64,000 nt of DNA from a virus. The translations under genes and the position numbers were made by a program. The notes below the pieces were generated by a model that worked only from the letters and a program-made list of their open reading frames with translations, was not told where the DNA came from and ran no database searches. Shown piece after piece: positions 1-64,000 of this stretch. Position 1 is the first letter of the stretch. Every line of letters starts with the position of its first letter. The DNA is taken from positions 1-64,000 of the IMG/VR virus record IMGVR_UViG_3300025930_000008, one strand, 5' to 3'.

Positions 1-16
1 TAATATCTCCCCGGTC

Positions 17-181
17 TTACTCGGCGCTTCCTCTGGCTTTTGCAATGGCACTCGCCTTTTCATCATCGGGCATCTGCTCGATAGCTCGTTCTATTTCTGC
101 CTCAGTCATACCGGTACCCATATCGCGGGTAGCAAGTACGTAGAGGAAGAGAATCTGATGATCGGAAAATTCGTCAGACAT
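17..181 (-). CDS. Small hypothetical protein, 54 aa
   Basis: A complete short reading frame starts with ATG at 181 and stops with TAA at 17. It overlaps the end of the upstream gene by 8 bases (ATGTCTGA), the usual coupling pattern of this genome. The protein is acidic and has no recognisable domain. The frame is the last of a run of overlapping minus-strand genes that enters the window from the right. Confidence 0.6.
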   Translation of the reverse strand: MSDEFSDHQILFLYVLATRDMGTGMTEAEIERAIEQMPDDEKASAIAKARGSAE

Positions 182-404
182 GGCTAACGTAGGAAATACG
201 CCAAGTCATGCCATTATCATCCTTCATCATGTCCATGCCCTCAAGGGCAGCCTCAATCACCTCTGTAGTCTTTGCCACAGGAGGGAGAGGTTCCTCACCT
301 ACGCGCTCCACACCGATAACCAACAGGTACCGGTGCTGACGGTCAGTATCTTTAGGCTCAGGCATCAGAGGGGTCCCCATCTTCCGTCCGCTTGTCATTG
401 GCAT
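174..404 (-). CDS. Hypothetical protein, 76 aa
   Basis: The ATG at 404 overlaps the TAA of the preceding gene (TAATG), and a GGAG ribosome site lies nine bases upstream, which fixes the start. I recognise no domain. The middle residues (HRYLLVIGVE) could form a beta strand. It is translated as part of a three-gene unit from the promoter at 804-832. Confidence 0.65.
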   Translation of the reverse strand: MPMTSGRKMGTPLMPEPKDTDRQHRYLLVIGVERVGEEPLPPVAKTTEVIEAALEGMDMMKDDNGMTWRISYVSHV

Positions 405-796
405 TATGCTTCACTCCATGCAACGTAGAATCCAGGTGCGGTGAATTTACTACGCAGGTCCACCGGCACAGTCTCGATAAGCTGACGCATCTGCTGACGC
501 ACACTGTCACGTAGGACAGCCCGGTCAAGGTCCATGATCCTAAGCAGAGCCATTTCGTCAAAATCATTTTCGCCCTCATTGGTGGCCGAAATGTTGAGGC
601 CAAGATAGAGGGTCTTATGATCGTTGGAAAAGACAACGTGCGAGTCACGGAACTTAGACTCAAACTTATCACACAGATCGTACAGGTCTGTATCATCGTC
701 AGCCTGTAATGCGTCGATGAGTGCCTTAGAGGCATCTTCCTCCGCATCCTTCTCAATGCGCCAATAGACGCCGTAGAACACCTGAGCAATCTTCAT
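404..796 (-). CDS. Hypothetical protein, about 130 aa, leaderless start
   Basis: The frame is open further upstream, to 865, but that would run through the terminator at 839-863. I place the start at the ATG at 796, giving a protein that begins MKIAQVFYGVYW. This ATG lies seven bases after a -10 box (TATCAT) paired with TTGACA at 17 bp, so the message would be leaderless; an ATG at 805 is the alternative. The protein is acidic with an Asp-rich middle. No family recognised. Confidence 0.7.
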   Translation of the reverse strand: MKIAQVFYGVYWRIEKDAEEDASKALIDALQADDDTDLYDLCDKFESKFRDSHVVFSNDHKTLYLGLNISATNEGENDFDEMALLRIMDLDRAVLRDSVRQQMRQLIETVPVDLRSKFTAPGFYVAWSEA

Positions 797-803
797 GGCT
801 TCC

Positions 804-832
804 ATGATACACGTCGAGAATTCCCGTGTCAA
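804..832 (-). promoter_or_regulatory. Sigma-70-like promoter for the gene starting at 796
   Basis: TTGACA (827-832), 17 bp, TATCAT (804-809). Seven bases separate the -10 from the ATG at 796, so transcription would begin at or next to the start codon. It follows directly on a terminator. Confidence 0.75.
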
Positions 833-838
833 CCACGC

Positions 839-863
839 AAAAAGCCCGCCTTTTGGGCGGGCC
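839..863 (-). terminator. Rho-independent terminator
   Basis: On the minus strand GCCCGCC, an AAAA loop and GGCGGGC are followed by TTTTT. It ends the unit that includes the winged-helix gene at 895-1314. Confidence 0.85.
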
Positions 864-894
864 AATTGCGTTGCCAGCGGGTGTGAAAAGTCCG

Positions 895-1314
895 TTACTC
901 AGAAACGAGAACGTACTTCTTGTCGTCCGTCTTAGTGACCTTACCGGCGTCAGTAAGCTCACGCGCGAGGCGGTAAAGATAGTTCGGATTGTCCATCCCC
1001 ATCTTAGTCGCAATCTCAGCGACGGTAATGCCATCCTCGCCAGCGTCAGCGACGAAGGCAAGGAACTGCTCCGGGCGCTCACCACGGGAAGCACGGTCGC
1101 CACTGGCGGTACGCGCACCCCGGACCTTGGTCGGGTCGGTGATTGCATCGAAGTTGGCGAGAATTGCCTGCACACGAATGAACTGCTCATGTGCGGGGCG
1201 AAGCTCGTCAAGCTGCTTCTGCAAACCCTCACGGGTGCCAGACAGAAGGTTCTCAACCTCAGCCGGGGTACCCGTGTCCTGCGTCTGCTCCGTAGGAGCG
1301 TCAGTCGTGGACAT
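895..1314 (-). CDS. Winged-helix DNA-binding-like protein, 139 aa
   Basis: Residues 1-60 are acidic and helical with a likely coiled-coil segment. Residues 80-139 read as a winged helix: a helix, a turn of the type VAEIATKMG, a recognition-like helix, and a basic wing (GKVTKTDDKKYVLV). This resembles small actinobacterial or phage nucleoid or regulatory proteins, but I cannot name a family. The start ATG overlaps the upstream stop (TAATG). It is the last gene before a strong terminator. Confidence 0.7.
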   Translation of the reverse strand: MSTTDAPTEQTQDTGTPAEVENLLSGTREGLQKQLDELRPAHEQFIRVQAILANFDAITDPTKVRGARTASGDRASRGERPEQFLAFVADAGEDGITVAEIATKMGMDNPNYLYRLARELTDAGKVTKTDDKKYVLVSE

Positions 1315-1520
1315 TATGCCTCCTGGGCGTCGTTTACCGAATCCACTCCCGTAACGGTACCAGCGCCTTCATCCTGTGTCAAGGGCTGATTCTCAGATTC
1401 TTGCTCAGGGGTCCATTGTACCGGATTCCCCTGGTCCTGCCACTCGGGAGGCGGGGCCTGATTCTTCTGGCGATGGTTGTTGAGAAATTCGGCCAATTCC
1501 TCGGCCACAGATTTAGGCAT
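1314..1520 (-). CDS. Hypothetical hydrophilic protein, 68 aa
   Basis: The frame overlaps the upstream gene by 8 bases (ATGCCTAA) and the downstream gene by one. The sequence is rich in Gln, Pro and Glu and probably disordered. No domain recognised. Confidence 0.6.
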   Translation of the reverse strand: MPKSVAEELAEFLNNHRQKNQAPPPEWQDQGNPVQWTPEQESENQPLTQDEGAGTVTGVDSVNDAQEA

Positions 1521-1815
1521 CGTCTATCGGGGATTCCTCAGCCTGCACACCCTGAGCGGGCCAGTCGTCAAGTATGGTCACCATTTTACCACGCGGCGGC
1601 GGCAGGGCAGGACCCTCACCTACAATGAACTTTATCTCACCATTACGTAGATCCCACTTAATAACCTGCCTTAGTACAGCGCCCTGCACTAACTTAGCGA
1701 AGGCGTAAGACAATAACTCCATACGATCCTCAAGAGCCATGTTCTTTTCACATCGTAGAGTGACTATCGTATCCCCATCACGGGGAGTAGTCCTGTCCTT
1801 ATTCCGACCGAACAT
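1513..1815 (-). CDS. Hypothetical protein, 100 aa
   Basis: ATG at 1815 lies inside the end of the upstream gene (17 bases of overlap). The protein shows a basic N-terminus, alternating beta-like strands and an acidic tail. No family recognised. It is part of the same run as its neighbours. Confidence 0.65.
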   Translation of the reverse strand: MFGRNKDRTTPRDGDTIVTLRCEKNMALEDRMELLSYAFAKLVQGAVLRQVIKWDLRNGEIKFIVGEGPALPPPRGKMVTILDDWPAQGVQAEESPIDDA

Positions 1816-2083
1816 TCTTCAACTGTGCCTTCAGCGCGTCTATTTCATCTTCTAGAGTTGACACCCTGGCACGCTCGTCGTCCCTGTCCTTACGGGCACG
1901 GGCTAATTCCTCTTGGAGAGCATCAATTACACCGGTCTGAACCACCACGGCTCCCTGCGCTGCTGACACTACCACAGCGTCTTTATCTACACGGAATCGT
2001 AGGAGCGCCACAAGGCCGGTAACAAACCCACCACCTAGGACGGCAACGAGAATAGGAGTTATTTCAAAGGCGGCTAGTATCAT
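1799..2083 (-). CDS. Membrane-anchored coiled-coil protein, 94 aa
   Basis: Residues 5-28 form one hydrophobic segment (ITPILVAVLGGGFVTGLVAL). Residues 52-90 are a strong charged heptad-like coiled coil (LQEELARARKDRDDERARV). The layout, a short membrane anchor plus a coiled coil, resembles phage spanin or holin-associated proteins, but no lipobox or cassette partner supports a firm name. It follows the four-helix membrane protein at 2083-2610 with a one-base overlap, so both may work at the membrane. Confidence 0.7.
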   Translation of the reverse strand: MILAAFEITPILVAVLGGGFVTGLVALLRFRVDKDAVVVSAAQGAVVVQTGVIDALQEELARARKDRDDERARVSTLEDEIDALKAQLKNVRSE

Positions 2084-2610
2084 TAGTCCTTCCTTGGTAC
2101 ATAGTCGTCAGGTGGAATATCTGTGAGTTCATGTGAGGCATTCGGTGGCACAATTGTAGCTGTACCGTCAGAGATACTTTGATCGCTTGTAATCTCTACA
2201 GGTACAAGCTCAACTGCCGGGGACAGAATTACCTTACCTCTGTAGACACACGCGATGATTACGGCTAGGTAAATAGCCAGGCCAGGAGTGAAGCCGTTGA
2301 CGTAAATAGCCGCAGAAGCATTTATGAGAAGAGTCGTCCCCAAAAAGATGAGGCCCGCTAGCTCTGCGCCCTGCGCCTCAATTGGGAACCGACGCCCTAG
2401 AGTACGATGAGGTACAGAGAGGCCCACTAATATTAGGACGCCAGAGAGCATGAACATAACAGTCCACAGGTAATCCCATGGGTGAAGTGTCCTACCCACC
2501 ACAGAATTAGCCAGAGACTCAGGCTGTAGGAACGTTGTGATACCACTTATCATACACATAGCCGCGATACATGCCTCAAAGGCATTGGCCTGTAGGTTGC
2601 GCCAATTCAT
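2083..2610 (-). CDS. Membrane protein, about four helices, 175 aa
   Basis: Hydrophobic segments lie near residues 8-28, 46-66, 85-104 and 108-125. The C-terminal 45 residues are hydrophilic and probably face the cytoplasm. This could be a holin or a superinfection protein; nothing in the sequence decides. It is the first gene after the terminator at 2641-2665, so a promoter must lie in the short gap. I see only a weak TAACTA candidate there. Confidence 0.65.
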   Translation of the reverse strand: MNWRNLQANAFEACIAAMCMISGITTFLQPESLANSVVGRTLHPWDYLWTVMFMLSGVLILVGLSVPHRTLGRRFPIEAQGAELAGLIFLGTTLLINASAAIYVNGFTPGLAIYLAVIIACVYRGKVILSPAVELVPVEITSDQSISDGTATIVPPNASHELTDIPPDDYVPRKD

Positions 2611-2640
2611 TGCACTAGTTATGTCGCGGGCCGGAGAACG

Positions 2641-2665
2641 AAAAAGGGCCTGCTTTCGCAGGCCC
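2641..2665 (-). terminator. Rho-independent terminator after the VWA gene
   Basis: Minus strand: GGGCCTGC, a GAAA loop and GCAGGCCC, then TTTTT. Confidence 0.9.
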
Positions 2666-2713
2666 TAGTTCGATGAGCAACGACCACCCCTGGTCGAAGT
2701 TATGTGAGGCTAA

Positions 2714-4234
2714 TTACCAGCCACGGCTACTGACCTGCTTGATGCCAGGCATCCCCTCACAGAAATCCTCAATCTTCACGACCTTACCGAACTTATTCGC
2801 ACCCCGGTAATCGTAGCGGCCACCGTGAGTGGCAAGCCACAGCCACCGTTCCTTATTCTTGCTGTCCGGCAGCACATCGTAGAAGGCACCCTCAAGATCG
2901 GTCATAACCACAACCGCCTTAGGATAATGTCCCAACTCAGGGACAACGGACTTCTGAATCTCAGCCTCAATGGGAGAGAAAGCCGTACCGCCACTCGCCA
3001 TCTTAGGGTTATCCGACTCAAGATCGAACGGAAGCGTGTACGTGCTGAACGTGTAGGCAATCAGCTTGATCTTGGACGGCGGCACCGACTTAGCCAGCGT
3101 AGCGAAATTCTGAATCCAGTCGGAGCAAGAGCCGGAACCGTCCATGAACATTACGATGCACGGAGTCTCGCCACGATGGGAGTCAGGGTCACGCTTGACC
3201 GGCATGACACCCATTTCCCTACCCATACGACTGTCGTACACACCCTGTAGCTTACGCGGGGTGCGATGGTAGGACGGGCGCGGCTTAGGACCACGCTTCT
3301 TGAACGTGTCAGGATTTACCTCACGCAGTAGCTCAGCCCACTTCATAGACACACCCTTCTGGTCTACGAAATTGCGCATAGCGCCTGCCTCAGAGCCAGG
3401 ACCGGCACCGGGCGTGCCCTGCTGATCGTCGTCCGCAGCCTTATCCTCAAGGTCCTGAGGCATACCGGCCTGCTCAGCGATCTTGCCAGAGGCATTGCCC
3501 TGACCCTTAGCGTCGTCCGGGTTATGCAACCAATCGTGATCGCCAGTCATCTGAGACTTGGACATACCGTCCATGTACTCGCCAAGACCACCCTTACCGG
3601 AGCCGTCAATCTGACCGCCGCCACCCTCGCCCTCATCGTCGCCCTCGCCGCCCTCACCGCTCTGGTCAGGGATATCGAGATAGACCTCAGACACCGTAGA
3701 GTTTGAGCAATCGTACTTCACGATATCCGGACCAAAGCATCCCATATCGCGGATACGGCCAGGCTCAAGGCCCATGCTGCTCAGGTAATCATTGATTACA
3801 CAGTCAGCCGCCACGTTGAACTTACGCGCATCCTTAAACTTACCCTTCTTCTTACCGCTCTCAATCAGCTTGAGGTGGTTCAGCAGGACGTGCATAGTCT
3901 CATGCGCCTGAATGAAAGCGAATTCCTCAGGCGTCAGGAGAGCCGCGAACGTGGGGTTGAAGTAGTAATTGAAGTCGGTCAGGTCAGCACCATCGTGCGG
4001 CAGACCGACAGCCGCCGTAGGCAGGCTGTGCGACCACTCAGGCTTACCCATGTTCAGGACGTGGGTAAGGAAGAACGCGAAGTTCTCATCGAGATAGTCT
4101 ACGGACTCGCGCCAGTGTGTAGGGAGGTGGCAATTGTCGATCTGCTCACGCGCAACCTTACGCGCACGCTCGACCGCATCGCGGACTTCCTTGGGCACCT
4201 GGGAAGTGTCCGGGGCGTTGGTTCGTTTGCTCAT
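2714..4234 (-). CDS. Metallopeptidase-like plus VWA domain protein, MoxR partner
   Basis: About 506 residues. Near residue 110 the sequence HETMHVLLNH matches a zinc-binding HExxH helix. Residues 180-290 are Gly/Asp-rich and probably flexible. Near residue 365 DGSGSCSD supplies a MIDAS motif, followed by a conserved SGGTAF loop. This is the layout of DUF2201-type putative metallopeptidase/VWA proteins, which act with MoxR AAA ATPases such as the one at 4994-6145. The role is probably ATP-driven remodelling or metal insertion on an unknown client. I chose the ATG at 4234 because it sits seven bases after the -10 box; another ATG at 4243 overlaps the -10 itself. Confidence 0.8.
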   Translation of the reverse strand: MSKRTNAPDTSQVPKEVRDAVERARKVAREQIDNCHLPTHWRESVDYLDENFAFFLTHVLNMGKPEWSHSLPTAAVGLPHDGADLTDFNYYFNPTFAALLTPEEFAFIQAHETMHVLLNHLKLIESGKKKGKFKDARKFNVAADCVINDYLSSMGLEPGRIRDMGCFGPDIVKYDCSNSTVSEVYLDIPDQSGEGGEGDDEGEGGGGQIDGSGKGGLGEYMDGMSKSQMTGDHDWLHNPDDAKGQGNASGKIAEQAGMPQDLEDKAADDDQQGTPGAGPGSEAGAMRNFVDQKGVSMKWAELLREVNPDTFKKRGPKPRPSYHRTPRKLQGVYDSRMGREMGVMPVKRDPDSHRGETPCIVMFMDGSGSCSDWIQNFATLAKSVPPSKIKLIAYTFSTYTLPFDLESDNPKMASGGTAFSPIEAEIQKSVVPELGHYPKAVVVMTDLEGAFYDVLPDSKNKERWLWLATHGGRYDYRGANKFGKVVKIEDFCEGMPGIKQVSSRGW

Positions 4235-4241
4235 GCCAAGC

Positions 4242-4271
4242 ATGGTACACCATCCTCCGGTCGGCTGTCAA
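4242..4271 (-). promoter_or_regulatory. Promoter of the VWA gene, overlapping the upstream stop codon
   Basis: TTGACA (4266-4271), 18 bp, TACCAT (4242-4247), then seven bases to the ATG at 4234. The TGA stop of the upstream gene (Pro-stop, CCT TGA) is part of the -35 box. Confidence 0.7.
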
Positions 4272-4621
4272 GGGTGGACTTGAAACTCATTGCCATCGCC
4301 ATCTGTGAACGTTTCCTCGCGGCACACCTGACAAATGTAGTCACCCTGCTCAAACTGAGCCGCCTGCCGTGTCTCGCCACAGCTAGGACACTGACGCTCA
4401 CTCGTAAATTCCTGACGTACCTGCTCTATCTGAGCAGACATAAGTTGCCAGGAGTGTTCGTGATTGGTCCTGTCCATCGCTATATCTGACTGTAGTCTTT
4501 TGAAGTCAGCCAGATGCTCGACAAACAGCCTCTTAAGCTGCATCGTTCGATAGTACGCGAAGCCTGCGTAAATAAGACACGTCGGCGCGATAAAGGCTAA
4601 TATGTCACGTACTAAGACCAT
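4268..4621 (-). CDS. Membrane-anchored zinc-ribbon protein, 117 aa
   Basis: One N-terminal hydrophobic segment (residues 5-22) is followed by a helical region. The C-terminal zinc ribbon has CPSCGETRQ and then GDYICQVCRE. This C-terminal module recurs in about nine proteins of this window (see findings). The TGA stop lies in the -35 box of the next promoter. Likely a membrane protein with a cytoplasmic zinc domain; function unknown. Confidence 0.7.
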   Translation of the reverse strand: MVLVRDILAFIAPTCLIYAGFAYYRTMQLKRLFVEHLADFKRLQSDIAMDRTNHEHSWQLMSAQIEQVRQEFTSERQCPSCGETRQAAQFEQGDYICQVCREETFTDGDGNEFQVHP

Positions 4622-4769
4622 TGATTTTCCTGTTCCTGTCTACGGTCCATATGATTGCGTCGTTCCAGTACCACAACTTTATATCAGGCGGTCTACGGAA
4701 GGGGCGCACTCGCCAGTACCCATTCGTGAAGTAAATGTGAGGCTTACTCCATTGCGTAGTAAATGCCAT
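4605..4769 (-). CDS. Small aromatic/basic phage protein, 54 aa
   Basis: A frame overlapped at both ends by neighbours (ATG at 4769, TGA at 4605). It is rich in Trp, Tyr and Arg (KPHIYFTNGYWRVR, then WTVDRNRKIN). I recall similar short Trp-rich proteins in actinophage genomes, none with a known function. The overlaps are the normal spacing here and support a real gene. Confidence 0.65.
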   Translation of the reverse strand: MAFTTQWSKPHIYFTNGYWRVRPFRRPPDIKLWYWNDAIIWTVDRNRKINGLST

Positions 4770-4989
4770 TAGAACAGACCACCCCTAGGACACCATAGTT
4801 GTCTGTCTGTACGACCTGTCGGATATTGGAATGATGATCCTGACAGACAGCGTTTGGATCATCCCTGTCCACAGTAGCCGTATGCTGAGAGCTAGGGGTA
4901 TTAGAGCCGCCACACGCACCAATAAATAGGCACGCTAGAACGACGGCAGCCCCGGCCTTTCGACCGGGGCTATTTACGCCGCGCTTCAT
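4744..4989 (-). CDS. Small lipoprotein, about 81 aa
   Basis: The protein begins MKRGVNSPGRKAGAAVV and has a hydrophobic h-region ending in a lipobox (LFIGACGG), so it should be lipidated at the Cys and held on the outer face of the membrane. The mature part is short and has two further cysteines (VCQDHHSN, GVVCSNG). Phage lipoproteins of this kind often block superinfection; that is inference only. A TTG at 5007 is an alternative start. The codons around residues 6-13 form a GC hairpin (GCCCCGG paired with CCGGGGC) that could hinder early translation. Confidence 0.65.
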   Translation of the reverse strand: MKRGVNSPGRKAGAAVVLACLFIGACGGSNTPSSQHTATVDRDDPNAVCQDHHSNIRQVVQTDNYGVLGVVCSNGIYYAME

Positions 4990-4993
4990 TGAG

Positions 4994-6145
4994 CTACGCC
5001 AGCCCAAGCTGCTTGCGAAGGTTCGGGACCGACTGGTACCGGTGCTGAGGCAGGCTAGTCACCGCATCCTTAAGGGAGCCGTACTTACCCTGATTCATCT
5101 TGGACACATAGCCCTCAAGCATCGACGGCTTGAGGTTGTCCAGAATCTCAGCGTAGTTATTGGCGAGCGACTTGCCATGCTTGTTCTCAATCACCTTGAG
5201 GATGGCCTCATGGGTATCGAAATCGTCCTGATTATCCTTCATGTACTTCGACACTGACATACGCTTCTCGCTCAGCCAGTTCTCGTCGTACGTAAAGTTG
5301 GGGTTCGGACCGTTACCCAGCCCGCCCTGATGCTGCGTCGGCTTGACCCGACGAAGGTCATTCTCTGCACGCTCAAGCAGAGCGGCCAGCTTCTGACGAT
5401 CAGCCTGAATCCACTTAGGCAGAGCGGGCCGGAAGTCACCCGTGGCCTGGTAAACCATACCGATCTTCATAAGACGGCGGGGAGAGATAAAGTTCTCCAT
5501 CCCGCGACGAGCCTGGTTATGCTCGCCCCACCATGAGTAGAGCGCCTGAGCGATAGGCTTGGGAAGGTGCTGTGCCATGTAGGCAACATTCGGCTTAGCC
5601 TGAATGTCAATGAACACATCGAAACGGTCGATCAGTGCAGGGTCCAGATCGGACACCTTATAATCGCCGTCAGGCGGGTTCATCGCGGCCCAACAAGCCT
5701 TGACGTGAGGCAGCGGCTCACCGTTGATCGTCCGAAACTGAATAATCTCGAAGATCGCGTTCTGAGTCTTTTCGTCGCCACGGTTGAACTCATCGAAGAA
5801 AATGAGTTCAGCCTCATCAACCTCGCGGGGACGAACCATCTTCAGCGACTCAACGACCGGGCTATCCTCATCCTCAAGAATGCCGTTGCAGATGGGGCAG
5901 GCAGCCTTGTCGGTACCCAGCCAAATGCGGTCACGGGTGCAGAACTTACGCGGCGTAGGAACGCCCACCAGATCGGTGAACGGGTCCAGCGTCGAGCAAG
6001 AGTAATACTTGAGGACGATGTTCTTCTCACGCGCAAGGCGGAGAATTTCTTCCGTCTTACCGACGCCGTGCAGACCGATAAGAAGAACGTTCATCCCGTG
6101 GTCGAAATACTCACCGGCCTTGGGAATGAGAGGGTTGACTGACAT
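4994..6145 (-). CDS. MoxR-family AAA+ ATPase, CobS-like
   Basis: 383 residues. Walker A is GLHGVGKT (about residues 24-31) and Walker B is LIFFDEFNRG (about 115-124), followed by sensor and arginine-finger regions typical of the MoxR/CobS clade. A Cys-rich insertion (CTRD and CPIC, residues 69-92) may bind zinc. The neighbour at 2714-4234 has the matching VWA domain, so the two probably form an ATPase-VWA remodelling pair. The lid region (LPKPIAQALYSWWGEHN) is repeated in the small gene at 6233-6505. It has its own promoter with a leader of about 55 bases and an AGGAG site. Confidence 0.85.
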   Translation of the reverse strand: MSVNPLIPKAGEYFDHGMNVLLIGLHGVGKTEEILRLAREKNIVLKYYSCSTLDPFTDLVGVPTPRKFCTRDRIWLGTDKAACPICNGILEDEDSPVVESLKMVRPREVDEAELIFFDEFNRGDEKTQNAIFEIIQFRTINGEPLPHVKACWAAMNPPDGDYKVSDLDPALIDRFDVFIDIQAKPNVAYMAQHLPKPIAQALYSWWGEHNQARRGMENFISPRRLMKIGMVYQATGDFRPALPKWIQADRQKLAALLERAENDLRRVKPTQHQGGLGNGPNPNFTYDENWLSEKRMSVSKYMKDNQDDFDTHEAILKVIENKHGKSLANNYAEILDNLKPSMLEGYVSKMNQGKYGSLKDAVTSLPQHRYQSVPNLRKQLGLA

Positions 6146-6207
6146 GAGTTTGGCGTAGCTCCTGTGTGTCTGGGCGTTATTGCCCGGTGCTTCAACTTAC
6201 GAGAGGG

Positions 6208-6236
6208 ATACTACAGACGATCCCCGTTGCTGTCAA
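6208..6236 (-). promoter_or_regulatory. Promoter of the MoxR ATPase gene
   Basis: TTGACA (6231-6236), 17 bp, TAGTAT (6208-6213). This one gives a conventional leader with AGGAG before the ATG at 6145. The -35 contains the TGA stop of the upstream gene. Confidence 0.75.
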
Positions 6237-6505
6237 GGGCCTTTTGCCCATTCTTCTGCGATAGAGCGCTTTTCAGCGCGGTTACGACGGCCATGCCACT
6301 GTAGCCGCTTGACACGCTTGGTATCTTCCACGCCCATATCGCTGAGCGCGCGCTTCATAAGCAATACCAGCTTCTCCAAATCATACGGATTGCCGCCAGC
6401 ATTGCTGTCGCCCCAATGGGAATAAAGCGCCTGTGACACAGACTGAGGCAGGCCACAATCCACCATTTCTCTAACGCTAGGTCGCTGAGGATTATTGAAC
6501 ACCAT
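6233..6505 (-). CDS. Stand-alone copy of the MoxR lid region, 90 aa
   Basis: Residues 18-50 (GLPQSVSQALYSHWGDSN and a following Leu-rich helix) match the lid segment of the neighbouring ATPase (LPKPIAQALYSWWGEHN). There is no Walker motif. It may be a duplicated regulatory subunit or a decoy of the ATPase. The C-terminus is strongly basic. Its start overlaps the upstream stop at 6505 by one base. Confidence 0.7.
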   Translation of the reverse strand: MVFNNPQRPSVREMVDCGLPQSVSQALYSHWGDSNAGGNPYDLEKLVLLMKRALSDMGVEDTKRVKRLQWHGRRNRAEKRSIAEEWAKGP

Positions 6506-7176
6506 CAGATACCCTTCTTCTGAGCCGCCCGATAGGCAGCCTCAAGGTTGTCCATGATATCCTCGCCCTTACCGCGAGCGCGGTCCACAGCGTCACCCTT
6601 ACCGGCCTCAAGCTCAGCGATAGCCTTCCTCAGCTTTGCCTCGCCCATGGCACTGTAATTGCGGCTGACCTGACCCTCAGGAATAACCTCAGGCTCAATG
6701 TCTACAACAGCCGCAGGCGTAATAACCTGCGGGGCCATCTGGTTATCCGTCATACCAGAGAACATCGAACCCTTGCCAGCCTTAGCGTCTTTCTTGGCAT
6801 GACCAAGCGACTCATAAAGCTGCTTCTTAAGTTCGTCCATCGAACCGGGCTGAGTGATAGCCTCAGCCTCAGCGTAGGTGTCGGCGCTCTCGATAGCGTC
6901 ACGACAAACCTTACAAACGTAGTCGTCGGCGTAGAACACGTTGGTCCCGCCACAGTTGACGCACTCATGCGGGACAGAGGTAACGTTACCCTGACCCATC
7001 GACGCGCCATACTTCTTGACGACGTTCTTATACATCGCCGCCGCGCCTGCGAAATGCTTGCCCTCCCACTGATCGTAGGGGATGCCGGTATTACCCTCCA
7101 TCCGGTCGCGCGTGTAATCCCACGCGATAGGGTCCTTAGCGAAAGCGGGCGGTGCCTTTGTGTAGTGGTGTCCCAT
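6505..7176 (-). CDS. Zinc-ribbon protein, 223 aa, leaderless
   Basis: The N-terminus resembles small phage proteins that bind a partner through aromatic residues. Near residues 75-95 a zinc ribbon reads CVNCGGTN and DDYVCKVCRD, the recurring module of this genome. The rest is helical and charged. The ATG at 7176 lies six bases after the TAAGGT -10 box. It heads a unit that runs into the lid-region gene. Confidence 0.7.
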   Translation of the reverse strand: MGHHYTKAPPAFAKDPIAWDYTRDRMEGNTGIPYDQWEGKHFAGAAAMYKNVVKKYGASMGQGNVTSVPHECVNCGGTNVFYADDYVCKVCRDAIESADTYAEAEAITQPGSMDELKKQLYESLGHAKKDAKAGKGSMFSGMTDNQMAPQVITPAAVVDIEPEVIPEGQVSRNYSAMGEAKLRKAIAELEAGKGDAVDRARGKGEDIMDNLEAAYRAAQKKGI

Positions 7177-7182
7177 TGCTGT

Positions 7183-7211
7183 ACCTTAGCCTAGTTCCTG
7201 TGCCCCGTCAA
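7183..7211 (-). promoter_or_regulatory. Promoter for the zinc-ribbon gene at 6505-7176
   Basis: TTGACG (7206-7211), 17 bp, TAAGGT (7183-7188), six bases to the ATG. The TGA stop of the upstream gene lies in the -35 box. Confidence 0.75.
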
Positions 7212-7468
7212 GGGGCAATCTTATAATCCGTCAGCATCTTGATAAGAGCCTCCCCGAACACGGTATCGCCCATATCCCATTCCTCAATAAACTGCGCCAG
7301 GTGAAGGATCAGTTTATCTACAGCTTCCTGACTCGCGCGCTTCTGATCCAGAAGGGCCTTTTTGCGCTGACGGTAACGAAACTCGTCCTGATCGTAGCGA
7401 GTAGCCTCGTACTTATCATACAGATACTCGTCATAGTCCCAATCAGGGCTGGTATGCCAGGGCGGCAT
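7208..7468 (-). CDS. Hypothetical protein, 86 aa
   Basis: The N-terminal half is rich in Tyr, Asp and Arg (WDYDEYLYDKYEATRYD); the C-terminal half looks helical. No domain recognised. Its ATG overlaps the stop of the ArdC-like gene, so both are made from one message. Confidence 0.65.
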   Translation of the reverse strand: MPPWHTSPDWDYDEYLYDKYEATRYDQDEFRYRQRKKALLDQKRASQEAVDKLILHLAQFIEEWDMGDTVFGEALIKMLTDYKIAP

Positions 7469-8304
7469 TATGAGATAGCCTCCGTAAGAGTCTCAGTAAT
7501 TTCATCAATCTTACCGGCGAAGTTCCTAAGATGCGCAATGGCATCCTTGCCCTCACCCCACTTGGCAATATGCGGGACGCTCATGCCAGAGGTGTCCAGA
7601 CCGATAGCCGCAGTCGTAAGGTAAGCCGCCGACTCCACGATAACCTCACGCTCAGCAGCAGAGTAATCGCCCAGGTCACTATCCATAGCCTGAGCCAGCG
7701 CGCGCACCAGTTCCCGCACGCGACCGTTAAGCTCAAGATCGTAGGAAATGTGGATGATCCCATTCTCGCGCGCAGTCTCATCCGTGGCATCGTAGATAAC
7801 CTCACAGCCAAAGGACTGAGCGTACTGCTCGCAACGCATAAGGTACTCGTCATGCGAGTGACCGGTGATGGCCTCCGACTCAGGCTCAGGGATAGGATCG
7901 CCATGAGTCTGACTCACGTCGAACACGGGGAGAGTCTTATACCACACGGCGATAACGATAGGCTTGCCCTTATCGTCCAGCACAGGCTGCCCGTCCTTAT
8001 CCTTCTTGTGGATGGGGATGGGCGGACCAAAAATCTTGATCGCGCGCTCACCCTCAGTGATAAGGCGGTTGAAATCCTTACGCCACTTGCCACCACCGGC
8101 CACCAGAGTAGCGTCGGGGCACTGTAGGGCAATCAGGATGGTGTTATTGAAGCTGTACTTGTGGAAGCGGTTACGCGCGTCAAGATAGCGCTTCCAGCCA
8201 GCCGATGAACACAGGTTCTCGACCGCCTGCGTGAGTAGCTGCTTCTGCTCATCACGCTTCTGCGCTGCGTACTGCTTCTTCTGCTCAGGGGTGTACTTAG
8301 CCAT
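7468..8304 (-). CDS. ArdC-like antirestriction protein, peptidase motif lost
   Basis: 278 residues. Residues 25-110 match the ArdC N-terminal ssDNA-binding domain, with the hallmark run FHKYSFNNTILIALQ and a downstream GGKWRKDF. The C-terminal half keeps the fold of the ArdC metallopeptidase (conserved E-ESAAYL and AIGLDTSG segments). Where relatives have HExxH, however, this protein has VRELVRALAQAM, so zinc binding should be lost. ArdC proteins protect incoming DNA from type I/II restriction. Here only the DNA-binding activity may remain. The start is leaderless. Confidence 0.75.
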   Translation of the reverse strand: MAKYTPEQKKQYAAQKRDEQKQLLTQAVENLCSSAGWKRYLDARNRFHKYSFNNTILIALQCPDATLVAGGGKWRKDFNRLITEGERAIKIFGPPIPIHKKDKDGQPVLDDKGKPIVIAVWYKTLPVFDVSQTHGDPIPEPESEAITGHSHDEYLMRCEQYAQSFGCEVIYDATDETARENGIIHISYDLELNGRVRELVRALAQAMDSDLGDYSAAEREVIVESAAYLTTAAIGLDTSGMSVPHIAKWGEGKDAIAHLRNFAGKIDEITETLTEAIS

Positions 8305-8310
8305 ACCGGT

Positions 8311-8339
8311 ACCTTAGGGCATCAGGTCAGTCCTGTCAA
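8311..8339 (-). promoter_or_regulatory. Promoter of the ArdC-like gene
   Basis: TTGACA (8334-8339), 17 bp, TAAGGT (8311-8316), six bases to ATG at 8304. The -10 contains the TAA stop of the upstream gene. Confidence 0.8.
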
Positions 8340-8559
8340 GCCATCGGCGTAAATGAATAACCTTCGGCTCAGCATGATACCCTCGGTAAGTCCAATGGTC
8401 TTTCACATTCAAAAATCCCTTGAGGGGATACGGATACTTCGCGGGTTTCCTACCAGTAGGTCCACCGATACGTAGATAAACTTGGTCCCCATCTATCCGC
8501 TCTACCCAAAAGGTTTCGCTGTCCTTAAACTGCCATAGTTCACCGTACTTTATCATCAC
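8314..8559 (-). CDS. Hypothetical SH3-like small protein, 81 aa
   Basis: Short alternating strands (WQFKDSETFWVERIDGDQVYL) suggest a small beta barrel. No family recognised. The ATG overlaps the preceding stop by four bases (ATGA). Confidence 0.6.
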   Translation of the reverse strand: MMIKYGELWQFKDSETFWVERIDGDQVYLRIGGPTGRKPAKYPYPLKGFLNVKDHWTYRGYHAEPKVIHLRRWLDRTDLMP

Positions 8560-8891
8560 AAACCATCTTCAAGATGCTCTCGGCACCAACCGCAGATATA
8601 ATCTCCCTCATAGAAGATCATTTCATCCTCGTCGCACTCCGGGCAGTACCCATAGATCACATTACTCTCACGGGGGATAATGCTCAGGTCGTGCCTGATG
8701 ATCTGACCACCGTGATAAAAGGGCATGAGGGTGGTCACACCCTTAGCCTCCATCACACCGCCATTGCCATTAGGAATGTCTCCAAGGTACTGAATAGTAT
8801 AGTACCATGAGTGGCAAATCTTAGTAGGCCCGCCAAGGATCACAACATCGACGGGACCCATCGACAGAATATCTCCGCGCTTATAGTCCAT
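8556..8891 (-). CDS. Zinc-ribbon protein, 111 aa
   Basis: A beta-rich N-terminal domain is followed by the recurring zinc ribbon at the C-terminus (CPECDEDEM, then GDYICGWCREH). The gene overlaps both neighbours. Function unknown. Confidence 0.65.
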   Translation of the reverse strand: MDYKRGDILSMGPVDVVILGGPTKICHSWYYTIQYLGDIPNGNGGVMEAKGVTTLMPFYHGGQIIRHDLSIIPRESNVIYGYCPECDEDEMIFYEGDYICGWCREHLEDGL

Positions 8892-9189
8892 GACCAGTCT
8901 CGCAATACGACCTGAGCATACGGTGGAACCGTGCGTCAGTAAGGCGCTGACCGTTCTTATGCTGTTGAGTATCCCAGCACTCAGCCGGGGTGCAGTCGCC
9001 AGCGTACAGCTTGGTACGCTGTAGCTTATGGTTGCAGCCCTTGTGGGCGCGTGAGAACCGTACGGCGTAGATGCGCCAGCCCAGCCCTCGGTCAGCCATC
9101 GACCACACGGTCAGACGGCCATCTTGAATACGCTGCACCATGCAGGTATCCTTAGTCCTACCCAGGAGCGTCCAAGTCTCGCTTGTCAT
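8881..9189 (-). CDS. Hypothetical basic protein, 102 aa
   Basis: Basic, with scattered Trp and two Cys (CNHK, CTPAECW). No family recognised. The ATG at 9189 is eight bases after a -10 box, so it may be leaderless. Confidence 0.6.
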   Translation of the reverse strand: MTSETWTLLGRTKDTCMVQRIQDGRLTVWSMADRGLGWRIYAVRFSRAHKGCNHKLQRTKLYAGDCTPAECWDTQQHKNGQRLTDARFHRMLRSYCETGHGL

Positions 9190-9340
9190 CCAAAGGAAAG
9201 ATAGGGCATTGACGGGCCTGTGTCAAGTGCTGAGTCCACAAGTCCCGAAACCATTTATTCTCCCGCTCCACGGCTTGACAGTTGCCGCCCTCTATGGTAC
9301 AAGTGCAGAAGGGCCTAGCGCAATAGGGCGAGCGGGCCAT
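9158..9340 (-). CDS. Small Cys-rich protein, 60 aa
   Basis: The N-terminal 22 residues carry five cysteines (YCARPFCTCTIEGGNC), suggesting a metal site. The rest is polar. The ATG at 9340 lies six bases after a perfect TATAAT. It overlaps the next gene by 32 bases. Confidence 0.55.
   Translation of the reverse strand: MARSPYCARPFCTCTIEGGNCQAVERENKWFRDLWTQHLTQARQCPIFPLDDKRDLDAPG
9198..9226 (-). promoter_or_regulatory. Promoter for the gene at 8881-9189
   Basis: TTGACA (9221-9226), 17 bp, TATCTT (9198-9203), eight bases to the ATG. Confidence 0.65.
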
Positions 9341-9346
9341 TCCCGC

Positions 9347-9355
9347 ATTATAGCA
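9347..9355 (-). promoter_or_regulatory. Extended -10 promoter for the gene at 9158-9340
   Basis: TGC directly before TATAAT (9347-9352), with no good -35 box. Six bases separate it from the ATG. Confidence 0.55.
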
Positions 9356-9358
9356 CGG

Positions 9359-11695
9359 CTAGGTGAAGCGGCCCTTTGGATTTTCAAACGGCGTGCGGCT
9401 GCCGGGGAGCGGAGTCAGCTTCTCAGGCTCTATGAAACATCGTACGTGATAACTTGACATAGGACCGCCCTTGAGAGGATACATAACCTCCACCCAACCC
9501 GTTGTCTGATCCTGAGATACTACCTCAACCATAGCATTCTTTGGTATTTCCATCCACTGACCTGCGTCATATGCGCCTTCACGGCCCTCTGACTGTCCTA
9601 GCGTAGCTTCCTCCATACGTGCGGCTGAGCCAGGAGGGAATTCATCACCGGCTTTAGCTACATGGTAGGATAAAGTTTCCCTAGAAGGATCAGTGCCCCA
9701 CATACCTTTGGTTGTCTCGTCAATATGATATCCGTTGGCATTTGCGAATTGCTCTAGGTATGGTTGGTATTTAGGATGCAGAGGGCTATTAGCATGGCCT
9801 AGGGTTTCTAAAAGCTGTCCCGATTCTGGCTTAAGATAAAAGGCGGACAGAGGAAATCCATTATGATTTCTCAACGACAAGAGTTGCATAGGCTCGCCAT
9901 TATGGGACGGGCTAATAGGCTCCTGGCTGTACTGATGAAATTGATTCTTATCCGTTTTCCAGAGTTGATTCAGCCGTGGTCCATCCTTTTGTAGACAATT
10001 ACGCATCATCATTCCCTCTCGGAAGGTATCTCCCCGGGTGGGAACGGTCTTGATATGAAATCCATCATCCCATTGATGTAGAATTTCACCGCGATCTGGA
10101 AAGGGCTTAGCATACTGCTCTACCATCGCCCGCTGTTGGGTTTGACTCAACCCTGCAACATATACTCTAGAGAATGTTCCAGGCTGCTGTAGTGGGTTAG
10201 CAGGGTATGGCCCAGGACGAGCGCCAGGGACAGACACAGGCTGCGGCGGTGGTAAAGTTTGTTCCTGTAGAGGATATGGCGGAATGATATTGCTGTCTGC
10301 CGGTGGAGCAAATTGATTCATAGGAATCAGGCCCATCGACGGGTTAGGCCCGTGGATAGCAGGGGGCGTCATATTCAACGGGATCCGGAAGTTAGGAATA
10401 TGTGGAGCGCCTGTAGGTATAGGGTACCCCGGAATCTCTGGCGCGCCCGTAGGTGGTGCATCGAACCCAGGGATAGGATTCAACGCAGGAGTAAGCTGTG
10501 GTCCATAAGGGGATGGAGCCATAGGCATACCTCCGGGTCCACCAGGGCCAGTGTATACCATACCCTCTGAGCCAGGAGCCTGTTCCCAATTCTGGGATGG
10601 CATATTAACAGGACCCTGTTGACCGAATGGTAGCGCAGGCTGTTGCCAACCCTGAGGTGTAGCTATACCCCCGCCCGGAGGCATACCCGCAGGCGGTGAC
10701 CCAGGTGGTAGGCCGGTAGGCTGATCGTCAACCGGGGTTGCTAATGACTTCCAATAAGCTGCGAGTACGTGCGCACATGGCCGTCCCTCATACTTTTTCC
10801 ACTGTCGTGTACGCTGAAATGCATACTGATCCCAGGGGCATTCACACGTCCATTGTGTGATTGCGCGGGAATTTGGATCGTCACGGGAAATCTCACATTG
10901 ATACTCTCCGTGATCGCCGATAACGTGAGCAACGACGTTGTTGTAACCATTTCTTAGTAGGGTAACATTCCCTGATTGAATGAGGCGCTTGGCCTTCGCC
11001 ATAATGTCAGGCCATGCGGCAGTCTTACGAACCTTAGAAGTCCAGTCCGTTTCATCGTCGCCAAAATCATGAGCCTTGGCAAAATACTCTTCCTGATTTT
11101 CTATGTACTGAGGCGTGACCCCTAGATGGTCGCCAAGAGAATCCTCTACCTCTCTCATATTGGGAGGATAAGCGTGACCTACAAGACGTGGATAATACCA
11201 GTGCAGAGTACCATCCTCCATAATACGTCCGGGGTGATGCGGCTCCGCATATGGAGAGCCATAGGCTATACCCTCAAACCCCGTTGTGGTACGCATCGCA
11301 TCAGTATGGAACTGCCCATGATGCCCCAGAAGAATTTGATTCCTCTGCGGAAAGTAGAGAAATGGATAATCATTGGAGTGTTTCTCGTCACCCCAATATT
11401 CGGTATCGAAATCAGGACGAATGATCGGGATACGAGTCTTATACTCGTCTGGATCAAATAGCTGCTGTTGGTCAAAGGAAAACTGTGCGTGTTTTATTCC
11501 ACACGCAGCCAATTCCTCACGACGGATCGTGTAGGCGAGCCAGCGGTCGTCAACAGTGCCACCAGTAGATAAGATGACCGCAGTTCCGGGTTCTGATTCC
11601 CACCAAGTAACACGCGATGGACCAATCTTGGCCTCGCGCTTAGGTAAACTTACTGGCGGGCCTGAGCCTACGCCGTCTTTTATGTCCCACGCCAT
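9359..11695 (-). CDS. Large protein with SWIM zinc finger and PcfJ-like region, 778 aa
   Basis: Near residue 280 a SWIM-type finger is visible (CECPWDQYAF, then a later CAH). Residues 310-500 are Pro/Gly/Met-rich low complexity. The C-terminal third has a PcfJ-like stretch (MMMRNCLQ, then LSLRNHNGFPLSAFY). SWIM fingers bind nucleic acid or protein; PcfJ-like domains are common in phages and plasmids without a proven role. The N-terminus (IKDGVGSGPP and His/Trp-rich runs) resembles the neighbouring giant protein. It could be a virion or ejected protein; that is inference. Confidence 0.65.
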   Translation of the reverse strand: MAWDIKDGVGSGPPVSLPKREAKIGPSRVTWWESEPGTAVILSTGGTVDDRWLAYTIRREELAACGIKHAQFSFDQQQLFDPDEYKTRIPIIRPDFDTEYWGDEKHSNDYPFLYFPQRNQILLGHHGQFHTDAMRTTTGFEGIAYGSPYAEPHHPGRIMEDGTLHWYYPRLVGHAYPPNMREVEDSLGDHLGVTPQYIENQEEYFAKAHDFGDDETDWTSKVRKTAAWPDIMAKAKRLIQSGNVTLLRNGYNNVVAHVIGDHGEYQCEISRDDPNSRAITQWTCECPWDQYAFQRTRQWKKYEGRPCAHVLAAYWKSLATPVDDQPTGLPPGSPPAGMPPGGGIATPQGWQQPALPFGQQGPVNMPSQNWEQAPGSEGMVYTGPGGPGGMPMAPSPYGPQLTPALNPIPGFDAPPTGAPEIPGYPIPTGAPHIPNFRIPLNMTPPAIHGPNPSMGLIPMNQFAPPADSNIIPPYPLQEQTLPPPQPVSVPGARPGPYPANPLQQPGTFSRVYVAGLSQTQQRAMVEQYAKPFPDRGEILHQWDDGFHIKTVPTRGDTFREGMMMRNCLQKDGPRLNQLWKTDKNQFHQYSQEPISPSHNGEPMQLLSLRNHNGFPLSAFYLKPESGQLLETLGHANSPLHPKYQPYLEQFANANGYHIDETTKGMWGTDPSRETLSYHVAKAGDEFPPGSAARMEEATLGQSEGREGAYDAGQWMEIPKNAMVEVVSQDQTTGWVEVMYPLKGGPMSSYHVRCFIEPEKLTPLPGSRTPFENPKGRFT

Positions 11696-11984
11696 TGCGA
11701 TACTTTGGTTTCCCTGCTTTGATCCTACGTATTATAGGCGCGACTACGGCCATTTGATGAGGCAGTAGATCACCCTTGACTCTGTTGCATAATGGGTGAG
11801 CAGGCTGGCAATTCCAATAAGCGTGAGCGCCACCCTTAGATGTGGGTACGATGTGATCGACTGTCCATGACTTTTGATTAACCGGCTCTCCACAAATACC
11901 ACATCGTCCCGCGTATCGTCTTAGCAATTCGTCGCGCCGTACATGCTCAACGAACTTGCCTCGAACCTTCGCCTTTCGGGACAA
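11640..11984 (-). CDS. HNH endonuclease
   Basis: 114 residues. The zinc knuckle CGICGEP and later HPLCNRVKG flank the motif WTVDHIVPTSKGG and YWNCQP, a classic HNH nuclease. The start is a TTG at 11984 with GAAGGA upstream. Phage HNH proteins of this size are either free-standing homing nucleases or packaging helpers. It is not next to the terminase, so I favour a homing type. Confidence 0.8.
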   Translation of the reverse strand: MSRKAKVRGKFVEHVRRDELLRRYAGRCGICGEPVNQKSWTVDHIVPTSKGGAHAYWNCQPAHPLCNRVKGDLLPHQMAVVAPIIRRIKAGKPKYRNGVGHKRRRRLRPASKFT

Positions 11985-12122
11985 TTAATTCCTTCGTGTT
12001 TCTCTAGTAGGGTACAGTTGGAGTATAATCTCCAACATCTGTCTCCTAACAGTCGCGTTAGGAGTGGTACGGATATCCTCTATGACTCGCTTGACGAGTT
12101 GACGCTGTAGAGGGTTTTCCAT
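11985..12122 (-). CDS. Small helical protein, 45 aa
   Basis: ATG at 12122, TAA at 11985, immediately followed by the TTG of the HNH gene. The sequence (MENPLQRQLVKRVIEDIR) is amphipathic and basic. Two inverted repeats lie inside the coding sequence (TCCTAAC/GTTAGGA and TTGGAG/CTCCAA); they may be regulatory or chance. The frame is just downstream of the ncRNA terminator. Confidence 0.55.
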   Translation of the reverse strand: MENPLQRQLVKRVIEDIRTTPNATVRRQMLEIILQLYPTRETRRN

Positions 12123-12147
12123 TCACCCATTACCACACGGAGGCAAT

Positions 12148-12180
12148 AAAAAAGGCGGGTAGCTAGCCGCTATCCCGCCT
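12148..12180 (-). terminator. Rho-independent terminator of the ncRNA
   Basis: GGCGGGATAGC, loop GGCTA, GCTACCCGCC, then TTTTTT on the minus strand. Confidence 0.9.
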
Positions 12181-12410
12181 CACAACGCTTGGCATCATCG
12201 TATAAAAATGATAACCCATCGGTTGAGGGTTCCCGCCCTCAAGCTAGACCGAGTGGTACCTAGTATTCCCAAACAATATGGCCCGTGCCTCACTAGGAAA
12301 GACGCGGTTGTATCTGAGATAGGGCAGTCAGATACATGCAAGCCTACTTGACCTGAGGCATACCGCACTCTGGCGGACGTAACCCCAGGGAGTCTCCCTA
12401 TCGCTTTAGT
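12148..12410 (-). ncRNA. Unassigned structured ncRNA, about 263 nt, own promoter and terminator
   Basis: A good promoter (12417-12445) and a strong terminator (12148-12180) bracket about 263 bases with no credible reading frame. The RNA has clear pairing. An 8-bp hairpin, GTATCTGA/TCAGATAC, has a loop CCCTATC that complements an upstream GATAGGG, suggesting a pseudoknot. CCTAGT/ACTAGG closes another domain. Near the 3' end there is a CGGGAA-loop hairpin (stem TTGAGGG/CCCTCAA) like those in the tRNA array. I cannot match it to 6S, SRP or any family I know. See findings. Confidence 0.7.
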
Positions 12411-12416
12411 CCAAAC

Positions 12417-12445
12417 AGCTTAGCCGATCCTACGACGGCTGTCAA
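12417..12445 (-). promoter_or_regulatory. Promoter of the 12.1-12.4 kb ncRNA
   Basis: TTGACA (12440-12445), 17 bp, TAAGCT (12417-12422), with a start expected near 12410. The sequence from the -10 onward (GGCTAAGCTGTT) is nearly identical to the tRNA promoter at 45996-46024 (GGCTAAACTGTT). Confidence 0.8.
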
Positions 12446-12448
12446 GGC

Positions 12449-13612
12449 TCAGTCGTCCTCATCCCACAAGTCTGCCCATTCGGAATCGGGCATTGCGGTC
12501 ATAGGATCGAAGGGATTATACTTGCCGCCATGGATCGGTGTCAAGCCCTGCGACTGTAGAAATTCATGGTACTGTGACGGGTCCTTGACCTTCCAGTTCT
12601 CAATTACGCTGGCTCGACCATCGGGTGCGATGTAAATATTCGCCACAGAGTTATTATTTACATGCCTTAGCTCAGGACCATTCAGACCAATATGATGCGG
12701 CCAACCATGCTCGTCCGTCTGCCAGTGGTGTAAGGCAAAGTCTGACGGCACTGATCCCTCAGGCGTAGTAGGCTGACCATTAGGCTTCATGTAAATAATG
12801 CCCTTACCAAACTTCCCTGGCCTCCAAGGATTTTGATACACTTCCGGCTCAGGACTAAATATGTTTCTATCGTGAGGATCCATGCCAGCCCTGCGAGCAA
12901 TATATTCGCCAGATACCTCAGCGATACGAGGGAATAACTCACGGTTAGCCAGGAACTTATAGACGATGTTGGCCTGGGAGAAATCTCCCTTACCCGCCTT
13001 CTGGTCCCTCATCCTACGCTGATGAATCTGATGCCAGAACTTAACGGCCTTATCCGGCTCGTAGCGTAATAGCCTCTCCATCTTATCGGCTGACTCTAGG
13101 GCATACACATAATCTGTATTATATTCACGCTCTACGTCATGGACACGGCTCTTGTCCGGTGGCTGAATCCAATTCTGTTGGATAATATCATAGCCTGAGC
13201 GCAAGCCAGGTTGATATAGGTCAGCCATTCCAATGTTCTTTGCTACAACGAAACCCTGCATCTGGTAGGGTGTACCCGGCAGAGTAGTACCATCTACATG
13301 CTCAATCATCAGAGCGATCAACCTAGCCCTATCCCACTCCGGTAGGAAATGCGGGTCCACGAATAGAGACACATCACAGTCTGACGCTGCGCTGTACTGA
13401 TACGTCGTGAGCGAACCGGTGAGGACTAGCTGTAACCATTGCTCAGGGTGAGGATGGAAGGTCTTGGCATGGCGATGGATTTCAGAGATTATCCAACGTC
13501 GATGTACTGGCTTGAGGGTAGGGGTAGGAGAGCCAGGATCATCCCACACATCAGGCGGTAGAGTATCGTGGATCGGGTCAAGAATATTTGACTTACGACC
13601 AGTCATCCTCAT
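12449..13612 (-). CDS. Nucleotidyltransferase-like protein, 387 aa
   Basis: Near residues 65-90 the sequence LTGSLTTYQYSAASDCDVSL matches the polymerase-beta-type nucleotidyltransferase core (GS motif, then D-x-D). A helical region follows (residues 150-230). The C-terminal 120 residues (HHWQTDEHGWPHHIGLNG) look like a separate beta domain. The substrate is unknown: such proteins can modify RNA, drugs or proteins. It overlaps the giant CCA-module gene upstream by 20 bases, and both are nucleotidyltransferases, which suggests a shared RNA-related task. Confidence 0.65.
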   Translation of the reverse strand: MRMTGRKSNILDPIHDTLPPDVWDDPGSPTPTLKPVHRRWIISEIHRHAKTFHPHPEQWLQLVLTGSLTTYQYSAASDCDVSLFVDPHFLPEWDRARLIALMIEHVDGTTLPGTPYQMQGFVVAKNIGMADLYQPGLRSGYDIIQQNWIQPPDKSRVHDVEREYNTDYVYALESADKMERLLRYEPDKAVKFWHQIHQRRMRDQKAGKGDFSQANIVYKFLANRELFPRIAEVSGEYIARRAGMDPHDRNIFSPEPEVYQNPWRPGKFGKGIIYMKPNGQPTTPEGSVPSDFALHHWQTDEHGWPHHIGLNGPELRHVNNNSVANIYIAPDGRASVIENWKVKDPSQYHEFLQSQGLTPIHGGKYNPFDPMTAMPDSEWADLWDEDD

Positions 13613-16600
13613 CTTCCTCTATAGGCTCATGCTCAGCATTGGGATCACCGTGAATGTTTGGGTCAAGCGCATGTAACCCATCAACGTTAGGGAAGGGTAT
13701 AGAACGACGGTCATAAGTGCCATACAGACCTGCATAGCCATCCGGATGAATATGGAATCGACGGTCATACGCGCTATCCCAATCATCCTGAATGCCCATA
13801 TTTTTCTCATAAGAATCATGGATAGGTTCGCCATCCTGATAATTGTCATAAAGATTCCATGTATGGTAATTACCATTCTGATCCATCGTACCTTTGCCCC
13901 AAGTACCAGGCTTCCAATTCAGGCGATGGCCCGGAGCATGAGTCACAGGAAAATCGCTGCTAGGCTGCGACTGCGACCAATTAGTATACGATGATAAATC
14001 CTCGGGGAAGTCTCTGAAATATGCTTCAACTTCCTCTGACGGCCATTGCTGAATCTCTTGCCACTCGTCTGAACGGCCAGCCGTCCTAGCTCGGATCAAC
14101 CCAAGCAATGCTTCTTTAGTGTTCAACTGCGGATTGTCCAATACCTGCTCATGTAGGAATTGGAGCGTCTTACCAATCTCAGGCCCCTGGGGAATACCCG
14201 CAGCCAATAGGTCACTACCATTCACCGCTAGCTGTGAAAGCGCCGTAGGGACGTTTCCTGCCCGCACAGAGTTGATTAGCGTGCGATGCTGGTCCACCGA
14301 AAGCGATGGATCAGTCGGATACTCAGACTTTCCGTCTTGGTCAGCCTGTCGCAAAATAAGCAGCCTATCCGCTAGGTCCCCCGTCTTATTTAGGAACCGG
14401 CGAGCGCCCTTTTCAGTATTGAAACCGGGGAACATATGGTGCATGATGAGGGCTGAGATAGGACTGATACGAGCATTAGGGTACCTTAGCTCCCCTAGCC
14501 TCGCTGCCGCCATATCCGCACCGATTGTTTCGTGAGTGCCACCGATACCGGGTGCCTTTTGGTAGAAGTGTCCCGAAACATTATTGCTGCCGCAATTCTC
14601 ACATACCTCAGCTTCACCGGGATGGGCGTGGTAGCAGTCCCTACACTCTGACCACCGGCTCGCAGGTTTTCCGATATCGTGCAGGAGTGCCGCCAACTTG
14701 AGGTCGGGGTCGTGTGGTGCGAGTTTTTGGGCATGTTCTAATACACTCAGTAGGTGCTGATCGAGTAGCTGCTCATGATGAGGATTCTTCTGGTCATAGT
14801 CTCGCGTTGCCTCTACCTCAGGGAAGATATATTTCATGAGGCCAGTATCCATCGCTAGCCTCATTGCGCGAGCCGTATCTACATCTTTGTGATTCCCGTC
14901 ATCCTCGTAGCCAAACATCTTATCTAGCTCTGTGCGAATACGGTCATTCGGTAGATTTTGCAGAGCGTGAGCATTATCCATCATCTGATCCTCTGTTTCA
15001 GAATTCGGGATCAAGCCATGCTTGGCTACAGCGGTAAGGGCACGCATAGTCCGTAGAGGGTCATCAGAAAGAGACTTGGTATGAAGGCTTCGTAGAGTTC
15101 TTCTTTTAATATCTGACAAACCCCCAAAGGGATCAAGAAGCTGACCTGTAGACAGGTCAACAGCCATAGCATTAGCGGTAAAGTCACGACGGTATAAATC
15201 TTCCTCGGGCGTCATTGTGTGGTCAGCGTCAATAGCAAAGTCCTTATGCCCACCGCCACCGGTAGCCCGCTCTCTACGCGGGATAGCAATTTCTACTTCC
15301 TTACCCTTGCCACGACCACCTTCGTGATAGCGGAACACACCGAAATCCTTACCGGTGAGGTCTACGCCACCCTTATTCTGCTTGCCCAATGCGGCTAGGA
15401 TACGATTTACTTCATCGGGATGAATACCCGTCACCATCAGGTCTAAATCGTTAGGCTCTTTGCCTAGTAGGGCATCACGCACAGCGCCACCCACGACATA
15501 CACATCGCCACCGGCAGCCTCTAAAGCCTTCCATGCGCGGAAAACGATAGGGTCAGCCGCAGCTAACGCCTGCACGTAGCCACCAATATCCTGACCGGCT
15601 AGCTTAGTCTGCTTGCCAGAATCGTCGGTTAGGTCTACTGACTTAATCTCCATGTGCGGATGATTGTAATACCACAACTCAAGCATGTGACGCACGGTAT
15701 AGGGCATATTGGTCATTGACCGGATATGCACCTTGCCACCAGGCTCATAAGTACCTTCTACTATGCCACCAGGGGTGAATTGGCCGGGGATATCAGACTG
15801 CTTCGTTCCCGGCTTCCCAATAGTTATTTCATCCTCTTGAATGTCATAAATGAACGGAATAGGAGCCGCGATCTGATCCTTACCTTCATCTGCCTTACCG
15901 GTAATAAACTCCCAGCCAGACATGCCACGACCCTCAGAATCCTCGGTTGCGTCATCCTCAGCATAAGGCTCATGCGGGATCAGTACCTTACGGATATTCT
16001 CCAAATGCTGTGGGCCGGTGCGCATACGTAGGCCACGCACACCTGGGTCCTCAACATACTCATCCTCTGGCGGGTCTACCCCTACCCATCCCTCATGGCT
16101 GTCCCTAAATGGAGGCCACCCCATATCCTCATAAAGATCATGGTGATAGTCACCCGGAGGGCCTAAAACAACGTGATTGAGCTTATAGTTGTAGACTACT
16201 GGCCTACGCCAACCAAACTCGCTCATATCAGCTTGGCCCGGGGCGTGCTTTACTGTGATCTGAGGTAATTCAGCAGATTCGTGGAACGATGGCATTTCAT
16301 GGAAATGAGGCGGGAAAGTCGCATCCATATCCAACCAGGCTGTATCCTTAGTGGGGTCATCATGGTTATCCCCCATAGGTTCCTCATTGGTCCTATGACG
16401 CAGGTATAGATTCCACGTAGGGAATAGGCGCTCACAGTCTGGACACTTGAACACGCCTCCGGGCTGACGCTCGTCCTTAGGCTCTTCAAACATATTATGC
16501 TCATCGGGGTTATTGAAAGTGCCAGCGCCAATGCTGTCAATCTCCATATCCTCGATAGTTTTCAGACCTGAGTCATTTCCTGCAATTATGGTCAATCCGT

Positions 16601-17189
16601 TGTCTGAGGCCCATTCGGCTAATGCCTCTATAGGCACTGTCCCGTAAAGGAAGGCTTCCTTGCCCCGTATATGAGCAGCGCCGCTAGAATTTTTTAAGGC
16701 ACTTTTTCTCCTGGCTAGGTTAGCGACCCCATCCTCATATGCGATGTAGTAGCTTTTTACAGGAGCAAACTCAGAACCCGTGTCAACCGGCTCACCTTGT
16801 AGGTCGGTCATGCCTCCCCACTGCCACCCGGCTGTTTCAGTGTAATCCTTGAGGATACGGGCTAATCCGTGGGCAGCTACATTTCCGGTAATGCGCCAAG
16901 AAGCCTTACCCAAATCGACGTGAACAGTACCCATAGCTGTAGGCCCAACATGATCTGCACGTACACCGGCATGGCTTGCTAGCTCGTCTAGTTCGTGATC
17001 CTCAGAAATGTGAAATTGACCGTTGCCATAGAACCATGTATAGTCCTCGACACCAGCCTTTTCCAACCAGTCAGGCCCACCACCCGGAGGCGTGGACTTA
17101 CCATCTATTGTCTCTGGTAGCTCACCGGGGTATGGCTCAGTCGCCCAGCCACCGGCCCCGCCACCATCTGCTGCTGTCCAGAGAGTCAT
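13593..17189 (-). CDS. Giant protein with embedded tRNA CCA-adding module (NTase plus HD), 1198 aa
   Basis: Residues about 555-690 read as class II CCA-adding/poly(A) polymerase: VYVVGGAVRDALLG, then NDLDLMV with the catalytic DxD, then RRDFTANAMAVD and DPLRTMRAL. Residues about 810-910 add an HD domain (AALLHDIGKP, and later LIMHHMFPG), as in CCA enzymes with phosphatase activity. The N-terminal 550 residues are unrelated and include a C2H2-like finger (CPDCERLF, HRTNE, near 250) and Trp/His-rich segments. Such a fusion is odd: bacterial CCA enzymes are 400-500 residues. All 37 tRNA genes in this window lack CCA, which fits a phage-supplied enzyme. I am confident of the domain, less so of the activity. 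Confidence 0.75.
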   Translation of the reverse strand: MTLWTAADGGGAGGWATEPYPGELPETIDGKSTPPGGGPDWLEKAGVEDYTWFYGNGQFHISEDHELDELASHAGVRADHVGPTAMGTVHVDLGKASWRITGNVAAHGLARILKDYTETAGWQWGGMTDLQGEPVDTGSEFAPVKSYYIAYEDGVANLARRKSALKNSSGAAHIRGKEAFLYGTVPIEALAEWASDNGLTIIAGNDSGLKTIEDMEIDSIGAGTFNNPDEHNMFEEPKDERQPGGVFKCPDCERLFPTWNLYLRHRTNEEPMGDNHDDPTKDTAWLDMDATFPPHFHEMPSFHESAELPQITVKHAPGQADMSEFGWRRPVVYNYKLNHVVLGPPGDYHHDLYEDMGWPPFRDSHEGWVGVDPPEDEYVEDPGVRGLRMRTGPQHLENIRKVLIPHEPYAEDDATEDSEGRGMSGWEFITGKADEGKDQIAAPIPFIYDIQEDEITIGKPGTKQSDIPGQFTPGGIVEGTYEPGGKVHIRSMTNMPYTVRHMLELWYYNHPHMEIKSVDLTDDSGKQTKLAGQDIGGYVQALAAADPIVFRAWKALEAAGGDVYVVGGAVRDALLGKEPNDLDLMVTGIHPDEVNRILAALGKQNKGGVDLTGKDFGVFRYHEGGRGKGKEVEIAIPRRERATGGGGHKDFAIDADHTMTPEEDLYRRDFTANAMAVDLSTGQLLDPFGGLSDIKRRTLRSLHTKSLSDDPLRTMRALTAVAKHGLIPNSETEDQMMDNAHALQNLPNDRIRTELDKMFGYEDDGNHKDVDTARAMRLAMDTGLMKYIFPEVEATRDYDQKNPHHEQLLDQHLLSVLEHAQKLAPHDPDLKLAALLHDIGKPASRWSECRDCYHAHPGEAEVCENCGSNNVSGHFYQKAPGIGGTHETIGADMAAARLGELRYPNARISPISALIMHHMFPGFNTEKGARRFLNKTGDLADRLLILRQADQDGKSEYPTDPSLSVDQHRTLINSVRAGNVPTALSQLAVNGSDLLAAGIPQGPEIGKTLQFLHEQVLDNPQLNTKEALLGLIRARTAGRSDEWQEIQQWPSEEVEAYFRDFPEDLSSYTNWSQSQPSSDFPVTHAPGHRLNWKPGTWGKGTMDQNGNYHTWNLYDNYQDGEPIHDSYEKNMGIQDDWDSAYDRRFHIHPDGYAGLYGTYDRRSIPFPNVDGLHALDPNIHGDPNAEHEPIEEDEDDWS

Positions 17190-17196
17190 TCACTAC

Positions 17197-17367
17197 TTAC
17201 TCCCCGGATGATGCGGCTTCTAAATCCCTTGCCATAGCAAGAGCATCGCCGTCACAGAATTCACACAGAAAGATAGGTTTATCGCTAACACAAACGGGGA
17301 TCAGCGTTCGTGGTTCCTGGCCTGCCTTTTTACGGGCAGCCATGCAAGAAGTACAGGGCTTAGTCAT
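17197..17367 (-). CDS. Small zinc-finger protein, 56 aa
   Basis: Two Cys pairs (CTSC near the start, CEFC near residue 38) suggest one zinc site. The ATG at 17367 overlaps the upstream stop by 8 bases (ATGACTAA), which favours it over in-frame ATGs further up. Function unknown. Confidence 0.6.
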   Translation of the reverse strand: MTKPCTSCMAARKKAGQEPRTLIPVCVSDKPIFLCEFCDGDALAMARDLEAASSGE

Positions 17368-17926
17368 CCGTTTCATCAGGTTGTTTACGCATCGCATTCA
17401 ATAGTTGAAATACCATTTCTTGATAGCTCGCGCTAGCACACTCCGCAAGCTGGATATCTAATAGCATACCAGCTTCCTTTGATGTTGCACCCTGAAAGAT
17501 CGACGGAAGATAAATAGTTTCGTTGGGGTTCTCAGGGTTAGGCAGCTTACGAATAGTGATGGTCATAAATGCCTCTCCCTCGGAGGCTGCTTCCATAGCC
17601 TCACTAAGCTGGTCAATATATTCTTCGACTTCTTCATCAGAAAACTCAGCCATCTGAGCTAGCTCCTGATGTTCCTCTACCTCTGGCTCTTTGGGTTCAG
17701 AAGGCGGGCCAATGATCTTGAAGTGTGTAGCAAATGTCCAGCCATCGGGCTGTCCGTTATACCTCCAATGATCCTTGTCCCACTCCACCTTCACCATTTC
17801 AAAGCCTGCGTCATCTACCTTGTGACCACGTACCCAACCCTCCGTGCCAGCCACAGCTAGTTGGTATAAATCCTCTGCTCCTGGGTTGAGTGCTATGCGT
17901 GAGTGAAGTGGAATCATCTTAGTCAT
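17360..17926 (-). CDS. Hypothetical protein, 188 aa
   Basis: Residues 1-75 look like a small beta barrel (VKVEWDKDHWRYNGQPDGW), residues 78-115 are very acidic, and the C-terminus is mixed. No family recognised. Translated with the downstream zinc-finger gene. Confidence 0.6.
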   Translation of the reverse strand: MTKMIPLHSRIALNPGAEDLYQLAVAGTEGWVRGHKVDDAGFEMVKVEWDKDHWRYNGQPDGWTFATHFKIIGPPSEPKEPEVEEHQELAQMAEFSDEEVEEYIDQLSEAMEAASEGEAFMTITIRKLPNPENPNETIYLPSIFQGATSKEAGMLLDIQLAECASASYQEMVFQLLNAMRKQPDETDD

Positions 17927-17946
17927 TATTCTAACGACTATACCAC

Positions 17947-18183
17947 TTAGTAAGGTCGGCGCGACTTGGATGCCTTGGCGCGACCCCTGCTCTTATCTGG
18001 AACATTGCTATCTTCATTTGCAATGCTTGCAGTTCGGATTTCGTCCAAGACTTCCTTAGTTTCCTTGAGAAGTCTTTCAAGTTCACCTACCCTCTGGGCA
18101 GAGCTAAGGGCGCGCTCTCGCACGCCCTGTTCATACTCTACTTGTTCATCTGACTTACTAAACGCCGAGTTCTTCGGGAACAT
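17947..18183 (-). CDS. Coiled-coil protein, about 78 aa
   Basis: Residues 20-50 form a charged coiled coil (RVGELERLLKETKEVLDEIR); the C-terminus is Arg/Lys/Ser-rich. Of three consecutive ATGs, the last one (18183) has AAGGA five bases upstream. It overlaps the preceding gene. Confidence 0.55.
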   Translation of the reverse strand: MFPKNSAFSKSDEQVEYEQGVRERALSSAQRVGELERLLKETKEVLDEIRTASIANEDSNVPDKSRGRAKASKSRRPY

Positions 18184-18409
18184 CATCATCCTTAGCAGCA
18201 TTATGCTCGTCTACAATACCCTGCAATAACTTACGGGCATTGTCTACGCCTTTAGTAAGGGCTGAACGATGCCTGCTCTGGTCATTGCGCCTGTATTGAT
18301 CTATTAGATCATGGGACAGACAGAAATGATATGTAGTAGTCAGCACAGACAGGATAGCCTCTGCATCTTCCTCGTAGAGCGTGATCGCCTTGTCAAATTC
18401 CTCAGCCAT
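18158..18409 (-). CDS. Hypothetical helical protein, 83 aa
   Basis: The start ATG at 18409 overlaps the upstream TAA (TAATG), with GGAGAGG just before it. Helical, with His/Arg in the middle. No family recognised. Confidence 0.6.
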   Translation of the reverse strand: MAEEFDKAITLYEEDAEAILSVLTTTYHFCLSHDLIDQYRRNDQSRHRSALTKGVDNARKLLQGIVDEHNAAKDDDVPEELGV

Positions 18410-18606
18410 TAGCCTCTCCAAATTCCTTGTATAAATATTCTAGTCTTACCACAGTGGACACACTTTATCTTGTTCCCATTTGTACGACTGAACAACAGAG
18501 ATACAGAGGTGACCTTGTACCCATTCGACCAGTAATACTCGTGGATACCTGAACCGCACCAATCAAAGTCAGGATCAGGGTCAGGACCCCTATTCGTCAG
18601 CTTCAC
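18409..18606 (-). CDS. Hypothetical protein with a CxxC pair, 65 aa
   Basis: Residues 48-52 carry CVHCG; a further Cys lies near residue 17. A half zinc site is possible. It overlaps its upstream neighbour by 17 bases. Confidence 0.55.
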   Translation of the reverse strand: MKLTNRGPDPDPDFDWCGSGIHEYYWSNGYKVTSVSLLFSRTNGNKIKCVHCGKTRIFIQGIWRG

Positions 18607-19021
18607 GCCGATGATGCACCTTCCACATTACAAAGTATCCGATAAGGTCATCCACGATATCACTATCTGCCTCGATGGCATCGTCGCCCCGAACGAGTCG
18701 AGATATCTTGTCATCAATTCTAACTCGTAGCTGTTCCTCGGTGCTAGCCTTGGAGAAAATCCTGACTGGATCAAGAGCCGAATTTCCGTACTGTTCGTTC
18801 TTAGCGATGAGGAATTCTTTGATTTCGTCACACACTTCCCCAATCTCTAGAGCCACACCCCGACGCTGAATCTCCGGCTTCTTTGGAGGCTGCAATGGGT
18901 CCATCCTTTCCTTAGGCTGACAATTCTCACAGCCATCGCACTCCTGTGTCCACTGACTGTAACTATCGTCGGAGAAATACTTTGTGCCACTGCCATTGCA
19001 GGGACCGCCCATGTATACCAT
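18590..19021 (-). CDS. DUF1599-like nucleotide-modification-associated protein, 143 aa
   Basis: Residues 60-135 (EIKEFLIAKNEQYGNSAL, DKISRLVRG, IVDDLIGYFVMW) match the helical DUF1599/Nmad1 family, which is often found beside nucleotide or DNA-modification genes in phages. The N-terminal 45 residues are Cys-rich (CDGCENC) and may bind zinc. The substrate is not known. Confidence 0.6.
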   Translation of the reverse strand: MVYMGGPCNGSGTKYFSDDSYSQWTQECDGCENCQPKERMDPLQPPKKPEIQRRGVALEIGEVCDEIKEFLIAKNEQYGNSALDPVRIFSKASTEEQLRVRIDDKISRLVRGDDAIEADSDIVDDLIGYFVMWKVHHRREADE

Positions 19022-19299
19022 TAGTCGTTCAAGAAGTTATACTTCTGCTCCAATAGATCATCAATCTCTGCCTGAGCGATAGGCTCTAGCTCTTGACGCA
19101 GCCTCATGATCTGCTCGTACCTAAAGGACTCCGCTTCCTCATCTGTCATGCCGGGAGGCATAGCCCACTTGCCAGACACACTGAAATGATAGTCAGCACT
19201 GAGTTCAAACTTCTTTAGCTGCACCTTGCCTCCGCTAGAGACAGAGGCACCACACTCAATTAGCGTTGGCTTCTCTACAGAGTTATCCTCTTGCGACAT
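19021..19299 (-). CDS. Hypothetical protein, 92 aa
   Basis: The N-terminal half is beta-rich (KVQLKKFELSADYHFSVSG), the C-terminal half helical. No family recognised. One-base overlap with the DUF1599-like gene. Confidence 0.6.
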   Translation of the reverse strand: MSQEDNSVEKPTLIECGASVSSGGKVQLKKFELSADYHFSVSGKWAMPPGMTDEEAESFRYEQIMRLRQELEPIAQAEIDDLLEQKYNFLND

Positions 19300-19423
19300 T
19301 GACTACCAGTCCTTCCTTCTTAGCCAACTTCTCAGCATACTTCTCGAAATCAGCAATGACTTTAGGGTTAAGGGGCGCGCCAGATAGATCATGGATGGTC
19401 ACAGACACAGCATTAGTTTTCAT
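19283..19423 (-). CDS. Small hypothetical protein, 46 aa
   Basis: ATG at 19423 (inside the end of the upstream gene, 11 bases of overlap), TAA at 19283. The sequence MKTNAVSVTIHDLSG followed by a basic helix is protein-like, and the frame fills an otherwise empty gap. Confidence 0.6.
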   Translation of the reverse strand: MKTNAVSVTIHDLSGAPLNPKVIADFEKYAEKLAKKEGLVVNVARG

Positions 19424-19826
19424 CAGTCAATCCTCGATGACATAGTAGAGTATTCATACGACACATAAACTGGAACTGCTTTGTCATGAGTTCCATGATA
19501 GAGTAATGATGCCCACCAATCTCAAACACCATTGGACAGCCATGCAATCCTTCCAATGGCTCCATGCCTAGCGCACTTATCATAGCCAACAACTCTGGAC
19601 ACTCTTCCTCAGTGCCAAGGTTGACAACCACATTACTAGGAGGTATATACGGAGGCGGCGTAACCGTATGATGGTATGTAGGGGGAGGGTACGAAGCGTT
19701 AGTAGTCGGGAATGTAAGACTACCAGTTGTGTAGCTCGATGGGCTTACAACATAATGCTTATGCGTATTCTCAGACTTGATAGCATCCATACTATCTCTT
19801 AGCTTATCATACTCTTCGTCGGTCAT
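19413..19826 (-). CDS. Hypothetical protein with Pro/Tyr-rich middle, 137 aa
   Basis: ATG at 19826 overlaps the TGA of the metallophosphoesterase gene (ATGA). The middle is Pro/Tyr/Thr-rich (YPPPTYHHTVTPPPYIPP), probably extended. The C-terminus has a small globular-looking part. No family recognised. Confidence 0.6.
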   Translation of the reverse strand: MTDEEYDKLRDSMDAIKSENTHKHYVVSPSSYTTGSLTFPTTNASYPPPTYHHTVTPPPYIPPSNVVVNLGTEEECPELLAMISALGMEPLEGLHGCPMVFEIGGHHYSIMELMTKQFQFMCRMNTLLCHRGLTDEN

Positions 19827-21067
19827 GAGTACCGGTGGTCCCTCCAATATAGAACACCATTTACGTAAGTGGCTAAGTCTAATTTGAACGTGCCGTCAGG
19901 CCAGATAGATGCTGTAGCAAACCCATTCTGCCAGTCAGGAGCAATCGTATAGCCCAAGCCGTCTTGTATCTTGCAGAGGCATCCTGTCTCAACTGCGGCC
20001 AAGGTGCTGAGCGTCCCGTCAATGTCATGAGTAGTCTTGTGTACCAAAGACTGTCGATGGGTGTGCCCGACAACCACAGAGTAACCAAGCGCTTCGAGAG
20101 TACCGAGTGCGCTTGCCCCCGAGCCTTTACGAGCGATCCATCCATGACGCGCAGCTAAATGGTTGGATAGTTTCGCCTGAGCGTGATTGTACCCGCCCGA
20201 TGGAGCGAGAAATTCAATGTCAAGACTTGGCAGGCGCAGTAGATTCGATACACACCATACAGGTGACTCTTGTTCCTCCCCAGGGATATCAGCCGCTCGC
20301 AATCCATATAAGTCCCGCACATATAGCAAAAGCTGCTGTCTAATTCTCTCGTCATGGTTGCCCATGAGTTTAGTCCAGCGCGTGTTGGTGCTAGCCTGAA
20401 CATAGTCCCTGAGCAGGAGGTACCCCGCATTTACACCCTCCTGTACCGTGGAGTCCCACTCTGGATTAAGAGCATGCCTAGAAATCCCCCCGAAATCCAC
20501 GGTGTCACCCATGAGGATGCCTCGCGCTGGTTTATTAACCCGGAGCCAGTCACAGAAAAGCCGATGGAGGTCAAGATCATGGTGGGGAGCCTGCTGATCC
20601 CCTGCAAATACTACAAGTTCCGCGCCTTTCTTGTCAAGCTGAGCCTTGGCCGGGGCCTTGTATTTAGAAGGCTCCTGCGCGAACGGGAGGACCAGTTGCA
20701 GCTTTCTCCTGGCGCTTACGGTAAGCTGCTTGAGCTTAATTCCACCCGGAGAATCCCACTCGTTCACCTTGACGTGGGTAACCTCCCACTCGTCCGGGTC
20801 TAGGTTACGTTCCTTGAGTAGATCATTAGTGTCAGGTAGTTTAACATCAGGCTCGGAGGTTATCTCCTTCTTGTTAGCATCCACTGACTCCTGTGTATAT
20901 ACTTCATCGTATCCACCAAAGACACGATCATACTCTACCTGTGATACGTAACGCTGTCCCTTAATCTTCCTTGTCTTGAGAGTCCCCCTGTCCACCCGGC
21001 TTCTCACTGCCCGATGGGTCAGACCCGCTCTCTCCGCTACTTCCTTGAGTGTCAGGTAATTCGTCAT
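19823..21067 (-). CDS. Metallophosphoesterase with N-terminal MerR/excisionase-like HTH
   Basis: 414 residues. Residues 1-50 are a winged HTH of the excisionase type (LTLKEVAERAGLTHRAVRSR). Residues 145-400 are a calcineurin-like phosphoesterase with all metal motifs in order: FAGDQQAPHHD, MGDTVDFGG, MGNHDER, and VVGHTHRQ. Such enzymes cut phosphodiesters or nucleotides; the DNA-binding domain suggests action on DNA. The gene overlaps the portal gene by 107 bases, unusually long here. Confidence 0.85.
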   Translation of the reverse strand: MTNYLTLKEVAERAGLTHRAVRSRVDRGTLKTRKIKGQRYVSQVEYDRVFGGYDEVYTQESVDANKKEITSEPDVKLPDTNDLLKERNLDPDEWEVTHVKVNEWDSPGGIKLKQLTVSARRKLQLVLPFAQEPSKYKAPAKAQLDKKGAELVVFAGDQQAPHHDLDLHRLFCDWLRVNKPARGILMGDTVDFGGISRHALNPEWDSTVQEGVNAGYLLLRDYVQASTNTRWTKLMGNHDERIRQQLLLYVRDLYGLRAADIPGEEQESPVWCVSNLLRLPSLDIEFLAPSGGYNHAQAKLSNHLAARHGWIARKGSGASALGTLEALGYSVVVGHTHRQSLVHKTTHDIDGTLSTLAAVETGCLCKIQDGLGYTIAPDWQNGFATASIWPDGTFKLDLATYVNGVLYWRDHRYS

Positions 21068-23255
21068 CTACCAATCTGTATTTCTTCTGTTGTGAGGCGC
21101 TTCTAGGAAGCCTTGACACGATCTTTTCCGGCGGTTGAGAAACCTTATCAGCCGGTCCGGTGGGATCATCCTGCAAGGCAACGTTCTCTAGCTCCGTATG
21201 CGAGGCGCGCGCCGCCAAATTTTCAGACCCATTTTGAGTGGACGCTGGCCGTGGCATACCTTGCCTACGTTCCATTGAGACAGGCGGTGCTGTCATACCT
21301 CCACCTGGCCCCATCGCACCTTGAGGCGTGGCCGCAGGTGCCCCGCCCATACTCATATCATTACCGATACCGCCTGGTCCCATCATCCCTGCCGGTGGCG
21401 TTGGCATGACGATACTCTCACCTGGGCCACCCGGTCCTGCTGGTGGGCCTCCTGCGCCTGGGTCCTGCCCTGCCATACCTGTTGCTGCCGGTGGCAATAC
21501 TCCCGGCGTACCGGGCTGTTGCAGAACGGACTCAACCTCAGCCTTGAGGTCTGGTGGGATGGGTAGGTTACGCTCGCGCAGAATGGTGTAAGTTTTCATC
21601 TTGGCCTCCTGCTGACGGACAGTTTTCTTTACAAGTTCCTCGTTGGTGTCCTCAATCTCATCCTCAACATCAAAGTTGACACCAACCATAAGCCTACGGT
21701 CTGAGATAGGTACACCCATGGCACGTAGAGCCTGCATGAACTGACGTTCCGTAGCCTCGTCCCTTAGGTCAAGAGTCTGGAAAGATAGCTCAGGTATAAG
21801 CAGCTTGGGGCGCGTTTCAATCCGTTTGTTTCCGTCTGGATCATAGATAACGACTTCCTCGTACAGTGGCACCTTGGTAGAGCCTCGCATCTCGTAGTCG
21901 TAATGTTCCTGGGCCTCAGCCACGACAAGAGCGCGGCTCTCGAAATGTGCCTTAAGATAATCTTGGAAGGTGCGGAGGATTTGGTTAAGGAACTCTGCTT
22001 GGAGTGCGGAGCTAGCATAAGGCTGCGTAGTTGCCCCTGCTGATAACAGGCTTGGATTGACTCCGAAAATCTGCATGATACGACGTTCAATTCTGTCGAA
22101 GTCGTCCCCAAGTCGGGGCATTTGCTCTCGTCCGAATACATTTTCAATGTCTAGTCCAAAGTGGTGTACCATGAGGCGGAAGTCAGAGGACAATGCGATA
22201 TCAATATCGTCACGCACCATTTCCATCTGATCTGGTGTCGGTACCCACGGTGGCTCGCCGTCACCTAGGTCTTGGATACCTAGCTTGGCAAGAATGAACG
22301 GAGAGTAAAGACGTTCAGCGATAGCATCCTGTGATGCCATCAACTTTTCCTCATGCATAAGGGTACGCAATCCTCGCAGGAGGATAGGCGTACCGTGGTC
22401 ATCCCAATCTGTAATCTTGTTGGCGATCTGCTTTAGAAGCACGCCAGAGATAGGGATATGTTCATTGCGTCGGAGGTAAGGAATCAACTCAGGGAAATTA
22501 AGTTCCAGCATCCTGTACTCTTTCGCAGGAGACTTTTCTTGAGCCAACTTCTTTAGATACTCTGGCGGTACCATGAGCATCTGCTTTTCACCCAAGAGAG
22601 GGAAGTTCTTGATAACTATTTCCTCAGGGTTTAGAAGTTCCTCGCGCTCCCATACTCCTAAGTCCTCGTCAAAGGAACCAAGAGAAAAGGCTTCCCCGAC
22701 TGTCCAGAACTCTCGTCCAAGGGATACAAGGAAGTTAGGGTAGTCCAGCTTGTCAAAGAACAGAGACTCATAAAAGTCTGCAAGCTTCTGGTCCTTTGAG
22801 TACAACTCCATTCCAACAAGAGGGAAACGAGTGAAAATGTCAATGAGAATAGGGACAAGGTAATGTGTTGCATAGAAAAGACGGAGCCACTTGTGTAGTT
22901 TACGCCTGTGGTTTTCGTCTGCCATGTTCCACGGCAAACCAGACAGGTCCCAATACTCCATCGGGTCATAGAACCGAGGGATGGCAGCCCATGTATCAGA
23001 GCCACCCGCACTACTCAACCGACTCGTCCTCATGCGACGAGCCAGTGCGTTATTATCATCAAGTTGTTTGAGTGTCGCAGCGTTGGGCGAGTCTAAGTTA
23101 ACAGCGCCAGTTAATGTCGCTCTTAGATCACCGGGAGTACGCGCCATGCGATGCATTTCATTTGCGTACTCCTGCTTGCGCAAAGGGTGACGTGGTAGCG
23201 TCACCCCTCGTTTTGCCAGGTTCTCAACCTGACGGTCTAGCTTGCTAGTATCCAC
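20961..23255 (-). CDS. Portal protein, 764 aa
   Basis: The portal ring is the DNA entry channel of the capsid. Residues 60-480 have the portal layout: helical clip and stem, NPSLLSAGATTQPYASSAL, and a conserved RIERRIMQIFGVN segment. The C-terminal 200 residues are Pro/Gly/Met-rich and variable. It lies downstream of the terminase, as expected. The start is GTG at 23255, seven bases after a TATAGT, so it may be leaderless. Confidence 0.85.
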   Translation of the reverse strand: MDTSKLDRQVENLAKRGVTLPRHPLRKQEYANEMHRMARTPGDLRATLTGAVNLDSPNAATLKQLDDNNALARRMRTSRLSSAGGSDTWAAIPRFYDPMEYWDLSGLPWNMADENHRRKLHKWLRLFYATHYLVPILIDIFTRFPLVGMELYSKDQKLADFYESLFFDKLDYPNFLVSLGREFWTVGEAFSLGSFDEDLGVWEREELLNPEEIVIKNFPLLGEKQMLMVPPEYLKKLAQEKSPAKEYRMLELNFPELIPYLRRNEHIPISGVLLKQIANKITDWDDHGTPILLRGLRTLMHEEKLMASQDAIAERLYSPFILAKLGIQDLGDGEPPWVPTPDQMEMVRDDIDIALSSDFRLMVHHFGLDIENVFGREQMPRLGDDFDRIERRIMQIFGVNPSLLSAGATTQPYASSALQAEFLNQILRTFQDYLKAHFESRALVVAEAQEHYDYEMRGSTKVPLYEEVVIYDPDGNKRIETRPKLLIPELSFQTLDLRDEATERQFMQALRAMGVPISDRRLMVGVNFDVEDEIEDTNEELVKKTVRQQEAKMKTYTILRERNLPIPPDLKAEVESVLQQPGTPGVLPPAATGMAGQDPGAGGPPAGPGGPGESIVMPTPPAGMMGPGGIGNDMSMGGAPAATPQGAMGPGGGMTAPPVSMERRQGMPRPASTQNGSENLAARASHTELENVALQDDPTGPADKVSQPPEKIVSRLPRSASQQKKYRLVDDELPDTQGSSGESGSDPSGSEKPGGQGDSQDKED

Positions 23256-23282
23256 ACCTGTTACTATACAGGAGCGGACGGT

Positions 23283-23324
23283 TTACTTACCGCAAACGCA
23301 GTCACCATTGCAAGGGCAAGGCAT
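23283..23324 (-). CDS. Possible 13-residue Cys peptide
   Basis: ATG at 23324 overlaps the upstream TAA (TAATG), with GGAGG nine bases before it, then 13 codons and a stop. The peptide has four Cys in CxC pairs (MPCPCNGDCVCGK), as in metallothioneins. It is too short to be certain. Confidence 0.4.
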   Translation of the reverse strand: MPCPCNGDCVCGK

Positions 23325-24847
23325 TATGAATCCCTCCATTCCGCTAGTGCTTGTGCCTCTTGTTCATCAGTCAAGAACTCAGTGATAGGATTCTTGTCAG
23401 GATCGGTGGCCGACATACGGTTCGGGTCTACCGGTGACTCCATGCCACCAGGCCCCGGTACCTGAGTCTGCGGTGGTCCTGCGCCAGCGCCCTGTCCTAC
23501 TTGGCCCTGTTCACATAGCGGGCAGCCCTTCTTACCGGGACGACCATCATCCATCATCATGCCCTCATGCTTACCCTTATTGTGCGCCTTGATCGCCATG
23601 AAATCACGGAGCGGACTACCACTTGCCTGCTCTAGACATTGGGCAGCGACCTGTTCCATCTGTGGGTTAGTAGCATGCTCTACTGAAAGAGGCTGACCAA
23701 TATACTGAGGCCATGACTGCTCAAACTGTGCAAAGGGCATGCCATTTACTGACAGGCCAGGAATGTTCTGCTCAATTTGAGAGAGCGGTAGAATAGAACC
23801 GGGGTGCATGGTCCGAGGGTTCACTTGGGTAGCAGACACGGCTGACCTACCACCACCACCGAATGTCTCAGTGTGTGCGCCGCCGCCATCAGTAGGATTA
23901 GAGTCTTTCTCTACGTCCTGTGTCTCGGTGACTGCCCGGGTCTGCTCAAGGCGACCATCGTCATCACCGGGATCGCTACTCTTGTACGCCGCTGGCTCTG
24001 CGATATCCTGATGCCTCGTAGGGTGAGGCGACCCACTCATTTCAACGTCTAAAAAACGTACGTTTTCAGGGGTCCACTTCTTCTTATCCATTTTAGGTGA
24101 TGGCCCCGCACCACCCTGGTCTACATCAACAGTCTTTAGTGCTTCACCTGTGCGAGCCATGACCATATCACGCTCAGCGTCACCGGCCATTGCCCAATCA
24201 CTATCAGTGTAGAGGTCAGTCTCGATGGGTGCGTCAGGCTCAGGCACCTGAATATCATCCGGAGTAGCAACAGGATCGGTAACAGGTTCAGGCTCAGCGT
24301 CAGGGTGAGGCTGTCCACCACCCTCGTTGTCCCAATCATGCTCATTCTCTGCGCGCATACGCTCGCGCTCTAGGCGACGTTCCTCTGCTTTCTCTGCCTT
24401 GGTATCCCAATAAGATTGAGTAGTCATTTCAGGCTTGAAGTTACAGCGACCACCCTCCCATGCACCACGGCATGAGTTTTCGCTGAACATATGCTGAGCC
24501 ATGGCAGCGAAGCCAGCCTGAGGATCACCCTGCTGTAGAGAAATGTCCGTAATCTCACGGTGAACAGGACACATCTTAGGCTTGCGCGCCTCTACGGTGA
24601 AGCCAAGGTGCTGCTTGACTGAGGCTAAGACTGACTCCCAATCATCATAGTATACATCAGCGCACGCCTGCTTGACTGTCTCTGTCAAGTCCCCCGCTAC
24701 CAGCGCGAGTCGTTCATCATGATTCCCATTCGCCAGGAATTGTGCGAACCTTTTAGTGGCCCTCGCGCGAGCCAAAGCTAGGGCCTTGCGTGCTGCGACC
24801 CGATGTACTTCCTCATCAAAGGCTAGTGATTCAAATAGCCCACTCAT
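23324..24847 (-). CDS. Hypothetical structural-type protein, 507 aa
   Basis: The N-terminal 100 residues are helical; a Cys/His cluster follows (MCPVHREI and CRGAWEGGRCNF). The middle is very acidic and Pro-rich, and the C-terminal 120 residues contain another CPLCEQG pair. Position between terminase and portal suggests a virion assembly role. No family recognised. Confidence 0.6.
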   Translation of the reverse strand: MSGLFESLAFDEEVHRVAARKALALARARATKRFAQFLANGNHDERLALVAGDLTETVKQACADVYYDDWESVLASVKQHLGFTVEARKPKMCPVHREITDISLQQGDPQAGFAAMAQHMFSENSCRGAWEGGRCNFKPEMTTQSYWDTKAEKAEERRLERERMRAENEHDWDNEGGGQPHPDAEPEPVTDPVATPDDIQVPEPDAPIETDLYTDSDWAMAGDAERDMVMARTGEALKTVDVDQGGAGPSPKMDKKKWTPENVRFLDVEMSGSPHPTRHQDIAEPAAYKSSDPGDDDGRLEQTRAVTETQDVEKDSNPTDGGGAHTETFGGGGRSAVSATQVNPRTMHPGSILPLSQIEQNIPGLSVNGMPFAQFEQSWPQYIGQPLSVEHATNPQMEQVAAQCLEQASGSPLRDFMAIKAHNKGKHEGMMMDDGRPGKKGCPLCEQGQVGQGAGAGPPQTQVPGPGGMESPVDPNRMSATDPDKNPITEFLTDEQEAQALAEWRDS

Positions 24848-25845
24848 TATAGGAACAGTCCTTCATCTGGATAAGTTTCTTGTGTACTGGCTTCCTTAGC
24901 CACGCGCTCCGACTCTTGGTACCGTTCCTTTAGCGCCGCAGTACGCGCTTGACGAACGCGCTGAACAAATTCCTTGCGGAACTGAACGACCGCTTCACCA
25001 TCCAAGCCAGCAGTATGCGAACTAACAAAGCCGTTAGCGGTTTCTTCAACGCCCACAGCATCTTCCAAAGCCGGAGTTTCAAGATCAGCGATAAGAAGAT
25101 CGGGACCCTCTTCCATAAGTTTGTCAAAATCTTGAGCCTCATTCTCGTTAACCATTTGTTCGTGGATATGATCCAGCCAAGTCGAGTCGCCGCCGCCCAT
25201 GCTCTCCTGCTCAACCACATTTGTTTCAAAGGGAGCGGGTGGAGCATAAGGCTCCGCATCCTCAAGGGCGGCAAGCGCGTCAGTAATCTCGCGGAGTTCG
25301 TGGTCAGCAAAGACCATGATGTTACCGACAGTTGTCTCATCCGAGTAGGATGAATTCCTTAGAACCTGGGCTGCCTCATGCTTGATAGCCTTTAGTTCCT
25401 TTACCCTTGCTACAAGACCTGAACGTGACTGATCCTCAATGGGAGCGTTCAACCTTTCCTCTAACGCTGCAAGCGGAGAGGACGCGACCCTCTTTTCATT
25501 GAGCCATTCAAATTTCTCGTCCGGGGTCACATCAAAGCGTGTGATCCTACCATTCTCTAAGCGGATGGTTACTTGGTCGCCCCAAAGTCCCTTCTGCTTG
25601 CCAAGGATGGTACCCCTTAGGCCATTAGGAGTGACAACGTGGGTAGCAGAAGCGTAACTCGCTTCCTTCTCCTGCTCGTCGTCCTTCTTTTCCTCGTCGT
25701 CATCATCCTCATTCTTTTTGAATGGGAATTCAGCTAGCTTACGCTCTAGCTCATCAGCGTCGTCAGCAGATGCAACGATCTTACCTCCAACGTAAGCGTA
25801 AGCCTTGCCGTCGTCGTCAAATACGAATGTAGGTGTAGCAGGCAT
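24847..25845 (-). CDS. Hypothetical protein in the packaging cluster, about 332 aa
   Basis: The N-terminus reads MPATPTFVFDDDGKAYAYVGG, followed by an acidic/Lys-rich stretch. The middle has a beta-rich part (TILGKQKGLWGDQVTIRLEN), and the rest is helical. The ATG at 25845 is preferred over an in-frame TTG at 25854. Likely a virion or assembly protein by position only. Confidence 0.6.
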   Translation of the reverse strand: MPATPTFVFDDDGKAYAYVGGKIVASADDADELERKLAEFPFKKNEDDDDEEKKDDEQEKEASYASATHVVTPNGLRGTILGKQKGLWGDQVTIRLENGRITRFDVTPDEKFEWLNEKRVASSPLAALEERLNAPIEDQSRSGLVARVKELKAIKHEAAQVLRNSSYSDETTVGNIMVFADHELREITDALAALEDAEPYAPPAPFETNVVEQESMGGGDSTWLDHIHEQMVNENEAQDFDKLMEEGPDLLIADLETPALEDAVGVEETANGFVSSHTAGLDGEAVVQFRKEFVQRVRQARTAALKERYQESERVAKEASTQETYPDEGLFL

Positions 25846-25889
25846 AGTTCTCAACGATTACACTACTTGCTCTGTAGTATTTTCAAGCC

Positions 25890-27989
25890 TTAGTAACCTC
25901 GGCCTGGCCTGCCACGTCTACTACGGGTATTCCAACTGCCTGAACGTGATGCCGTAAGACTATCAAGCTGTTCCCTTACCCTTTGTGACGGCCTACCGAG
26001 TGGGTCTGCATTTTTCTTTTGTTCACGGAAGGTATTCAATGAAGGCTTCTTAGCCACACCATTATAGAAGGTAGACATGGCCTGGTCATTGCGCCCCCCG
26101 ATTTGGTAACCACCCTCAGCACCGAACGCTGGGGACAATTCACCCAATGAATTCCTGGCCTGCTTAGCAATGACATTACCGATCAATGCTTCCGTCACTT
26201 CCATCAGACAATCAGCCATGTCCTTTGTAGTAACAGGACCAATCTCCTGACGGTCAACGCGAGGGAACCTACCGGCTGTGTTCACCTGTTGAAGATGCTT
26301 AAGCTCACGGTTAGACCATTCAGCATCACTAGTATCATTCGGTATATGTACCAGACCTTGGTATAATGCTGTTCGGAATACTTCAGCCCTATTCCAATTG
26401 TACTGTGACGTAGCGGTCTTTTCATACACACGGATATTGCCCATGTTATTCTTCCTAAGGTACGTATTGAGGAAGGAGATTGGGGCACCGGATTGGAACT
26501 GGTCAAAGGTTACCTCATATGGTTGGAAGATATTGATATACTTTACGACCTCATCAAGTACAACCTCCCAATCAATAACCCGGTCGGGGAATTGCTCTGG
26601 CTGCCAGCGCTTCACAATGTCAAAGACTACATGCTCGCGCAGTTGGCCTTGCGTGTCCTCTAATTCTTCGACGTGGCCGAGCGCAAATCCGAACCCCGCA
26701 GTCGTAGACGACGGATCAAGGTGCGCCTTGTACTGGAACTTGAATGATGGGTAAGACCAGTTGGTACGGAGGCTGACGGTACTGCCATCCCGCATTGGCA
26801 CGCCCTGGTACGCACGGTCCACCATTTCAGGACGGAGGAAGGCGTCAATAATTTCTGCGAACTGACCACGGCGCTCTACCTTGTACGACTCAGGATCCTG
26901 GCGCTCAGTGTCACGCTCAATTATAATACCATCGCGGTCATCGGCAGAGTAATAGTAGTCGTCACCCTTTTTCTCCATCGGGTCCCAATCTGGGGACTGC
27001 GTGATGGCCTTGCGCAGCGGCACGCCCTTGTGATATTGTGAGCGGTGGCCCTGGTAGCCTTCAAACAATGCCCACGAAGGGAACTGGAAGGTGAACATGA
27101 ATGGCGCAACTACCTTACCATCCTCTGTTAGTTTCAGACCGTCCTCATATCTCTCGTAGAACTTCCCGATCTTGGTATACGGGGAAGAGTTACAAAAGAT
27201 CATGGCATCTTTACCAAACTGAGCCAGCGCTGGTATGGCTGCGTCATAGACAGACGCAGCAGTGGCAGCACTTTCACCTTCCTGTTGCATGTGTGCCATC
27301 TCGTCAAAGCAAATGGCAATGGTGGCAGAACCACGAAGCGTTGCAGCATTGGCTGCGAGGGCTACCCCACGTAGCTTGGAAATGTCACGACCTACCCGGC
27401 CACCTTGACGCTTCCACCTATTCATGCGCTGTTTGTCAGCCTCAGTTGCTACAGAAAACTCTAGCTCCTGAATCTTAGTGATGTTCTGTTGCATGGCCTC
27501 ACACCTTGCAACGGTTGAAGAGAAGTCGGCGTACTGATACTTCTTAGCCTGGTCCTGAGCCGAGGCGAGACAAGAGAAATAGATTTCCTTGTCCGGGTCA
27601 ATGTTGTAGTACAGACCAGGATCCTGTAACTGTAAAGTGTCATACATCTTCTTGGCTAGTGCCAAGCCGGTGATGAATCCCTTAGAGGAACGTCGTCCTC
27701 CTACTAACACGCACTCACGGAAGTGTGAGTAGCCTGCCGTGCGTAGATACTCTACGCGCTCCCTGATCTTGGGAGAGATAACTATTTCTCTACCATCGCG
27801 GCCACCTCTGATCCAGTGGTCAAGGATATCTTCCTCTGGCCCGGTCAGTTCCTCAAGGAACATCAGCTTGAGTAGTACAAGCTGGCGAGGATACAGACGC
27901 TTGCCACAATACTGATCGGACTCGCAGTATTCTTCGATGGATACCTTGCGAGTAGCCAAGCCGCGTGTTATCTCATCGAAGAAGTCCAT
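25890..27989 (-). CDS. Terminase large subunit
   Basis: 699 residues. The ATPase has a Walker A-like loop VGGRRSSKG (about residues 97-105) and Walker B ICFDEMAHM (about 230-238). The C-terminal half carries acidic residues of the nuclease domain (HLDPSSTTAGF, EVTFDQFQSG). The enzyme pumps DNA into the capsid and cuts it. An AT-rich stretch with two TATAAT-like boxes lies just upstream, probably its promoter. No small terminase is recognised nearby. Confidence 0.9.
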   Translation of the reverse strand: MDFFDEITRGLATRKVSIEEYCESDQYCGKRLYPRQLVLLKLMFLEELTGPEEDILDHWIRGGRDGREIVISPKIRERVEYLRTAGYSHFRECVLVGGRRSSKGFITGLALAKKMYDTLQLQDPGLYYNIDPDKEIYFSCLASAQDQAKKYQYADFSSTVARCEAMQQNITKIQELEFSVATEADKQRMNRWKRQGGRVGRDISKLRGVALAANAATLRGSATIAICFDEMAHMQQEGESAATAASVYDAAIPALAQFGKDAMIFCNSSPYTKIGKFYERYEDGLKLTEDGKVVAPFMFTFQFPSWALFEGYQGHRSQYHKGVPLRKAITQSPDWDPMEKKGDDYYYSADDRDGIIIERDTERQDPESYKVERRGQFAEIIDAFLRPEMVDRAYQGVPMRDGSTVSLRTNWSYPSFKFQYKAHLDPSSTTAGFGFALGHVEELEDTQGQLREHVVFDIVKRWQPEQFPDRVIDWEVVLDEVVKYINIFQPYEVTFDQFQSGAPISFLNTYLRKNNMGNIRVYEKTATSQYNWNRAEVFRTALYQGLVHIPNDTSDAEWSNRELKHLQQVNTAGRFPRVDRQEIGPVTTKDMADCLMEVTEALIGNVIAKQARNSLGELSPAFGAEGGYQIGGRNDQAMSTFYNGVAKKPSLNTFREQKKNADPLGRPSQRVREQLDSLTASRSGSWNTRSRRGRPGRGY

Positions 27990-28021
27990 TGTTTATAATC
28001 TTTATTATAATAAAATCTACA

Positions 28022-28040
28022 AGGAAAATTATTTTCCCTT
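28022..28040 (-). terminator. Weak hairpin after the gene at 28029-28418
   Basis: The end of the gene and following bases form CAAGG, GAAAATAATTTTC, CTTG, followed by an AT-rich run. This could end transcription before the terminase, but the U-tract is imperfect. Confidence 0.4.
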
Positions 28041-28418
28041 GTCGTCTTTCCTTTTGTTCAATGGCTCCTTCTGACCAAGCCACTGTTCGTTTCTTTCGTT
28101 GGCCTTGTTTACTTCCCAGCCCTTCTGCTCATGATCGAACCCGTGCTTATGTAACGAGTCGCCCTGGACTTTGCCAACGACTTCGATGACAGGTGGCTCA
28201 CCGTAAAAACACGGTGACGGGTCCATCGTAGCGAGAATGCCAATATCCATGAGGCGTGTAAGAGTTTCATCCCTTAGGCTTTCTAGATTCTCTACCGAGT
28301 TTTTGCGTCCCGCGTATTTGACACGAACTTCCTCGACTACCTTAAAGAATCTAGAAATCTCTGCGTCAGTGAGGTCGCTCGCTGAGTGGGCAAAGTCTTT
28401 GCCTGGTTCCATCGACAT
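28029..28418 (-). CDS. Hypothetical protein upstream of the terminase, 129 aa
   Basis: Helical N-terminal half (DLTDAEISRFFKVVEEVR), mixed middle, very basic C-terminus. By position it could be a small terminase or packaging helper, but no HTH is seen. No family recognised. Confidence 0.6.
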   Translation of the reverse strand: MSMEPGKDFAHSASDLTDAEISRFFKVVEEVRVKYAGRKNSVENLESLRDETLTRLMDIGILATMDPSPCFYGEPPVIEVVGKVQGDSLHKHGFDHEQKGWEVNKANERNEQWLGQKEPLNKRKDDKGK

Positions 28419-28427
28419 AACTTTCTC

Positions 28428-28871
28428 CTATGCGTAGATGTGAATGGGTGACCACAAGGGTACCAAATCGTACAGTTCTATTACATCGGTGATGCTCATG
28501 CGGATACAGCCATGGGATGCATGAGTCCCGATGCTTGTGATGTTGTCGGTGCCATGAATGCCTACACCGTCGTTAGTAATCCCCATCCAACGAGCCTTCA
28601 AAGGATTGGCCGGGTCACCGCCCGGAATAATCTTGCCCTTGTTCTCGTCCGCCACCCAGGCTGAGTCCGGCATCTTCCATGCCGGGTTCTCCACCTTCAC
28701 ATGGATAAGCCACATGCCTAATGGGGTAGGGAAGTCTGGTTGACCTACTGCTACGTCATAGGTCTGGTATCTTTTGAATTCAATGCCGCCCGCCGGTCGC
28801 TTCCAAAGTTGTAGCTTACAGCGTGAGCGGGAGACTCTGAGGATCGCTGAGGGTTTGATGACATGGGGCAT
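28428..28871 (-). CDS. L,D-transpeptidase (YkuD family)
   Basis: About 147 residues. The active-site signature is present: HGTDN, then SHGCIRM with the catalytic Cys. The family forms 3-3 crosslinks in peptidoglycan, the dominant crosslink type in many actinobacteria. No signal peptide, so it is probably in the virion or acts at lysis. The ATG at 28871 lies seven bases after a TGTAAT; ATG 28880 and TTG 28901 are alternatives, but the last overlaps the terminator. Confidence 0.85.
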   Translation of the reverse strand: MPHVIKPSAILRVSRSRCKLQLWKRPAGGIEFKRYQTYDVAVGQPDFPTPLGMWLIHVKVENPAWKMPDSAWVADENKGKIIPGGDPANPLKARWMGITNDGVGIHGTDNITSIGTHASHGCIRMSITDVIELYDLVPLWSPIHIYA

Positions 28872-28884
28872 GGCATTCATTACA

Positions 28885-28913
28885 AGCAAGAAGCCCGCCA
28901 AAATGGCGGGCCT
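28885..28913 (-). terminator. Rho-independent terminator after the tail-fibre unit
   Basis: GCCCGCC, ATTTT, GGCGGGC and a partly U-rich tail (TTCTTGCTTG) on the minus strand. Confidence 0.7.
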
Positions 28914-28965
28914 CAGGCAGATATCGGATCACCCCCTTCTCATAGGGTGGTCATAATATGTTTCC

Positions 28966-29478
28966 TTATACTAGTCGTGGTGCTACATCAGTAATCACAA
29001 TGCCCGCTGCCGTAGCGGCTGCTGCTGCTACGCGGACCTGAGCAATTACTGTAACGTCACCAGTAGGTCGGGCTGGCAACGGCGTAGCTGCTGCCGTGCC
29101 TGCGACCTGGGAGACTGCACCAGTACCATTGTTTACAACCACTAGGTCAATACGAGGGTTCGTACCGTCCGGGGCCGATGCCAATGCCTGGTTGTTTGCT
29201 GCGGCCACCGTTACAGTACCGCCATCCTCACGGAGTAGAGTTCCGGCTGACGTGGTGACCGTGATTGTGGTTCCGTTCGTTGAGACTACGCCGGATGCTA
29301 CAGCGGCAGGAATGTCACCGACTGTAACAAACTGTCCGATTGCTGAGTGGTGAGTAAGAGCCTGGCGAGAGGCAACGTTGTCAAGATCGACTACGCGGTT
29401 CGCCGTGCTGGTTACCATACCATTTCCTACGCGGACGCCTCGACGTGAGAGTCCACGAATTTTTACTAGCTCTGTCAT
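28966..29478 (-). CDS. Ala/Thr/Val-rich structural protein, 170 aa
   Basis: Start ATG at 29478 with AGAGGA upstream. The sequence is rich in small residues with repeated TVT and VAAA stretches, like phage tail or baseplate accessory proteins. It lies at the end of the tail-fibre cluster. Probable minor tail protein; no named family. Confidence 0.6.
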   Translation of the reverse strand: MTELVKIRGLSRRGVRVGNGMVTSTANRVVDLDNVASRQALTHHSAIGQFVTVGDIPAAVASGVVSTNGTTITVTTSAGTLLREDGGTVTVAAANNQALASAPDGTNPRIDLVVVNNGTGAVSQVAGTAAATPLPARPTGDVTVIAQVRVAAAAATAAGIVITDVAPRLV

Positions 29479-29572
29479 GATCTGTATTCCTCTTAGGTTT
29501 TGACGCGGTACGCTCCGTCGCAGGGGCACGCACCTTGGATCACCTATTCAGGAACGGAGGGACACGGTTTTA

Positions 29573-30475
29573 TTAGGTCGGAGAAATCCAGACCATGTAA
29601 AGGTTGGTGTAATACTCGTACGTGCGGTTGATATCGGAAACAGATGGACCTTGAAGGTTGATCGTTGAACCGGCATCGTGCCTCACCATAACACGATACG
29701 ACTGTCCAGCGACAAGCCGTGCGATGCCAGTCAGAATCCTATTGTTAGTAACAGTAGCTGATGGAGGGGCGTCTGAGCGCTCCAAGTGGATAGGATTATA
29801 ACCAATGGTTGAGTCAATAGTAGTTCGCTCTAGCCGCATATCACGATATGTACCAGCCGTCCAGCTACCAAGAGCAGTTTTCCAAACTACAGATATCGCC
29901 ACACTATAGTTACCGTCCACACTAGGGGTGATATCAGTAGTACCTGTAACGGTGAATCCAACGGTACCAGTACCTCCACCTAAGGCGCGGGCCGTCCACG
30001 TTACAGCCGTGTCCACACCAGTAGTAATAGCCTGACCCGATGAACCTTGGCTTGAGTAAAGTGATGCGCGTGGAGGGCTAACATTTATCTGCTGCCAAGC
30101 TGTTCCGTCAGACAGGTATAGCGTGAACGTATCGGTGGCATAGTAATACGCACCGGCTGTGTATGGCTGTGCCGGTCGTGCAGCGAGCGCGCCTTGCGTG
30201 TAACGGGCTGGACCAAAGTTCAGCTTGGCTGAGGTAACAGCGGCGTCCTGAATCTTGGTGGTGGTGACTGCATTGTCCTGAATCTTAGGGTTAGTGACAG
30301 CGTTACTAACTATCTGTGTCGCGCCAACTGAATTGGCAGCGAGCGCCTGACTGTTAGCTCCGTCGTGATTGTGAGCATCAATCAGCGACCAGTTATTAGC
30401 TAGCTCTGTGTAAACAAAATGATCGCTGGGATCATTCCAGACCCGAAGGCCCATCTTGGTTGTATTAGTTGCCAT
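29573..30475 (-). CDS. Tail fibre paralogue 1, 300 aa
   Basis: Residues 1-40 (MGLRVWNDPSDHFVYTELAN, then WSLIDAHNHDG) are shared with the next three genes. Residues 40-95 have degenerate KIQDNAVTT/KIQDAAVTS repeats typical of fibre shafts. The C-terminal 170 residues look like a beta-sandwich tip (GNYSVAISVVWK, YRVMVRHDAG). Probable receptor-binding component. Confidence 0.75.
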   Translation of the reverse strand: MATNTTKMGLRVWNDPSDHFVYTELANNWSLIDAHNHDGANSQALAANSVGATQIVSNAVTNPKIQDNAVTTTKIQDAAVTSAKLNFGPARYTQGALAARPAQPYTAGAYYYATDTFTLYLSDGTAWQQINVSPPRASLYSSQGSSGQAITTGVDTAVTWTARALGGGTGTVGFTVTGTTDITPSVDGNYSVAISVVWKTALGSWTAGTYRDMRLERTTIDSTIGYNPIHLERSDAPPSATVTNNRILTGIARLVAGQSYRVMVRHDAGSTINLQGPSVSDINRTYEYYTNLYMVWISPT

Positions 30476-31341
30476 TAGAAAGCTTCAATCTTTGCCCATA
30501 GACGACGGTTACGCACCGACACTGTGTTACCAGCGCCATTCGATGTGTAACGTAAACCAACCGCATAAGTTCCAGGCTGTACACGAACGAGAACCCAATC
30601 ACCTACTGCATGATTAACAGTCAAGTCAGATGTACCACCATTGGTAAGACCGGCGTTACGTATGCCCGGAGTTGTCTCTGCCGCGCTGACGATACGGTCG
30701 TCGGCAGTAGTTGATGTGGCTAGACCAGTCGTGATACTCATGAATAAACCGTTGGTATTCACATCTTGGATCGGTGTACCATTGAGGGTCAACTGAATGC
30801 CACCAATGGAAAGCGTTGTGATCGACCGCATGCGAACCGAGAATGCAATGTGCAAAAGCGAGTTAGCAGTGGGAGCAACGAGGCCCGTCACCTGATCCAC
30901 GGTTGTGGCTGTAACAAATGATGCGTTAGTGATACTCTCAGCCGTATCAATGATTGACATGCCACGCTGGGCACCGCTAGGTTGTTCACGCCACACAGCA
31001 CCATCTGATACAAACATCTGCAACATATCAGTGGCCCAATAATGCACACCAATTGCCTGCGGCTGGGCAGGACGCGCACTAAGTAGTCCCGATGTATACT
31101 TACCAGCACCCGTGCCCAACTTAGGCAAAGTGACCGTGCCATCCTGAATTTTCGTGGTGGTAACAGCGTTGTTGACTATCTGTGTCGAGTCAACGGAGTT
31201 AGCTGCAAGGGTCTGGCTATTCGATCCATTATGATTATGCGCATCAATCAGTGACCAATTGTTTGCTAACTCAGTGTAAACAAAGTGGTCATTGGGATCG
31301 TTCCAAACCCGGAGTCCCATCTTGGCGGTGTTAGTTGCCAT
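30475..31341 (-). CDS. Tail fibre paralogue 2, 288 aa
   Basis: The first 110 residues closely match paralogue 1 (MGLRVWNDPNDHFVYTELAN), including the TTKIQDGTVT repeat. The C-terminal tip is different (LLHIAFSVRMRS). Overlaps paralogue 1 by one base. Confidence 0.75.
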   Translation of the reverse strand: MATNTAKMGLRVWNDPNDHFVYTELANNWSLIDAHNHNGSNSQTLAANSVDSTQIVNNAVTTTKIQDGTVTLPKLGTGAGKYTSGLLSARPAQPQAIGVHYWATDMLQMFVSDGAVWREQPSGAQRGMSIIDTAESITNASFVTATTVDQVTGLVAPTANSLLHIAFSVRMRSITTLSIGGIQLTLNGTPIQDVNTNGLFMSITTGLATSTTADDRIVSAAETTPGIRNAGLTNGGTSDLTVNHAVGDWVLVRVQPGTYAVGLRYTSNGAGNTVSVRNRRLWAKIEAF

Positions 31342-31343
31342 AG

Positions 31344-32435
31344 CTAGGGCCTAGGATGCTGGACCTTGATAATATACAGGAGGCCCACGTAAGCTGGGCG
31401 CAGGTCTGCTCCTAGAGTCGTATCGTTATTGCTCGTTGTCAATGCTACAGAACTCATGCCTGCGTCTGACTGCGTGCCAGTGTTAGGGGCTTGAGCGTCT
31501 GTACCAAATGCTCCCGATCCTAGCGTGGCTCCACCGTGGCTGTGCGCAGGGATACCAGGCACACCAAGGTCACCACCGCCTGCGTTCACATCACTGACGT
31601 ATGCGGCCTGCACCATCATTTCAGACACGACAGCCTGCGGTCCATCGAGTACCCATACTCCACGGGTACGTAGCTGATGGTTGTGAGCATCGTCGCCCTG
31701 GATAGGGTGAGCATGGTTAGGCACAGTGTGCGCGTGCGCCACAGTCCCATGAATGTGAGCGTTAGCAGTGTGCGTGTGGGAAGGAACGGGATGCGTGTGC
31801 TGCATGTTCCTAGTGTGCGCTCCACCGATAGAAGCCGTGCCATTTACAGACTCCGGTGGCGGGGTGGCTACGCCAAGACCCGTGCCGCTCGTAGCAGCAC
31901 CAAGAATAAATCGGTTGCGAAGGTCTGGGATGGTGACGTTGCCACCCGTCCCCCAATCATGGTTGACCGATGCAACTACAGAACCGTCACAAATTGCCCA
32001 ACCTTTAGGCGCAAGTCCTGCCCCATTACCCGCGTCAAAGTTAGCGGCGGGGCGGAACCAAGGGATGATAGTACCCAAAGGGAGAATAGCAGCGAGCGCA
32101 GCCAAGGTCATGTGACCAATGCCGATCTGCTGAGCGCCAATATCTATGCCCTGAACAGAGCCGTCAGCTATGTTAGACGAGTCAACGGCATTGGAAGCTA
32201 GCTTCCCATGAGTAACCGCGCCATCTTGAATCTCGTTAGTGCCAACCGCGAAGTCCTGAATCTTATCCTGGGAGATAGCGTTACTCTCAATACCCCCGTT
32301 GGGAATTTGCTTGCCCCACGAATTCGTATGATCGTGGTCGTCAATCCTCTGCCAGTTGGCGGCTAGGTCTGTGTGGTTATACTGATCGTCAAGATCATTC
32401 CAGACCTTGAGTTGCATTCGATTGGTGGTTATCAT
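31344..32435 (-). CDS. Tail-collar type fibre protein, His-rich, 363 aa
   Basis: It shares the N-terminal motif (MQLKVWNDLDDQYNHTDLAA). A phage collar domain follows: LGTIIPWF, PKGWAICDGS and IPDLRNRFILGA. Then comes a His-rich stretch with repeated HTH/HAH units (HTHTANAHIHG), which in other fibres bind metal ions along the shaft. The gene probably encodes a trimeric fibre or spike. Confidence 0.8.
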   Translation of the reverse strand: MITTNRMQLKVWNDLDDQYNHTDLAANWQRIDDHDHTNSWGKQIPNGGIESNAISQDKIQDFAVGTNEIQDGAVTHGKLASNAVDSSNIADGSVQGIDIGAQQIGIGHMTLAALAAILPLGTIIPWFRPAANFDAGNGAGLAPKGWAICDGSVVASVNHDWGTGGNVTIPDLRNRFILGAATSGTGLGVATPPPESVNGTASIGGAHTRNMQHTHPVPSHTHTANAHIHGTVAHAHTVPNHAHPIQGDDAHNHQLRTRGVWVLDGPQAVVSEMMVQAAYVSDVNAGGGDLGVPGIPAHSHGGATLGSGAFGTDAQAPNTGTQSDAGMSSVALTTSNNDTTLGADLRPAYVGLLYIIKVQHPRP

Positions 32436-33190
32436 TATGCGTACCTCAACTGCATCTGTGCCTTGACGGTCGCTGTGCTTGTGGCTATCGCGGCGCTGGT
32501 AGTAACCTGTATCACGTAGGTGCCCGTAGCTGGCACCGCTACCTCATTAGTTACGCCGGTGGTATATCCTGTGCCGGGGTTAGTCATCACACCAGAGCAA
32601 ATAGTGGAACCAATCGTAGCAGTAGCGCTGGTTGAAGTCACCGCATATAATCCTACGGTTACGGTCATCGTCTGCGCCGTGCCGTTATGCATTGAATAAC
32701 GAAGGCGAATGTTTGTCGCCTTGCCTGTGATGGTATAGTCTGACCAATCCCAATAGGTTGCAGCGCCAGGCCATGCGGTACCTAACGTACCCGCCGCCGC
32801 AGTCGGGTTACTTGTTTCCATAGCGTAAGCACCAGCCGCTACGGCTGCTGGCATTGTAGTCATTACGCTTCGTAGAATACGAGGCGAAGTGAAAAGACCT
32901 GTAGGGTCTGCTCCAACCGCTAGGTTAGAAGCCTGGACAGTACCCGTGCCTAGAACTGCGGAAGTGATAGCGCCGGTAGAAAAATGTGAAGCGCCAATAG
33001 TTGCCGGGGCAATGTGAGTGCCAGTGATTGCGCCATTCTGGATACCCGCTGCGCCAACCTGAGCGCCACGACCCGCAGAGTGGTCATGGATATCCAACTT
33101 GAGGAAATTATCTGCTAATTGTTCGTGGTCGTAGGGGTCGGACGGAGAGTTCCAGACTTTTAACGACATGCGGGGGCTTACAAATGCCAT
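32435..33190 (-). CDS. Tail fibre paralogue 4, 251 aa
   Basis: The N-terminus (MSLKVWNSPSDPYDHEQLAD, then KLDIHDHSAG) matches the other three. Then repeats (IQNGAITGTHIAPATIG) and a Thr/Ala-rich beta tip. First gene of the fibre unit; it follows the terminator at 33218-33246. Confidence 0.75.
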   Translation of the reverse strand: MAFVSPRMSLKVWNSPSDPYDHEQLADNFLKLDIHDHSAGRGAQVGAAGIQNGAITGTHIAPATIGASHFSTGAITSAVLGTGTVQASNLAVGADPTGLFTSPRILRSVMTTMPAAVAAGAYAMETSNPTAAAGTLGTAWPGAATYWDWSDYTITGKATNIRLRYSMHNGTAQTMTVTVGLYAVTSTSATATIGSTICSGVMTNPGTGYTTGVTNEVAVPATGTYVIQVTTSAAIATSTATVKAQMQLRYA

Positions 33191-33217
33191 CGCCTTTTAC
33201 CACCGCGAACCATGGGT

Positions 33218-33246
33218 AAAAGAAGAAGGCCCGCTCATGGCGGGCC
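33218..33246 (-). terminator. Rho-independent terminator of the 33.3 kb ncRNA
   Basis: GGCCCGC, CATGA, GCGGGCC, then TTCTTCTTTT on the minus strand. Confidence 0.8.
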
Positions 33247-33408
33247 TCTCGGTACCTTATTCGATTGCTATGTGTGACGGATTCTAACCGCGACCTCTCG
33301 GCCTAGCAACTCAACCGGGCACCCTCGGCGGGCGTGGCGAAGCCCCAGGATTTACGTGCCTCTCTATAGCGTAGGCACGACCTCACAGGACACACACCAT
33401 CTTCTGCT
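33218..33408 (-). ncRNA. Unassigned ncRNA, about 190 nt, own promoter and terminator
   Basis: Bracketed by a promoter (33415-33443) and a terminator (33218-33246), with no credible reading frame. It folds into at least a 7-bp hairpin (CGTGCCT/AGGCACG) and a domain closed by TTGCTA/TAGCAA (33265-33309) that contains GGTTAGAATCCG, similar to a tRNA T-arm. No tRNA cloverleaf can be drawn. I do not recognise the family. Confidence 0.6.
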
Positions 33409-33414
33409 AGCACA

Positions 33415-33443
33415 ACTGTAGCAGGCCAGAGCCTAGCCGTCAA
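33415..33443 (-). promoter_or_regulatory. Promoter of the 33.3 kb ncRNA
   Basis: TTGACG (33438-33443), 17 bp, TACAGT (33415-33420). It overlaps the last codons of the endolysin gene. Confidence 0.7.
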
Positions 33444-34188
33444 CCGGTACGCCAAACGCCTGCTGCGTCATGAGTCCCGCCCAATCATGAGCGCGGGAAC
33501 CCATTGCATAATACTTTGCCCAACCTGCGAAGGTCTTAGCCCAATCAGGAACAGAGGCCGGTGCCCAATTAGCAGTCTGGCTTGACAATGCATTCCCCGA
33601 CGCTAGTCGGTCAGCACCATACGGCCAGTTATGATACAGAGTGGCAAGTCGCCAAGCATACTCTGTCTTGTCTGACCTCTGAGCTACTGCCGACTTGGCT
33701 AGGTAGACATTGTAACGATTGTAAAGACTGTTGACCAAGAGGTTCACTTGATACAGAGAGTCAAAAGCACGCTGCACGGCTGGTTCCTCGTAGGGTTCGT
33801 ATACTCTCCTTTGAGTAAAACCACAGTCGGTACCGCCCGCCACTGATACATTGACTGCCGCAATGTAATTACCTGACTCTCCCTGGCAGATCCCTTCAAC
33901 CAGTCCCTTAGGAACTTTAGTTCCGGCGTCGGTACGTACAATACAAGACCGGAGGAAACGTGCTTGACTTTGAGGACCGAATATTCCATCAGCCGACAGA
34001 CCTACAGCTTCCTGCCACAGTTTGACTGCGGCGTCAGTACCTTCACCAAAGGTTCCATCCTCTCCTAGCGGAGCGTTCAACCAGTCTAGAGAATTGAGGC
34101 CCCGCTGGACAGCCCATACTCCCTGATGAATGTCGCCCTTCTTAAAACTATACTTGGTAGAAGTGGGCGGTGTTTGCATAATCCCCAT
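33433..34188 (-). CDS. Endolysin-type protein: peptidoglycan-binding plus lysozyme-like domain
   Basis: 251 residues. Residues 18-80 are a peptidoglycan-binding domain (VWAVQRGLNSLDW, GEDGTFGEGTDAAVKLWQ, DGIFGPQSQARF). Residues 90-250 read as a lysozyme-like transglycosylase with GICQGESGNY (catalytic Glu) and a later aromatic-rich helix region (LYHNWPYGADRLASG). No signal peptide. Either a lysin or a virion muralytic enzyme. The ATG lies seven bases after TATAAC, so it may be leaderless. Confidence 0.75.
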   Translation of the reverse strand: MGIMQTPPTSTKYSFKKGDIHQGVWAVQRGLNSLDWLNAPLGEDGTFGEGTDAAVKLWQEAVGLSADGIFGPQSQARFLRSCIVRTDAGTKVPKGLVEGICQGESGNYIAAVNVSVAGGTDCGFTQRRVYEPYEEPAVQRAFDSLYQVNLLVNSLYNRYNVYLAKSAVAQRSDKTEYAWRLATLYHNWPYGADRLASGNALSSQTANWAPASVPDWAKTFAGWAKYYAMGSRAHDWAGLMTQQAFGVPVDG

Positions 34189-34218
34189 AACATCTGTTAT
34201 AGGTCGGGTCGCACCACT

Positions 34219-34758
34219 TTATTTGGTCCAGGCAGGAGCGTCAAAAATCTGAGCAAGGTCGGCAGGCTTCATCGCTGCCGGTGGAACAGGCCAGATGAAC
34301 CGCCCTCGGGTCAGCGCATCCGAATAAAATCCCGAACAGATAGACGTGGCATATTTCACCGTCACGTACTTTCTATTCAAGGCGAGGTTGAAGAATAAAC
34401 TGACGATGGTACGCCAGCCATACCTATACTTTGCAGCTAGAACATTCTCTGCAAAGGCTAGCACCTGGGTCTGGTCATGCGGGTCCACGTCAACGTGAAC
34501 TAAGGTATACTCTTTCCATTTATACTTGGAGATATGAGTACGCACGACTCCATCACCTAGGGCCTCGGCTAAGTCACCTTGCTCATTAAGTACCAACGCA
34601 GCATGATTCCATGCAGCATACTTGGCTGGGTACCTGAGTTTTTGACCGAACCGAATCAGTTTAGAAAAGAAATAGTCACCGTGAGTGAGGACTAAATCTC
34701 CACACTGTAACGGTGACTCATGGGTCGCACCACTTTGGGTATGTTCTATGTCAGCCAC
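34219..34758 (-). CDS. Permuted papain-like peptidase (NlpC/P60, YiiX type)
   Basis: 179 residues. The order of motifs, GDLVLTHGDYFFSKLIRFGQ, then WNHAALV (His), an acidic residue, and finally ATSICSGF with the Cys near the end, is that of circularly permuted NlpC/P60 peptidases. These cut peptide bonds in peptidoglycan or lipids. It adjoins the endolysin gene, which supports a wall-degrading role. Start is GTG at 34758. Confidence 0.7.
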   Translation of the reverse strand: MADIEHTQSGATHESPLQCGDLVLTHGDYFFSKLIRFGQKLRYPAKYAAWNHAALVLNEQGDLAEALGDGVVRTHISKYKWKEYTLVHVDVDPHDQTQVLAFAENVLAAKYRYGWRTIVSLFFNLALNRKYVTVKYATSICSGFYSDALTRGRFIWPVPPAAMKPADLAQIFDAPAWTK

Positions 34759-34766
34759 ATAGATTA

Positions 34767-34839
34767 TAGCTCCGGTAGGAATTGAACCTACGCATGGAGG
34801 CTTATGAAACCTCTGCCTTAACCACTTGGCTACGGAGCC
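34767..34839 (-). tRNA. tRNA-Met (CAT)
   Basis: Acceptor GGCTCCG pairs with CGGAGCT, anticodon stem GAGGT/GCCTC, loop TTCATAA, T-arm GTAGG TTCAATT CCTAC. CCA is not encoded. Could instead be a lysidine-modified Ile tRNA. Confidence 0.85.
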
Positions 34840-34888
34840 AGGAGGGACCTGAGTTATTCATCCTCTTGAGGCACGGTCCCAATGCCTA

Positions 34889-34962
34889 CGGGATCGACGG
34901 GACTTGAACCCGCGACCTCCTGCGTGACAGGCAGGCGCTCTAACCGACTGAGCTACGACCCC
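34889..34962 (-). tRNA. tRNA-Asp (GTC)
   Basis: Anticodon stem CCTGC/GCAGG, loop CTGTCAC, acceptor GGGGTCG/CGATCCC, discriminator G. No CCA. The stop codon of the HNH gene touches its first base. Confidence 0.92.
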
Positions 34963-35309
34963 TATGCTTGACCCCACTGACCAGCCCGAACTAAATCCAT
35001 TAGGCTACCGCCAGCTTCGATCCAGATAGTCAACGCTAGCTGAGCTATCTGTGCTTCTTTATTATTCGGAATCCTGATATGATCCTTGCTTGCTACCGCC
35101 TGCATCTTCGCCACGATATAATGGTGAACGTTACGGTGTCCAGTAGGACAGAGCGGTACAGTCTCGGGATGCCACAAACCTATGCCGGTGTCAGGTCGCC
35201 AGAACTTCTGCCACGCTTGAGGCACTACATGATGTAGCTCTTGGGCTATAGGTTTGGGCCTATGGAACATATGCGCATCGCATGTGCGCGCTGTTGTCAC
35301 AGGTATCAT
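34962..35309 (-). CDS. HNH-like nuclease, 115 aa
   Basis: The core reads LHHVVPQAW and then CPTGHRNVHHY, with a Cys pair at the N-terminus (TCDAH). This matches HNH nucleases of the His-Pro type. It sits between two tRNA genes, as homing nucleases often do. The TAG stop overlaps the first base of tRNA-Asp. Confidence 0.7.
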   Translation of the reverse strand: MIPVTTARTCDAHMFHRPKPIAQELHHVVPQAWQKFWRPDTGIGLWHPETVPLCPTGHRNVHHYIVAKMQAVASKDHIRIPNNKEAQIAQLALTIWIEAGGSLMDLVRAGQWGQA

Positions 35310-35317
35310 ACGTATTA

Positions 35318-35388
35318 AGCACCCGAAGGGAATCGAACCCTCAATCTCTGCTTGGAAGGCAGGGGTTATACCATTTAACTACGAGTGC
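35318..35388 (-). tRNA. tRNA-Gly (TCC)
   Basis: Loop CTTCCAA, acceptor GCACTCG/CGGGTGC, T-arm GAGGG TTCGATT CCCTT. Discriminator T, no CCA. Confidence 0.9.
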
Positions 35389-35471
35389 ATGTTACGACAG
35401 GTCCAGCAAAGGTAATCATCCATGGCTGCTCGGCGTCCGCAACCATTCCCGCAGCGATTGGAAGCCACCAT
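35379..35471 (-). CDS. Small zinc-ribbon protein, 30 aa or longer
   Basis: The end reads NRCGNGCGRRA, then DDYLCWTCRN, the recurring zinc ribbon of this genome, with the same six-residue spacing before DDYLC as in the gene at 39014-39364. The frame is open up to 35663; the start is unsure. It overlaps the next gene in another frame almost completely. Its TAG stop is bases 8-10 of tRNA-Gly. Confidence 0.5.
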   Translation of the reverse strand: MVASNRCGNGCGRRAAMDDYLCWTCRNMHS

Positions 35472-35589
35472 CCTCTTGACATTCTCGTCGGGCGTAGCCT
35501 TGACATTCGTAGCATTCAAGAAGATGCTTGATGATCGCCTCGCACTCCGCGCTGCTAATTGGCGGGTCTGTTGGTGGACGCCCACCCAT
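35416..35589 (-). CDS. Hypothetical protein, 57 aa, overlapping frame
   Basis: ATG at 35589 has AAAGGA eight bases upstream. The sequence (SAECEAIIKHLLECYECQGY) is protein-like with four Cys. It ends with ATGGATGA, overlapping the other frame. Which of the two frames is used, or whether both are, cannot be decided here. Confidence 0.5.
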   Translation of the reverse strand: MGGRPPTDPPISSAECEAIIKHLLECYECQGYARRECQEDGGFQSLREWLRTPSSHG

Positions 35590-35664
35590 CGCTTGTATCC
35601 TTTGAGATAACGTCCTTTCCGCCACTTACGCTTCGCTCCCTGTAGTGGTTTCTGTTGTGGCATA

Positions 35665-35736
35665 TGGAGGATGAGGGAATCGAACCCTCAACTCCTGCGT
35701 GCAAGGCAGGCATGTTCCCGTTAGCACTAATCCCCC
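35665..35736 (-). tRNA. tRNA-Ala (TGC)
   Basis: Anticodon stem CCTGC/GCAGG, loop CTTGCAC, acceptor GGGGGAT/ATCCTCC with the G3-U70 pair that alanyl-tRNA synthetase needs. No CCA. A promoter lies directly upstream. Confidence 0.92.
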
Positions 35737-35945
35737 GCGTTGACTGGCTCAATTATGCCAGGCATGGCCCATCTTGTCAAGGCTGTTCTTCGACAGTCTG
35801 AGCATAGGTAGTCATCCCATGGTAAGAGTACAGGTTCACCGCACTCAGGACATGCTACCCCGTATTTATTCAACAACGTCTGTTCCGCTTTGCGTGCAGC
35901 CTGAGCGTAATAATCCCGCCACAATTGCGTAGTCGGGTCTACCAT
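35727..35945 (-). CDS. Zinc-ribbon protein, 72 aa
   Basis: A helical N-terminus (LWRDYYAQAARKAEQTLL) is followed by CPECGEPVL and DDYLCSDCRR. The TAG stop is formed by bases 8-10 of tRNA-Ala, so gene and tRNA overlap. The C-terminal codons also hold the tRNA promoter. Confidence 0.65.
   Translation of the reverse strand: MVDPTTQLWRDYYAQAARKAEQTLLNKYGVACPECGEPVLLPWDDYLCSDCRRTALTRWAMPGIIEPVNAGD
35752..35780 (-). promoter_or_regulatory. Promoter for tRNA-Ala and downstream genes
   Basis: TTGACA (35775-35780), 17 bp, CATAAT (35752-35757). Predicted start about ten bases before the tRNA. Confidence 0.75.
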
Positions 35946-35949
35946 ATCA

Positions 35950-36022
35950 AGCCGTCCAGGGGACTTGAACCCCTAACCCCCTGCTTACAAGGCAGGCGCT
36001 CTGCCAATTGAGCTAGGACGGC
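35950..36022 (-). tRNA. tRNA-Thr (TGT)
   Basis: Loop CTTGTAA on stem CCTGC/GCAGG, acceptor GCCGTCC/GGACGGC. No CCA. Confidence 0.92.
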
Positions 36023-36024
36023 AG

Positions 36025-36669
36025 CTAGTGGAGCGCTGCCCATGTGCGCGCCCCAACTGTTCCATCTGCGGGTAGATTATGTGCCCGCTGGAACGCCTTG
36101 ACTGCTCGCTCAGTATTCTTTCCAAAGAATGGATTGTATCGGTTGCTGTTCGGCTTACCAGTGGCACCGGTTGAGAAATCTCGGATGCCATTATCATACA
36201 GAAGTTTCTTGAGCCGGACAACCGATGGACCCTTGGACTTATACTTGAGTACAGGGTCTACGTTGGCATCCTTGACAGCCGGGTAGCTACCGGGCTTCCA
36301 TTTAATATGCCACCACTCACTAGGAGCATCTGACCATCGTTTCGCAAAACCGTACTTGGCTCCGATCTGATCCACGATGTGACGCATTTGCGGTGTAGCA
36401 AGATCGACCGCCAGCCCCCATCCGTGATTTGAAGTACCTGGGTGGGCAGCGAGATTACCACGTCCTGACCGCCACAAATTCCATAGGTATTGCTGCTGTG
36501 CGTACGTCCGGTACGAGGACATACCGCCAGTTGGTCGAAGAGTAACCCCATACTTACGAACACTCTCCGCGTTCATTGCGTTCCATGCCTTTGCCGCGTC
36601 CTTTCGTAGACGGCCACCGGCAATGTCGCCTAGAGCAACGCCGGGTAGTCTGCCATTAAGGTAAGCCAT
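36025..36669 (-). CDS. M15 D-Ala-D-Ala carboxypeptidase-like endolysin with wall-binding domain
   Basis: 214 residues. The zinc motifs of the VanY/M15 family are clear: SNHGWGLAVDL (His and Asp) and EWWHIKW (His). Residues 145-213 are a peptidoglycan-binding domain (VVRLKKLLYDNG, FFGKNTERAVKAFQRAHN). Probably the main endolysin, cutting stem peptides. The ATG lies six bases after a TAAGTT, so a leaderless start is possible. Confidence 0.85.
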   Translation of the reverse strand: MAYLNGRLPGVALGDIAGGRLRKDAAKAWNAMNAESVRKYGVTLRPTGGMSSYRTYAQQQYLWNLWRSGRGNLAAHPGTSNHGWGLAVDLATPQMRHIVDQIGAKYGFAKRWSDAPSEWWHIKWKPGSYPAVKDANVDPVLKYKSKGPSVVRLKKLLYDNGIRDFSTGATGKPNSNRYNPFFGKNTERAVKAFQRAHNLPADGTVGARTWAALH

Positions 36670-36704
36670 TCCATAAACTTACCCACCAGCATGGAAATGA
36701 AAAA

Positions 36705-36775
36705 CTGGGGAACTAGGATTCGAACCTAGACGCTGAGTTCCAAAGACTCATGTGCTGCCGTTACACTATTCCCCA
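36705..36775 (-). tRNA. tRNA-Gln (TTG)
   Basis: Stem TGAGT/ACTCA, loop CTTTGGA, acceptor TGGGGAA/TTCCCCA, discriminator G. No CCA. Confidence 0.92.
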
Positions 36776-37071
36776 TCGGCGTAGCCAGGCTCAGGGTTAG
36801 AAGGTTCTTCGTTATCCATCCTGCGTAGACGCAGAACCATTTCACGAAGTTCCTTATCAGCCTTGTCCTGCGCTGCCTCAGTACGTGACGACTGCCAGCT
36901 TGACCAGTGAGCCACAACAATAGCATACAATGATAGCCAGGTAACAAAGAGAACTTGGTCACCAAAAGCTAAGGCTAATGGTATAGAAACTATCAGCCAG
37001 AAGATAGCAAACCAGCCGTGCAATCTCATGGCATGCTGTGAGTCAGCTAACCAGTTATGTACCTTCTTCAT
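36766..37071 (-). CDS. Membrane protein, 101 aa
   Basis: The ATG at 37071 (MKKVHNWLADSQHAM) is the first one outside the RNase P RNA; an upstream ATG would lie inside that RNA. Residues 20-60 hold two hydrophobic segments (WFAIFWLIVSIPLALAFG, FVTWLSLYAIVVAHW), then a charged tail. Holin-like in size and topology, but unproven. Its TAG stop is bases 8-10 of tRNA-Gln. Confidence 0.65.
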   Translation of the reverse strand: MKKVHNWLADSQHAMRLHGWFAIFWLIVSIPLALAFGDQVLFVTWLSLYAIVVAHWSSWQSSRTEAAQDKADKELREMVLRLRRMDNEEPSNPEPGYADGE

Positions 37072-37088
37072 ACATATTACATTGAGTT

Positions 37089-37360
37089 GTGAATGAAAAC
37101 AGTAGGCGGGATTCTGTTCTATCCATGCATCCATCTATGCTCTCCACCTAGGGGATGCCCTTCCCCGGCTTGAGATTGCATCGCTTCGCTGACGGCAGAG
37201 GTACAAGCGCCCGCACCTATTTGTTGTGGCGGTAGGCGACCGCCTGTCGCTAAGGCTCCCTCCATTTTTACCCGCGCTCGTATCCCTTCCAGGGGATATG
37301 GCTCACGCAATGTCCCGACCTTCCTCGATATTTCTACCGCGCATGGTCGTAATCATTCAC
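37089..37360 (-). ncRNA. rnpB: RNase P RNA, compact (272 nt)
   Basis: The 5' and 3' ends pair perfectly (GTGAATGA with TCATTCAC), as in helix P1. Helix P4 is recognisable. The 5' strand GAGGAAGGTCGGGAC matches the bacterial consensus GAGGAAAGTCCGGGC, and the 3' strand ACAGAATCCCGCCTAC matches ACAGAANCCGGCTTAC. The two pair with the single bulged U that is universal in P4. Before the 3' strand, TAGATGGATG matches the conserved TAGATGAATG/AGATGGATG region. At 272 bases it is shorter than the 350-400 usual for bacteria, so peripheral helices are missing. It would act with the host protein subunit. It lies among tRNA genes. Confidence 0.85.
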
Positions 37361-37365
37361 ACTTA

Positions 37366-37390
37366 ATGTTTATCGTCCACCAATAAACAT
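37366..37390 (-). repeat. Inverted repeat just upstream of RNase P RNA
   Basis: ATGTTTAT and ATAAACAT separated by nine bases, directly before the RNA. No U-tract follows, so it may be a processing site or operator rather than a terminator. Confidence 0.5.
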
Positions 37391-37401
37391 ATTATCGCCT
37401 C

Positions 37402-37566
37402 CTACCAGCGTCGTCCCCAACGGCCATCAGTGCCGCCGCCGAAGTAACTAAACAGTAGAACAACCAACAGCACAACAACTAGAATCCAAATCAGCTTGGT
37501 GAAAACAAAACCACCAACGACTGCTAGGACAACTAGGATTAGAAGTAGCAATAGTAATAGGTCCAT
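37402..37566 (-). CDS. Small membrane protein, 54 aa
   Basis: ATG at 37566 with GGGAGG upstream. Two adjacent hydrophobic segments (MDLLLLLLLILVVLAVVGG and KLIWILVVVLLVVLLF) with a short basic tail (GRWGRRW). Likely an inner-membrane protein; small phage membrane proteins of this type act in lysis or exclusion. Confidence 0.7.
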   Translation of the reverse strand: MDLLLLLLLILVVLAVVGGFVFTKLIWILVVVLLVVLLFSYFGGGTDGRWGRRW

Positions 37567-37609
37567 GATCCTCCCTTCATGCTATTAGCATACAGGAGGG
37601 CACGGATAA

Positions 37610-37680
37610 AGCGGCTAGCGGGAATCGAACCCGCAAATCTTGCATGGCAAGCAAGTAGGTTACCGTTACATCATAGCCGC
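37610..37680 (-). tRNA. tRNA-Gly (GCC)
   Basis: Stem CTTGC/GCAAG, loop TTGCCAT, acceptor GCGGCTA/TAGCCGC. No CCA. Confidence 0.92.
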
Positions 37681-37682
37681 AA

Positions 37683-37754
37683 CGCCCCTAATAGGAATCG
37701 AACCCATCCCTTGTGATCCGAAGTCACACGCGCTATCCAATACACCATAGGGGC
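37683..37754 (-). tRNA. tRNA-Arg (TCG)
   Basis: Stem TGTGA/TCACA, loop CTTCGGA, acceptor GCCCCTA/TAGGGGC. Two bases from the previous tRNA. No CCA. Confidence 0.92.
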
Positions 37755-37755
37755 A

Positions 37756-37827
37756 TACCCCCGGTAGGAATCGAACCTACGCACTCGGTTCCGTAGACCG
37801 ACGCTCTATCCACTGAGCTACGAGGGC
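37756..37827 (-). tRNA. tRNA-Arg (ACG)
   Basis: Stem TCGGT/ACCGA, loop CTACGGA, acceptor GCCCTCG/CGGGGGT. No CCA. A34 would need deamination to inosine by the host enzyme. Confidence 0.92.
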
Positions 37828-38013
37828 ACGTTCAGGTGCAATGACAGCACCATTGTTTACTAATTCCTGCGGGCTGTTATGGTAGTCACCATCATAACTA
37901 TGCTCATCCATGCGATACCAAACCGTAGATTCATCTACTCTTGTGATGGTACCCCATCCAGTATCTACCCAATACCCATTGTTGGGTAGGTATATCTTCC
38001 GCCCAACAGACAT
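37777..38013 (-). CDS. Hypothetical protein, 78 aa, running into tRNA-Arg
   Basis: ATG at 38013 begins MSVGRKIYLPNNGYWVDTGW, a small beta-type protein (WGTITRVDESTVWYRMD). The last 17 codons lie inside tRNA-Arg (ACG), so the true C-terminus is set by the tRNA sequence. No family recognised. Confidence 0.6.
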   Translation of the reverse strand: MSVGRKIYLPNNGYWVDTGWGTITRVDESTVWYRMDEHSYDGDYHNSPQELVNNGAVIAPERALVAQWIERRSTEPSA

Positions 38014-38029
38014 AAGAGAATGGCGCTCT

Positions 38030-38701
38030 TTACGCAAGCGCCGCGAGAGCCATTGATACTTCGTGGGCAACGCTCGACTCAGCGGGTTCAAACTTACCCT
38101 CCATCCAGTCTTTGACAAGCCTAGCTTCATAGACTGAGCTAGACCCACGACCGATTAGTATGAGTAGCTTGGGACGCTGCTCGGACAGTGCCGTTAGGGC
38201 ACGGTCAGCAAACGCCTTTTCCTGTTCCGTGAGCAAATGAACGATAGATTTGGGTGTACCATTTCTGTCGTGAAGGTCACGGTGACAGTCTATGCAAACA
38301 GGGATGCAGTTTTCCTTGCGGTTAGACCACACTCTCTCGTAGGAATCTAGCTCTCGCAGAATCCAACGGTTGACAAAGTGGTGCTTGGTACTGTCGCCTT
38401 CCTTACCACAAAGTCTACAGGGTGGAGCAACTCTTCTCTGCTCTCTGAACTTATCCCTGCGCCTGCGTATGAGGTCAGGTATCTCGGGAATCTGACCAAG
38501 CGCTTCCCTGAGTCGCTTAAGACATTCAGCCTGCTTAATGCCAGCCTCAAGCAAATCTTCTAGGTCCACATTCTCAACGGACGCCAGCAATTCAAGCTGT
38601 TCATCCGTAGCCTTCTGATGGCTCTGGTTTATCTCAAACCAGTGATGCGGATTGAGGCATGGACTATCACAGCCGATGCCGATGTGCCTTGCGCGACTCA
38701 A
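38030..38701 (-). CDS. HNH endonuclease, 223 aa
   Basis: The N-terminal part has CDSPCLNPHHW, found in several phage HNH proteins. The catalytic core has CRLCGKEGDSTKHHFVNRW and CIPVCIDCHRDLHDR. Both zinc pairs and the His residues are intact. Its place in the tRNA array suggests a free-standing homing nuclease that may have spread into tRNA-linked sites. Confidence 0.8.
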   Translation of the reverse strand: MSRARHIGIGCDSPCLNPHHWFEINQSHQKATDEQLELLASVENVDLEDLLEAGIKQAECLKRLREALGQIPEIPDLIRRRRDKFREQRRVAPPCRLCGKEGDSTKHHFVNRWILRELDSYERVWSNRKENCIPVCIDCHRDLHDRNGTPKSIVHLLTEQEKAFADRALTALSEQRPKLLILIGRGSSSVYEARLVKDWMEGKFEPAESSVAHEVSMALAALA

Positions 38702-38715
38702 ACCTTCCCCCTTTC

Positions 38716-39024
38716 TTACGTTTCGGTATCCTCCCTACACTTAGGGCAGAGATAGTCGTCATCGAGCGTGAAGTATGTCTCAACACACTCACCACAAGTA
38801 GCATTACCTACGGGTGGAGCCAATACCTCCACCTCTTGGATCTGATAGCGCGGGCGATGCTTCTGATGATGGTAGAGAACCGTCAGCCTACCCTCTTTGA
38901 GCGCCTTGTGATAGCTGCTCTTAGGATTGTCACGAATCTCTTTCAACCGCGCGACTACTTCATCAGGAGAGTGTAGATCACGCCCCTTCTGAACAGTCTT
39001 GGCCTTGTACCAATCAACCTGCAT
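38716..39024 (-). CDS. Zinc-ribbon protein, 102 aa
   Basis: Begins MQVDWYKAKTVQKGRDLHS, a helical DNA- or protein-binding type region (LKEIRDNPKSSYHKALKEGR), and ends with CGECVETYFTL and DDDYLCPKCRE. The ATG overlaps the upstream stop by 11 bases. Confidence 0.65.
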   Translation of the reverse strand: MQVDWYKAKTVQKGRDLHSPDEVVARLKEIRDNPKSSYHKALKEGRLTVLYHHQKHRPRYQIQEVEVLAPPVGNATCGECVETYFTLDDDYLCPKCREDTET

Positions 39025-39364
39025 CGCGGCACTCCGGGCAAAGGTAATCGTCCCCAAAGAACGGGGACTCACACTCAGCACAGGGCTTAGCACCAGGCGG
39101 AACACCTTCGTTGAGTACCATTACAGCCCAAGGCTTAGCGACGGGTTCTTCCTCATCCTTATCAGGAATCTTTACCATCATCTTCTTCCCGGTACCCATA
39201 GGAGTTTCGGGTCGGACCTTAGAGTTGTAATGAATCTCCAACTCAGAGTCAGCGTGCCTTCCAGCGCCCTTGCTAATCTTAGCCGCGTACTTCTCGGCTT
39301 CGTCCAAGGTGGCGAAGGTCTTGAGTGGGTATGCGCTTCTGACAATCACCAAGGCCACGTCCAT
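39014..39364 (-). CDS. Zinc-ribbon protein, 116 aa
   Basis: An alpha/beta N-terminal half (VIVRSAYPLKTFATLDEAEK) is followed by the zinc ribbon CAECESPFFG, DDYLCPECRD. The N-terminal fold resembles small modification-associated proteins; unnamed. Overlaps both neighbours. Confidence 0.65.
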   Translation of the reverse strand: MDVALVIVRSAYPLKTFATLDEAEKYAAKISKGAGRHADSELEIHYNSKVRPETPMGTGKKMMVKIPDKDEEEPVAKPWAVMVLNEGVPPGAKPCAECESPFFGDDYLCPECRDAG

Positions 39365-39495
39365 CCGATGACAACAGGACCAATATGAAAGGTATACACC
39401 TTCCCTTGTGTCTCTGCATCGAGAATTGTCTTAGCGACAAAGAAGAATGGGATGCCCCATAGCTTCATCCTAAACTGTCCGTCGATCTGTTGCAT
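39346..39495 (-). CDS. Small hydrophobic protein, 49 aa
   Basis: ATG at 39495, TGA at 39346. Sequence MQQIDGQFRMKLWGIPFFFV with more aromatic residues later (VVIGWTWPW). Overlaps the next gene by 19 bases. A -10 box (TATCCT) sits six bases before the ATG. Perhaps membrane-associated. Confidence 0.55.
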   Translation of the reverse strand: MQQIDGQFRMKLWGIPFFFVAKTILDAETQGKVYTFHIGPVVIGWTWPW

Positions 39496-39501
39496 GGCCC
39501 C

Positions 39502-39530
39502 AGGATACCAGGGCGTCAGGGGAAATGCAA
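39502..39530 (-). promoter_or_regulatory. Probable leaderless promoter for the 49-aa gene
   Basis: TTGCAT (39525-39530), 17 bp, TATCCT (39502-39507), six bases to ATG. Weak -35, good -10. Confidence 0.5.
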
Positions 39531-39532
39531 GT

Positions 39533-39603
39533 AGCGCGTACGGGAATCGAACCCGTGTTACCGCCTTGAGAGGGCGGCGTATTAGGCCACTATACTAACG
39601 CGC
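39533..39603 (-). tRNA. tRNA-Glu (CTC)
   Basis: Stem CCGCC/GGCGG, loop CTCTCAA, acceptor GCGCGTT/TACGCGC. No CCA. Confidence 0.9.
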
Positions 39604-39607
39604 CATG

Positions 39608-39728
39608 TAGGGACGTTCATTTGTCGCTTTGGGCCACTCCCTATTAGGGGAGGTACGCTCGCCACACGTACAACTGACACGGGTTCAATACCCGCCGCCT
39701 CTTGACACGGGGTATCCGCCCGTCCCTA
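39608..39728 (-). ncRNA. Structured RNA element, 121 nt, closed by an 8-bp stem
   Basis: TAGGGACG and CGTCCCTA pair end to end. Inside are three hairpins: CGGGT/ACCCG, GTACG/CGTAC and CTCCC/GGGAG, giving a four-way-junction-like fold. It is not a tRNA: no T-arm or anticodon fits on either strand. The first three bases are the TAG stop of the upstream gene. Confidence 0.45.
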
Positions 39729-40100
39729 AGTTCTGTGTTCCTGGCAGAGAAAGTCACCGGGTAGCGCCGGGTCCCCACACTCTGCACAAAGTAGCTCACC
39801 ATCGAGCGGTTGGGAATTCAATGCGTCAACTCTTTCCTTGCCCGTGGCAAGAAGTGCGTACCACTTACGCTTGAACTCGGTATCCTGTAGGTTAACAGAG
39901 CCAAGGTCATGCCAACTGTTCGGTTGCTCCGTATGACCAATACAAATCCAAGCCGAACTATACTTCTTAGTTGTTTTGCCTTCTTTCTCTACGGGTGCAG
40001 CAGGCAAAGTAAACATATACCACTGATTTGCAGCTTCATGCTCAGGATATCGCATCTTCTTCGCTATCGTTTTGTTACGCAGTTCACGAATGTTACCCAT
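39726..40100 (-). CDS. Zinc-ribbon protein, 124 aa
   Basis: The N-terminal 100 residues are mixed alpha/beta (WICIGHTEQPNSWHDLGSV). The C-terminus is CAECGDPALPG, DFLCQEHRT, the recurring ribbon with its last pair changed to C-x2-H. Start ATG at 40100; an ATG at 40112 would overlap tRNA-Lys. Confidence 0.65.
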   Translation of the reverse strand: MGNIRELRNKTIAKKMRYPEHEAANQWYMFTLPAAPVEKEGKTTKKYSSAWICIGHTEQPNSWHDLGSVNLQDTEFKRKWYALLATGKERVDALNSQPLDGELLCAECGDPALPGDFLCQEHRT

Positions 40101-40103
40101 CAA

Positions 40104-40177
40104 TACCCCCACTAGGACTCGAACCTAGAACCTTGAGATTAAAAGTCTCCTACTCTAACCAATTGAGTTATGGGGGC
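40104..40177 (-). tRNA. tRNA-Lys (TTT)
   Basis: Loop CTTTTAA, acceptor GCCCCCA/TGGGGGT, T-arm CTAGG TTCGAGT CCTAG. No CCA. Confidence 0.9.
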
Positions 40178-40185
40178 GCGTCCCC

Positions 40186-40614
40186 TCATACGAGGATGAG
40201 GGGAGTCACATCTACCGACTCTAGATGCTCAAAGTATCCATCCCACGGACGATACATTCGGTTCGTACGCTTCTGGTTATTGTCTGCGTGGCAGAGTCGC
40301 TGCGCAGTATAAGCATCCTGTAGGTCTGCCTTAACAGCCGGGATGGTCCACGCTCCATGAGAGCCGAACGTTCCTCCGGTTGTATAGGTGACGACTACTA
40401 GATAAGCATTCTGACCTGGCTCGATTTCATCGTAACCATAAATATCATCATAATCACTCAACTGCTGCGCGTCCCAGCCAGTTAGCTGAGTTGTGCTGAT
40501 CTTATTGATCGACACGGTAAGACCATAGTCTCCCTGATGGAGCCATGGTCCGTCGCCTTCCTCTGGCGGACTTATCTGGTAAGTATACTCAGAGAACTCT
40601 ACCCAATAGGTCAT
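40186..40614 (-). CDS. Hypothetical acidic protein, 142 aa
   Basis: Acidic and Tyr/Asp-rich (DYDDIYGYDEIEPGQNAYLV) with a beta-strand pattern. No family recognised. It lies alone between tRNA-Lys and tRNA-His. Confidence 0.65.
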   Translation of the reverse strand: MTYWVEFSEYTYQISPPEEGDGPWLHQGDYGLTVSINKISTTQLTGWDAQQLSDYDDIYGYDEIEPGQNAYLVVVTYTTGGTFGSHGAWTIPAVKADLQDAYTAQRLCHADNNQKRTNRMYRPWDGYFEHLESVDVTPLILV

Positions 40615-40640
40615 CGCACGACCCTTTCTTTACTTGTTAG

Positions 40641-40714
40641 GGGTGAACGACGGGAGTCGAACCCGCATCTACATGGACCACAACCATGTGCATTACCATT
40701 ATGCTACGCTCACC
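40641..40714 (-). tRNA. tRNA-His (GTG)
   Basis: Stem CATGG/CCATG, loop TTGTGGT, acceptor GGTGAGC/GTTCACC, discriminator C as expected for His. The extra G at -1 is not encoded. No CCA. Confidence 0.9.
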
Positions 40715-40722
40715 ATGTTCAG

Positions 40723-40805
40723 TACGCCCGGTGGGATTTGAACCCACAATGCCGCAAGGCCAGAAGGGTTTAAGCCTCCCGCGTATACCGTTCCGCCACG
40801 GGCGC
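40723..40805 (-). tRNA. tRNA-Leu (TAA)
   Basis: Stem GGAGG/CCTTC, loop CTTAAAC, long variable arm, acceptor GCGCCCG/CGGGCGT. No CCA. Confidence 0.9.
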
Positions 40806-40808
40806 TAG

Positions 40809-40881
40809 CTGCCGAGCTAGGGATCGAACCTAGACTTTCCTGATCCAGAGTCAGGCGTGTTTCCAGTTACACCACTCGGCA
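40809..40881 (-). tRNA. tRNA-Gln (CTG)
   Basis: Stem CCTGA/TCAGG, loop CTCTGGA, discriminator G. No CCA. The 3' part of the upstream coding frame overlaps its 5' half. Confidence 0.92.
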
Positions 40882-41123
40882 ATAATCTTCCTATCCATGG
40901 CGACAATCTTACCACGGCCATTGAAATCGTGCTGTCTCAACGTCCAATAGATCGTAGGCTCATCAATATCCTCCGCCTTAGGTTTAGTTAGCTGCCAGCG
41001 TCTGGAATGCGTCCGACAAAATACCTTGCCAGGGACCACTACATGCCCACAGACATAACACATACCCGTACTATCACGTCCATGACGCTTAGGATTAAGC
41101 TCACGAAATAGTTCCTTGGTCAT
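40851..41123 (-). CDS. Zinc-ribbon protein, about 90 aa, running into tRNA-Gln
   Basis: Begins MTKELFRELNPKRHGRD and carries CYVCGHVVVPG, KVFCRTHSRRW, a C-x2-H variant of the recurring ribbon. The last ten codons lie in tRNA-Gln (CTG). Confidence 0.6.
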   Translation of the reverse strand: MTKELFRELNPKRHGRDSTGMCYVCGHVVVPGKVFCRTHSRRWQLTKPKAEDIDEPTIYWTLRQHDFNGRGKIVAMDRKIIAEWCNWKHA

Positions 41124-41125
41124 AG

Positions 41126-41207
41126 TACCGGGAGCGGGATTTGAACCCGCACGCTTATCAGGCATCGGGGTTTGAGGCCGACGTGTCTACCATTCCACCA
41201 TCCCGGC
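41126..41207 (-). tRNA. tRNA-Leu (CAA)
   Basis: Loop CTCAAAC with a mismatched closing pair, long variable arm, acceptor GCCGGGA/TCCCGGT. No CCA. Confidence 0.85.
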
Positions 41208-41215
41208 ATAGGTTA

Positions 41216-41287
41216 TAGCGCGACGGGGAATCGAACCCCGGTTACAGGCTTGAAAGGCCCGCGTCCTAACCATTAAACGACCGCGCC
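41216..41287 (-). tRNA. tRNA-Glu (TTC)
   Basis: Loop CTTTCAA, T-arm CGGGG TTCGATT CCCCG. No CCA. Confidence 0.92.
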
Positions 41288-41352
41288 TAGCGAGAGAGTC
41301 GGATGAAGTGAACACGCAGCGTGTTCTATGAGGGTAGGATAACCGCTCTCTC
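41288..41352 (-). other. Nested hairpins between tRNA-Glu and tRNA-Ile
   Basis: GAGAGAG pairs with CTCTCTC around an inner perfect hairpin GAACACGC/GCGTGTTC. No reading frame. It could guide tRNA processing. Confidence 0.4.
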
Positions 41353-41363
41353 ATACCTACCAA

Positions 41364-41436
41364 TGGGCACGGTTGGAATCGAACCAACGACTTCCACCTT
41401 ATCAGAGTGGCGCTCTAACCGCTGAACTACGTGCCC
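41364..41436 (-). tRNA. tRNA-Ile (GAT)
   Basis: Stem CCACT/GGTGG, loop CTGATAA, acceptor GGGCACG/CGTGCCC. No CCA. Confidence 0.92.
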
Positions 41437-41437
41437 G

Positions 41438-42175
41438 TTAGGGTAATTGCCTTAGAGAATGCTTGCCCATCGGGATGCAAGCCTCACCATCATCATTCAA
41501 GATAGTCTCCAAGTCCTCAACTCGTAAGAAACAATCTCCGTCCAGACCCCAGGTCTTGCCCCAGGAGTTGCGCAAGCGTACCACATGAAGCTCGCCGTGT
41601 CCAGGGAATCGACGCTTGAGGGCATGACCGCGTACACAAATAGCATGACCACCGACGTGCTGTCCAGAAATGTCAAGCAGCCCGGAAGGGTCCGGGTCAA
41701 ACATGCTATCGCGCCACCAAATGCCAATTTCCACGACACCGTGGTTAGATAAGGTGGCTAGTACGTCATCAATGCTGAACGCCCAACGGTATGAGTCAAT
41801 GAACCCATACTGTTGCATGATCTTCGCACCTGACAATACAGAAGTACCATCGTTGTGCGGATTAGCGCCAGGGTATGCTCCACCCGGCCAAGGATCATTC
41901 TTTTGAGCTTCCCAATAGACCTTTTGCTCTGCAAAGCTATTGGAAATACCTCGCGTGTGATCTTTGTACGCTGAGGCGCAGTGGCTCCATGAGAAACCTA
42001 CACAAGCACCCTCTTGTCCCTGGTCTAACCAGACTGGACACTGCCAAGTCTTAGTCTTTAGCGTCTCGGGGACCAGACCACGGATATCGTAGTCCTTTGA
42101 GCGGTCATCGAACTCTTGGAGTCTATCGAGCCGCCTGTCTTGTGTATCTGTACCGTCGCGTAGAGTAGGCATCAC
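41438..42175 (-). CDS. Papain-family (C1) cysteine protease
   Basis: 245 residues. Catalytic order is right for C1 peptidases: DQGQEGACVGFSW (Gln and Cys), GGHAICVRGH (His), RNSWGKTWGLDGDCF (Asn, Trp). No signal peptide or pro-region is visible, so it may be active at once. C1 peptidases are uncommon in phages; possible targets are host proteins or cell wall peptides. It ends one base before tRNA-Ile. Confidence 0.85.
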   Translation of the reverse strand: MMPTLRDGTDTQDRRLDRLQEFDDRSKDYDIRGLVPETLKTKTWQCPVWLDQGQEGACVGFSWSHCASAYKDHTRGISNSFAEQKVYWEAQKNDPWPGGAYPGANPHNDGTSVLSGAKIMQQYGFIDSYRWAFSIDDVLATLSNHGVVEIGIWWRDSMFDPDPSGLLDISGQHVGGHAICVRGHALKRRFPGHGELHVVRLRNSWGKTWGLDGDCFLRVEDLETILNDDGEACIPMGKHSLRQLP

Positions 42176-42194
42176 CCATTACGCTACGGAGGCA

Positions 42195-42266
42195 TGGCGA
42201 ATATTGGAGTCGAACCAATGACGCGAGGTTCTTCAGACCTCCGCTCTACCACTGAGCTAATTCGCC
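42195..42266 (-). tRNA. tRNA-Phe (GAA)
   Basis: Stem GAGGT/ACCTC, loop CTGAAGA, acceptor GGCGAAT/ATTCGCC. No CCA. Confidence 0.92.
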
Positions 42267-42526
42267 AAGTGAAGGCGGTTCGCCCCGCACCTTACGAACC
42301 CGAATCGTACGCGGTGGGCATAGGACACTAGTAATCCATTACCGCCAGCGGAGAGTGTAGGATTCGAACCCACGCGCCGGTTCAAGGCCGACCAACGGTT
42401 TTCAAGACCGCCCCAATAGTCCACTCTGGCAACTCTCCATGTCGTGTATAAATAAGCTGCGAGAGGCATAGCGTCCGCAGCTAAGATAGCCCGAATTGCA
42501 AGGTAAAGGTCAGGCCCTAGGCTCAT
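42257..42526 (-). CDS. Doubtful small frame crossing tRNA-Ser
   Basis: Begins MSLGPDLYLAIRAILAADAM, which reads like a short membrane or signal segment, but after residue 29 the frame runs through tRNA-Ser and tRNA-Phe. If real, the useful part is only the first 30 codons. Confidence 0.25.
   Translation of the reverse strand: MSLGPDLYLAIRAILAADAMPLAAYLYTTWRVARVDYWGGLENRWSALNRRVGSNPTLSAGGNGLLVSYAHRVRFGFVRCGANRLHLAN
42349..42438 (-). tRNA. tRNA-Ser (TGA)
   Basis: Stem GCGGT/ACCGT, loop CTTGAAA, long variable arm, acceptor GGAGAGT/ACTCTCC, discriminator G. No CCA. Confidence 0.92.
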
Positions 42527-42529
42527 CTG

Positions 42530-42860
42530 GCACAGCCGGGGTGTCCGTCCCTACGTAGGTTCATTCCAGGCCACGACTACCTAGCTGAAACCTATACCTC
42601 GGAGGCGTTCGCAGCCCCAAGCGGGTGAAGAACCACTTCAACCTTTAAGTTTAGAAACCTCCTGTTCGATGACAAATGATAGACATTTCAACCGACCTGA
42701 GCGTGTCCGTGGATACTGTGTTCGCACGCAGCGGTCAAGCACTCGGCCCCATATCCTTTTCGGCTGGCTACTCCGTCGCCCTTGCACAGTCATAGGTTTC
42801 TAAGGGTTCCCGCCCTCCACCTAATCTTCCCGCACAGTATGTGTCAGTCTATAAGCCTCA
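42530..42860 (-). ncRNA. Large structured RNA region, about 330 nt
   Basis: No credible reading frame. Long-range pairing is striking: GAAACCTAT (42792-42800) with ATAGGTTTC (42587-42595), and ATACTGTG (42833-42840) with CACAGTAT (42713-42720). It also holds a CGGGAA-loop hairpin (near 42803). A promoter-like pair lies inside (42710-42738). It may be one large RNA or a long leader. Confidence 0.5.
42710..42738 (-). promoter_or_regulatory. Promoter-like pair inside the 42.5-42.9 kb RNA region
   Basis: TTGACC (42733-42738), 17 bp, TATCCA (42710-42715). Confidence 0.4.
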
Positions 42861-42872
42861 GGTTCTCAGCCA

Positions 42873-43094
42873 CTATTGGCCCTGTCCTAACCACCCTTGT
42901 AGGTGACTTTTATCTGCGACAACCTCTACATTGAGAGGGTCCCATGGTTGGGGCTGATCCCGTAGTGATTCATCCTCGGGATTTTCTGCCACAATCCAAG
43001 TGATGCCAGGATCGCTGTGAGCATACTCCCCCCAATACTTCAATGCATCGGCTTCGCTCACCACTCGGCCATACAGACCGTAGTAGTGATTCAA
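42873..43094 (-). CDS. Hypothetical protein, about 74 aa
   Basis: The useful sequence (GLYGRVVSEADALKYWGEYA) is helical and acidic. No ATG is available; a TTG at 43094 is my choice and one at 43127 would lie in tRNA-Cys. No family recognised. Confidence 0.5.
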   Translation of the reverse strand: MNHYYGLYGRVVSEADALKYWGEYAHSDPGITWIVAENPEDESLRDQPQPWDPLNVEVVADKSHLQGWLGQGQ

Positions 43095-43121
43095 GATAAG
43101 GTATCTGACCTTAGTCTTGCA

Positions 43122-43192
43122 AGGCAAGGACGGGAGTCGAACCCGTGTTACAGGTTTTGCAGACCCGCGCGTAGCCATTCCGCCACCTTGCC
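43122..43192 (-). tRNA. tRNA-Cys (GCA)
   Basis: Loop CTGCAAA, acceptor GGCAAGG/CCTTGCC, discriminator T. No CCA. Confidence 0.92.
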
Positions 43193-43306
43193 ATTACGTC
43201 GTAGACATTCCTCACGGTCACAATTACATGCGTTCTGACAAACGAAACCCTTGTGACACTCACAGTCTTTGATGGGCTGTTCACAAATAGTACATTTCCA
43301 TACCAT
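43148..43306 (-). CDS. Small Cys-rich protein, 52 aa, running into tRNA-Cys
   Basis: Begins MVWKCTICEQPIKDCECH and has eight Cys in 35 residues (also CQNACNCDREEC), so probably two metal sites. The last 15 codons lie in tRNA-Cys. Confidence 0.55.
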   Translation of the reverse strand: MVWKCTICEQPIKDCECHKGFVCQNACNCDREECLRRNGKVAEWLRAGLQNL

Positions 43307-43308
43307 AG

Positions 43309-43380
43309 CTCGCCGGGTAGGACTTGAACCTACAACCATTCGGTTAACAGCCGAACGCTCTGCCATTGAGCTACCGGCGA
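43309..43380 (-). tRNA. tRNA-Asn (GTT)
   Basis: Stem TTCGG/CCGAA, loop CTGTTAA, acceptor TCGCCGG/CCGGCGA. No CCA. Confidence 0.92.
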
Positions 43381-43631
43381 CTGTTGATCCAACTATCTAG
43401 ACACGCCTTATGAGTGGGCAGTAACTCCCAATCAGCGTGCCAAGTACCCTGCACAATGTCAAAGGTTTCCGTACCTTCGTCTGACCACTCGCCACCCATG
43501 CGTTGTATTTTACACGGGATTCCCTGGCGTCCTTCCTGAGCCTGTTCAACTGTAATGATACGCCAGATCGCACATTCGCTTTTATCAAAGCGGTAGTTTG
43601 CATATATTCTACCGACTAGCGGCTCTTTCAT
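43371..43631 (-). CDS. Hypothetical protein, 86 aa
   Basis: Beta-rich and SH3-like (KSECAIWRIITVEQ, IPCKIQRMGGEW). ATG at 43631, just after tRNA-Lys. Its TAG stop is bases 8-10 of tRNA-Asn. Confidence 0.65.
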   Translation of the reverse strand: MKEPLVGRIYANYRFDKSECAIWRIITVEQAQEGRQGIPCKIQRMGGEWSDEGTETFDIVQGTWHADWELLPTHKACLDSWINSRR

Positions 43632-43632
43632 A

Positions 43633-43705
43633 TGCCCCCAACAGGGATCGAACCTGTGACCTTGAGATTAAGAGTCTCCTGCTCTACCGGCTGAGCTATA
43701 GGGGC
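43633..43705 (-). tRNA. tRNA-Lys (CTT)
   Basis: Loop CTCTTAA, acceptor GCCCCTA/TGGGGGC, T-arm ACAGG TTCGATC CCTGT. No CCA. Confidence 0.9.
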
Positions 43706-43770
43706 GATGATTGGTCATTCCCCTTACCCCTAGGGAATCGTTACTGGATGGGCAACCAATCAAGTTGTAT

Positions 43771-43848
43771 GGCGGGTGGAGGAATCGAACCTCATTACGC
43801 TCTCGCCAGCTAGGTTATGAGCCTTGCTGCCCAAACCTGGGCACCCGC
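43771..43848 (-). tRNA. Unusual tRNA with CAT anticodon and extra variable arm
   Basis: The loop CTCATAA sits on a weak stem. A variable arm GCT/AGC of about 12 bases is present, unlike normal Met or Ile tRNAs. The T-arm is short and the D-arm is GCCCA/TGGGC. Acceptor GCGGGTG/CACCCGC, discriminator C. Possibly a degenerate or specialised tRNA. Confidence 0.55.
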
Positions 43849-43863
43849 GTCGTAAATTTGCTA

Positions 43864-43949
43864 CGGAGAGTGGGGGATTTGAACCCCCGGTACCCACTGG
43901 ATACTCCGTCTTAGCAGGACGGTGCATTAAGCCACTCTGCCAACTCTCC
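43864..43949 (-). tRNA. tRNA-Ser (GCT)
   Basis: Stem CCGTC/GACGG, loop CTGCTAA, long variable arm, discriminator G. No CCA. Confidence 0.92.
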
Positions 43950-44105
43950 CTGTGTGATACGTGGCACCCACGTACCCCTTTTAACTAAGGCGAAAAACTC
44001 TATCAACGTACACTTAGAACTATCCGTCAATCCATCTACACGGCCGTCTGTGTAAGTCCAATAAACTCTTTCCGTCTTAGGATCATAGAGATAATCCTTC
44101 ACCAT
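43911..44105 (-). CDS. Hypothetical protein, about 64 aa, running into tRNA-Ser
   Basis: Begins MVKDYLYDPKTERVYWTYTD, a small beta-type protein. ATG at 44105 has GGAAG nearby; ATG 44135 is also in frame. The last 12 codons lie in tRNA-Ser (GCT). Confidence 0.6.
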   Translation of the reverse strand: MVKDYLYDPKTERVYWTYTDGRVDGLTDSSKCTLIEFFALVKRGTWVPRITQGELAEWLNAPSC

Positions 44106-44136
44106 TGCGTTCGCTTCCCAACGAAAAGAAATCATA

Positions 44137-44208
44137 CGGCCCCGGTGAGAATCGAACTCACATCTATCCCTTAGGAGGGGATCGTTCTGTCCATTATACT
44201 ACAGGGCC
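44137..44208 (-). tRNA. tRNA-Arg (CCT)
   Basis: Loop CTCCTAA, acceptor GGCCCTG/CGGGGCC, T-arm GTGAG TTCGATT CTCAC. No CCA. Confidence 0.9.
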
Positions 44209-44264
44209 AGAAGCAGGGCATTTCAGCCCCACCCACGTCACCGCTTTAGGACAACGGCTGCCTG

Positions 44265-44468
44265 TCAGATATCCATAGCGCACTGGTTAACGCAATCCCG
44301 ACAACAATTGCACACCGTATCGTAATCGCCACCGATTTCCTCTGCATACGGACAGCCATGAGGAATCTCTCCCTCATTACCGCAGTTACAGAGCGGACTG
44401 ATTGCCGATAACAACCAGTCTTTGACAACCTGCTTGTAAATATGCATACGTATTTGCACAGCAGGCAT
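44265..44468 (-). CDS. Small Cys-rich protein, about 67 aa
   Basis: Cysteines cluster in the second half (CNCGNEGEI, GCPYAEE, CNCCRDCVNQC), nine in all, so probably two zinc sites. Either ATG 44468 or 44447 could start it; neither has a clear ribosome site. Confidence 0.55.
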   Translation of the reverse strand: MPAVQIRMHIYKQVVKDWLLSAISPLCNCGNEGEIPHGCPYAEEIGGDYDTVCNCCRDCVNQCAMDI

Positions 44469-44540
44469 AGGCCAGGATGGATTTGAACCATCGACCCGCA
44501 CCTTATAAGAGTGCCGCTCTAACCCCTGAGCTACTGGCCC
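44468..44540 (-). tRNA. tRNA-Ile (TAT)
   Basis: Stem GCACT/GGTGC, loop CTTATAA, acceptor GGGCCAG/CTGGCCT. A genuine UAU anticodon, which lets ATA be read without lysidine. No CCA. Confidence 0.9.
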
Positions 44541-44729
44541 AATTAGTTAGAGGATCGTATATGGGGGACTTACTTCATGGATAGGTACGCACTACGCCGG
44601 GGCGACCACACCCCTCTCGGCCAGCACGCATACTCCTAGATGTAGTCAACATCGTTAGTGACCTATATCAATCCGCTTACCCTTATCCCACCTGCGCACT
44701 GTGGGCGGCAATTATCCGTCCGATCCTCA
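44541..44729 (-). other. Spacer between tRNA-Ile and tRNA-Thr
   Basis: 189 bases. One hairpin (GGGG/CCCC) and only a doubtful 25-codon frame starting MLTTSRSMRAGREG. I see nothing firm here. Confidence 0.3.
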
Positions 44730-44801
44730 AGCCCGCGAGGGGAATCGAACCCCTATCCCTGCTTTACGAAAGCAGTATAATAGCCGTTATACTACGCGGG
44801 C
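44730..44801 (-). tRNA. tRNA-Thr (CGT)
   Basis: Stem CTGCT/AGCAG, loop TTCGTAA, acceptor GCCCGCG/CGCGGGC. No CCA. Confidence 0.92.
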
Positions 44802-44804
44802 GAC

Positions 44805-44897
44805 TTACTTATCAGGCACAATCATAGTGCCTTTACAGATGGGACATACCCTACCATTGTTAAGGATGCCCCCTTTCATCTTGCATTTACAATCCAT
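44805..44897 (-). CDS. Tiny zinc-ribbon peptide, 30 aa, next to the tmRNA
   Basis: ATG at 44897, two bases after the tmRNA 3' end, TAA at 44805. The sequence has CKC and CPICKGTMI, one likely zinc site (four Cys). It could be translated only if the tmRNA primary transcript is longer than the mature RNA. Confidence 0.5.
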   Translation of the reverse strand: MDCKCKMKGGILNNGRVCPICKGTMIVPDK

Positions 44898-44899
44898 AG

Positions 44900-45349
44900 T
44901 GGAGGTGGGCGGAATTGAACCGCCGTCCTGCGTACACTTGTTGACTCAGTTTCTAGCAGCTTTGTAATACAATACTGGCAACCGGTTCTGAGCCGCCTAC
45001 CCTTACTCTACCACAAGATACGGCAGACTCATGCTAGTGACTGTTTGAAATAGTCGGGAGCAGCCTGTTGTTCCGTACACCCTGCTGTCGAGATTACTCA
45101 CCACGCAATGGAAATACCATTAGAGTGGAGCCGAGTAAGCCAATTAGATTGACCGTCTAATCTTTCCAAACAAGGATTTGGGACTTTATACCCCGGCCAC
45201 GCTTTCTGTTCCTAGGTCCGTGGCTCCTGACCCGAGCGGACTAAGCCGCTAGAGCAAACGTATGAGTGTCTGCAATTATTGTTAGTGGTAGGCCACTACC
45301 CGCTGCACTAAGGCAACCGCATCTTACACAGTCGATGCCTGTCACCCCC
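44900..45349 (-). ncRNA. ssrA: tmRNA (ssrA), tag ADTHTFALAA
   Basis: The ends form a tRNA-Ala-like domain. GGGGGTG pairs with CACCTCC including a G-U at the third pair, and the T-arm GGCGG TTCAATT CCGCC precedes it. CCA is not encoded. The tag frame (45241-45273) starts at the resume codon GCA and reads ADTHTFALAA, then TAG. The FALAA/ALAA end is the usual ClpXP signal. The RNA frees stalled ribosomes and marks their products for proteolysis, with host SmpB. Confidence 0.92.
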
Positions 45350-45351
45350 AT

Positions 45352-45687
45352 GATTATCAGCCTCCACCTAGCCTTATTAGACTAACGTCTAGCTTACGGC
45401 CTCGCTCTAGATTTGCTGACACGGAGCGAATTAAAGTTTATGCCGGATTTCTTGGACGGCTCCGGCAACCGCCCATAAGGAGTTTATGAAAGGTGGTACC
45501 TCAACAAGACCGCGATATTCGCCTTGTTCCTCTCATAGACTCCACCAAGTTATACGAGAGTCCACTGTGCCGTAGCCACTCCGAACGGTTCCTGCCGTCC
45601 CGCACTAGCCTCACGGTCTAGGCGATGGTCGGGAGACAATCTCCCCCTTGGGGCAGTCCATCCCAACTTAGAAGTAGAACTCTCTAG
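45352..45687 (-). ncRNA. Structured noncoding region between the UUA tRNA and the tmRNA
   Basis: No convincing frame. Consecutive hairpins: GGGAGA/TCTCCC, GGTGG/CCACC enclosing AACAAG/CTTGTT and GCGA/TCGC, GCCGGA/TCCGGC, TCGCTC/GAGCGA, TAGAC/GTCTA. This density suggests a functional RNA or a long processed spacer. Confidence 0.45.
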
Positions 45688-45757
45688 TAGACCGGGCAGG
45701 ATTCGAACCTGCAATGAACAATGATAAAGATTGTTTGTGTACCGTACACACCGGTCA
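45688..45757 (-). tRNA. tRNA-like gene with TTA anticodon (reads UAA), possible suppressor
   Basis: Anticodon stem ACAAT/ATTGT is perfect; the loop CTTTATC puts TTA at positions 34-36. T-arm GCAGG TTCGAAT CCTGC, acceptor TGACCGG/CCGGTCT with a T-T mismatch at the first pair. The D-loop is short and position 37 is U rather than a purine. So it is either a true ochre suppressor with odd features or a decaying gene. No CCA. Confidence 0.65.
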
Positions 45758-45765
45758 AGCCCCGG

Positions 45766-45800
45766 CATAGGGTTCCCGCCCTATGTTACTCCGGGGTCGT
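45766..45800 (-). other. CGGGAA-loop hairpin with outer stem
   Basis: Outer stem CCCCGG/CCGGGG, a five-base bulge on one side, inner stem CATAGGG/CCCTATG, loop CGGGAA. It lies just before the UUA tRNA. Same layout as the element in the 12.2 kb ncRNA. Confidence 0.6.
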
Positions 45801-45824
45801 CCACGGACAATTAGTCGATGGACA

Positions 45825-45896
45825 TGGGCCGCACTGGAATCGAACCAGTGACTTCCTGCGTGTCGAGCAGGCGTTCTACCGCTGAACTAGCGGCCC
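45825..45896 (-). tRNA. tRNA-Val (GAC)
   Basis: Stem CCTGC/GCAGG, loop TCGACAC with C at position 33 instead of the usual T. Acceptor GGGCCGC/GCGGCCC. No CCA. Confidence 0.88.
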
Positions 45897-45903
45897 TAGT
45901 TAC

Positions 45904-45934
45904 GTGAGCTAGCTTACTCACTTCGCTAGCTCAC
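45904..45934 (-). repeat. Strong 10-bp hairpin before tRNA-Val
   Basis: GTGAGCTAGC pairs with GCTAGCTCAC. No U-tract. It is in the leader of the transcript from the promoter at 45996-46024. Confidence 0.6.
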
Positions 45935-45995
45935 ACCCAAAACAACGCCTGATTCTGACGATGCGTGAGCGGGATGGTTGACCAACCAGAACAAC

Positions 45996-46024
45996 AGTTT
46001 AGCCGATGTTCTGGCGACTGTCAA
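45996..46024 (-). promoter_or_regulatory. Promoter for tRNA-Val, UUA tRNA and tmRNA unit
   Basis: TTGACA (46019-46024), 17 bp, TAAACT (45996-46001). The closest relative in this window is the ncRNA promoter at 12417-12445. Confidence 0.8.
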
Positions 46025-46026
46025 GC

Positions 46027-46188
46027 TTATCGGGACGAGAGGTAAACGCCTTCTATCTTTGCCCCACTGTACTCCTGCTTGTCAATCGCGTCTGCAACAG
46101 CAAGACCAACATCTTGGCGCAAGTCAAACTTCTTGATAGGCGCCAACGTCGTCGGAATGGTGATGACCACCGTGATTGTATTATCCAT
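46027..46188 (-). CDS. Small hypothetical protein, 53 aa
   Basis: ATG at 46188, TAA at 46027. Sequence MDNTITVVITIPTTLAP followed by an amphipathic helix (VGLAVADAIDKQEY) reads like a small alpha/beta protein of the type common in actinophages. No ribosome site; the start may be leaderless. Confidence 0.65.
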   Translation of the reverse strand: MDNTITVVITIPTTLAPIKKFDLRQDVGLAVADAIDKQEYSGAKIEGVYLSSR

Positions 46189-46214
46189 GCTAAAAACGTA
46201 GCACGACTGTCAAG

Positions 46215-46286
46215 TGGACCCGGCTGGGATCGAACCAGCGACCTTCTGCTTGTAAGGCAGACGTTCTCCCACTAAACTACGGGTCC
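46215..46286 (-). tRNA. tRNA-Val (TAC)
   Basis: Stem TCTGC/GCAGA, loop CTTACAA, acceptor GGACCCG/CGGGTCC. No CCA. Confidence 0.92.
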
Positions 46287-46321
46287 GCAGCAGGCTCCCT
46301 CATGGGGCGTACCTCCCATAG

Positions 46322-46364
46322 ACACTACCCGACAGGTTCCCGCCTGTCAAGGCGAGGGAACCTG
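46322..46364 (-). promoter_or_regulatory. Promoter for tRNA-Val (TAC) with -35 in the loop of a palindrome
   Basis: TTGACA (46345-46350), 17 bp, TAGTGT (46322-46327). The -35 is the six-base loop of an inverted repeat (CAGGTTCCC... with ...GGGAACCTG, 46333-46364, one bulged base). It also starts a CGGGAA-loop hairpin (46331-46348). This looks like an operator or an RNA switch. Confidence 0.6.
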
Positions 46365-46426
46365 CGTGCTTAATCCCCGTGGGTACGCACGGATTAGGTA
46401 CTGCGATGGCCCCTGACTGATGGGCA

Positions 46427-46500
46427 GAGCCGTCACCGGGAATCGAACCCGGCTTACTAACTTACCAAGCTAGGGTAATATCCGATATACTATGACGGCT
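46427..46500 (-). tRNA. tRNA-Thr (GGT)
   Basis: Stem CTAGC/GTTAG, loop TTGGTAA, acceptor AGCCGTC/GACGGCT. No CCA. Confidence 0.9.
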
Positions 46501-46502
46501 TA

Positions 46503-46576
<74 letters not shown>

Positions 46577-46741
46577 TTACAAATGACTGAATACATAAGT
46601 CACAGCAGAGATACCATGACTAATGAAACTCATGATACCGGTGGCAGCAGCCACCTTGAGGTACCACAATTCCTTACGGCTGAGCGTAACCTTTTCCTCA
46701 GCCTTCTTTATGGCTTTAAGTTTCGCTTCTTCCTTGTCCAT
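46577..46741 (-). CDS. Small membrane protein, 54 aa
   Basis: Start MDKEEAKLKAIKKAEEKVTL, a charged amphipathic helix, then one hydrophobic segment (VAAATGIMSFISHGISAVTYV). Overlaps the membrane protein upstream by 26 bases. The two could form a holin-like pair. Confidence 0.6.
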   Translation of the reverse strand: MDKEEAKLKAIKKAEEKVTLSRKELWYLKVAAATGIMSFISHGISAVTYVFSHL

Positions 46742-47066
46742 TGAGCGCCTTGCTTTGACGCCGCTTATACCCAAAGATCAAGTAGAGCGCGACATTCCCT
46801 GCGATGAATCCCACCGCATTCAGCGGGATATAGTAGGAAAACCCTGTGTCAAGTCTCTCAACGTTGTTAGTCAACGCTGACGTGGCTAAGAGCAGATACG
46901 AAACGGCAATGAGTACAACATGGAGCGGCAGCAGAGCTACATATCCTCCCTGCTTGCGCAGTTTGAGGTAGCTCTGGGTATATACCACCACAATCAGCAC
47001 CACAAACGACACAATGCCTCCGTACAGAAAGATATTCAAGTATCGGAGGCCATCCAAAATGCTCAT
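46716..47066 (-). CDS. Membrane protein, three helices, 116 aa
   Basis: Hydrophobic segments at about residues 15-30, 43-62 and 80-97. The C-terminus is basic (GYKRRQSKALNGQGR). No family recognised; size and topology fit a holin or exclusion protein. Confidence 0.65.
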   Translation of the reverse strand: MSILDGLRYLNIFLYGGIVSFVVLIVVVYTQSYLKLRKQGGYVALLPLHVVLIAVSYLLLATSALTNNVERLDTGFSYYIPLNAVGFIAGNVALYLIFGYKRRQSKALNGQGRSET

Positions 47067-47080
47067 GCTCTATTACCTAG

Positions 47081-47151
47081 CGGGGGATCGAGGATTTGAA
47101 CCCCGAAGTTCGGGTTTGGAGGCCGACAGTTTACCATTAGCTTAATCCCCC
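47081..47151 (-). tRNA. tRNA-Trp (CCA)
   Basis: Loop CTCCAAA with a mismatched closing pair, acceptor GGGGGAT/ATCCCCC, discriminator G. 3' CCA not encoded. Confidence 0.88.
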
Positions 47152-47211
47152 AGGAGCGCACGGAGGGAGCGCGAGATTCTCTCACCCCTCGGTTATGTGA
47201 ACAGACTTGTC

Positions 47212-47261
47212 ATACGCCGACTTCACGCGGGCGGATTCTAACCATAGACCCTAAGGCGTAT
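47212..47261 (-). other. T-arm-like element closed by a 7-bp stem
   Basis: ATACGCC pairs with GGCGTAT around GGTTAGAATCCG, the same core as in the 33.3 kb ncRNA. No tRNA can be built here. Confidence 0.4.
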
Positions 47262-47274
47262 AGTTCATATGTGA

Positions 47275-47433
47275 CTATACCGCGAAGGGACTCCGTTTCC
47301 ATCGAATACTCCTGAACGCATGGTGCCATCTGAAACAATCGTCATTGCCACGCCGCTTTTCGCTACTTGTATACTGCCCTCCGGGGATCAATCCATCCAG
47401 ACGCATACGTTTGCTCGCTACAGCCGTGCGCAT
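47275..47433 (-). CDS. Doubtful small basic protein, 52 aa
   Basis: The C-terminus (WHHAFRSIRWKRSPFAV) is plausible, but there is no ribosome site and the frame continues up into a tRNA. Low confidence. Confidence 0.3.
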   Translation of the reverse strand: MRTAVASKRMRLDGLIPGGQYTSSEKRRGNDDCFRWHHAFRSIRWKRSPFAV

Positions 47434-47452
47434 GTATTGAGCAATGACGAAG

Positions 47453-47534
47453 TACGCCCGGAGGGACTTGAACCCCCACACCTTTCGGCATCAGGACCTA
47501 AACCTGACGTGTCTACCGATTCCACCACGGGCGC
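47453..47534 (-). tRNA. tRNA-Leu (TAG)
   Basis: Stem TCAGG/CCTGA, loop TTTAGGT, long variable arm, acceptor GCGCCCG/CGGGCGT. No CCA. Confidence 0.9.
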
Positions 47535-47668
47535 TAGTACCGATAACGTTCAAGGAAGGGCTGTTATCGGTGTTATCGTGCGACTGCCATTGGACCATAT
47601 TCATAGTCGAGAGCCTTGCGCCGCTGCATGATACCCCGGATTCCCGTCCGGCATATTCATGCCTGATA

Positions 47669-47751
47669 TGCGATCAGTGAGAGTCGAACTCACACGCCTG
47701 TTAGGGCACTGACCCCTCAAGCCAGCGTGTCTACCATTTCACCATGATCGC
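47669..47751 (-). tRNA. tRNA-Leu (GAG)
   Basis: Stem CTGGC/GTCAG, loop TTGAGGG, long variable arm, acceptor GCGATCA/TGATCGC. No CCA. Confidence 0.88.
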
Positions 47752-47765
47752 TAAAGATTTTGAAA

Positions 47766-47847
47766 TGGCGGGAGTAGGATTCGAACCTACGAAGGCATAG
47801 CCGTCTGATTTACAGTCAGATGCGTTTGACCGCTCCGCAACCCCGCC
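47766..47847 (-). tRNA. tRNA-Tyr (GTA)
   Basis: Stem TCTGA/TCAGA, loop CTGTAAA, long variable arm as in bacterial Tyr tRNAs. No CCA. Confidence 0.92.
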
Positions 47848-48007
47848 GAATAAACACTTGGGCACCTAGATTGGGTGCGACCCTTCTCTTTCAAGTCAAC
47901 TTCCTCCTGCCTAGCCTTATCCGGGCAGATGGTTCGCCGTATCTACGGCTGATCTAGGAGTTGGCTCCCAAGCTATGTAGTTTTTGTCAGTCTACCAGAC
48001 TGTCAAG

Positions 48008-48080
48008 CGCCCCCGCCCGGATTTGAACCGGGAACCTGCGGTTTAGAAGGCCGCTGCGCTATCCGTTGCGCCACAGGGGC
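48008..48080 (-). tRNA. tRNA-Arg (TCT)
   Basis: Loop CTTCTAA, acceptor GCCCCTG/CGGGGGC, T-arm CCCGG TTCAAAT CCGGG. First tRNA of the array in transcription order. No CCA. Confidence 0.9.
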
Positions 48081-48082
48081 AT

Positions 48083-48108
48083 AAAAAAGGCGACCCTCTT
48101 TGGTCGCC
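48083..48108 (-). terminator. Rho-independent terminator before the tRNA array
   Basis: GGCGACC, AAAGA, GGGTCGCC, then TTTTTT on the minus strand. It separates the reductase unit from the tRNAs, so the tRNAs need their own promoters. Confidence 0.9.
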
Positions 48109-48142
48109 CCCGTCTTACACCTATCGTATGGGTAGACGAGAG

Positions 48143-48208
48143 CTAGACCAGGGGCTTACGACCTCCGATAAAGGCGTCCCAATTCTGATGTTCGGTCGAA
48201 TATCTCAT
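48143..48208 (-). CDS. Possible small peptide, 21 aa
   Basis: ATG at 48208, TAG at 48143; MRYSTEHQNWDAFIGGRKPL. It lies between a promoter-like pair and the terminator at 48083. No ribosome site. Confidence 0.35.
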   Translation of the reverse strand: MRYSTEHQNWDAFIGGRKPLV

Positions 48209-48270
48209 ACTCGTCTGATTCTTAGTGCAGGCGGGGCACCCGTTTTATAGGTCCCCGCGATGGTCGTTTC

Positions 48271-48298
48271 ACGATAGCAGATGGTCCGGTGGAGTCAA
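48271..48298 (-). promoter_or_regulatory. Possible promoter of a 180-nt unit
   Basis: TTGACT (48293-48298), 16 bp, TATCGT (48271-48276). Confidence 0.45.
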
Positions 48299-48474
48299 GA
48301 GCGCCAACGCGCCAAGACGGATCGGGGCACCTTCACCTTTGGCGAATGACCCTCAGGCCGATCACAAGGATAGCCGTCACCACCATTGCCGGGTGCCCAC
48401 CAGACCACCCCATCCCACTTCACGCGATAGATACAGTATCTACAATCAGCACTGAATCTATATACCGCAGGCTC
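48295..48474 (-). CDS. Small protein with zinc-like Cys pair, about 59 aa
   Basis: The core is CRYCIYRVKWDGVVWWAP followed by YPCDRPEGH. A GTG at 48474 inside the reductase gene end is the likely start. Possibly zinc-binding. Confidence 0.5.
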   Translation of the reverse strand, partial: EPAVYRFSADCRYCIYRVKWDGVVWWAPGNGGDGYPCDRPEGHSPKVKVPRSVLARWRS

Positions 48475-50158
48475 CACCGACGCAGCGTTCTTCCGACTCT
48501 TCAAAGACCACGCCTTCCTGTTCACGCGCGACATTATAGCCGACCGCGCTCAAGGGCTGTCCGCCCCGCGCCCCGTCAGGATAGCAGGTCACGCCGCGAA
48601 GTCTAGGGAGATAATCATACAACATCTTCCCAAAGTCCTCAACTTCATCCGGGTCTGTGATTACATACGGGAGGTTGATCGTGGAGGATATTCCGTGATC
48701 GACGTACTGCTGTACGAAGGCTTGAAACGCAATCCTTTTTTCCACATTGTATGAGAGCGAGTACGCATCTTCAATCTGGTCTGGCGCCACTCCATACTCG
48801 TCAACCAATCTCTTTGCGGTGGGATCAACGACGTACTGGTACTTCCATGTTTTGCCTGACGCCAGGTATCGACGTTTGTACGCCACACAGAAGATCGGTT
48901 CAATGCCAGTAGTTGTTTCAGCGATAATCCCGATTGTGCCTGTTGGAGCAATTGCTCTAGTCTTTGCAGGCCGAGTAAGGTTATGGCGATCTGCCCAATA
49001 GTGAGCGTACTCTGTCGCCTTTGTGTAGTATTCCAACCACTCTGCCAACTCTTCGTTTGGCTCATATGAATAACCTCGCTTGAGCAACCACTCATGAATT
49101 CCCATCAGGCCAAGGCCAAGACGCCTGTTCTTCTGACGAACAGCGTCAACCTTTTCGTAAGGGACATGACTATAAACCGTGCCTGCTAATAGGAAAAGAG
49201 TCGCATGGAATACAGCATCACCAAAGTCATCTAGGCTATCAAACCGTGCTAGATTTAGACTACCTAAATTACAAATGTCTGAATCATCTGTAGAGGTAAC
49301 CTCCGTGCAAGCGTTGCGTAGAGTTTCACCTGCGTTCTCCCCTGTGTCAATAGAGAACCCTGGCTCTGCCGTCTTGAGCATTCGCTTGACCGTAGACGAA
49401 TAAACATGCACTGCCTGGTCATGTAGCTCATGCCAGTCGTTCTCGTATGCTACAAAAAATTCATCGTCTAGAATAATGGATACATTAGTCATATCCAACG
49501 TGGCCGGGAAGTTGAAATCCTTCTCTTTGAGGGCGCGTACCTCTGCGGGCCAGTCCTTAACGCGAATAAACTTAATAGCATCAGGATGGGACCACTTAAG
49601 GCCAGCCCAAATAGCAGAACGACGACTACCACCCTGCATGATATGACGGCCACACTCATTGACCATTTCCATCAACGAAATAGGACCGGAAGCGAATCCA
49701 CCAGTGCGCTTGATAGGTTCACCCTCTGCACGCACATCAGAATAGTCTATACCGATACCGGCACCTGTCATCAGCGCCATAGACGCCCGGTAGAGTAGGT
49801 CAGACCATTCCTCGCGTGAGTCGCCAGCCTTTAACAACAAACAGTTCTGCGTCTGGTGTAGGTCACGACCTGAGGCGTACAGGTAACGACCACCCGGCAT
49901 GAACTGCCTGTTCGTAATAAGATTCAATACTCGCTGATACTCAGGAGTTGTATGGTCATAATCCAGGGCACCCAAAACATGCTTAGTAACACGCTCTGCT
50001 GTGTCCTCCCACGACTCCACTGGATTGCCGTTTTCGTCCTTCCAAGCGTACTTCTGTTCGTAAATAGATGATGCGAATGGACTCATGTCTACTTCCCGTA
50101 GTTCCTTGACTGTTACGGGAAGTGAGTCCCTCTCTGCTAGTGCCACTGTCGGTTGCAT
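48458..50158 (-). CDS. nrdJ: Ribonucleotide reductase, probably class II (B12-dependent)
   Basis: 566 residues. Visible motifs: QNCLLLKAGD (first redox Cys), IMQGGSRRSAIWAG, CNLGSLNLARF (active-site Cys and Asn), APTGTIG, and the C-terminal CVGGACG redox pair. No small subunit gene is near, and length and motifs fit the adenosylcobalamin-dependent class. It makes dNTPs for phage replication and fits with ThyX at 55074. The host must supply B12, as Streptomyces does. Confidence 0.85.
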   Translation of the reverse strand: MQPTVALAERDSLPVTVKELREVDMSPFASSIYEQKYAWKDENGNPVESWEDTAERVTKHVLGALDYDHTTPEYQRVLNLITNRQFMPGGRYLYASGRDLHQTQNCLLLKAGDSREEWSDLLYRASMALMTGAGIGIDYSDVRAEGEPIKRTGGFASGPISLMEMVNECGRHIMQGGSRRSAIWAGLKWSHPDAIKFIRVKDWPAEVRALKEKDFNFPATLDMTNVSIILDDEFFVAYENDWHELHDQAVHVYSSTVKRMLKTAEPGFSIDTGENAGETLRNACTEVTSTDDSDICNLGSLNLARFDSLDDFGDAVFHATLFLLAGTVYSHVPYEKVDAVRQKNRRLGLGLMGIHEWLLKRGYSYEPNEELAEWLEYYTKATEYAHYWADRHNLTRPAKTRAIAPTGTIGIIAETTTGIEPIFCVAYKRRYLASGKTWKYQYVVDPTAKRLVDEYGVAPDQIEDAYSLSYNVEKRIAFQAFVQQYVDHGISSTINLPYVITDPDEVEDFGKMLYDYLPRLRGVTCYPDGARGGQPLSAVGYNVAREQEGVVFEESEERCVGGACGI

Positions 50159-50319
50159 TCCCTTTGTGTTTTAGTCCGTAGACCTTACACGTCGCCCCGG
50201 ATACGCATGAAGTGGCAAGCCAGCCATCCAACCTGGGCGTCTGATATCGCGCGCCCACTGGAGCCTTAAGGGTTAACAGGAGAAAGAAAAAGACCCTCTG
50301 CTCATATATAAATTTTGTA
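50159..50319. promoter_or_regulatory. Divergent intergenic region between minus and plus operons
   Basis: 161 bases. It must hold promoters for both directions. On the minus side a TAAGGT lies about 30 bases before the reductase start, without a good -35. On the plus side a TATATAAA lies ten bases before the ATG at 50320. Nothing stronger is visible. Confidence 0.45.
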
Positions 50320-50637
50320 ATGAACCTACTACTAGACAACCCACAGCTTTGGGTTCTTCTAATTGGAAGTATTGTACCATTAGGAGGGTATCTTCTTAAC
50401 AAGGTAGGTCCGTGGGTGGACGAAAGTACAAAAGCTTTTGTTCAGGTACTATTAGCGGCAGTAGCTGCTGCTCTATACACGGCTCTTGATACGGATGTAT
50501 TTGGTTGGAATGACGACACACTACAGTTAGTCCTAACTGGTATAGTTTCTATGTTAGCAGCCCATAAGCTACTATGGAAGCCTGCTAGGGTAAATGAACG
50601 TCTTGGAGCTATAGAGGACGTACCTGAGGGTAAGTAA
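50320..50637 (+). CDS. Holin-like membrane protein, 105 aa
   Basis: Three hydrophobic segments (residues 9-26, 40-57, 69-84) and a charged C-terminus (RVNERLGAIEDVPEGK). This matches class I holin topology. The lysis enzymes are on the other strand, so the name is tentative. First gene of the plus-strand side. Confidence 0.6.
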   Translation: MNLLLDNPQLWVLLIGSIVPLGGYLLNKVGPWVDESTKAFVQVLLAAVAAALYTALDTDVFGWNDDTLQLVLTGIVSMLAAHKLLWKPARVNERLGAIEDVPEGK

Positions 50638-50665
50638 CCCAGCGCGCAGGCGAGTAAACGTGCGA

Positions 50666-50692
50666 GGCCCGCTCTAATCGGCGGGTCTTGCT
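50666..50692 (+). terminator. Weak terminator after the holin-like gene
   Basis: GGCCCGC, TCTAATC, GCGGGTC, then TTGCTCGTT. Confidence 0.45.
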
Positions 50693-50741
50693 CGTTCTAG
50701 GCAACATTTCCTTGGACCTGGGCGTTTGAAATCATGAACGG

Positions 50742-51062
50742 ATGACCCAAATCGTTGCTCGCCAACAGTGCCGCTCACTTGACGGCTGGTATCCTTACAA
50801 GGCTCAGTCCTCAGCCGATGAGGACGCACATTACGTTGTCCATGTGAACCCTTGGGCTAATCGTAGTGAACAACATGTATGTGAATGTAAGGGTTACCAG
50901 TATCGTGGCCGCTGTCGGCATCAAAAGGAAGCTCACCTAGATCATTGCGGCTGGAATGAAGTGGATAGTGAGATTCAACAGACTCCTGAGGAAGCAAAGA
51001 ATCGTATCTGTCCTGAGTGTGGTGGTCCAACCCACTATGCAATGTGGGAAGTAGATGAATGA
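50742..51062 (+). CDS. SWIM-like zinc-finger protein, 106 aa
   Basis: VCECKGYQYRGRCRHQKEA matches a SWIM finger (CxC, then CxH). A second pair, CPECGG, lies near the C-terminus. SWIM fingers bind DNA or proteins. First gene of the replication operon. Confidence 0.65.
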   Translation: MTQIVARQQCRSLDGWYPYKAQSSADEDAHYVVHVNPWANRSEQHVCECKGYQYRGRCRHQKEAHLDHCGWNEVDSEIQQTPEEAKNRICPECGGPTHYAMWEVDE

Positions 51063-51609
51063 AGAGACTAAACAACTAGGTGAGGCGTACCGTCAGTGGA
51101 AAGATGCTGAGAAATCTAAGAACGTGGCTAGAGACAAGTTCTTCCGGGCGGTCACTGAGGAATTGGAGCAGGAGATTCCGCCACAGGTGGTTGAGCGCGT
51201 CGAAGCCAGCGATGATGAGCAGGCGTTACGTATTGCTCAGCGTCGGTTTGTTCGTCACCGCGTTGTTGATGTGGCTCGCGTTAGTGATACGGAATACGAC
51301 GTTATCCTAGAGGAAGATGCAAGCCTCCGTCCGTATTCTTATATTAACCGGGATGATGGAACAGTATACCGACGCATCATATCTGAGGGAACGCCGATTC
51401 TTGATGATGAGGCATTACGCGATGAGTCACCCGAGCTTTGGGAGGCTATCACTGAGGAAGTGGTTGAAAGGAAACTCAAACCCTTGGATAAGCTAACCCC
51501 TGAGGAAACAGAGGCGTTGCGGCCCTACATAGCCATGCCCAAGCCACAGGTAAAGTTAGGTGCCCCCCGAAAGGCTACGCAAGAGGAACTAGATGGAGCA
51601 GAAGAGTAA
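51055..51609 (+). CDS. Hypothetical protein, 184 aa
   Basis: Helical, acidic N-terminal 90 residues, then a beta-rich part (YDVILEEDASLRPYSYIN). No family recognised. Overlaps the neighbours on both sides. Confidence 0.65.
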   Translation: MNEETKQLGEAYRQWKDAEKSKNVARDKFFRAVTEELEQEIPPQVVERVEASDDEQALRIAQRRFVRHRVVDVARVSDTEYDVILEEDASLRPYSYINRDDGTVYRRIISEGTPILDDEALRDESPELWEAITEEVVERKLKPLDKLTPEETEALRPYIAMPKPQVKLGAPRKATQEELDGAEE

Positions 51610-51742
51610 GTTCGTTGCTGGTATCACTTGTGGAAGGCTCAGATTCCGGGAGCCAATCATTTCTATACCAGCAGACGAGATTGAGCAATTGATATGCGAA
51701 CTACAACAGACCCAAAAAACTTCCGATTCCACTTCACGGTAA
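51593..51742 (+). CDS. Small hypothetical protein, 49 aa
   Basis: ATG at 51593 with AAGAGGA upstream, TAA at 51742. Sequence MEQKSKFVAGITCGRLRF. It overlaps both neighbours and fills a gap. Confidence 0.65.
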   Translation: MEQKSKFVAGITCGRLRFREPIISIPADEIEQLICELQQTQKTSDSTSR

Positions 51743-52032
51743 CGGACCTTGCACGATTTCTCGGTAAATCTCCCGTCACGCTTCGGCATTGGGAACGGCA
51801 AGGTCTTGTGGTATTTCCAAGGGACACAAACGGGGACCGTAAGCTGTCAACTCAAGATGTTAGATATATGGCACGAATTGCCGCGAACCTGGGTCGTATC
51901 ACAGAGGAACGTAAGAACTTGGTTGAAGCAACCATCACAATGTTGCAGTTAGTTGAACAGGAGAATGATGATAAAGGTAGCATTATTGGGAGCGCCGTCG
52001 TCGGGCAAAACGGACACGGCACAGGACATTAG
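51694..52032 (+). CDS. MerR-like HTH regulator, 112 aa
   Basis: Residues 14-60 form a winged HTH of the MerR type (TVTDLARFLGKSPVTLRHWE, then RKLSTQDVRYMARIAANLG). The remainder is helical. It may regulate the replication operon; operator unknown. Confidence 0.75.
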   Translation: MRTTTDPKNFRFHFTVTDLARFLGKSPVTLRHWERQGLVVFPRDTNGDRKLSTQDVRYMARIAANLGRITEERKNLVEATITMLQLVEQENDDKGSIIGSAVVGQNGHGTGH

Positions 52033-52564
52033 TAATGGATTGCACGACCGCACCGTCAGCATATGCGACGAGTACGTTGCCGACATTGAAGAACGCTCAG
52101 ACAATACTCTCGGACACTTTGCCACTTATCTGGGAAACCTACAGGTGGGCATCGGACGTTGGGAACGCGAGCGTCAATTGGTACGCGACTTCAAGCCTGA
52201 CATTCTTATCACTTGCGGAACCGTGGTGGAGACTGTCGTCTACGAAGCGCTGAACGCGCTCACGATGGCAAGCCTCAATGGCGACTCTCTCACGCTCCGC
52301 GAGGTACAGAATAACAAGCGCGCGTCGGTAACCCTGACCGCGTTGAGTATCATAGCCCATGACACCTGGGACTATGACTATGCGTATTATCTACCGTTAG
52401 TAGACTGTGATGACCAACGTCATCAGGCAGTAGATAAACACATTCTAGAATCAGCAAGCGCTCTGGAAGTACCAGTCAAGCAAGTAGACCAGGCAGCAGT
52501 AGCTACCATAGTACAGGATATTATCGCGCATGAGCAAGCTGAAACTCCCGCATCTGACCAGTAG
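51965..52564 (+). CDS. P-loop kinase-like protein, about 199 aa
   Basis: Begins MIKVALLGAPSSGKTDTAQD with a clear Walker A, and has DEYVADIEER and ILITCGTV. This is like the AAA_28/NadR-type nucleotide kinases seen in phages, with the fold of a small kinase. Substrate unknown; a nucleotide or NMN is possible. The ATG at 51965 has AGGAG upstream. Confidence 0.7.
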   Translation: MMIKVALLGAPSSGKTDTAQDISNGLHDRTVSICDEYVADIEERSDNTLGHFATYLGNLQVGIGRWERERQLVRDFKPDILITCGTVVETVVYEALNALTMASLNGDSLTLREVQNNKRASVTLTALSIIAHDTWDYDYAYYLPLVDCDDQRHQAVDKHILESASALEVPVKQVDQAAVATIVQDIIAHEQAETPASDQ

Positions 52565-53327
52565 CCAGTTTGCGGAGATAGAACAGCGAGCGAGGCTGTC
52601 GGGTATTCACCCGGATACGTGCCCAACGTGCGGGTCAGTCGCAGACGAGTGGGGCGAGCGCGAAAACGGAGTTTTCACGTTCAATGATGTCACTCAAAAG
52701 TGCGACTGTCAAGACCAGATCATGCTTCGTAAGCATTATCTACTGGCGAACATACCCGATCAGTACATGCGCCTGGATTGGGAGCGAGACTATAAGGGCG
52801 ATGCTAATGCGAAGATCGCCGTGGATAGTTTCCTATCCAACTGGCCTCAGTACAAGCTGTACGGTATGGGCCTAGAGCTAGGTGGCCCACTCGGCGTAGG
52901 TAAGACGTTCGCCGCCACAACTATAGCGCGCGAGTTGGTAAAGCGTGGTGAAGATGTTTTCTTCTTACCTTTCAACCAGATGCTTTACGCGATACGACAC
53001 GACGAACGAGCCGTACTAGCCAGGATGAATGAATCGAATGTTCTGGTATTGGATGAGATACAGGCTCCACCCAACGATTCACTACGGAACGTGATGGAAA
53101 ACCATTTTGAATCAGTCGTTCGAAATCGGACAAACTACAATGGGGTAACCATTTTGACAACAAATCTTTCCGAGAAGGATATGCAGGTCCATTACTCCCG
53201 TTCATACAGTCTATTAGCGGCGAAAGAAGTGCGGGTTGAAATATCTGGTGATGATGTGCGGAAGCGTGCAATAGGACAAGAGAATCTTGCTCGACTACTG
53301 AGCGGTCAACAGGCCCCGATTTCATGA
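52530..53327 (+). CDS. Helicase loader (DnaC-like AAA+ ATPase)
   Basis: 265 residues. N-terminal zinc motif (CPTCGSVADEWG, CDCQDQI), Walker A GGPLGVGKT, Walker B LVLDEIQ, and a sensor motif TILTTNLS. Followed by the helicase gene with a four-base overlap, which fits a loader that places the helicase on DNA. Confidence 0.85.
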   Translation: MSKLKLPHLTSSQFAEIEQRARLSGIHPDTCPTCGSVADEWGERENGVFTFNDVTQKCDCQDQIMLRKHYLLANIPDQYMRLDWERDYKGDANAKIAVDSFLSNWPQYKLYGMGLELGGPLGVGKTFAATTIARELVKRGEDVFFLPFNQMLYAIRHDERAVLARMNESNVLVLDEIQAPPNDSLRNVMENHFESVVRNRTNYNGVTILTTNLSEKDMQVHYSRSYSLLAAKEVRVEISGDDVRKRAIGQENLARLLSGQQAPIS

Positions 53328-54556
53328 CTGTTCTAGACCTTGATTTGGAGTTGATGTTCCATCTTACGGACCCAGCGTCGTGGCAGGTCATCCGTGATGA
53401 GCATTTTAATCCCGTACTGCTTGAAGATAATCTCGTTGCATCGGTCTATGAATTCTGCCGTACTCATTTCAATGAACAGGGGGCCTTGCCGAATGCGCTC
53501 GTCATCGAGGAAGAATTTAAGAGTCACGGTGTAACTCTTGAGCCATCCAAGGTGGCTATTGGGGATTTGATTCAACGCCTGCGCAATCGCTACGCTACTA
53601 ATCAGGGTAGACATGCCATCTTGGATATTACGAACAAGACGATCAATGACCCAACTCAACTCGCTAAGGCTATGTTGGAGGAAGGGAATCGCCTCCACCG
53701 ATTGCTTACCCCACGGGGTAAGGCGTTCAACGCCGATGACTACGGCAAAGCCATAGAACGCTATCACAAAAGTGTCGTGGCTGGGCGAGGACCATCGTTG
53801 GGGTTCGTTGAACTGGACGATTACTTCTACGGACAACGTGGCCTCACTTTCATGGTTGGTGCGCCTAAGTCATTCAAGTCGTGGTTCACTGTCAAGGCTG
53901 TGTTAGAGAATGTCAAGAACGGTGGCAGTCCATACCTCTACAGCCTTGAGCTACCGGCTGAGGAAACGGATATGCGGCTGCGGTGTCTCGCGGCAGATGT
54001 ACCTTACTGGAAGTACCTACAGCATCAGCTAGACAAGCAAGACATTCAGGCTATTGAGGAGCACTCAGAGATACTAGCAGGCTTCGGCAACGTCACTATT
54101 GATAAGCCACAACAGGGTGACCGCTCCGTGGACAGTATCATTGGCCGTGCCCGTGATGCTGGTGCTGACTGTATCTTTGTCGATCAGTTGCAGTATGTTG
54201 AAAACCGCAAGGGGATCGCTGTTGGTGCGACTAATGACACCAAAGATTATTTCGAAGTCATCAATGACCTCAGAGATTTCTCCGACGATGGTCCCATCTG
54301 GTGTGTCCATCAGTTCAATCGCTCCGTCCTGAACTCTGACTCGATGCCCGAAATGCAGCAGATCAAAGGGTCTGCCGCCGTGGAGGAATGCTCAACTCTA
54401 GCACTTGGCCTCTGGTCTAACAAGGAAATGCGCAAATCGAATCTCCTGCACCTAGGAGTGCTTACCGCCCGCAACTTTGGATACAAGACCTGGGAGGCTC
54501 AGGTTAGAATGCGTACTGGTTGTAACATCAATGTCATTGGCGAGGTAACAGAATGA
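53324..54556 (+). CDS. Replicative DNA helicase (DnaB-like)
   Basis: 410 residues. The N-terminal 120 residues are a helical DnaB-type domain; the RecA-like core has GAPKSFKSWF (Walker A), YLYSLELPAEE, and ADCIFVDQLQYV (Walker B). It unwinds the fork with its loader and primase. Confidence 0.85.
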   Translation: MTVLDLDLELMFHLTDPASWQVIRDEHFNPVLLEDNLVASVYEFCRTHFNEQGALPNALVIEEEFKSHGVTLEPSKVAIGDLIQRLRNRYATNQGRHAILDITNKTINDPTQLAKAMLEEGNRLHRLLTPRGKAFNADDYGKAIERYHKSVVAGRGPSLGFVELDDYFYGQRGLTFMVGAPKSFKSWFTVKAVLENVKNGGSPYLYSLELPAEETDMRLRCLAADVPYWKYLQHQLDKQDIQAIEEHSEILAGFGNVTIDKPQQGDRSVDSIIGRARDAGADCIFVDQLQYVENRKGIAVGATNDTKDYFEVINDLRDFSDDGPIWCVHQFNRSVLNSDSMPEMQQIKGSAAVEECSTLALGLWSNKEMRKSNLLHLGVLTARNFGYKTWEAQVRMRTGCNINVIGEVTE

Positions 54557-55077
54557 TCTACGGCGACTCAATAGAACTAATGCGTATGATGGACGTAGGT
54601 AGTGTGGACTTTGTGTTAGCTGATCCACCATACAGTGACCATGAAACTATTGACCTGGGTATCTACTATGCCCGCGCCATCTGTAAGGGACCATCACTGT
54701 TCTTTATGTATCCTGAGGACTTGTGTCGCCTAGAGGAACCACCCGATCAGGTCATCCACTGGATCAAGCCACCTAGTACCAAGAATACAGTGCGTAGATA
54801 CTCACGCTTTGTTGAGGCTATCGCATGTTATGACCTAGATCAGAGTCCGTTCAATCAGGACACGCATTGGACGACCCGGACAGGCGTGTTCAATGACAGT
54901 TTCGCTGCCAAGCAAGTCCATCCTTTTGAGAAGCCAGCCAGCCTACTTGAAAAGCTACTGGTTGTCCACTCTAAGCCAGGGGACTTGGTTCTCGATCCTT
55001 TTGCCGGATCCGGTTCGGTTGAAAAGGTCTGTAATCGCATCGGTCGTAAATGTCTATCCATTGAAATCAAACCATGA
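54553..55077 (+). CDS. DNA methyltransferase (beta-type order)
   Basis: 174 residues. The motif order is DPPYSDHET (catalytic) then LDPFAGSGS (SAM binding), as in small beta-class N4-cytosine or N6-adenine methylases. It is short and has little target recognition domain. It may shield phage DNA from restriction. Confidence 0.8.
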   Translation: MIYGDSIELMRMMDVGSVDFVLADPPYSDHETIDLGIYYARAICKGPSLFFMYPEDLCRLEEPPDQVIHWIKPPSTKNTVRRYSRFVEAIACYDLDQSPFNQDTHWTTRTGVFNDSFAAKQVHPFEKPASLLEKLLVVHSKPGDLVLDPFAGSGSVEKVCNRIGRKCLSIEIKP

Positions 55078-55751
55078 GTCAGTATGTAGTATTCCATCCG
55101 TATGGCACTGTTGATCTAGAGGCTTCGCATGCCTCAGATTTATCAGTGGTCAACGCTGCCCGCGTATCTTTTGCCAAACACAGCCGTTTCTACTCGGACA
55201 CCGACGCTAGGGTCCTACGGTTCTTGATGAAGGAAAAGCACGGTACGCCCTTTGAGCATAATTATTTCAGATGGCGTGTACGTGCGCCTATGATTGTTTT
55301 CTGGGAGTGGGTACGGCATCGTATGGCCTCCTACAACGTGGAATCAGCACGGTATGTGGAAATGCGTCCGCACTTTTACTATCCAGATGAGGCGCGTATT
55401 CAAAAGGGCAGGCCAGGAGACTACTGGTTTGAGTCAGGGACAGGAGAGCAGACCAAATGGTTACAGAAGGAACTATCAGAGCATTCGCAACAGGGGTTCG
55501 ACCTCTACCTAGAAGCAATCGACCGGGGAATTGCCAAAGAGCAGGCCCGTCTGTTCGTGCCTCCAAATCTCTACGTAGAGTTTTATTTCTCCTGCAACGC
55601 CCGCAGCCTCATGAACTTCCTGTCCCTGCGTAATGACACTCATGCTATGTATGAGATACGCAAGTATGCTATCGCTCTAGAGTATCTATGGGGCGAGATA
55701 ATGCCAGACACTAAGAAGGCATTCGTAGAACATGGTCGCATTGCACCTTAA
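55074..55751 (+). CDS. thyX: Flavin-dependent thymidylate synthase ThyX
   Basis: 225 residues. The signature RHRMASYNVESARY is complete (RHR, seven residues, S). FSCNARSLMNFLSLR also matches. Converts dUMP to dTMP with FADH2, and supplies dTTP with the reductase. Confidence 0.92.
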   Translation: MSQYVVFHPYGTVDLEASHASDLSVVNAARVSFAKHSRFYSDTDARVLRFLMKEKHGTPFEHNYFRWRVRAPMIVFWEWVRHRMASYNVESARYVEMRPHFYYPDEARIQKGRPGDYWFESGTGEQTKWLQKELSEHSQQGFDLYLEAIDRGIAKEQARLFVPPNLYVEFYFSCNARSLMNFLSLRNDTHAMYEIRKYAIALEYLWGEIMPDTKKAFVEHGRIAP

Positions 55752-56736
55752 ATGGGATGACATATACCCTCGTATAGATTGGGAGAAACTATACGATGAA
55801 CTTGGATGGGAGCCAATCTACACCCGAGGGGACGAAGATAAGGGGTACTGTCTCATGCCCCAAAACCATACCCACGGAGACTCCACGGGAAAACTGGCTA
55901 TCAACCGAGCGAAGGGACTCTACAATTGTTGGGTATGTGGTGGAGGCACTGTGGTACAGCTTGTCAGTGCTGTACGTTCTCTATCTGCTCAAGATAGTTT
56001 GAAGTACCTTTCACAGTTTGTTGATTCAAGCACTAAAGAGTCAACAGATGAATTCACGACTCGCGTCGCAAGACTATTGGCGAAGGAAACGGAATCACCA
56101 CGCCGCGTGTCGCCGCCGGTATTCAACCCTAACGTACTCAAAGACTGGCAAACGCCCCATGAGTGGTTTGATTCCCGACATATTCGTGATGGAGTACGTC
56201 AAAGTTTCCAAGCGGGGTTTGACCCTGTGGCTAGACGGTACTCCCCGGAACACGGAACATACGAAGGTCCGGGAATCATACTTCCCCATTTTTGGGGTGG
56301 CTCATTGGTTGGATGGCAAACTAGATGGCTGGACGGTAAGCCCAAGTGGCTCCCTAAGTACACGAACACTACTGATTTTCCACGCGAGACAACTTTATGG
56401 GGATACGATAGTGCAGCAACATCTGAACATGCGCCGGTTATTGTGGAGTCCGTCCCAACAGCCCTCTACCTAATCTCCGAGGGTTACCCGGCAATTGCGA
56501 CGTTCGGAGCGCAGATCACAGAGGCCCAACTGCGCCATTTGAGACAATTTCAACAGGGCGTAATTCTCGCCCCGGACAACGACTCTGCTGGTAGAAAGTG
56601 GCTCGATACGACCACTAAATACTTGGAGAGATTTATTCCTGTCAATAGCGTAGGCCCCGTCGAAGGTGAAGGCGCGGACCTAGGTGACTTACAACCAACT
56701 CAATTACAATGGCATTTAGAAAATACCAAAAAGTAG
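55732..56736 (+). CDS. DNA primase (DnaG-like, zinc plus TOPRIM)
   Basis: 334 residues. N-terminal zinc-binding part (CLMPQNHTHGDS, then YNCWVCGGG). The TOPRIM domain has VIVESVPTALYL with its Glu and APDNDSAGRKW with the DxD-type acidic pair. Makes RNA primers at the fork. Confidence 0.8.
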   Translation: MVALHLKWDDIYPRIDWEKLYDELGWEPIYTRGDEDKGYCLMPQNHTHGDSTGKLAINRAKGLYNCWVCGGGTVVQLVSAVRSLSAQDSLKYLSQFVDSSTKESTDEFTTRVARLLAKETESPRRVSPPVFNPNVLKDWQTPHEWFDSRHIRDGVRQSFQAGFDPVARRYSPEHGTYEGPGIILPHFWGGSLVGWQTRWLDGKPKWLPKYTNTTDFPRETTLWGYDSAATSEHAPVIVESVPTALYLISEGYPAIATFGAQITEAQLRHLRQFQQGVILAPDNDSAGRKWLDTTTKYLERFIPVNSVGPVEGEGADLGDLQPTQLQWHLENTKK

Positions 56737-56876
56737 AAAAGCACGATGTCGTGAGTCCTGAGGGCCACGACGCAATTGCGGACGAACTCCGTAAAACCGG
56801 CAAGACAAGCGTGTCGGAAATGACCTCTGCTGAGAAAGAGCAGACTATCAAGCGTCTGGACAACGATGAGAGTTAG
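56709..56876 (+). CDS. Small charged protein, 55 aa
   Basis: ATG at 56709 inside the primase end, TAG at 56876. Highly charged, helical (MTSAEKEQTIKRLDNDES). No family recognised. Confidence 0.6.
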   Translation: MAFRKYQKVEKHDVVSPEGHDAIADELRKTGKTSVSEMTSAEKEQTIKRLDNDES

Positions 56877-57009
56877 AGCGCAAGCATCCCTTCTTGTCGT
56901 TGGAACATTTGCCACTGGACAAACGGCGTTGCCACGACTTGAAGTGGCATCGAGTCTCCCGGTCGGCACCTTTGCCACCGGGCAAGCGGTCAACCTGACC
57001 GTTCTGTAG
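56866..57009 (+). CDS. Small repeat protein, 47 aa
   Basis: ATG at 56866, TAG at 57009. It holds the motif VGTFATGQ twice, about 20 residues apart, and a hydrophobic N-terminus. No known family; the repeat argues that it is translated. Confidence 0.55.
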   Translation: MRVRAQASLLVVGTFATGQTALPRLEVASSLPVGTFATGQAVNLTVL

Positions 57010-57069
57010 TCTTTAGACATACGCAAAACACAAGCTGCCAAGCAGCTTTACAAGCACATGGAGAATTAC

Positions 57070-57990
57070 ATGCCCGAGTTTAGGCGTGGTATTGCAGGTA
57101 TGCAGTCGAACAACGGTTCCGGGGGCAAGCAGTTCCCGGCCTTCTGCCCAGAAATCAGGTGGCAGAATGACCGTGAAGAGAAGTTCATCCTATTTCTCAA
57201 CACGATTGATGACATTCCAACCGTCGAGCTTCACACATTCATCCCGGTTGGAACTACTAAGAGCGGCAAGACAAAGTACGACCAGTTTATCTCCCGTCGT
57301 GATCCGGCAATTGGAGAGTCTGCTGATGATTTGTCAGACCGTTTGGGTCGTAAAGCTGTGGCTAGGGCTTTAGCAGTCGCAGTTGAACTAGAGCCTAAGT
57401 ACAAGATGGTCAACGGTAAGCGCCGTCCGACTGGCTTTGAGGTAAAGACTGAAACCTTTACCCGTAAGACCGAGGAAGGTGGCACTGAGGACGTTGAGGC
57501 TCCGCTCGTCGGCCTGGTAGTACAGTCGCCGTACAATTTCTACGGCTGGCTTGGCTCATTCAGTGAGTCCACTGGAACCATTGAGGACACTCCGTTCCAG
57601 ATCATCCGTCGTGGTAAGGATGCAAAGACCACGTACGATTTCATGCCGTTCCTTGACCAAGAGGTTGACTTTACTAATCTCATTAGTCTTGTAGGAAACG
57701 TTAGCTACCTCCGTGGTGAAGTAGATAAGCTTCCTTCTGACGACAAGGAAGCGGCTCTCCGTATTGGTGAAGTAATGCTAGAGAAGCGTCTATCAGAACT
57801 TACCGATAAGGACCGCTACACGGAATTGGTCACTCCTATTCAGGAGATTGAAGATCGGTTCGGTGGTAGCGGCGGTCAGACTAGGATTGAACCTAAGGCT
57901 GACGCACAGGCAATGGTCACCCCGACCAATGGTACGACTAACGGCTCAGATAAGTTTGAGCAGCTAAGAAAGATGCACGAAGGGGTCTAA
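57070..57990 (+). CDS. Probable single-stranded DNA-binding protein, about 306 aa
   Basis: Start ATG at 57070 with GGAG upstream. The N-terminus reads MPEFRRGIAGMQSNN; the body is beta-rich, and the C-terminal 40 residues are disordered with an acidic/Gly-rich stretch. By position between primase, RNase H and polymerase it is probably the phage SSB; I see no decisive motif. Confidence 0.55.
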   Translation: MPEFRRGIAGMQSNNGSGGKQFPAFCPEIRWQNDREEKFILFLNTIDDIPTVELHTFIPVGTTKSGKTKYDQFISRRDPAIGESADDLSDRLGRKAVARALAVAVELEPKYKMVNGKRRPTGFEVKTETFTRKTEEGGTEDVEAPLVGLVVQSPYNFYGWLGSFSESTGTIEDTPFQIIRRGKDAKTTYDFMPFLDQEVDFTNLISLVGNVSYLRGEVDKLPSDDKEAALRIGEVMLEKRLSELTDKDRYTELVTPIQEIEDRFGGSGGQTRIEPKADAQAMVTPTNGTTNGSDKFEQLRKMHEGV

Positions 57991-58256
57991 TGTATACAGT
58001 TGACACTGAGTCTGTCGAGTATGCCTTCGACCATCTGATGAATGTTGCTCAGATTCACGCTGACAACGATTCTATGGCAGAGATTGCCAGCGCCCTTAAG
58101 CTAGTACATCAGGGCCTTGGCATGACTGAGGAAGCTACTGATGCGGTCTTTACGGGCATTGCGAAAATGTCTCCCGAACTAGACAAAGCATCGTGGATGG
58201 TACTTGGTGTCATCATCGGGTTAGCGGCAGCACAACATGGCGCTGAATCCGAGTAG
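57990..58256 (+). CDS. Hypothetical helical protein, 88 aa
   Basis: Helical throughout (DHLMNVAQIHADND, LKLVHQGLGM) with a hydrophobic C-terminal segment (WMVLGVIIGLAAAQ). No family recognised. It overlaps RNase H. Confidence 0.6.
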   Translation: MYTVDTESVEYAFDHLMNVAQIHADNDSMAEIASALKLVHQGLGMTEEATDAVFTGIAKMSPELDKASWMVLGVIIGLAAAQHGAESE

Positions 58257-58674
58257 TGGACTCTTAGTCTACACAGACGGCGCTTATAGCGCACGGGGAC
58301 CAGGCGGTTGGAGTTGGGTAGCGGTAGATGCTTTTGGCGGGGAGCAATTCTCGTCAGGGCATATACCGCCCCCGACTACCAATAACCGTGCTGAACTTGT
58401 GGCTGTGTACGCAGCCCTTGATGACTTACATGCCAAGTATGGGCCAATTGAATTAGAGATAGTAAGCGACAGTATCTATGTCGTCAAAGGTGCAACCTAT
58501 CCAGAGCGTGCGCGCAACGTCAATCGTGACCTATGGGATAGAGTTGACCGGGGCATAGAGAAACATGCTTACGTCCAATTCAGGCACATACCAGGCCATG
58601 TGGGAGTGAAGTACAACGAACTGGCAGATACCCTGGCAGTTGAAGCAAAGAGGAAATCAACCTATGTCTATTAG
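58237..58674 (+). CDS. rnhA: Ribonuclease HI
   Basis: 145 residues. All catalytic acids are visible: VYTDGAY (D), NNRAELVAV (E), VSDSIYV (D) and NELADTLA (D), with HIPGHVG. Removes RNA primers. Confidence 0.92.
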   Translation: MALNPSSGLLVYTDGAYSARGPGGWSWVAVDAFGGEQFSSGHIPPPTTNNRAELVAVYAALDDLHAKYGPIELEIVSDSIYVVKGATYPERARNVNRDLWDRVDRGIEKHAYVQFRHIPGHVGVKYNELADTLAVEAKRKSTYVY

Positions 58675-58861
58675 TACGACTACAAAGAAGGAAGCAGTAT
58701 ACAATTACCTGCGTAAGAACCGCAGGTACATTCCCGGCCCCGAGATTGAGGCGGCTGGTGGTCTACGTAGGCTCCGTGAGCTACGTTCTGAGGGCAAGAA
58801 TATTGTCTCTCGTAAGAACCCTAAGACTGGTGCCTGGGAGTACCGTCTACAGGGTAAGTAA
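58664..58861 (+). CDS. Winged-helix-like small protein, 65 aa
   Basis: MSISTTTKKEAVYNYLRKNR followed by a turn and a helix (GLRRLRELRSEGK) fits a winged helix. Stops at the polymerase start codon. Confidence 0.6.
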   Translation: MSISTTTKKEAVYNYLRKNRRYIPGPEIEAAGGLRRLRELRSEGKNIVSRKNPKTGAWEYRLQGK

Positions 58862-61800
58862 TGCAATTCGCTCCACTACACAATCACTCAGAATACTCCG
58901 CACTAGACGGGTTCTCTACCTGTGAGGAAATAGCGGAGCGATGCGTTGAATTGGGGTGTCCCTGCTGCGGTATCACAGATCACGGTACTGTGGCAGGGCA
59001 CCTTGAATTCGCTAAGGCCCTAGCTAAGAGGGATATCAAGCCTATCTTTGGTACAGAATTGTACCACGGAGTCAAGCCCAAAGGTTACAAGGGCTGGACT
59101 CGGAACGAGCGTGACCAGGCGCACCTAGTTGTGGGTGCCATGACGAATGAGGGCCTACGTAACCTATGGCGACTGAATGATATCGCCAGTCAGAACTTTC
59201 GATACGTAGGGAGGGTGACGTGGGATGATCTTGAGGGCTATTCAGACGGTCTTTTTTGCACTACAGCTTGCATCGCTAGTCTCGTATCTAGTGAGTTGCT
59301 TGCCGGACACTCGGAGTCTCTAAATAAGTACGTAGAGATATTCAAGGATAATCTCTACGTTGAGTTACACACCTATCCCAGCCCTGACCAAGAGCAGATC
59401 AACCTGGCTCTTTGTCAAATTGCAACGGAACGTGGACTCCCCGTAGTATACGCTAACGATGCCCACTTTGCCTATCCCGGGCAGTATGCGCAGCACGATG
59501 CTTATGTTGCCATGCAGACCGGGGAATCCATTGACACTCCGATCAATGACCGTAAGATGTGGCACCCCTTTGCGTTGTATATGATGGACGAAACGGAGAT
59601 TCGCAACCATTTACATTACCTGCCTGACTCTGTAGTTGATGAGGCGTTGTCAAATACCGTCGCGCTCGGCAGCCGCTGTAATGTCAGCCTCCCATCTATC
59701 AAGCCACATCTCCCTATCTTCATCCCCAAGCATTGCGAATTCGTCCCCGAACATCATCGTGAGGACAATGCGAGCAAGCTCTTTATCGACCTTGTTGAGA
59801 ATGGCCTCAAGGATCGCTACGGAGAGGACGCCGGGGATGAGGTATGGCAGCGCGCGAATAAGGAAATGGAGGCTTTCTTTGCAGGAGGGCTTCATCACTA
59901 TTTCTTACAAGCGTGGGACTTCTGTCAGTTCTGTGATGCAAATGGCATAGAACGGGGTCCGGGTCGTGGATCGGCGGCGGGAGCGCTTGTTTCTTACGCG
60001 CTTGGTATTACGGACGTTGACCCACTTCGTTACCAACTCTCTTTCGAGAGGTTTTGGAACGCTGGTCGAGCTAAAGGCTTCCCCGATATAGACAATGATT
60101 TCCCCGTTTATGAGCGTGAGAGGATTAAGGAGTACCTCACTCGTAGGTGGGGCGGCGACAACGTACGCAGCATAGGCACGGTGACCCGGCTGAAACCGAA
60201 AGCTGCCCTTGATAAGACTTACAGGGTATTTGGCGTCGAGTTTCAAGAGAAAGAATCCATCAAAAAGATTGTCAACACTGTACCTGACCTCAACATTCTC
60301 GGTGCCGACTCGGTGGGCTGGAAAGATGACGGTGGCGGTAAGACGATCTACGTGTGGTCACATGTTGGTCGGCAGATAAAGCAGTACGTTGAGCAGCGTC
60401 CACCTGATCGTCAAACTGTCCTGTGGAAGTGGCTTGATTTCGTGGAGGCTGTGTGTTCCCGTGTTTCAGGATACGGCGTACATGCCTCAGGAGTCGTTGT
60501 GTCCGATGTGCCATTGAGTGATGAGTTGCCTAGTTTCTGGTCAGCTACAGGTAACACTCAGGCGACGATGTTCCCGATGGCCGACGTGGATAAGCGCGGA
60601 TTCATCAAGCAGGACATTCTTGGCCTGCGGAATCTAGACACTCTACAGGAGTGGAAGCGCCTCGTCAAGCTGAACCACGGCATTGATATCAAGTGGTCAG
60701 GATTAGAGGCTAAGCAGCACCCACTTGAGATGTGGGAAATGCTGGACAAGGGACTCACCACGGGTGTGTTCCAAATTGAGACTAGTCCACCTGTGAGAAA
60801 GCTGACCATGGAATTCAAGCCACGCTCAGTCGAGGACTTGTCAGTTATTGTGGCCTTGAACCGTCCCGGCCCACTACGTAGTGGTACGGGTGAAAGGTTC
60901 GTAGCCCGCCGTAATGGCCTAGAGCCGATCCAATACGACCACCCCTTTCTTGAGGATATCCTAGATGAAACTTATGGACTGTTTCTATATCAGGAGCAGG
61001 TCATCGCGCTGTTCAGTAAGCTAGGTCTATCTGAGTCTGATGCTGATGCGATCCGTAAGGTACTAGGCAAGAAGAATAATGAGGATTGGCAAGCGGTCAA
61101 GAATGGTGAAGGGGAGTGGCAAGATAAGGGCTTTTTCGATCTTGCTCGCCGTGTTATGGATGAGGGTTCTGCGCAGGTTATATGGAACCGCCTTGAGGAA
61201 TTCGCTAAGTACAGCTTCAACAAGTCGCACTCCATCGCTTATGCAACGATTGCGTTTCGTACGCTCTATGCGAAGTATTACGCGCCAACAGAATTCATCA
61301 TGGCATGTATACGAACCAATAACGAAGATGCAGCTTTATACGTGGCTGAGGGACGACGCATCGGAGTGCCAGTATTGCCTCCGGATATTAGAAAATCCGG
61401 TGCTGAGGTTGGCGTTACCGATGGAGCTATCTACTATGGACTCGCAAACGTTAAGGGTGTGGGCCTATCATCTGCACGGTATCTCTCCCAACTTGTCAAA
61501 ACACATTCATGCTTTACGCCCGCCGACGTTGAAACGGCGTTAGAGGTAGAAGATGCGGCGTGGCGAAAGAGAAAAGAGGCTCATCAGGCTAATAATGTCA
61601 CAGCCTTCCGCGAGCGCTCACCCCGTAGCCAGTGTCGATCCAATATCATTGAGGCCCTTGAGAGAGTTGGGGCCTTTGACAATTACAAAGAAAGAACTGT
61701 ATCTCTGGCTGAACAGCAAGCCGCCGAGACTGAACTCTTGGGCATTGTTCTTAGCGACAACACTCAGGAAGCGCTAGATAGAAACTCCGATCTGGTAGAA

Positions 61801-62079
61801 GAATGTGACGATTACCAGGAGTTTATTGATTCTATCTCAGCGGGTGCGCGTGCTAAACTAGCAGGTATAGTTTCAAATATTCGTCCAACTCAAACGAAGG
61901 CGACTGGCTCTGACATGGCTATCGTCACCATCGAAATGGGGCAGGACAACATTGAGTTCGCTGTATTCCCACGTCAATGGGAGTCCTACAAGTTTTTATG
62001 GAAGGAACGAACCGCTGGAATATTCAACCTTAAGAAGTCGGACAGAGGAACCTTCTTTGAGGACGGAATCAAACTCTAA
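58861..62079 (+). CDS. dnaE: DNA polymerase III alpha subunit (DnaE-like)
   Basis: 1072 residues. N-terminal PHP domain (LHNHSEYSALDG, GITDHGTVAGH, YANDAHF), palm with the active site GFPDIDNDFP, GPGRGSAAGALV in the fingers, a helix-hairpin-helix (NVKGVGLSSARY) and a C-terminal OB fold. Near full-length for DnaE. Main replicase of the phage; proofreading would come from the PHP domain, which looks intact. Confidence 0.92.
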   Translation: MQFAPLHNHSEYSALDGFSTCEEIAERCVELGCPCCGITDHGTVAGHLEFAKALAKRDIKPIFGTELYHGVKPKGYKGWTRNERDQAHLVVGAMTNEGLRNLWRLNDIASQNFRYVGRVTWDDLEGYSDGLFCTTACIASLVSSELLAGHSESLNKYVEIFKDNLYVELHTYPSPDQEQINLALCQIATERGLPVVYANDAHFAYPGQYAQHDAYVAMQTGESIDTPINDRKMWHPFALYMMDETEIRNHLHYLPDSVVDEALSNTVALGSRCNVSLPSIKPHLPIFIPKHCEFVPEHHREDNASKLFIDLVENGLKDRYGEDAGDEVWQRANKEMEAFFAGGLHHYFLQAWDFCQFCDANGIERGPGRGSAAGALVSYALGITDVDPLRYQLSFERFWNAGRAKGFPDIDNDFPVYERERIKEYLTRRWGGDNVRSIGTVTRLKPKAALDKTYRVFGVEFQEKESIKKIVNTVPDLNILGADSVGWKDDGGGKTIYVWSHVGRQIKQYVEQRPPDRQTVLWKWLDFVEAVCSRVSGYGVHASGVVVSDVPLSDELPSFWSATGNTQATMFPMADVDKRGFIKQDILGLRNLDTLQEWKRLVKLNHGIDIKWSGLEAKQHPLEMWEMLDKGLTTGVFQIETSPPVRKLTMEFKPRSVEDLSVIVALNRPGPLRSGTGERFVARRNGLEPIQYDHPFLEDILDETYGLFLYQEQVIALFSKLGLSESDADAIRKVLGKKNNEDWQAVKNGEGEWQDKGFFDLARRVMDEGSAQVIWNRLEEFAKYSFNKSHSIAYATIAFRTLYAKYYAPTEFIMACIRTNNEDAALYVAEGRRIGVPVLPPDIRKSGAEVGVTDGAIYYGLANVKGVGLSSARYLSQLVKTHSCFTPADVETALEVEDAAWRKRKEAHQANNVTAFRERSPRSQCRSNIIEALERVGAFDNYKERTVSLAEQQAAETELLGIVLSDNTQEALDRNSDLVEECDDYQEFIDSISAGARAKLAGIVSNIRPTQTKATGSDMAIVTIEMGQDNIEFAVFPRQWESYKFLWKERTAGIFNLKKSDRGTFFEDGIKL

Positions 62080-62242
62080 GCTGCATCGAGCAGTCCGAGC
62101 GCAACAGAAGGCCAAGCTACAAACTTACATGGCCTTGATGGAACAACGTCTACCTATCCCCGCTGACTTAAGAAGGGACGTAGAAGAGAAAATACCTGTA
62201 ACCAGAAAGTATCTAAGAGATTGGCTAACGTATACGACATAG
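62057..62242 (+). CDS. Small basic protein, 61 aa
   Basis: A TTG at 62057 with AGGA upstream gives MRTESNSKLHRAVRAQQKAK, strongly helical and basic. It overlaps DnaE and RecA. No family recognised. Confidence 0.6.
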   Translation: MRTESNSKLHRAVRAQQKAKLQTYMALMEQRLPIPADLRRDVEEKIPVTRKYLRDWLTYTT

Positions 62243-63267
62243 CAAAGAAATACGAGAAGAAATATGGGCATCAAGCTAGCGCTGGTGGCAGGTTCAATCG
62301 AGTTATTGACGTTACTAGCACGGGGATATTATCGCTGGACTACGCACTTGGTACCGGAGGCTGGGAAGAGGGGACTATCAACGAAGTATTTGGTCCTCCT
62401 GATATTGGCAAGTCGTCTATCATCGGCTTTAACGCGATTATAGAACAGCAAAAGAAGGGCCGTATCTGTGCAATCGTAGCACTAGAGCCTGGGTTTGATC
62501 CTAAGTGGGCTGAAAAGAATGGAGTAGACCTTGACAAAGTTATCATCGGGTGGCCGGACAATGGTGAAGATGCGTTCAACATGGCGTACGACTTTGTTCT
62601 CGATGAGAATATTGGGTTTGTTCTCTTTGATTCTATTGGTGCGGTGCTTCGACCTTCTGAGGCAGGCGATAAGGGAAAGCCCTCTCAAGGTGGGCAAAGC
62701 GCTCTTATTACGTGGGGAGTCAAAAGGCTTCAAATGCCAGCCTGGAAGCGAAAGAAAACCGTAATCCTACTGAATCAGGTCAGGGACGATATGAACGCTC
62801 GCATCCCTGGTCTAGTGGATTCGCCCGGAGGCCACGCGCTCAAACATACCTGTGAAGTACGCATCCAATTGCGGCCTGGTAGCGATCAGTATAAGGTCCG
62901 CGTTGGTAGTGGTGACGACGCTCACGATGTTACTGTAGGTAGGTCAATTATCGCCATCGTCAAGCGTACTAAGAGGGCAGAGGGCACGAATGCCCGCGCT
63001 GTCTTTGACTTCTACTCTATGGAAACCGAGCATCTACCGTTCGGCGTAGACAAAGAGTGGGACATTATCAATACCGCCAAGCGTGCTGGTGTATTCTCCG
63101 GTACCGGTTGGCTTTACCATCAATCATTCCCAGATGGCAAGCTACATGGCAAGGACGCTGTAGCTCAGTTCCTAAAGGACAATCCACTAATCGTGGAGGG
63201 AATCAAAAACGAAGTTATAGCTCAAGTGAGAAAAAATGAACGGCAAGCAGCTAGCGAAGATACATGA
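62221..63267 (+). CDS. recA: RecA recombinase
   Basis: 348 residues, TTG start. Walker A FGPPDIGKSS, Walker B FVLFDSIGAVL, RecA core QVRDDMNARI. Strand exchange, repair and probably recombination-dependent replication. Confidence 0.88.
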   Translation: MANVYDIAKKYEKKYGHQASAGGRFNRVIDVTSTGILSLDYALGTGGWEEGTINEVFGPPDIGKSSIIGFNAIIEQQKKGRICAIVALEPGFDPKWAEKNGVDLDKVIIGWPDNGEDAFNMAYDFVLDENIGFVLFDSIGAVLRPSEAGDKGKPSQGGQSALITWGVKRLQMPAWKRKKTVILLNQVRDDMNARIPGLVDSPGGHALKHTCEVRIQLRPGSDQYKVRVGSGDDAHDVTVGRSIIAIVKRTKRAEGTNARAVFDFYSMETEHLPFGVDKEWDIINTAKRAGVFSGTGWLYHQSFPDGKLHGKDAVAQFLKDNPLIVEGIKNEVIAQVRKNERQAASEDT

Positions 63268-63571
63268 GGAATGGGTAGCTAAACAATATGATGGAAGGCG
63301 CTCTCGTACCTCGGGAGCGTCCCCTGTAGATAAAGGCGATGTGTCCACCGGCACTCACTTGTATGAGTGCAAACTCCGTGGTGCCCCTGGTGGACCATCT
63401 ATGCGCACGACACAGATGCGTTGGATGGAAAAGGTCGCTGATGAGGCATGGGCCGAGGGTAAGCAACCCGCTCTATGCTTACGCTATTATTGTCCTGAGT
63501 CAATTTTAGCCAACCATGAAGGCTGGGTTGACTTCACCCTCCGACTAACGAGGGATGATAGTGGCAATTAG
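63236..63571 (+). CDS. Holliday junction resolvase-like nuclease
   Basis: 111 residues. SGASPVDKGDVSTG followed by LYECKLR is the PD-(D/E)xK core of Hjc-like resolvases. It lies directly after RecA, which supports a role in processing recombination intermediates. Confidence 0.75.
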   Translation: MNGKQLAKIHEEWVAKQYDGRRSRTSGASPVDKGDVSTGTHLYECKLRGAPGGPSMRTTQMRWMEKVADEAWAEGKQPALCLRYYCPESILANHEGWVDFTLRLTRDDSGN

Positions 63572-64000
63572 GCTCAAGAAAGATACCTTTGTCCGCAACC
63601 TTGTCAAGAATCACAAACTAGCCGGACACATCGACAAATCAATTGGTGAGGGCGAGTTCAATTGGCATGCAGAATTCAAGGTCAAGCAAGGCGATGACGG
63701 ATTTCATCCTAGTAGTGACTGCACTCCAAGCGTATTTAATCTATTTCGTAGTCGGACAACGGATAGTAAGGGCATCTCTACGGGGCTAAGCAAAGCCTTT
63801 CAAGTTGGACACTTCTGGCACGCTTACATTCAATGGATTGTCGTAGAAAGATTAGGCTATGCGTCATGGGATGAAATCGAAGTCCGAGGCCAACGTCGCT
63901 GGGCGGATGGCCCTTATGGTTGGGCTACTGGTAGTGCTGATATCGCCCCTTGTCATATACCTAGTGCTGGGGATTATCTCATTGATATAAAAACCATGAG
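63555..64000 (+). CDS. RecB/Cas4-like nuclease, cut by the window edge
   Basis: The frame starts near 63555 (ATG) or 63561 (GTG with GAGG upstream) and stays open to the edge. HFWHAYIQWIV, GSADIAP and DYLIDIKTM match a PD-(D/E)xK exonuclease of the RecB family (Asp, D-x-K). The C-terminus is missing. Confidence 0.75.
   Translation, partial: MIVAIRLKKDTFVRNLVKNHKLAGHIDKSIGEGEFNWHAEFKVKQGDDGFHPSSDCTPSVFNLFRSRTTDSKGISTGLSKAFQVGHFWHAYIQWIVVERLGYASWDEIEVRGQRRWADGPYGWATGSADIAPCHIPSAGDYLIDIKTM

What the first reader, a model, noticed from the sequence alone, without database searches (positions are those of the whole stretch)
12148..12410. Orphan ncRNA with its own promoter, terminator and pseudoknot
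About 263 nt from a textbook promoter to a textbook terminator, no ORF, and complementary loop and upstream segment (CCCTATC with GATAGGG) suggesting a pseudoknot. It shares a hairpin type with the tRNA array and a promoter type with the tRNA/tmRNA unit, so may belong to the same regulon. It does not fit a family I know.
Basis: partly seen in the sequence, partly recalled or inferred. Interest (0 to 1): 0.8.

Follow-up and report, generated by a model that had tools for sequence, protein, structure and literature searches.

The report
Orphan phage RNA gene with pseudoknot
A phage, probably of soil actinobacteria, very likely carries a stand-alone, non-protein-coding RNA gene that no database recognises and that shares its promoter and one hairpin with the RNAs of the phage's large tRNA cluster; it looks real, but its job is unproven.

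Summary
On the minus strand, 12410→12148 is a non-coding gene candidate. It has a TTGACA-N17-TAAGCT promoter, a strong terminator hairpin with T6, and a 9-bp hairpin whose loop CCCUAUC is complementary to an upstream GAUAGGG (18 of 20,000 shuffles match this; one other place in 107 kb). The only perfect consensus promoter of the genome lies 100 nt upstream.

Both links to the tRNA array hold. The 32-nt promoter context recurs once, upstream of the tRNA-Val/tmRNA unit. The CGGGAA-loop hairpin recurs in array RNAs of this phage and of one relative (6 of 15 CGGGAA copies sit on stems of ≥5 bp; background 1%); the wider loop consensus is C-N-GGA-A.

No homologue was found (Rfam, IMG/VR, phages, plasmids, GTDB patterns, about 65 relatives). 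In some 20 relatives the flanking genes are syntenic but this RNA is absent, so it is probably an insertion next to an HNH gene. The pseudoknot therefore has no covariation support, and no expression data exist.

Best reading: an acquired stand-alone ncRNA of the tRNA-array group, acting through a protein that binds the GGA-hexaloop hairpin. The gene is likely (about 0.8); the mechanism is inferred. Notable side finding: phage-encoded RNase P RNA-like sequences in both arrays.

The parts
12148..12410 (-). candidate stand-alone ncRNA (5' end about 12410 from promoter P2, 3' end in the T run)
   Evidence: promoter and terminator positions; no coding signal; sequence
12515..12544 (-). promoter P1, perfect TTGACA-N18-TATAAT, inside the 3' end of the upstream CDS; would give an RNA of about 360 nt
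   Evidence: only exact match in the window, 0 expected in shuffles
12414..12445 (-). promoter P2, TTGACAGCCGTCGTAGGATCGGCTAAGCTGTT, context shared with 46024-45993
   Evidence: 2 matches, 0.01 expected; best of 136 promoter pairs, 14/23 non-hexamer identities against mean 6.2
12396..12402 (-). 5' pseudoknot strand GATAGGG
12309..12336 (-). 9-bp hairpin UGUAUCUGA/UCAGAUACA with 10-nt loop carrying CCCTATC (12324-12318), the 3' pseudoknot strand
   Evidence: pair probability near 1 for most of the stem
12352..12389 (-). helix CCUGGGG/CCUCAGG with inner hairpin CCGC/GCGG, between the two pseudoknot strands
   Evidence: pair probabilities 0.96-1.0 with the pseudoknot strands held single
12216..12256 (-). 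composite helix CCA(c)UCGG-[UCUAGC bulge]-UUGAGGG CGGGAA CCCUCAA-CCGAUGG, with the CGGGAA hexaloop hairpin at 12242-12223
   Evidence: model R1 second hit at 45886-45762, 18.3 bits, E 2.8e-4
12148..12180 (-). intrinsic terminator, stem AGGCGGG-a-UAGC / GCUA-CCCGCCU plus T run
   Evidence: -20.9 kcal/mol
12449..13612 (-). upstream CDS, 387 aa, nucleotidyltransferase-like (GSLTTYQ..SDCDVS motif), conserved in syntenic relatives
   Evidence: fold match to nucleotidyltransferases only weak
13593..17189 (-). CDS with CCA-adding enzyme / poly(A) polymerase head and HD domain
   Evidence: Pfam PF01743, PF12627, PF01966
11985..12122 (-). possible 45-codon ORF downstream of the terminator; no family; coding score near zero
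11640..11984 (-). free-standing HNH endonuclease gene with foreign codon usage (score -10.3)
   Evidence: PF01844 E 1.1e-12
45993..46024 (-). second copy of the P2 promoter context, upstream of tRNA-Val(gac) / tmRNA
45762..45814 (-). array copy of the composite helix: CCCCGG-AGUAA-CAUAGGG CGGGAA CCCUAUG-CCGGGG
42800..42824 (-). array CGGGAA hairpin (non-coding stretch between tRNA-Cys and tRNA-Ser)
46328..46351 (-). array CGGGAA hairpin CTTGACAGG/CCTGTCGGG, between tRNA-Thr and tRNA-Val; same inter-tRNA site in relative G004
47636..47651 (-). array CGGGAA hairpin CCGGA/TCCGG

Best explanation
It is a stand-alone non-coding RNA gene of the phage: transcribed on the minus strand from one or two SigA-type promoters, ended by its own terminator, and compacted by an intramolecular pseudoknot (GAUAGGG with the CCCUAUC hairpin loop). 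It entered this lineage together with, or next to, an HNH gene, as an insertion between two genes that are neighbours in relatives. By promoter context and by its 3' CGGGAA hexaloop hairpin it belongs with the structured RNAs of the phage's tRNA array. The most likely way it works is as a stable RNA made during infection whose hexaloop hairpin is bound by the same RNA-binding protein (phage or host) that binds the array's C-N-GGA-A hairpins, so that it holds, delivers or titrates that protein. Shown by sequence: anatomy, non-coding character, improbable complementarity, shared promoter and hairpin, absence from syntenic relatives. Inferred: transcription, pseudoknot formation, the protein, and the effect.
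For: Anatomy. Non-coding. Pseudoknot: 18/20,000 shuffles, one other site in the genome, 0.9 kcal/mol cost against -9.4 gain. Shared promoter. Shared hairpin: CGGGAA is the commonest hexaloop hairpin in the arrays of G000 and G004 (6 of 332); 6 of 15 CGGGAA copies on the sense strand have stems of 5 bp or more against 1% background, and 0 of 10 antisense. The loop generalises to C-N-GGA-A: 11/332 sense, 0/257 antisense, 5/2020 elsewhere. Insertion: about 20 relatives keep the flanking genes, none has a comparable stretch between them, and most have no non-coding gap there.
Against: No transcript data. No homologue, so no covariation. Apart from terminator and pseudoknot the fold is not unusually stable (z -0.58). 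Only one clean GGA hexaloop is in this RNA, and no binding protein is identified. The shared promoter has only two copies. The hairpin set was found after looking at this RNA, although the array statistics do not depend on it.
Confidence: 0.42

Rival explanations
1. It is a cis-acting leader: transcription from P1/P2 reads towards the 45-codon ORF and the HNH gene, and the structured RNA decides between termination at 12148 and read-through (attenuator or riboswitch).
For: The terminator lies 26 nt before an ATG on the same strand. The segment UGCCUCA could pair with the UGAGGC at the start of the terminator stem (read from sequence). Upstream RNA and terminator have a best duplex of -24.5 kcal/mol. 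A similar promoter-RNA-terminator unit precedes the tRNA array at 48298-48088 and at the same place in G004.
Against: The terminator is very stable (-20.9) and no dominant antiterminator is predicted. The 45-codon ORF has no clear ribosome site and no coding signal. No riboswitch family matches. The HNH gene has its own ribosome-binding sequence.
Confidence: 0.17
2. It is not a functional RNA gene: an inserted non-coding remnant, or the 3' untranslated end of the upstream operon with an ordinary terminator; pseudoknot and hairpin are chance.
For: No conservation in any relative. The body of the RNA is no more stable than shuffles. P2 has a weak -10. The neighbouring HNH gene has foreign composition.
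Against: Pseudoknot complementarity at about 1 in 1000, the only perfect promoter of the genome 100 nt upstream, a promoter context shared with the tRNA unit and the array hairpin would all have to coincide.
Confidence: 0.2
3. It is a sponge for a CsrA/RsmA-type regulator: C-N-GGA-A hexaloops in this RNA and the array RNAs present the GGA-in-hexaloop element and titrate the host protein.
For: GGA at hexaloop positions 3-5 is the top middle triplet in both arrays on the sense strand (9/126 and 10/146, against 2/88 and 2/143 antisense; Fisher P 0.0036). The one bacterial genome found to carry a related phage gene (Solirubrobacter) has CsrA genes over the Pfam cut-off.
Against: Loop position 1 is C, not the A of known CsrA sites (from memory). 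This RNA has four GGA, no more than expected (P 0.84), and only one in a clean hexaloop. A related 152.6-kb phage record (G060), high in G+C, shows no GGA hexaloops in its array, nor do nine other tRNA-rich relatives beyond chance levels. The phage has no CsrA; its true host is unknown.
Confidence: 0.08
4. It is an RNA that acts through intermolecular kissing of GAUAGGG and the CCCUAUC loop, forming dimers or larger rings, in the manner of GOLLD/ROOL cages or phi29 pRNA.
For: A 7-nt loop segment with a perfect complement outside its own stem allows pairing in cis or in trans. GOLLD and ROOL assemble by kissing loops and lie near tRNA islands (PMC12286853).
Against: Cis pairing over about 70 nt is entropically favoured. 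No sequence similarity to GOLLD or ROOL at Rfam E<=5. It is 2-3 times shorter.
Confidence: 0.05

Closest known systems
GOLLD RNA (phage / mycobacterial tRNA arrays)
   Same: phage RNA linked to tRNA arrays and HNH genes, function unknown (PMC6582537, PMC12286853)
   Different: GOLLD is over 400-800 nt and has an Rfam model; this is 263 nt with no match at E<=5 and lies 22 kb from the array
ROOL RNA
   Same: structured phage RNA near tRNA islands with pseudoknots and loop-loop contacts
   Different: no Rfam match; shorter; not inside the array
T4 stable RNAs C and D (species 1 and 2) of the tRNA cluster
   Same: small stable non-tRNA RNAs of unknown function made with phage tRNAs (from memory, not tested)
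   Different: T4 RNAs are processed from the tRNA transcript (from memory); this one has its own promoter and terminator
CsrB/RsmZ-type sponge RNAs
   Same: GGA in a hexaloop hairpin
   Different: one clean GGA hexaloop here against many; loop begins with C; GGA not over-represented

Membership tests
any Rfam family (4227 models) | covariance-model match | tested here: not met
   no match at E<=5 in 12100-12620, both strands
GOLLD / ROOL | match to the family model | tested here: not met
   (whole Rfam library; nothing reported)
GOLLD / ROOL | homo-oligomeric cage by kissing loops | not testable with these tools
   needs native gel or cryo-EM
tRNA / tmRNA / RNase P RNA | ARAGORN or Rfam recognition | tested here: not met
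   nothing in 12148-12410; the 7-bp GAUAGGG/CCCUAUC lacks the T-arm a tRNA would have
stand-alone phage ncRNA gene | own promoter and intrinsic terminator, no coding signal | tested here: met
stand-alone phage ncRNA gene | discrete transcript | not testable with these tools
   no RNA data at hand
structured ncRNA | covariation in homologues | tested here: inconclusive
   no homologue of the whole RNA found in IMG/VR, phages, plasmids or about 65 relatives
tRNA-array RNA group of this phage | CGGGAA (C-N-GGA-A) hexaloop hairpin | tested here: met
   12242-12223, stem 7 bp; array statistics
tRNA-array RNA group of this phage | array promoter context | tested here: met
   32-nt context shared with 46024-45993
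CsrB/RsmZ sponge | several A-N-GGA-N hexaloops | tested here: not met
   one GGA hexaloop, first base C; GGA count P 0.84
cis leader / attenuator | mutually exclusive antiterminator and terminator | tested here: inconclusive
   a possible partial competitor only

The most novel reading that the evidence does not exclude
This phage lineage runs an RNA-only regulon: the orphan RNA, several non-coding RNAs of the tRNA array, the RNA next to tmRNA and a phage-encoded RNase P RNA all carry the same C-N-GGA-A hexaloop hairpin as a common tag for one RNA-binding protein that gathers, protects or processes the phage's own translation-support RNAs during infection.
Probability: 0.17. Interest if true: 0.8.

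Novelty: new variant of a known kind. Interest (0 to 1): 0.5.

Why it matters
Phages with large tRNA arrays often carry non-coding RNAs whose roles are unknown (GOLLD, ROOL). A small, separately transcribed RNA that shares a promoter and a hairpin tag with the array would give a simple handle on what those RNAs do, and the C-N-GGA-A hairpin makes the question testable by one pull-down experiment.

Tried and rejected
Homologue searches: blastn against phages and plasmids; exact 18-20-nt patterns in viral contigs and genome contigs; a single-sequence covariance model over the own genome, G004 and about 65 relatives. All empty apart from the array hairpin. Searches by the neighbouring proteins alone found no near-identical contig covering the locus. 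Equivalent non-coding gap between the flanking genes in about 20 syntenic relatives: rejected. Degenerate tRNA (7-bp GAUAGGG/CCCUAUC as acceptor stem): rejected, no T-arm, no ARAGORN or Rfam signal. Rfam families, group I intron included: rejected. Phage CsrA: absent. GGA sponge by count: not supported; GGA hexaloops in ten other tRNA-rich relatives: not enriched, so a feature of G000/G004 only. Fold stability as evidence: rejected, z -0.58 without the terminator. A Rfam accession recalled for GOLLD proved to be another family, so that search says nothing about GOLLD; the whole-library scan does. The nucleotidyltransferase-like neighbour was folded; structural matches were weak.

Full report
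What the window is. It is part of a 107,022-bp IMG/VR virus record. Its terminase and portal are distant relatives (about 33% and 42% identity) of those of mycobacteriophage I3/Bxz1-type, Gordonia and Rhodococcus phages. It carries 35 tRNA genes and one tmRNA over the Rfam cut-offs in one array at 34.7-48.1 kb. A bacterial assembly that carries a related phage gene is a Solirubrobacter, so a soil actinobacterial host is plausible but not shown.

The observation. Read on the minus strand, the stretch is TTGACA-N17-TAAGCT (12445-12417), then about 260 nt without coding signal, then a strong terminator (12180-12148). The -10 of that promoter is weak, but 100 nt further upstream, within the end of the preceding gene and in the same orientation, lies the only perfect TTGACA-N18-TATAAT of the window; none occurs in 100 shuffles and none elsewhere in the genome. 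The hairpin UGUAUCUGA-CUGCCCUAUC-UCAGAUACA has a loop whose CCCUAUC is fully complementary to GAUAGGG at the RNA's 5' end. Comparable arrangements arise in 18 of 20,000 shuffles and at one other place in 107 kb. Holding both strands open costs 0.9 kcal/mol and the duplex is worth -9.4. With those strands held open, the helix CCUGGGG/CCUCAGG plus CCGC/GCGG between them is predicted with probability near 1, so the 5' half forms a compact pseudoknotted domain on paper. The RNA body is otherwise of ordinary stability (z -0.58).

Links to the tRNA array. The P2 promoter context TTGACAG.CG.C.....ATCGGCTAARCTGTT occurs twice in the window: here and at 46024-45993, upstream of tRNA-Val and tmRNA (0.01 expected). 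Among 136 pairs of N17 promoter-like sites in the genome this pair is the most alike, 14 of 23 non-hexamer positions against a mean of 6.2 and a next best of 11. The hairpin UUGAGGG-CGGGAA-CCCUCAA has counterparts in the array with different stems and the same loop. CGGGAA is the commonest hexaloop of the arrays of this phage and of relative G004, and of 15 CGGGAA on the sense strand 6 sit on stems of at least 5 bp, against 1.03% background and 0 of 10 antisense. One of them lies at the same inter-tRNA site in both phages (tRNA-Thr / tRNA-Val). Allowing the second base to vary, C-N-GGA-A is 11 of 332 hexaloops in sense, 0 of 257 antisense and 5 of 2020 elsewhere, including this RNA. A covariance model of this RNA alone finds one further convincing match in the genome, the array element at 45886-45762, through the composite helix (18.3 bits, E 2.8e-4). 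In ten more distant phages with tRNA arrays the enrichment is absent, so it marks the G000/G004 group.

Origin. Relatives keep the order CCA-adding enzyme - nucleotidyltransferase-like gene - SWIM-domain gene. Between the last two they carry various coding cargo, and in none of some twenty did I find a comparable stretch; most have no non-coding gap there at all. In the window the same interval holds this RNA, a doubtful 45-codon ORF and an HNH gene of foreign codon usage. The RNA is thus most simply an acquired, self-contained unit. The free-standing phage homing endonuclease SegB lies beside and amplifies neighbouring tRNA genes (PMC13096335), and GOLLD is found with HNH genes in tRNA arrays (PMC6582537), so the company is not surprising.

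Homology. No Rfam family matches at E<=5. No similar DNA was found in phages or plasmids (12, 109), no exact 18-20-mers in IMG/VR or GTDB (75, 107, 108), and no model match in about 65 relatives (74, 79). The nearest relative, G004, is a fragment that ends before this locus, so absence there is not known. Covariation for the pseudoknot is therefore untested.

Mechanism. The gene-level claim (a stand-alone ncRNA) I put at about 0.8. For the mechanism I commit to a stable RNA that shares, through its hexaloop hairpin, a binding protein with the array RNAs; this is inference. A host CsrA-type protein is one candidate, because GGA at hexaloop positions 3-5 is its signature (from memory) and the Solirubrobacter genome has CsrA. 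But the first loop base is atypical, the RNA is not rich in GGA, and the other tRNA-rich relatives lack such loops. A cis-acting leader for the HNH operon is the other serious rival; a similar promoter-RNA-terminator unit precedes the tRNA array in both phages, so terminated leaders may be a habit of this phage.

Verdict. A real and well-observed feature, most likely a new orphan phage ncRNA, a new variant of the tRNA-array-associated phage RNAs. Its function is open but directly testable.

Noticed in passing
window 37358-37091 (-): RNase P RNA-like sequence (GAGGAAGGUCGGGAC ... ACAGAAUCCCGCC) between tRNA-Gly and tRNA-Gln; Rfam archaeal RNase P model 32.9 bits, E 2.1e-6, below gathering. Relative G004 has one at the same array position (L155 292-787, class A model, 25.4 bits, E 7.9e-6), with a perfect GAGGAAAGUCCGG. 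A phage-encoded RNase P RNA conserved in two phages would be of high interest; both carry a CUGGAA hairpin.
   Followed up: partly
window 48298-48088 (-): promoter-like TTGACT-N16-TATCGT, about 200 nt of RNA and a terminator (GGCGACC/GGTCGCC T6) directly before the first tRNA; same arrangement in G004 22254-22533: terminated leader or further ncRNA.
   Followed up: partly
window 45814-45350 (-): non-coding stretch with a tRNA-like element (ARAGORN anticodon UUA, i.e. ochre-reading; only weak Rfam support) and about 340 nt of further RNA before tmRNA; recalls GOLLD's habit of embedding a tRNA, but no Rfam match.
   Followed up: no
window 42886-42460 (-): about 430 nt apparently without ORF between tRNA-Cys and tRNA-Ser, carries the CGGGAA hairpin; another orphan ncRNA candidate.
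   Followed up: no
window 45349-44899 (-): tmRNA of 451 nt with predicted tag GQSNWLTRLHSNGISIAW; longer than the 374-position Rfam model.
   Followed up: no
window 7211-7183, 8339-8311, 9226-9198 (-): promoters whose predicted start points fall on or next to the ATG: probable leaderless genes, as in actinobacteria.
   Followed up: no
L005 10001-12832: terminase of relative G004 carries an in-frame insert of about 240 aa that looks like an intein (CNPPEAP...NGYASKNCNSS); absent in the window's terminase.
   Followed up: no
window 12449-13612 (-): nucleotidyltransferase-like protein (GSLTTYQ..SDCDVS) beside a CCA-adding enzyme, conserved in more than 20 phages; no Pfam match, weak fold similarity to ANT/MNT enzymes.
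   Followed up: partly
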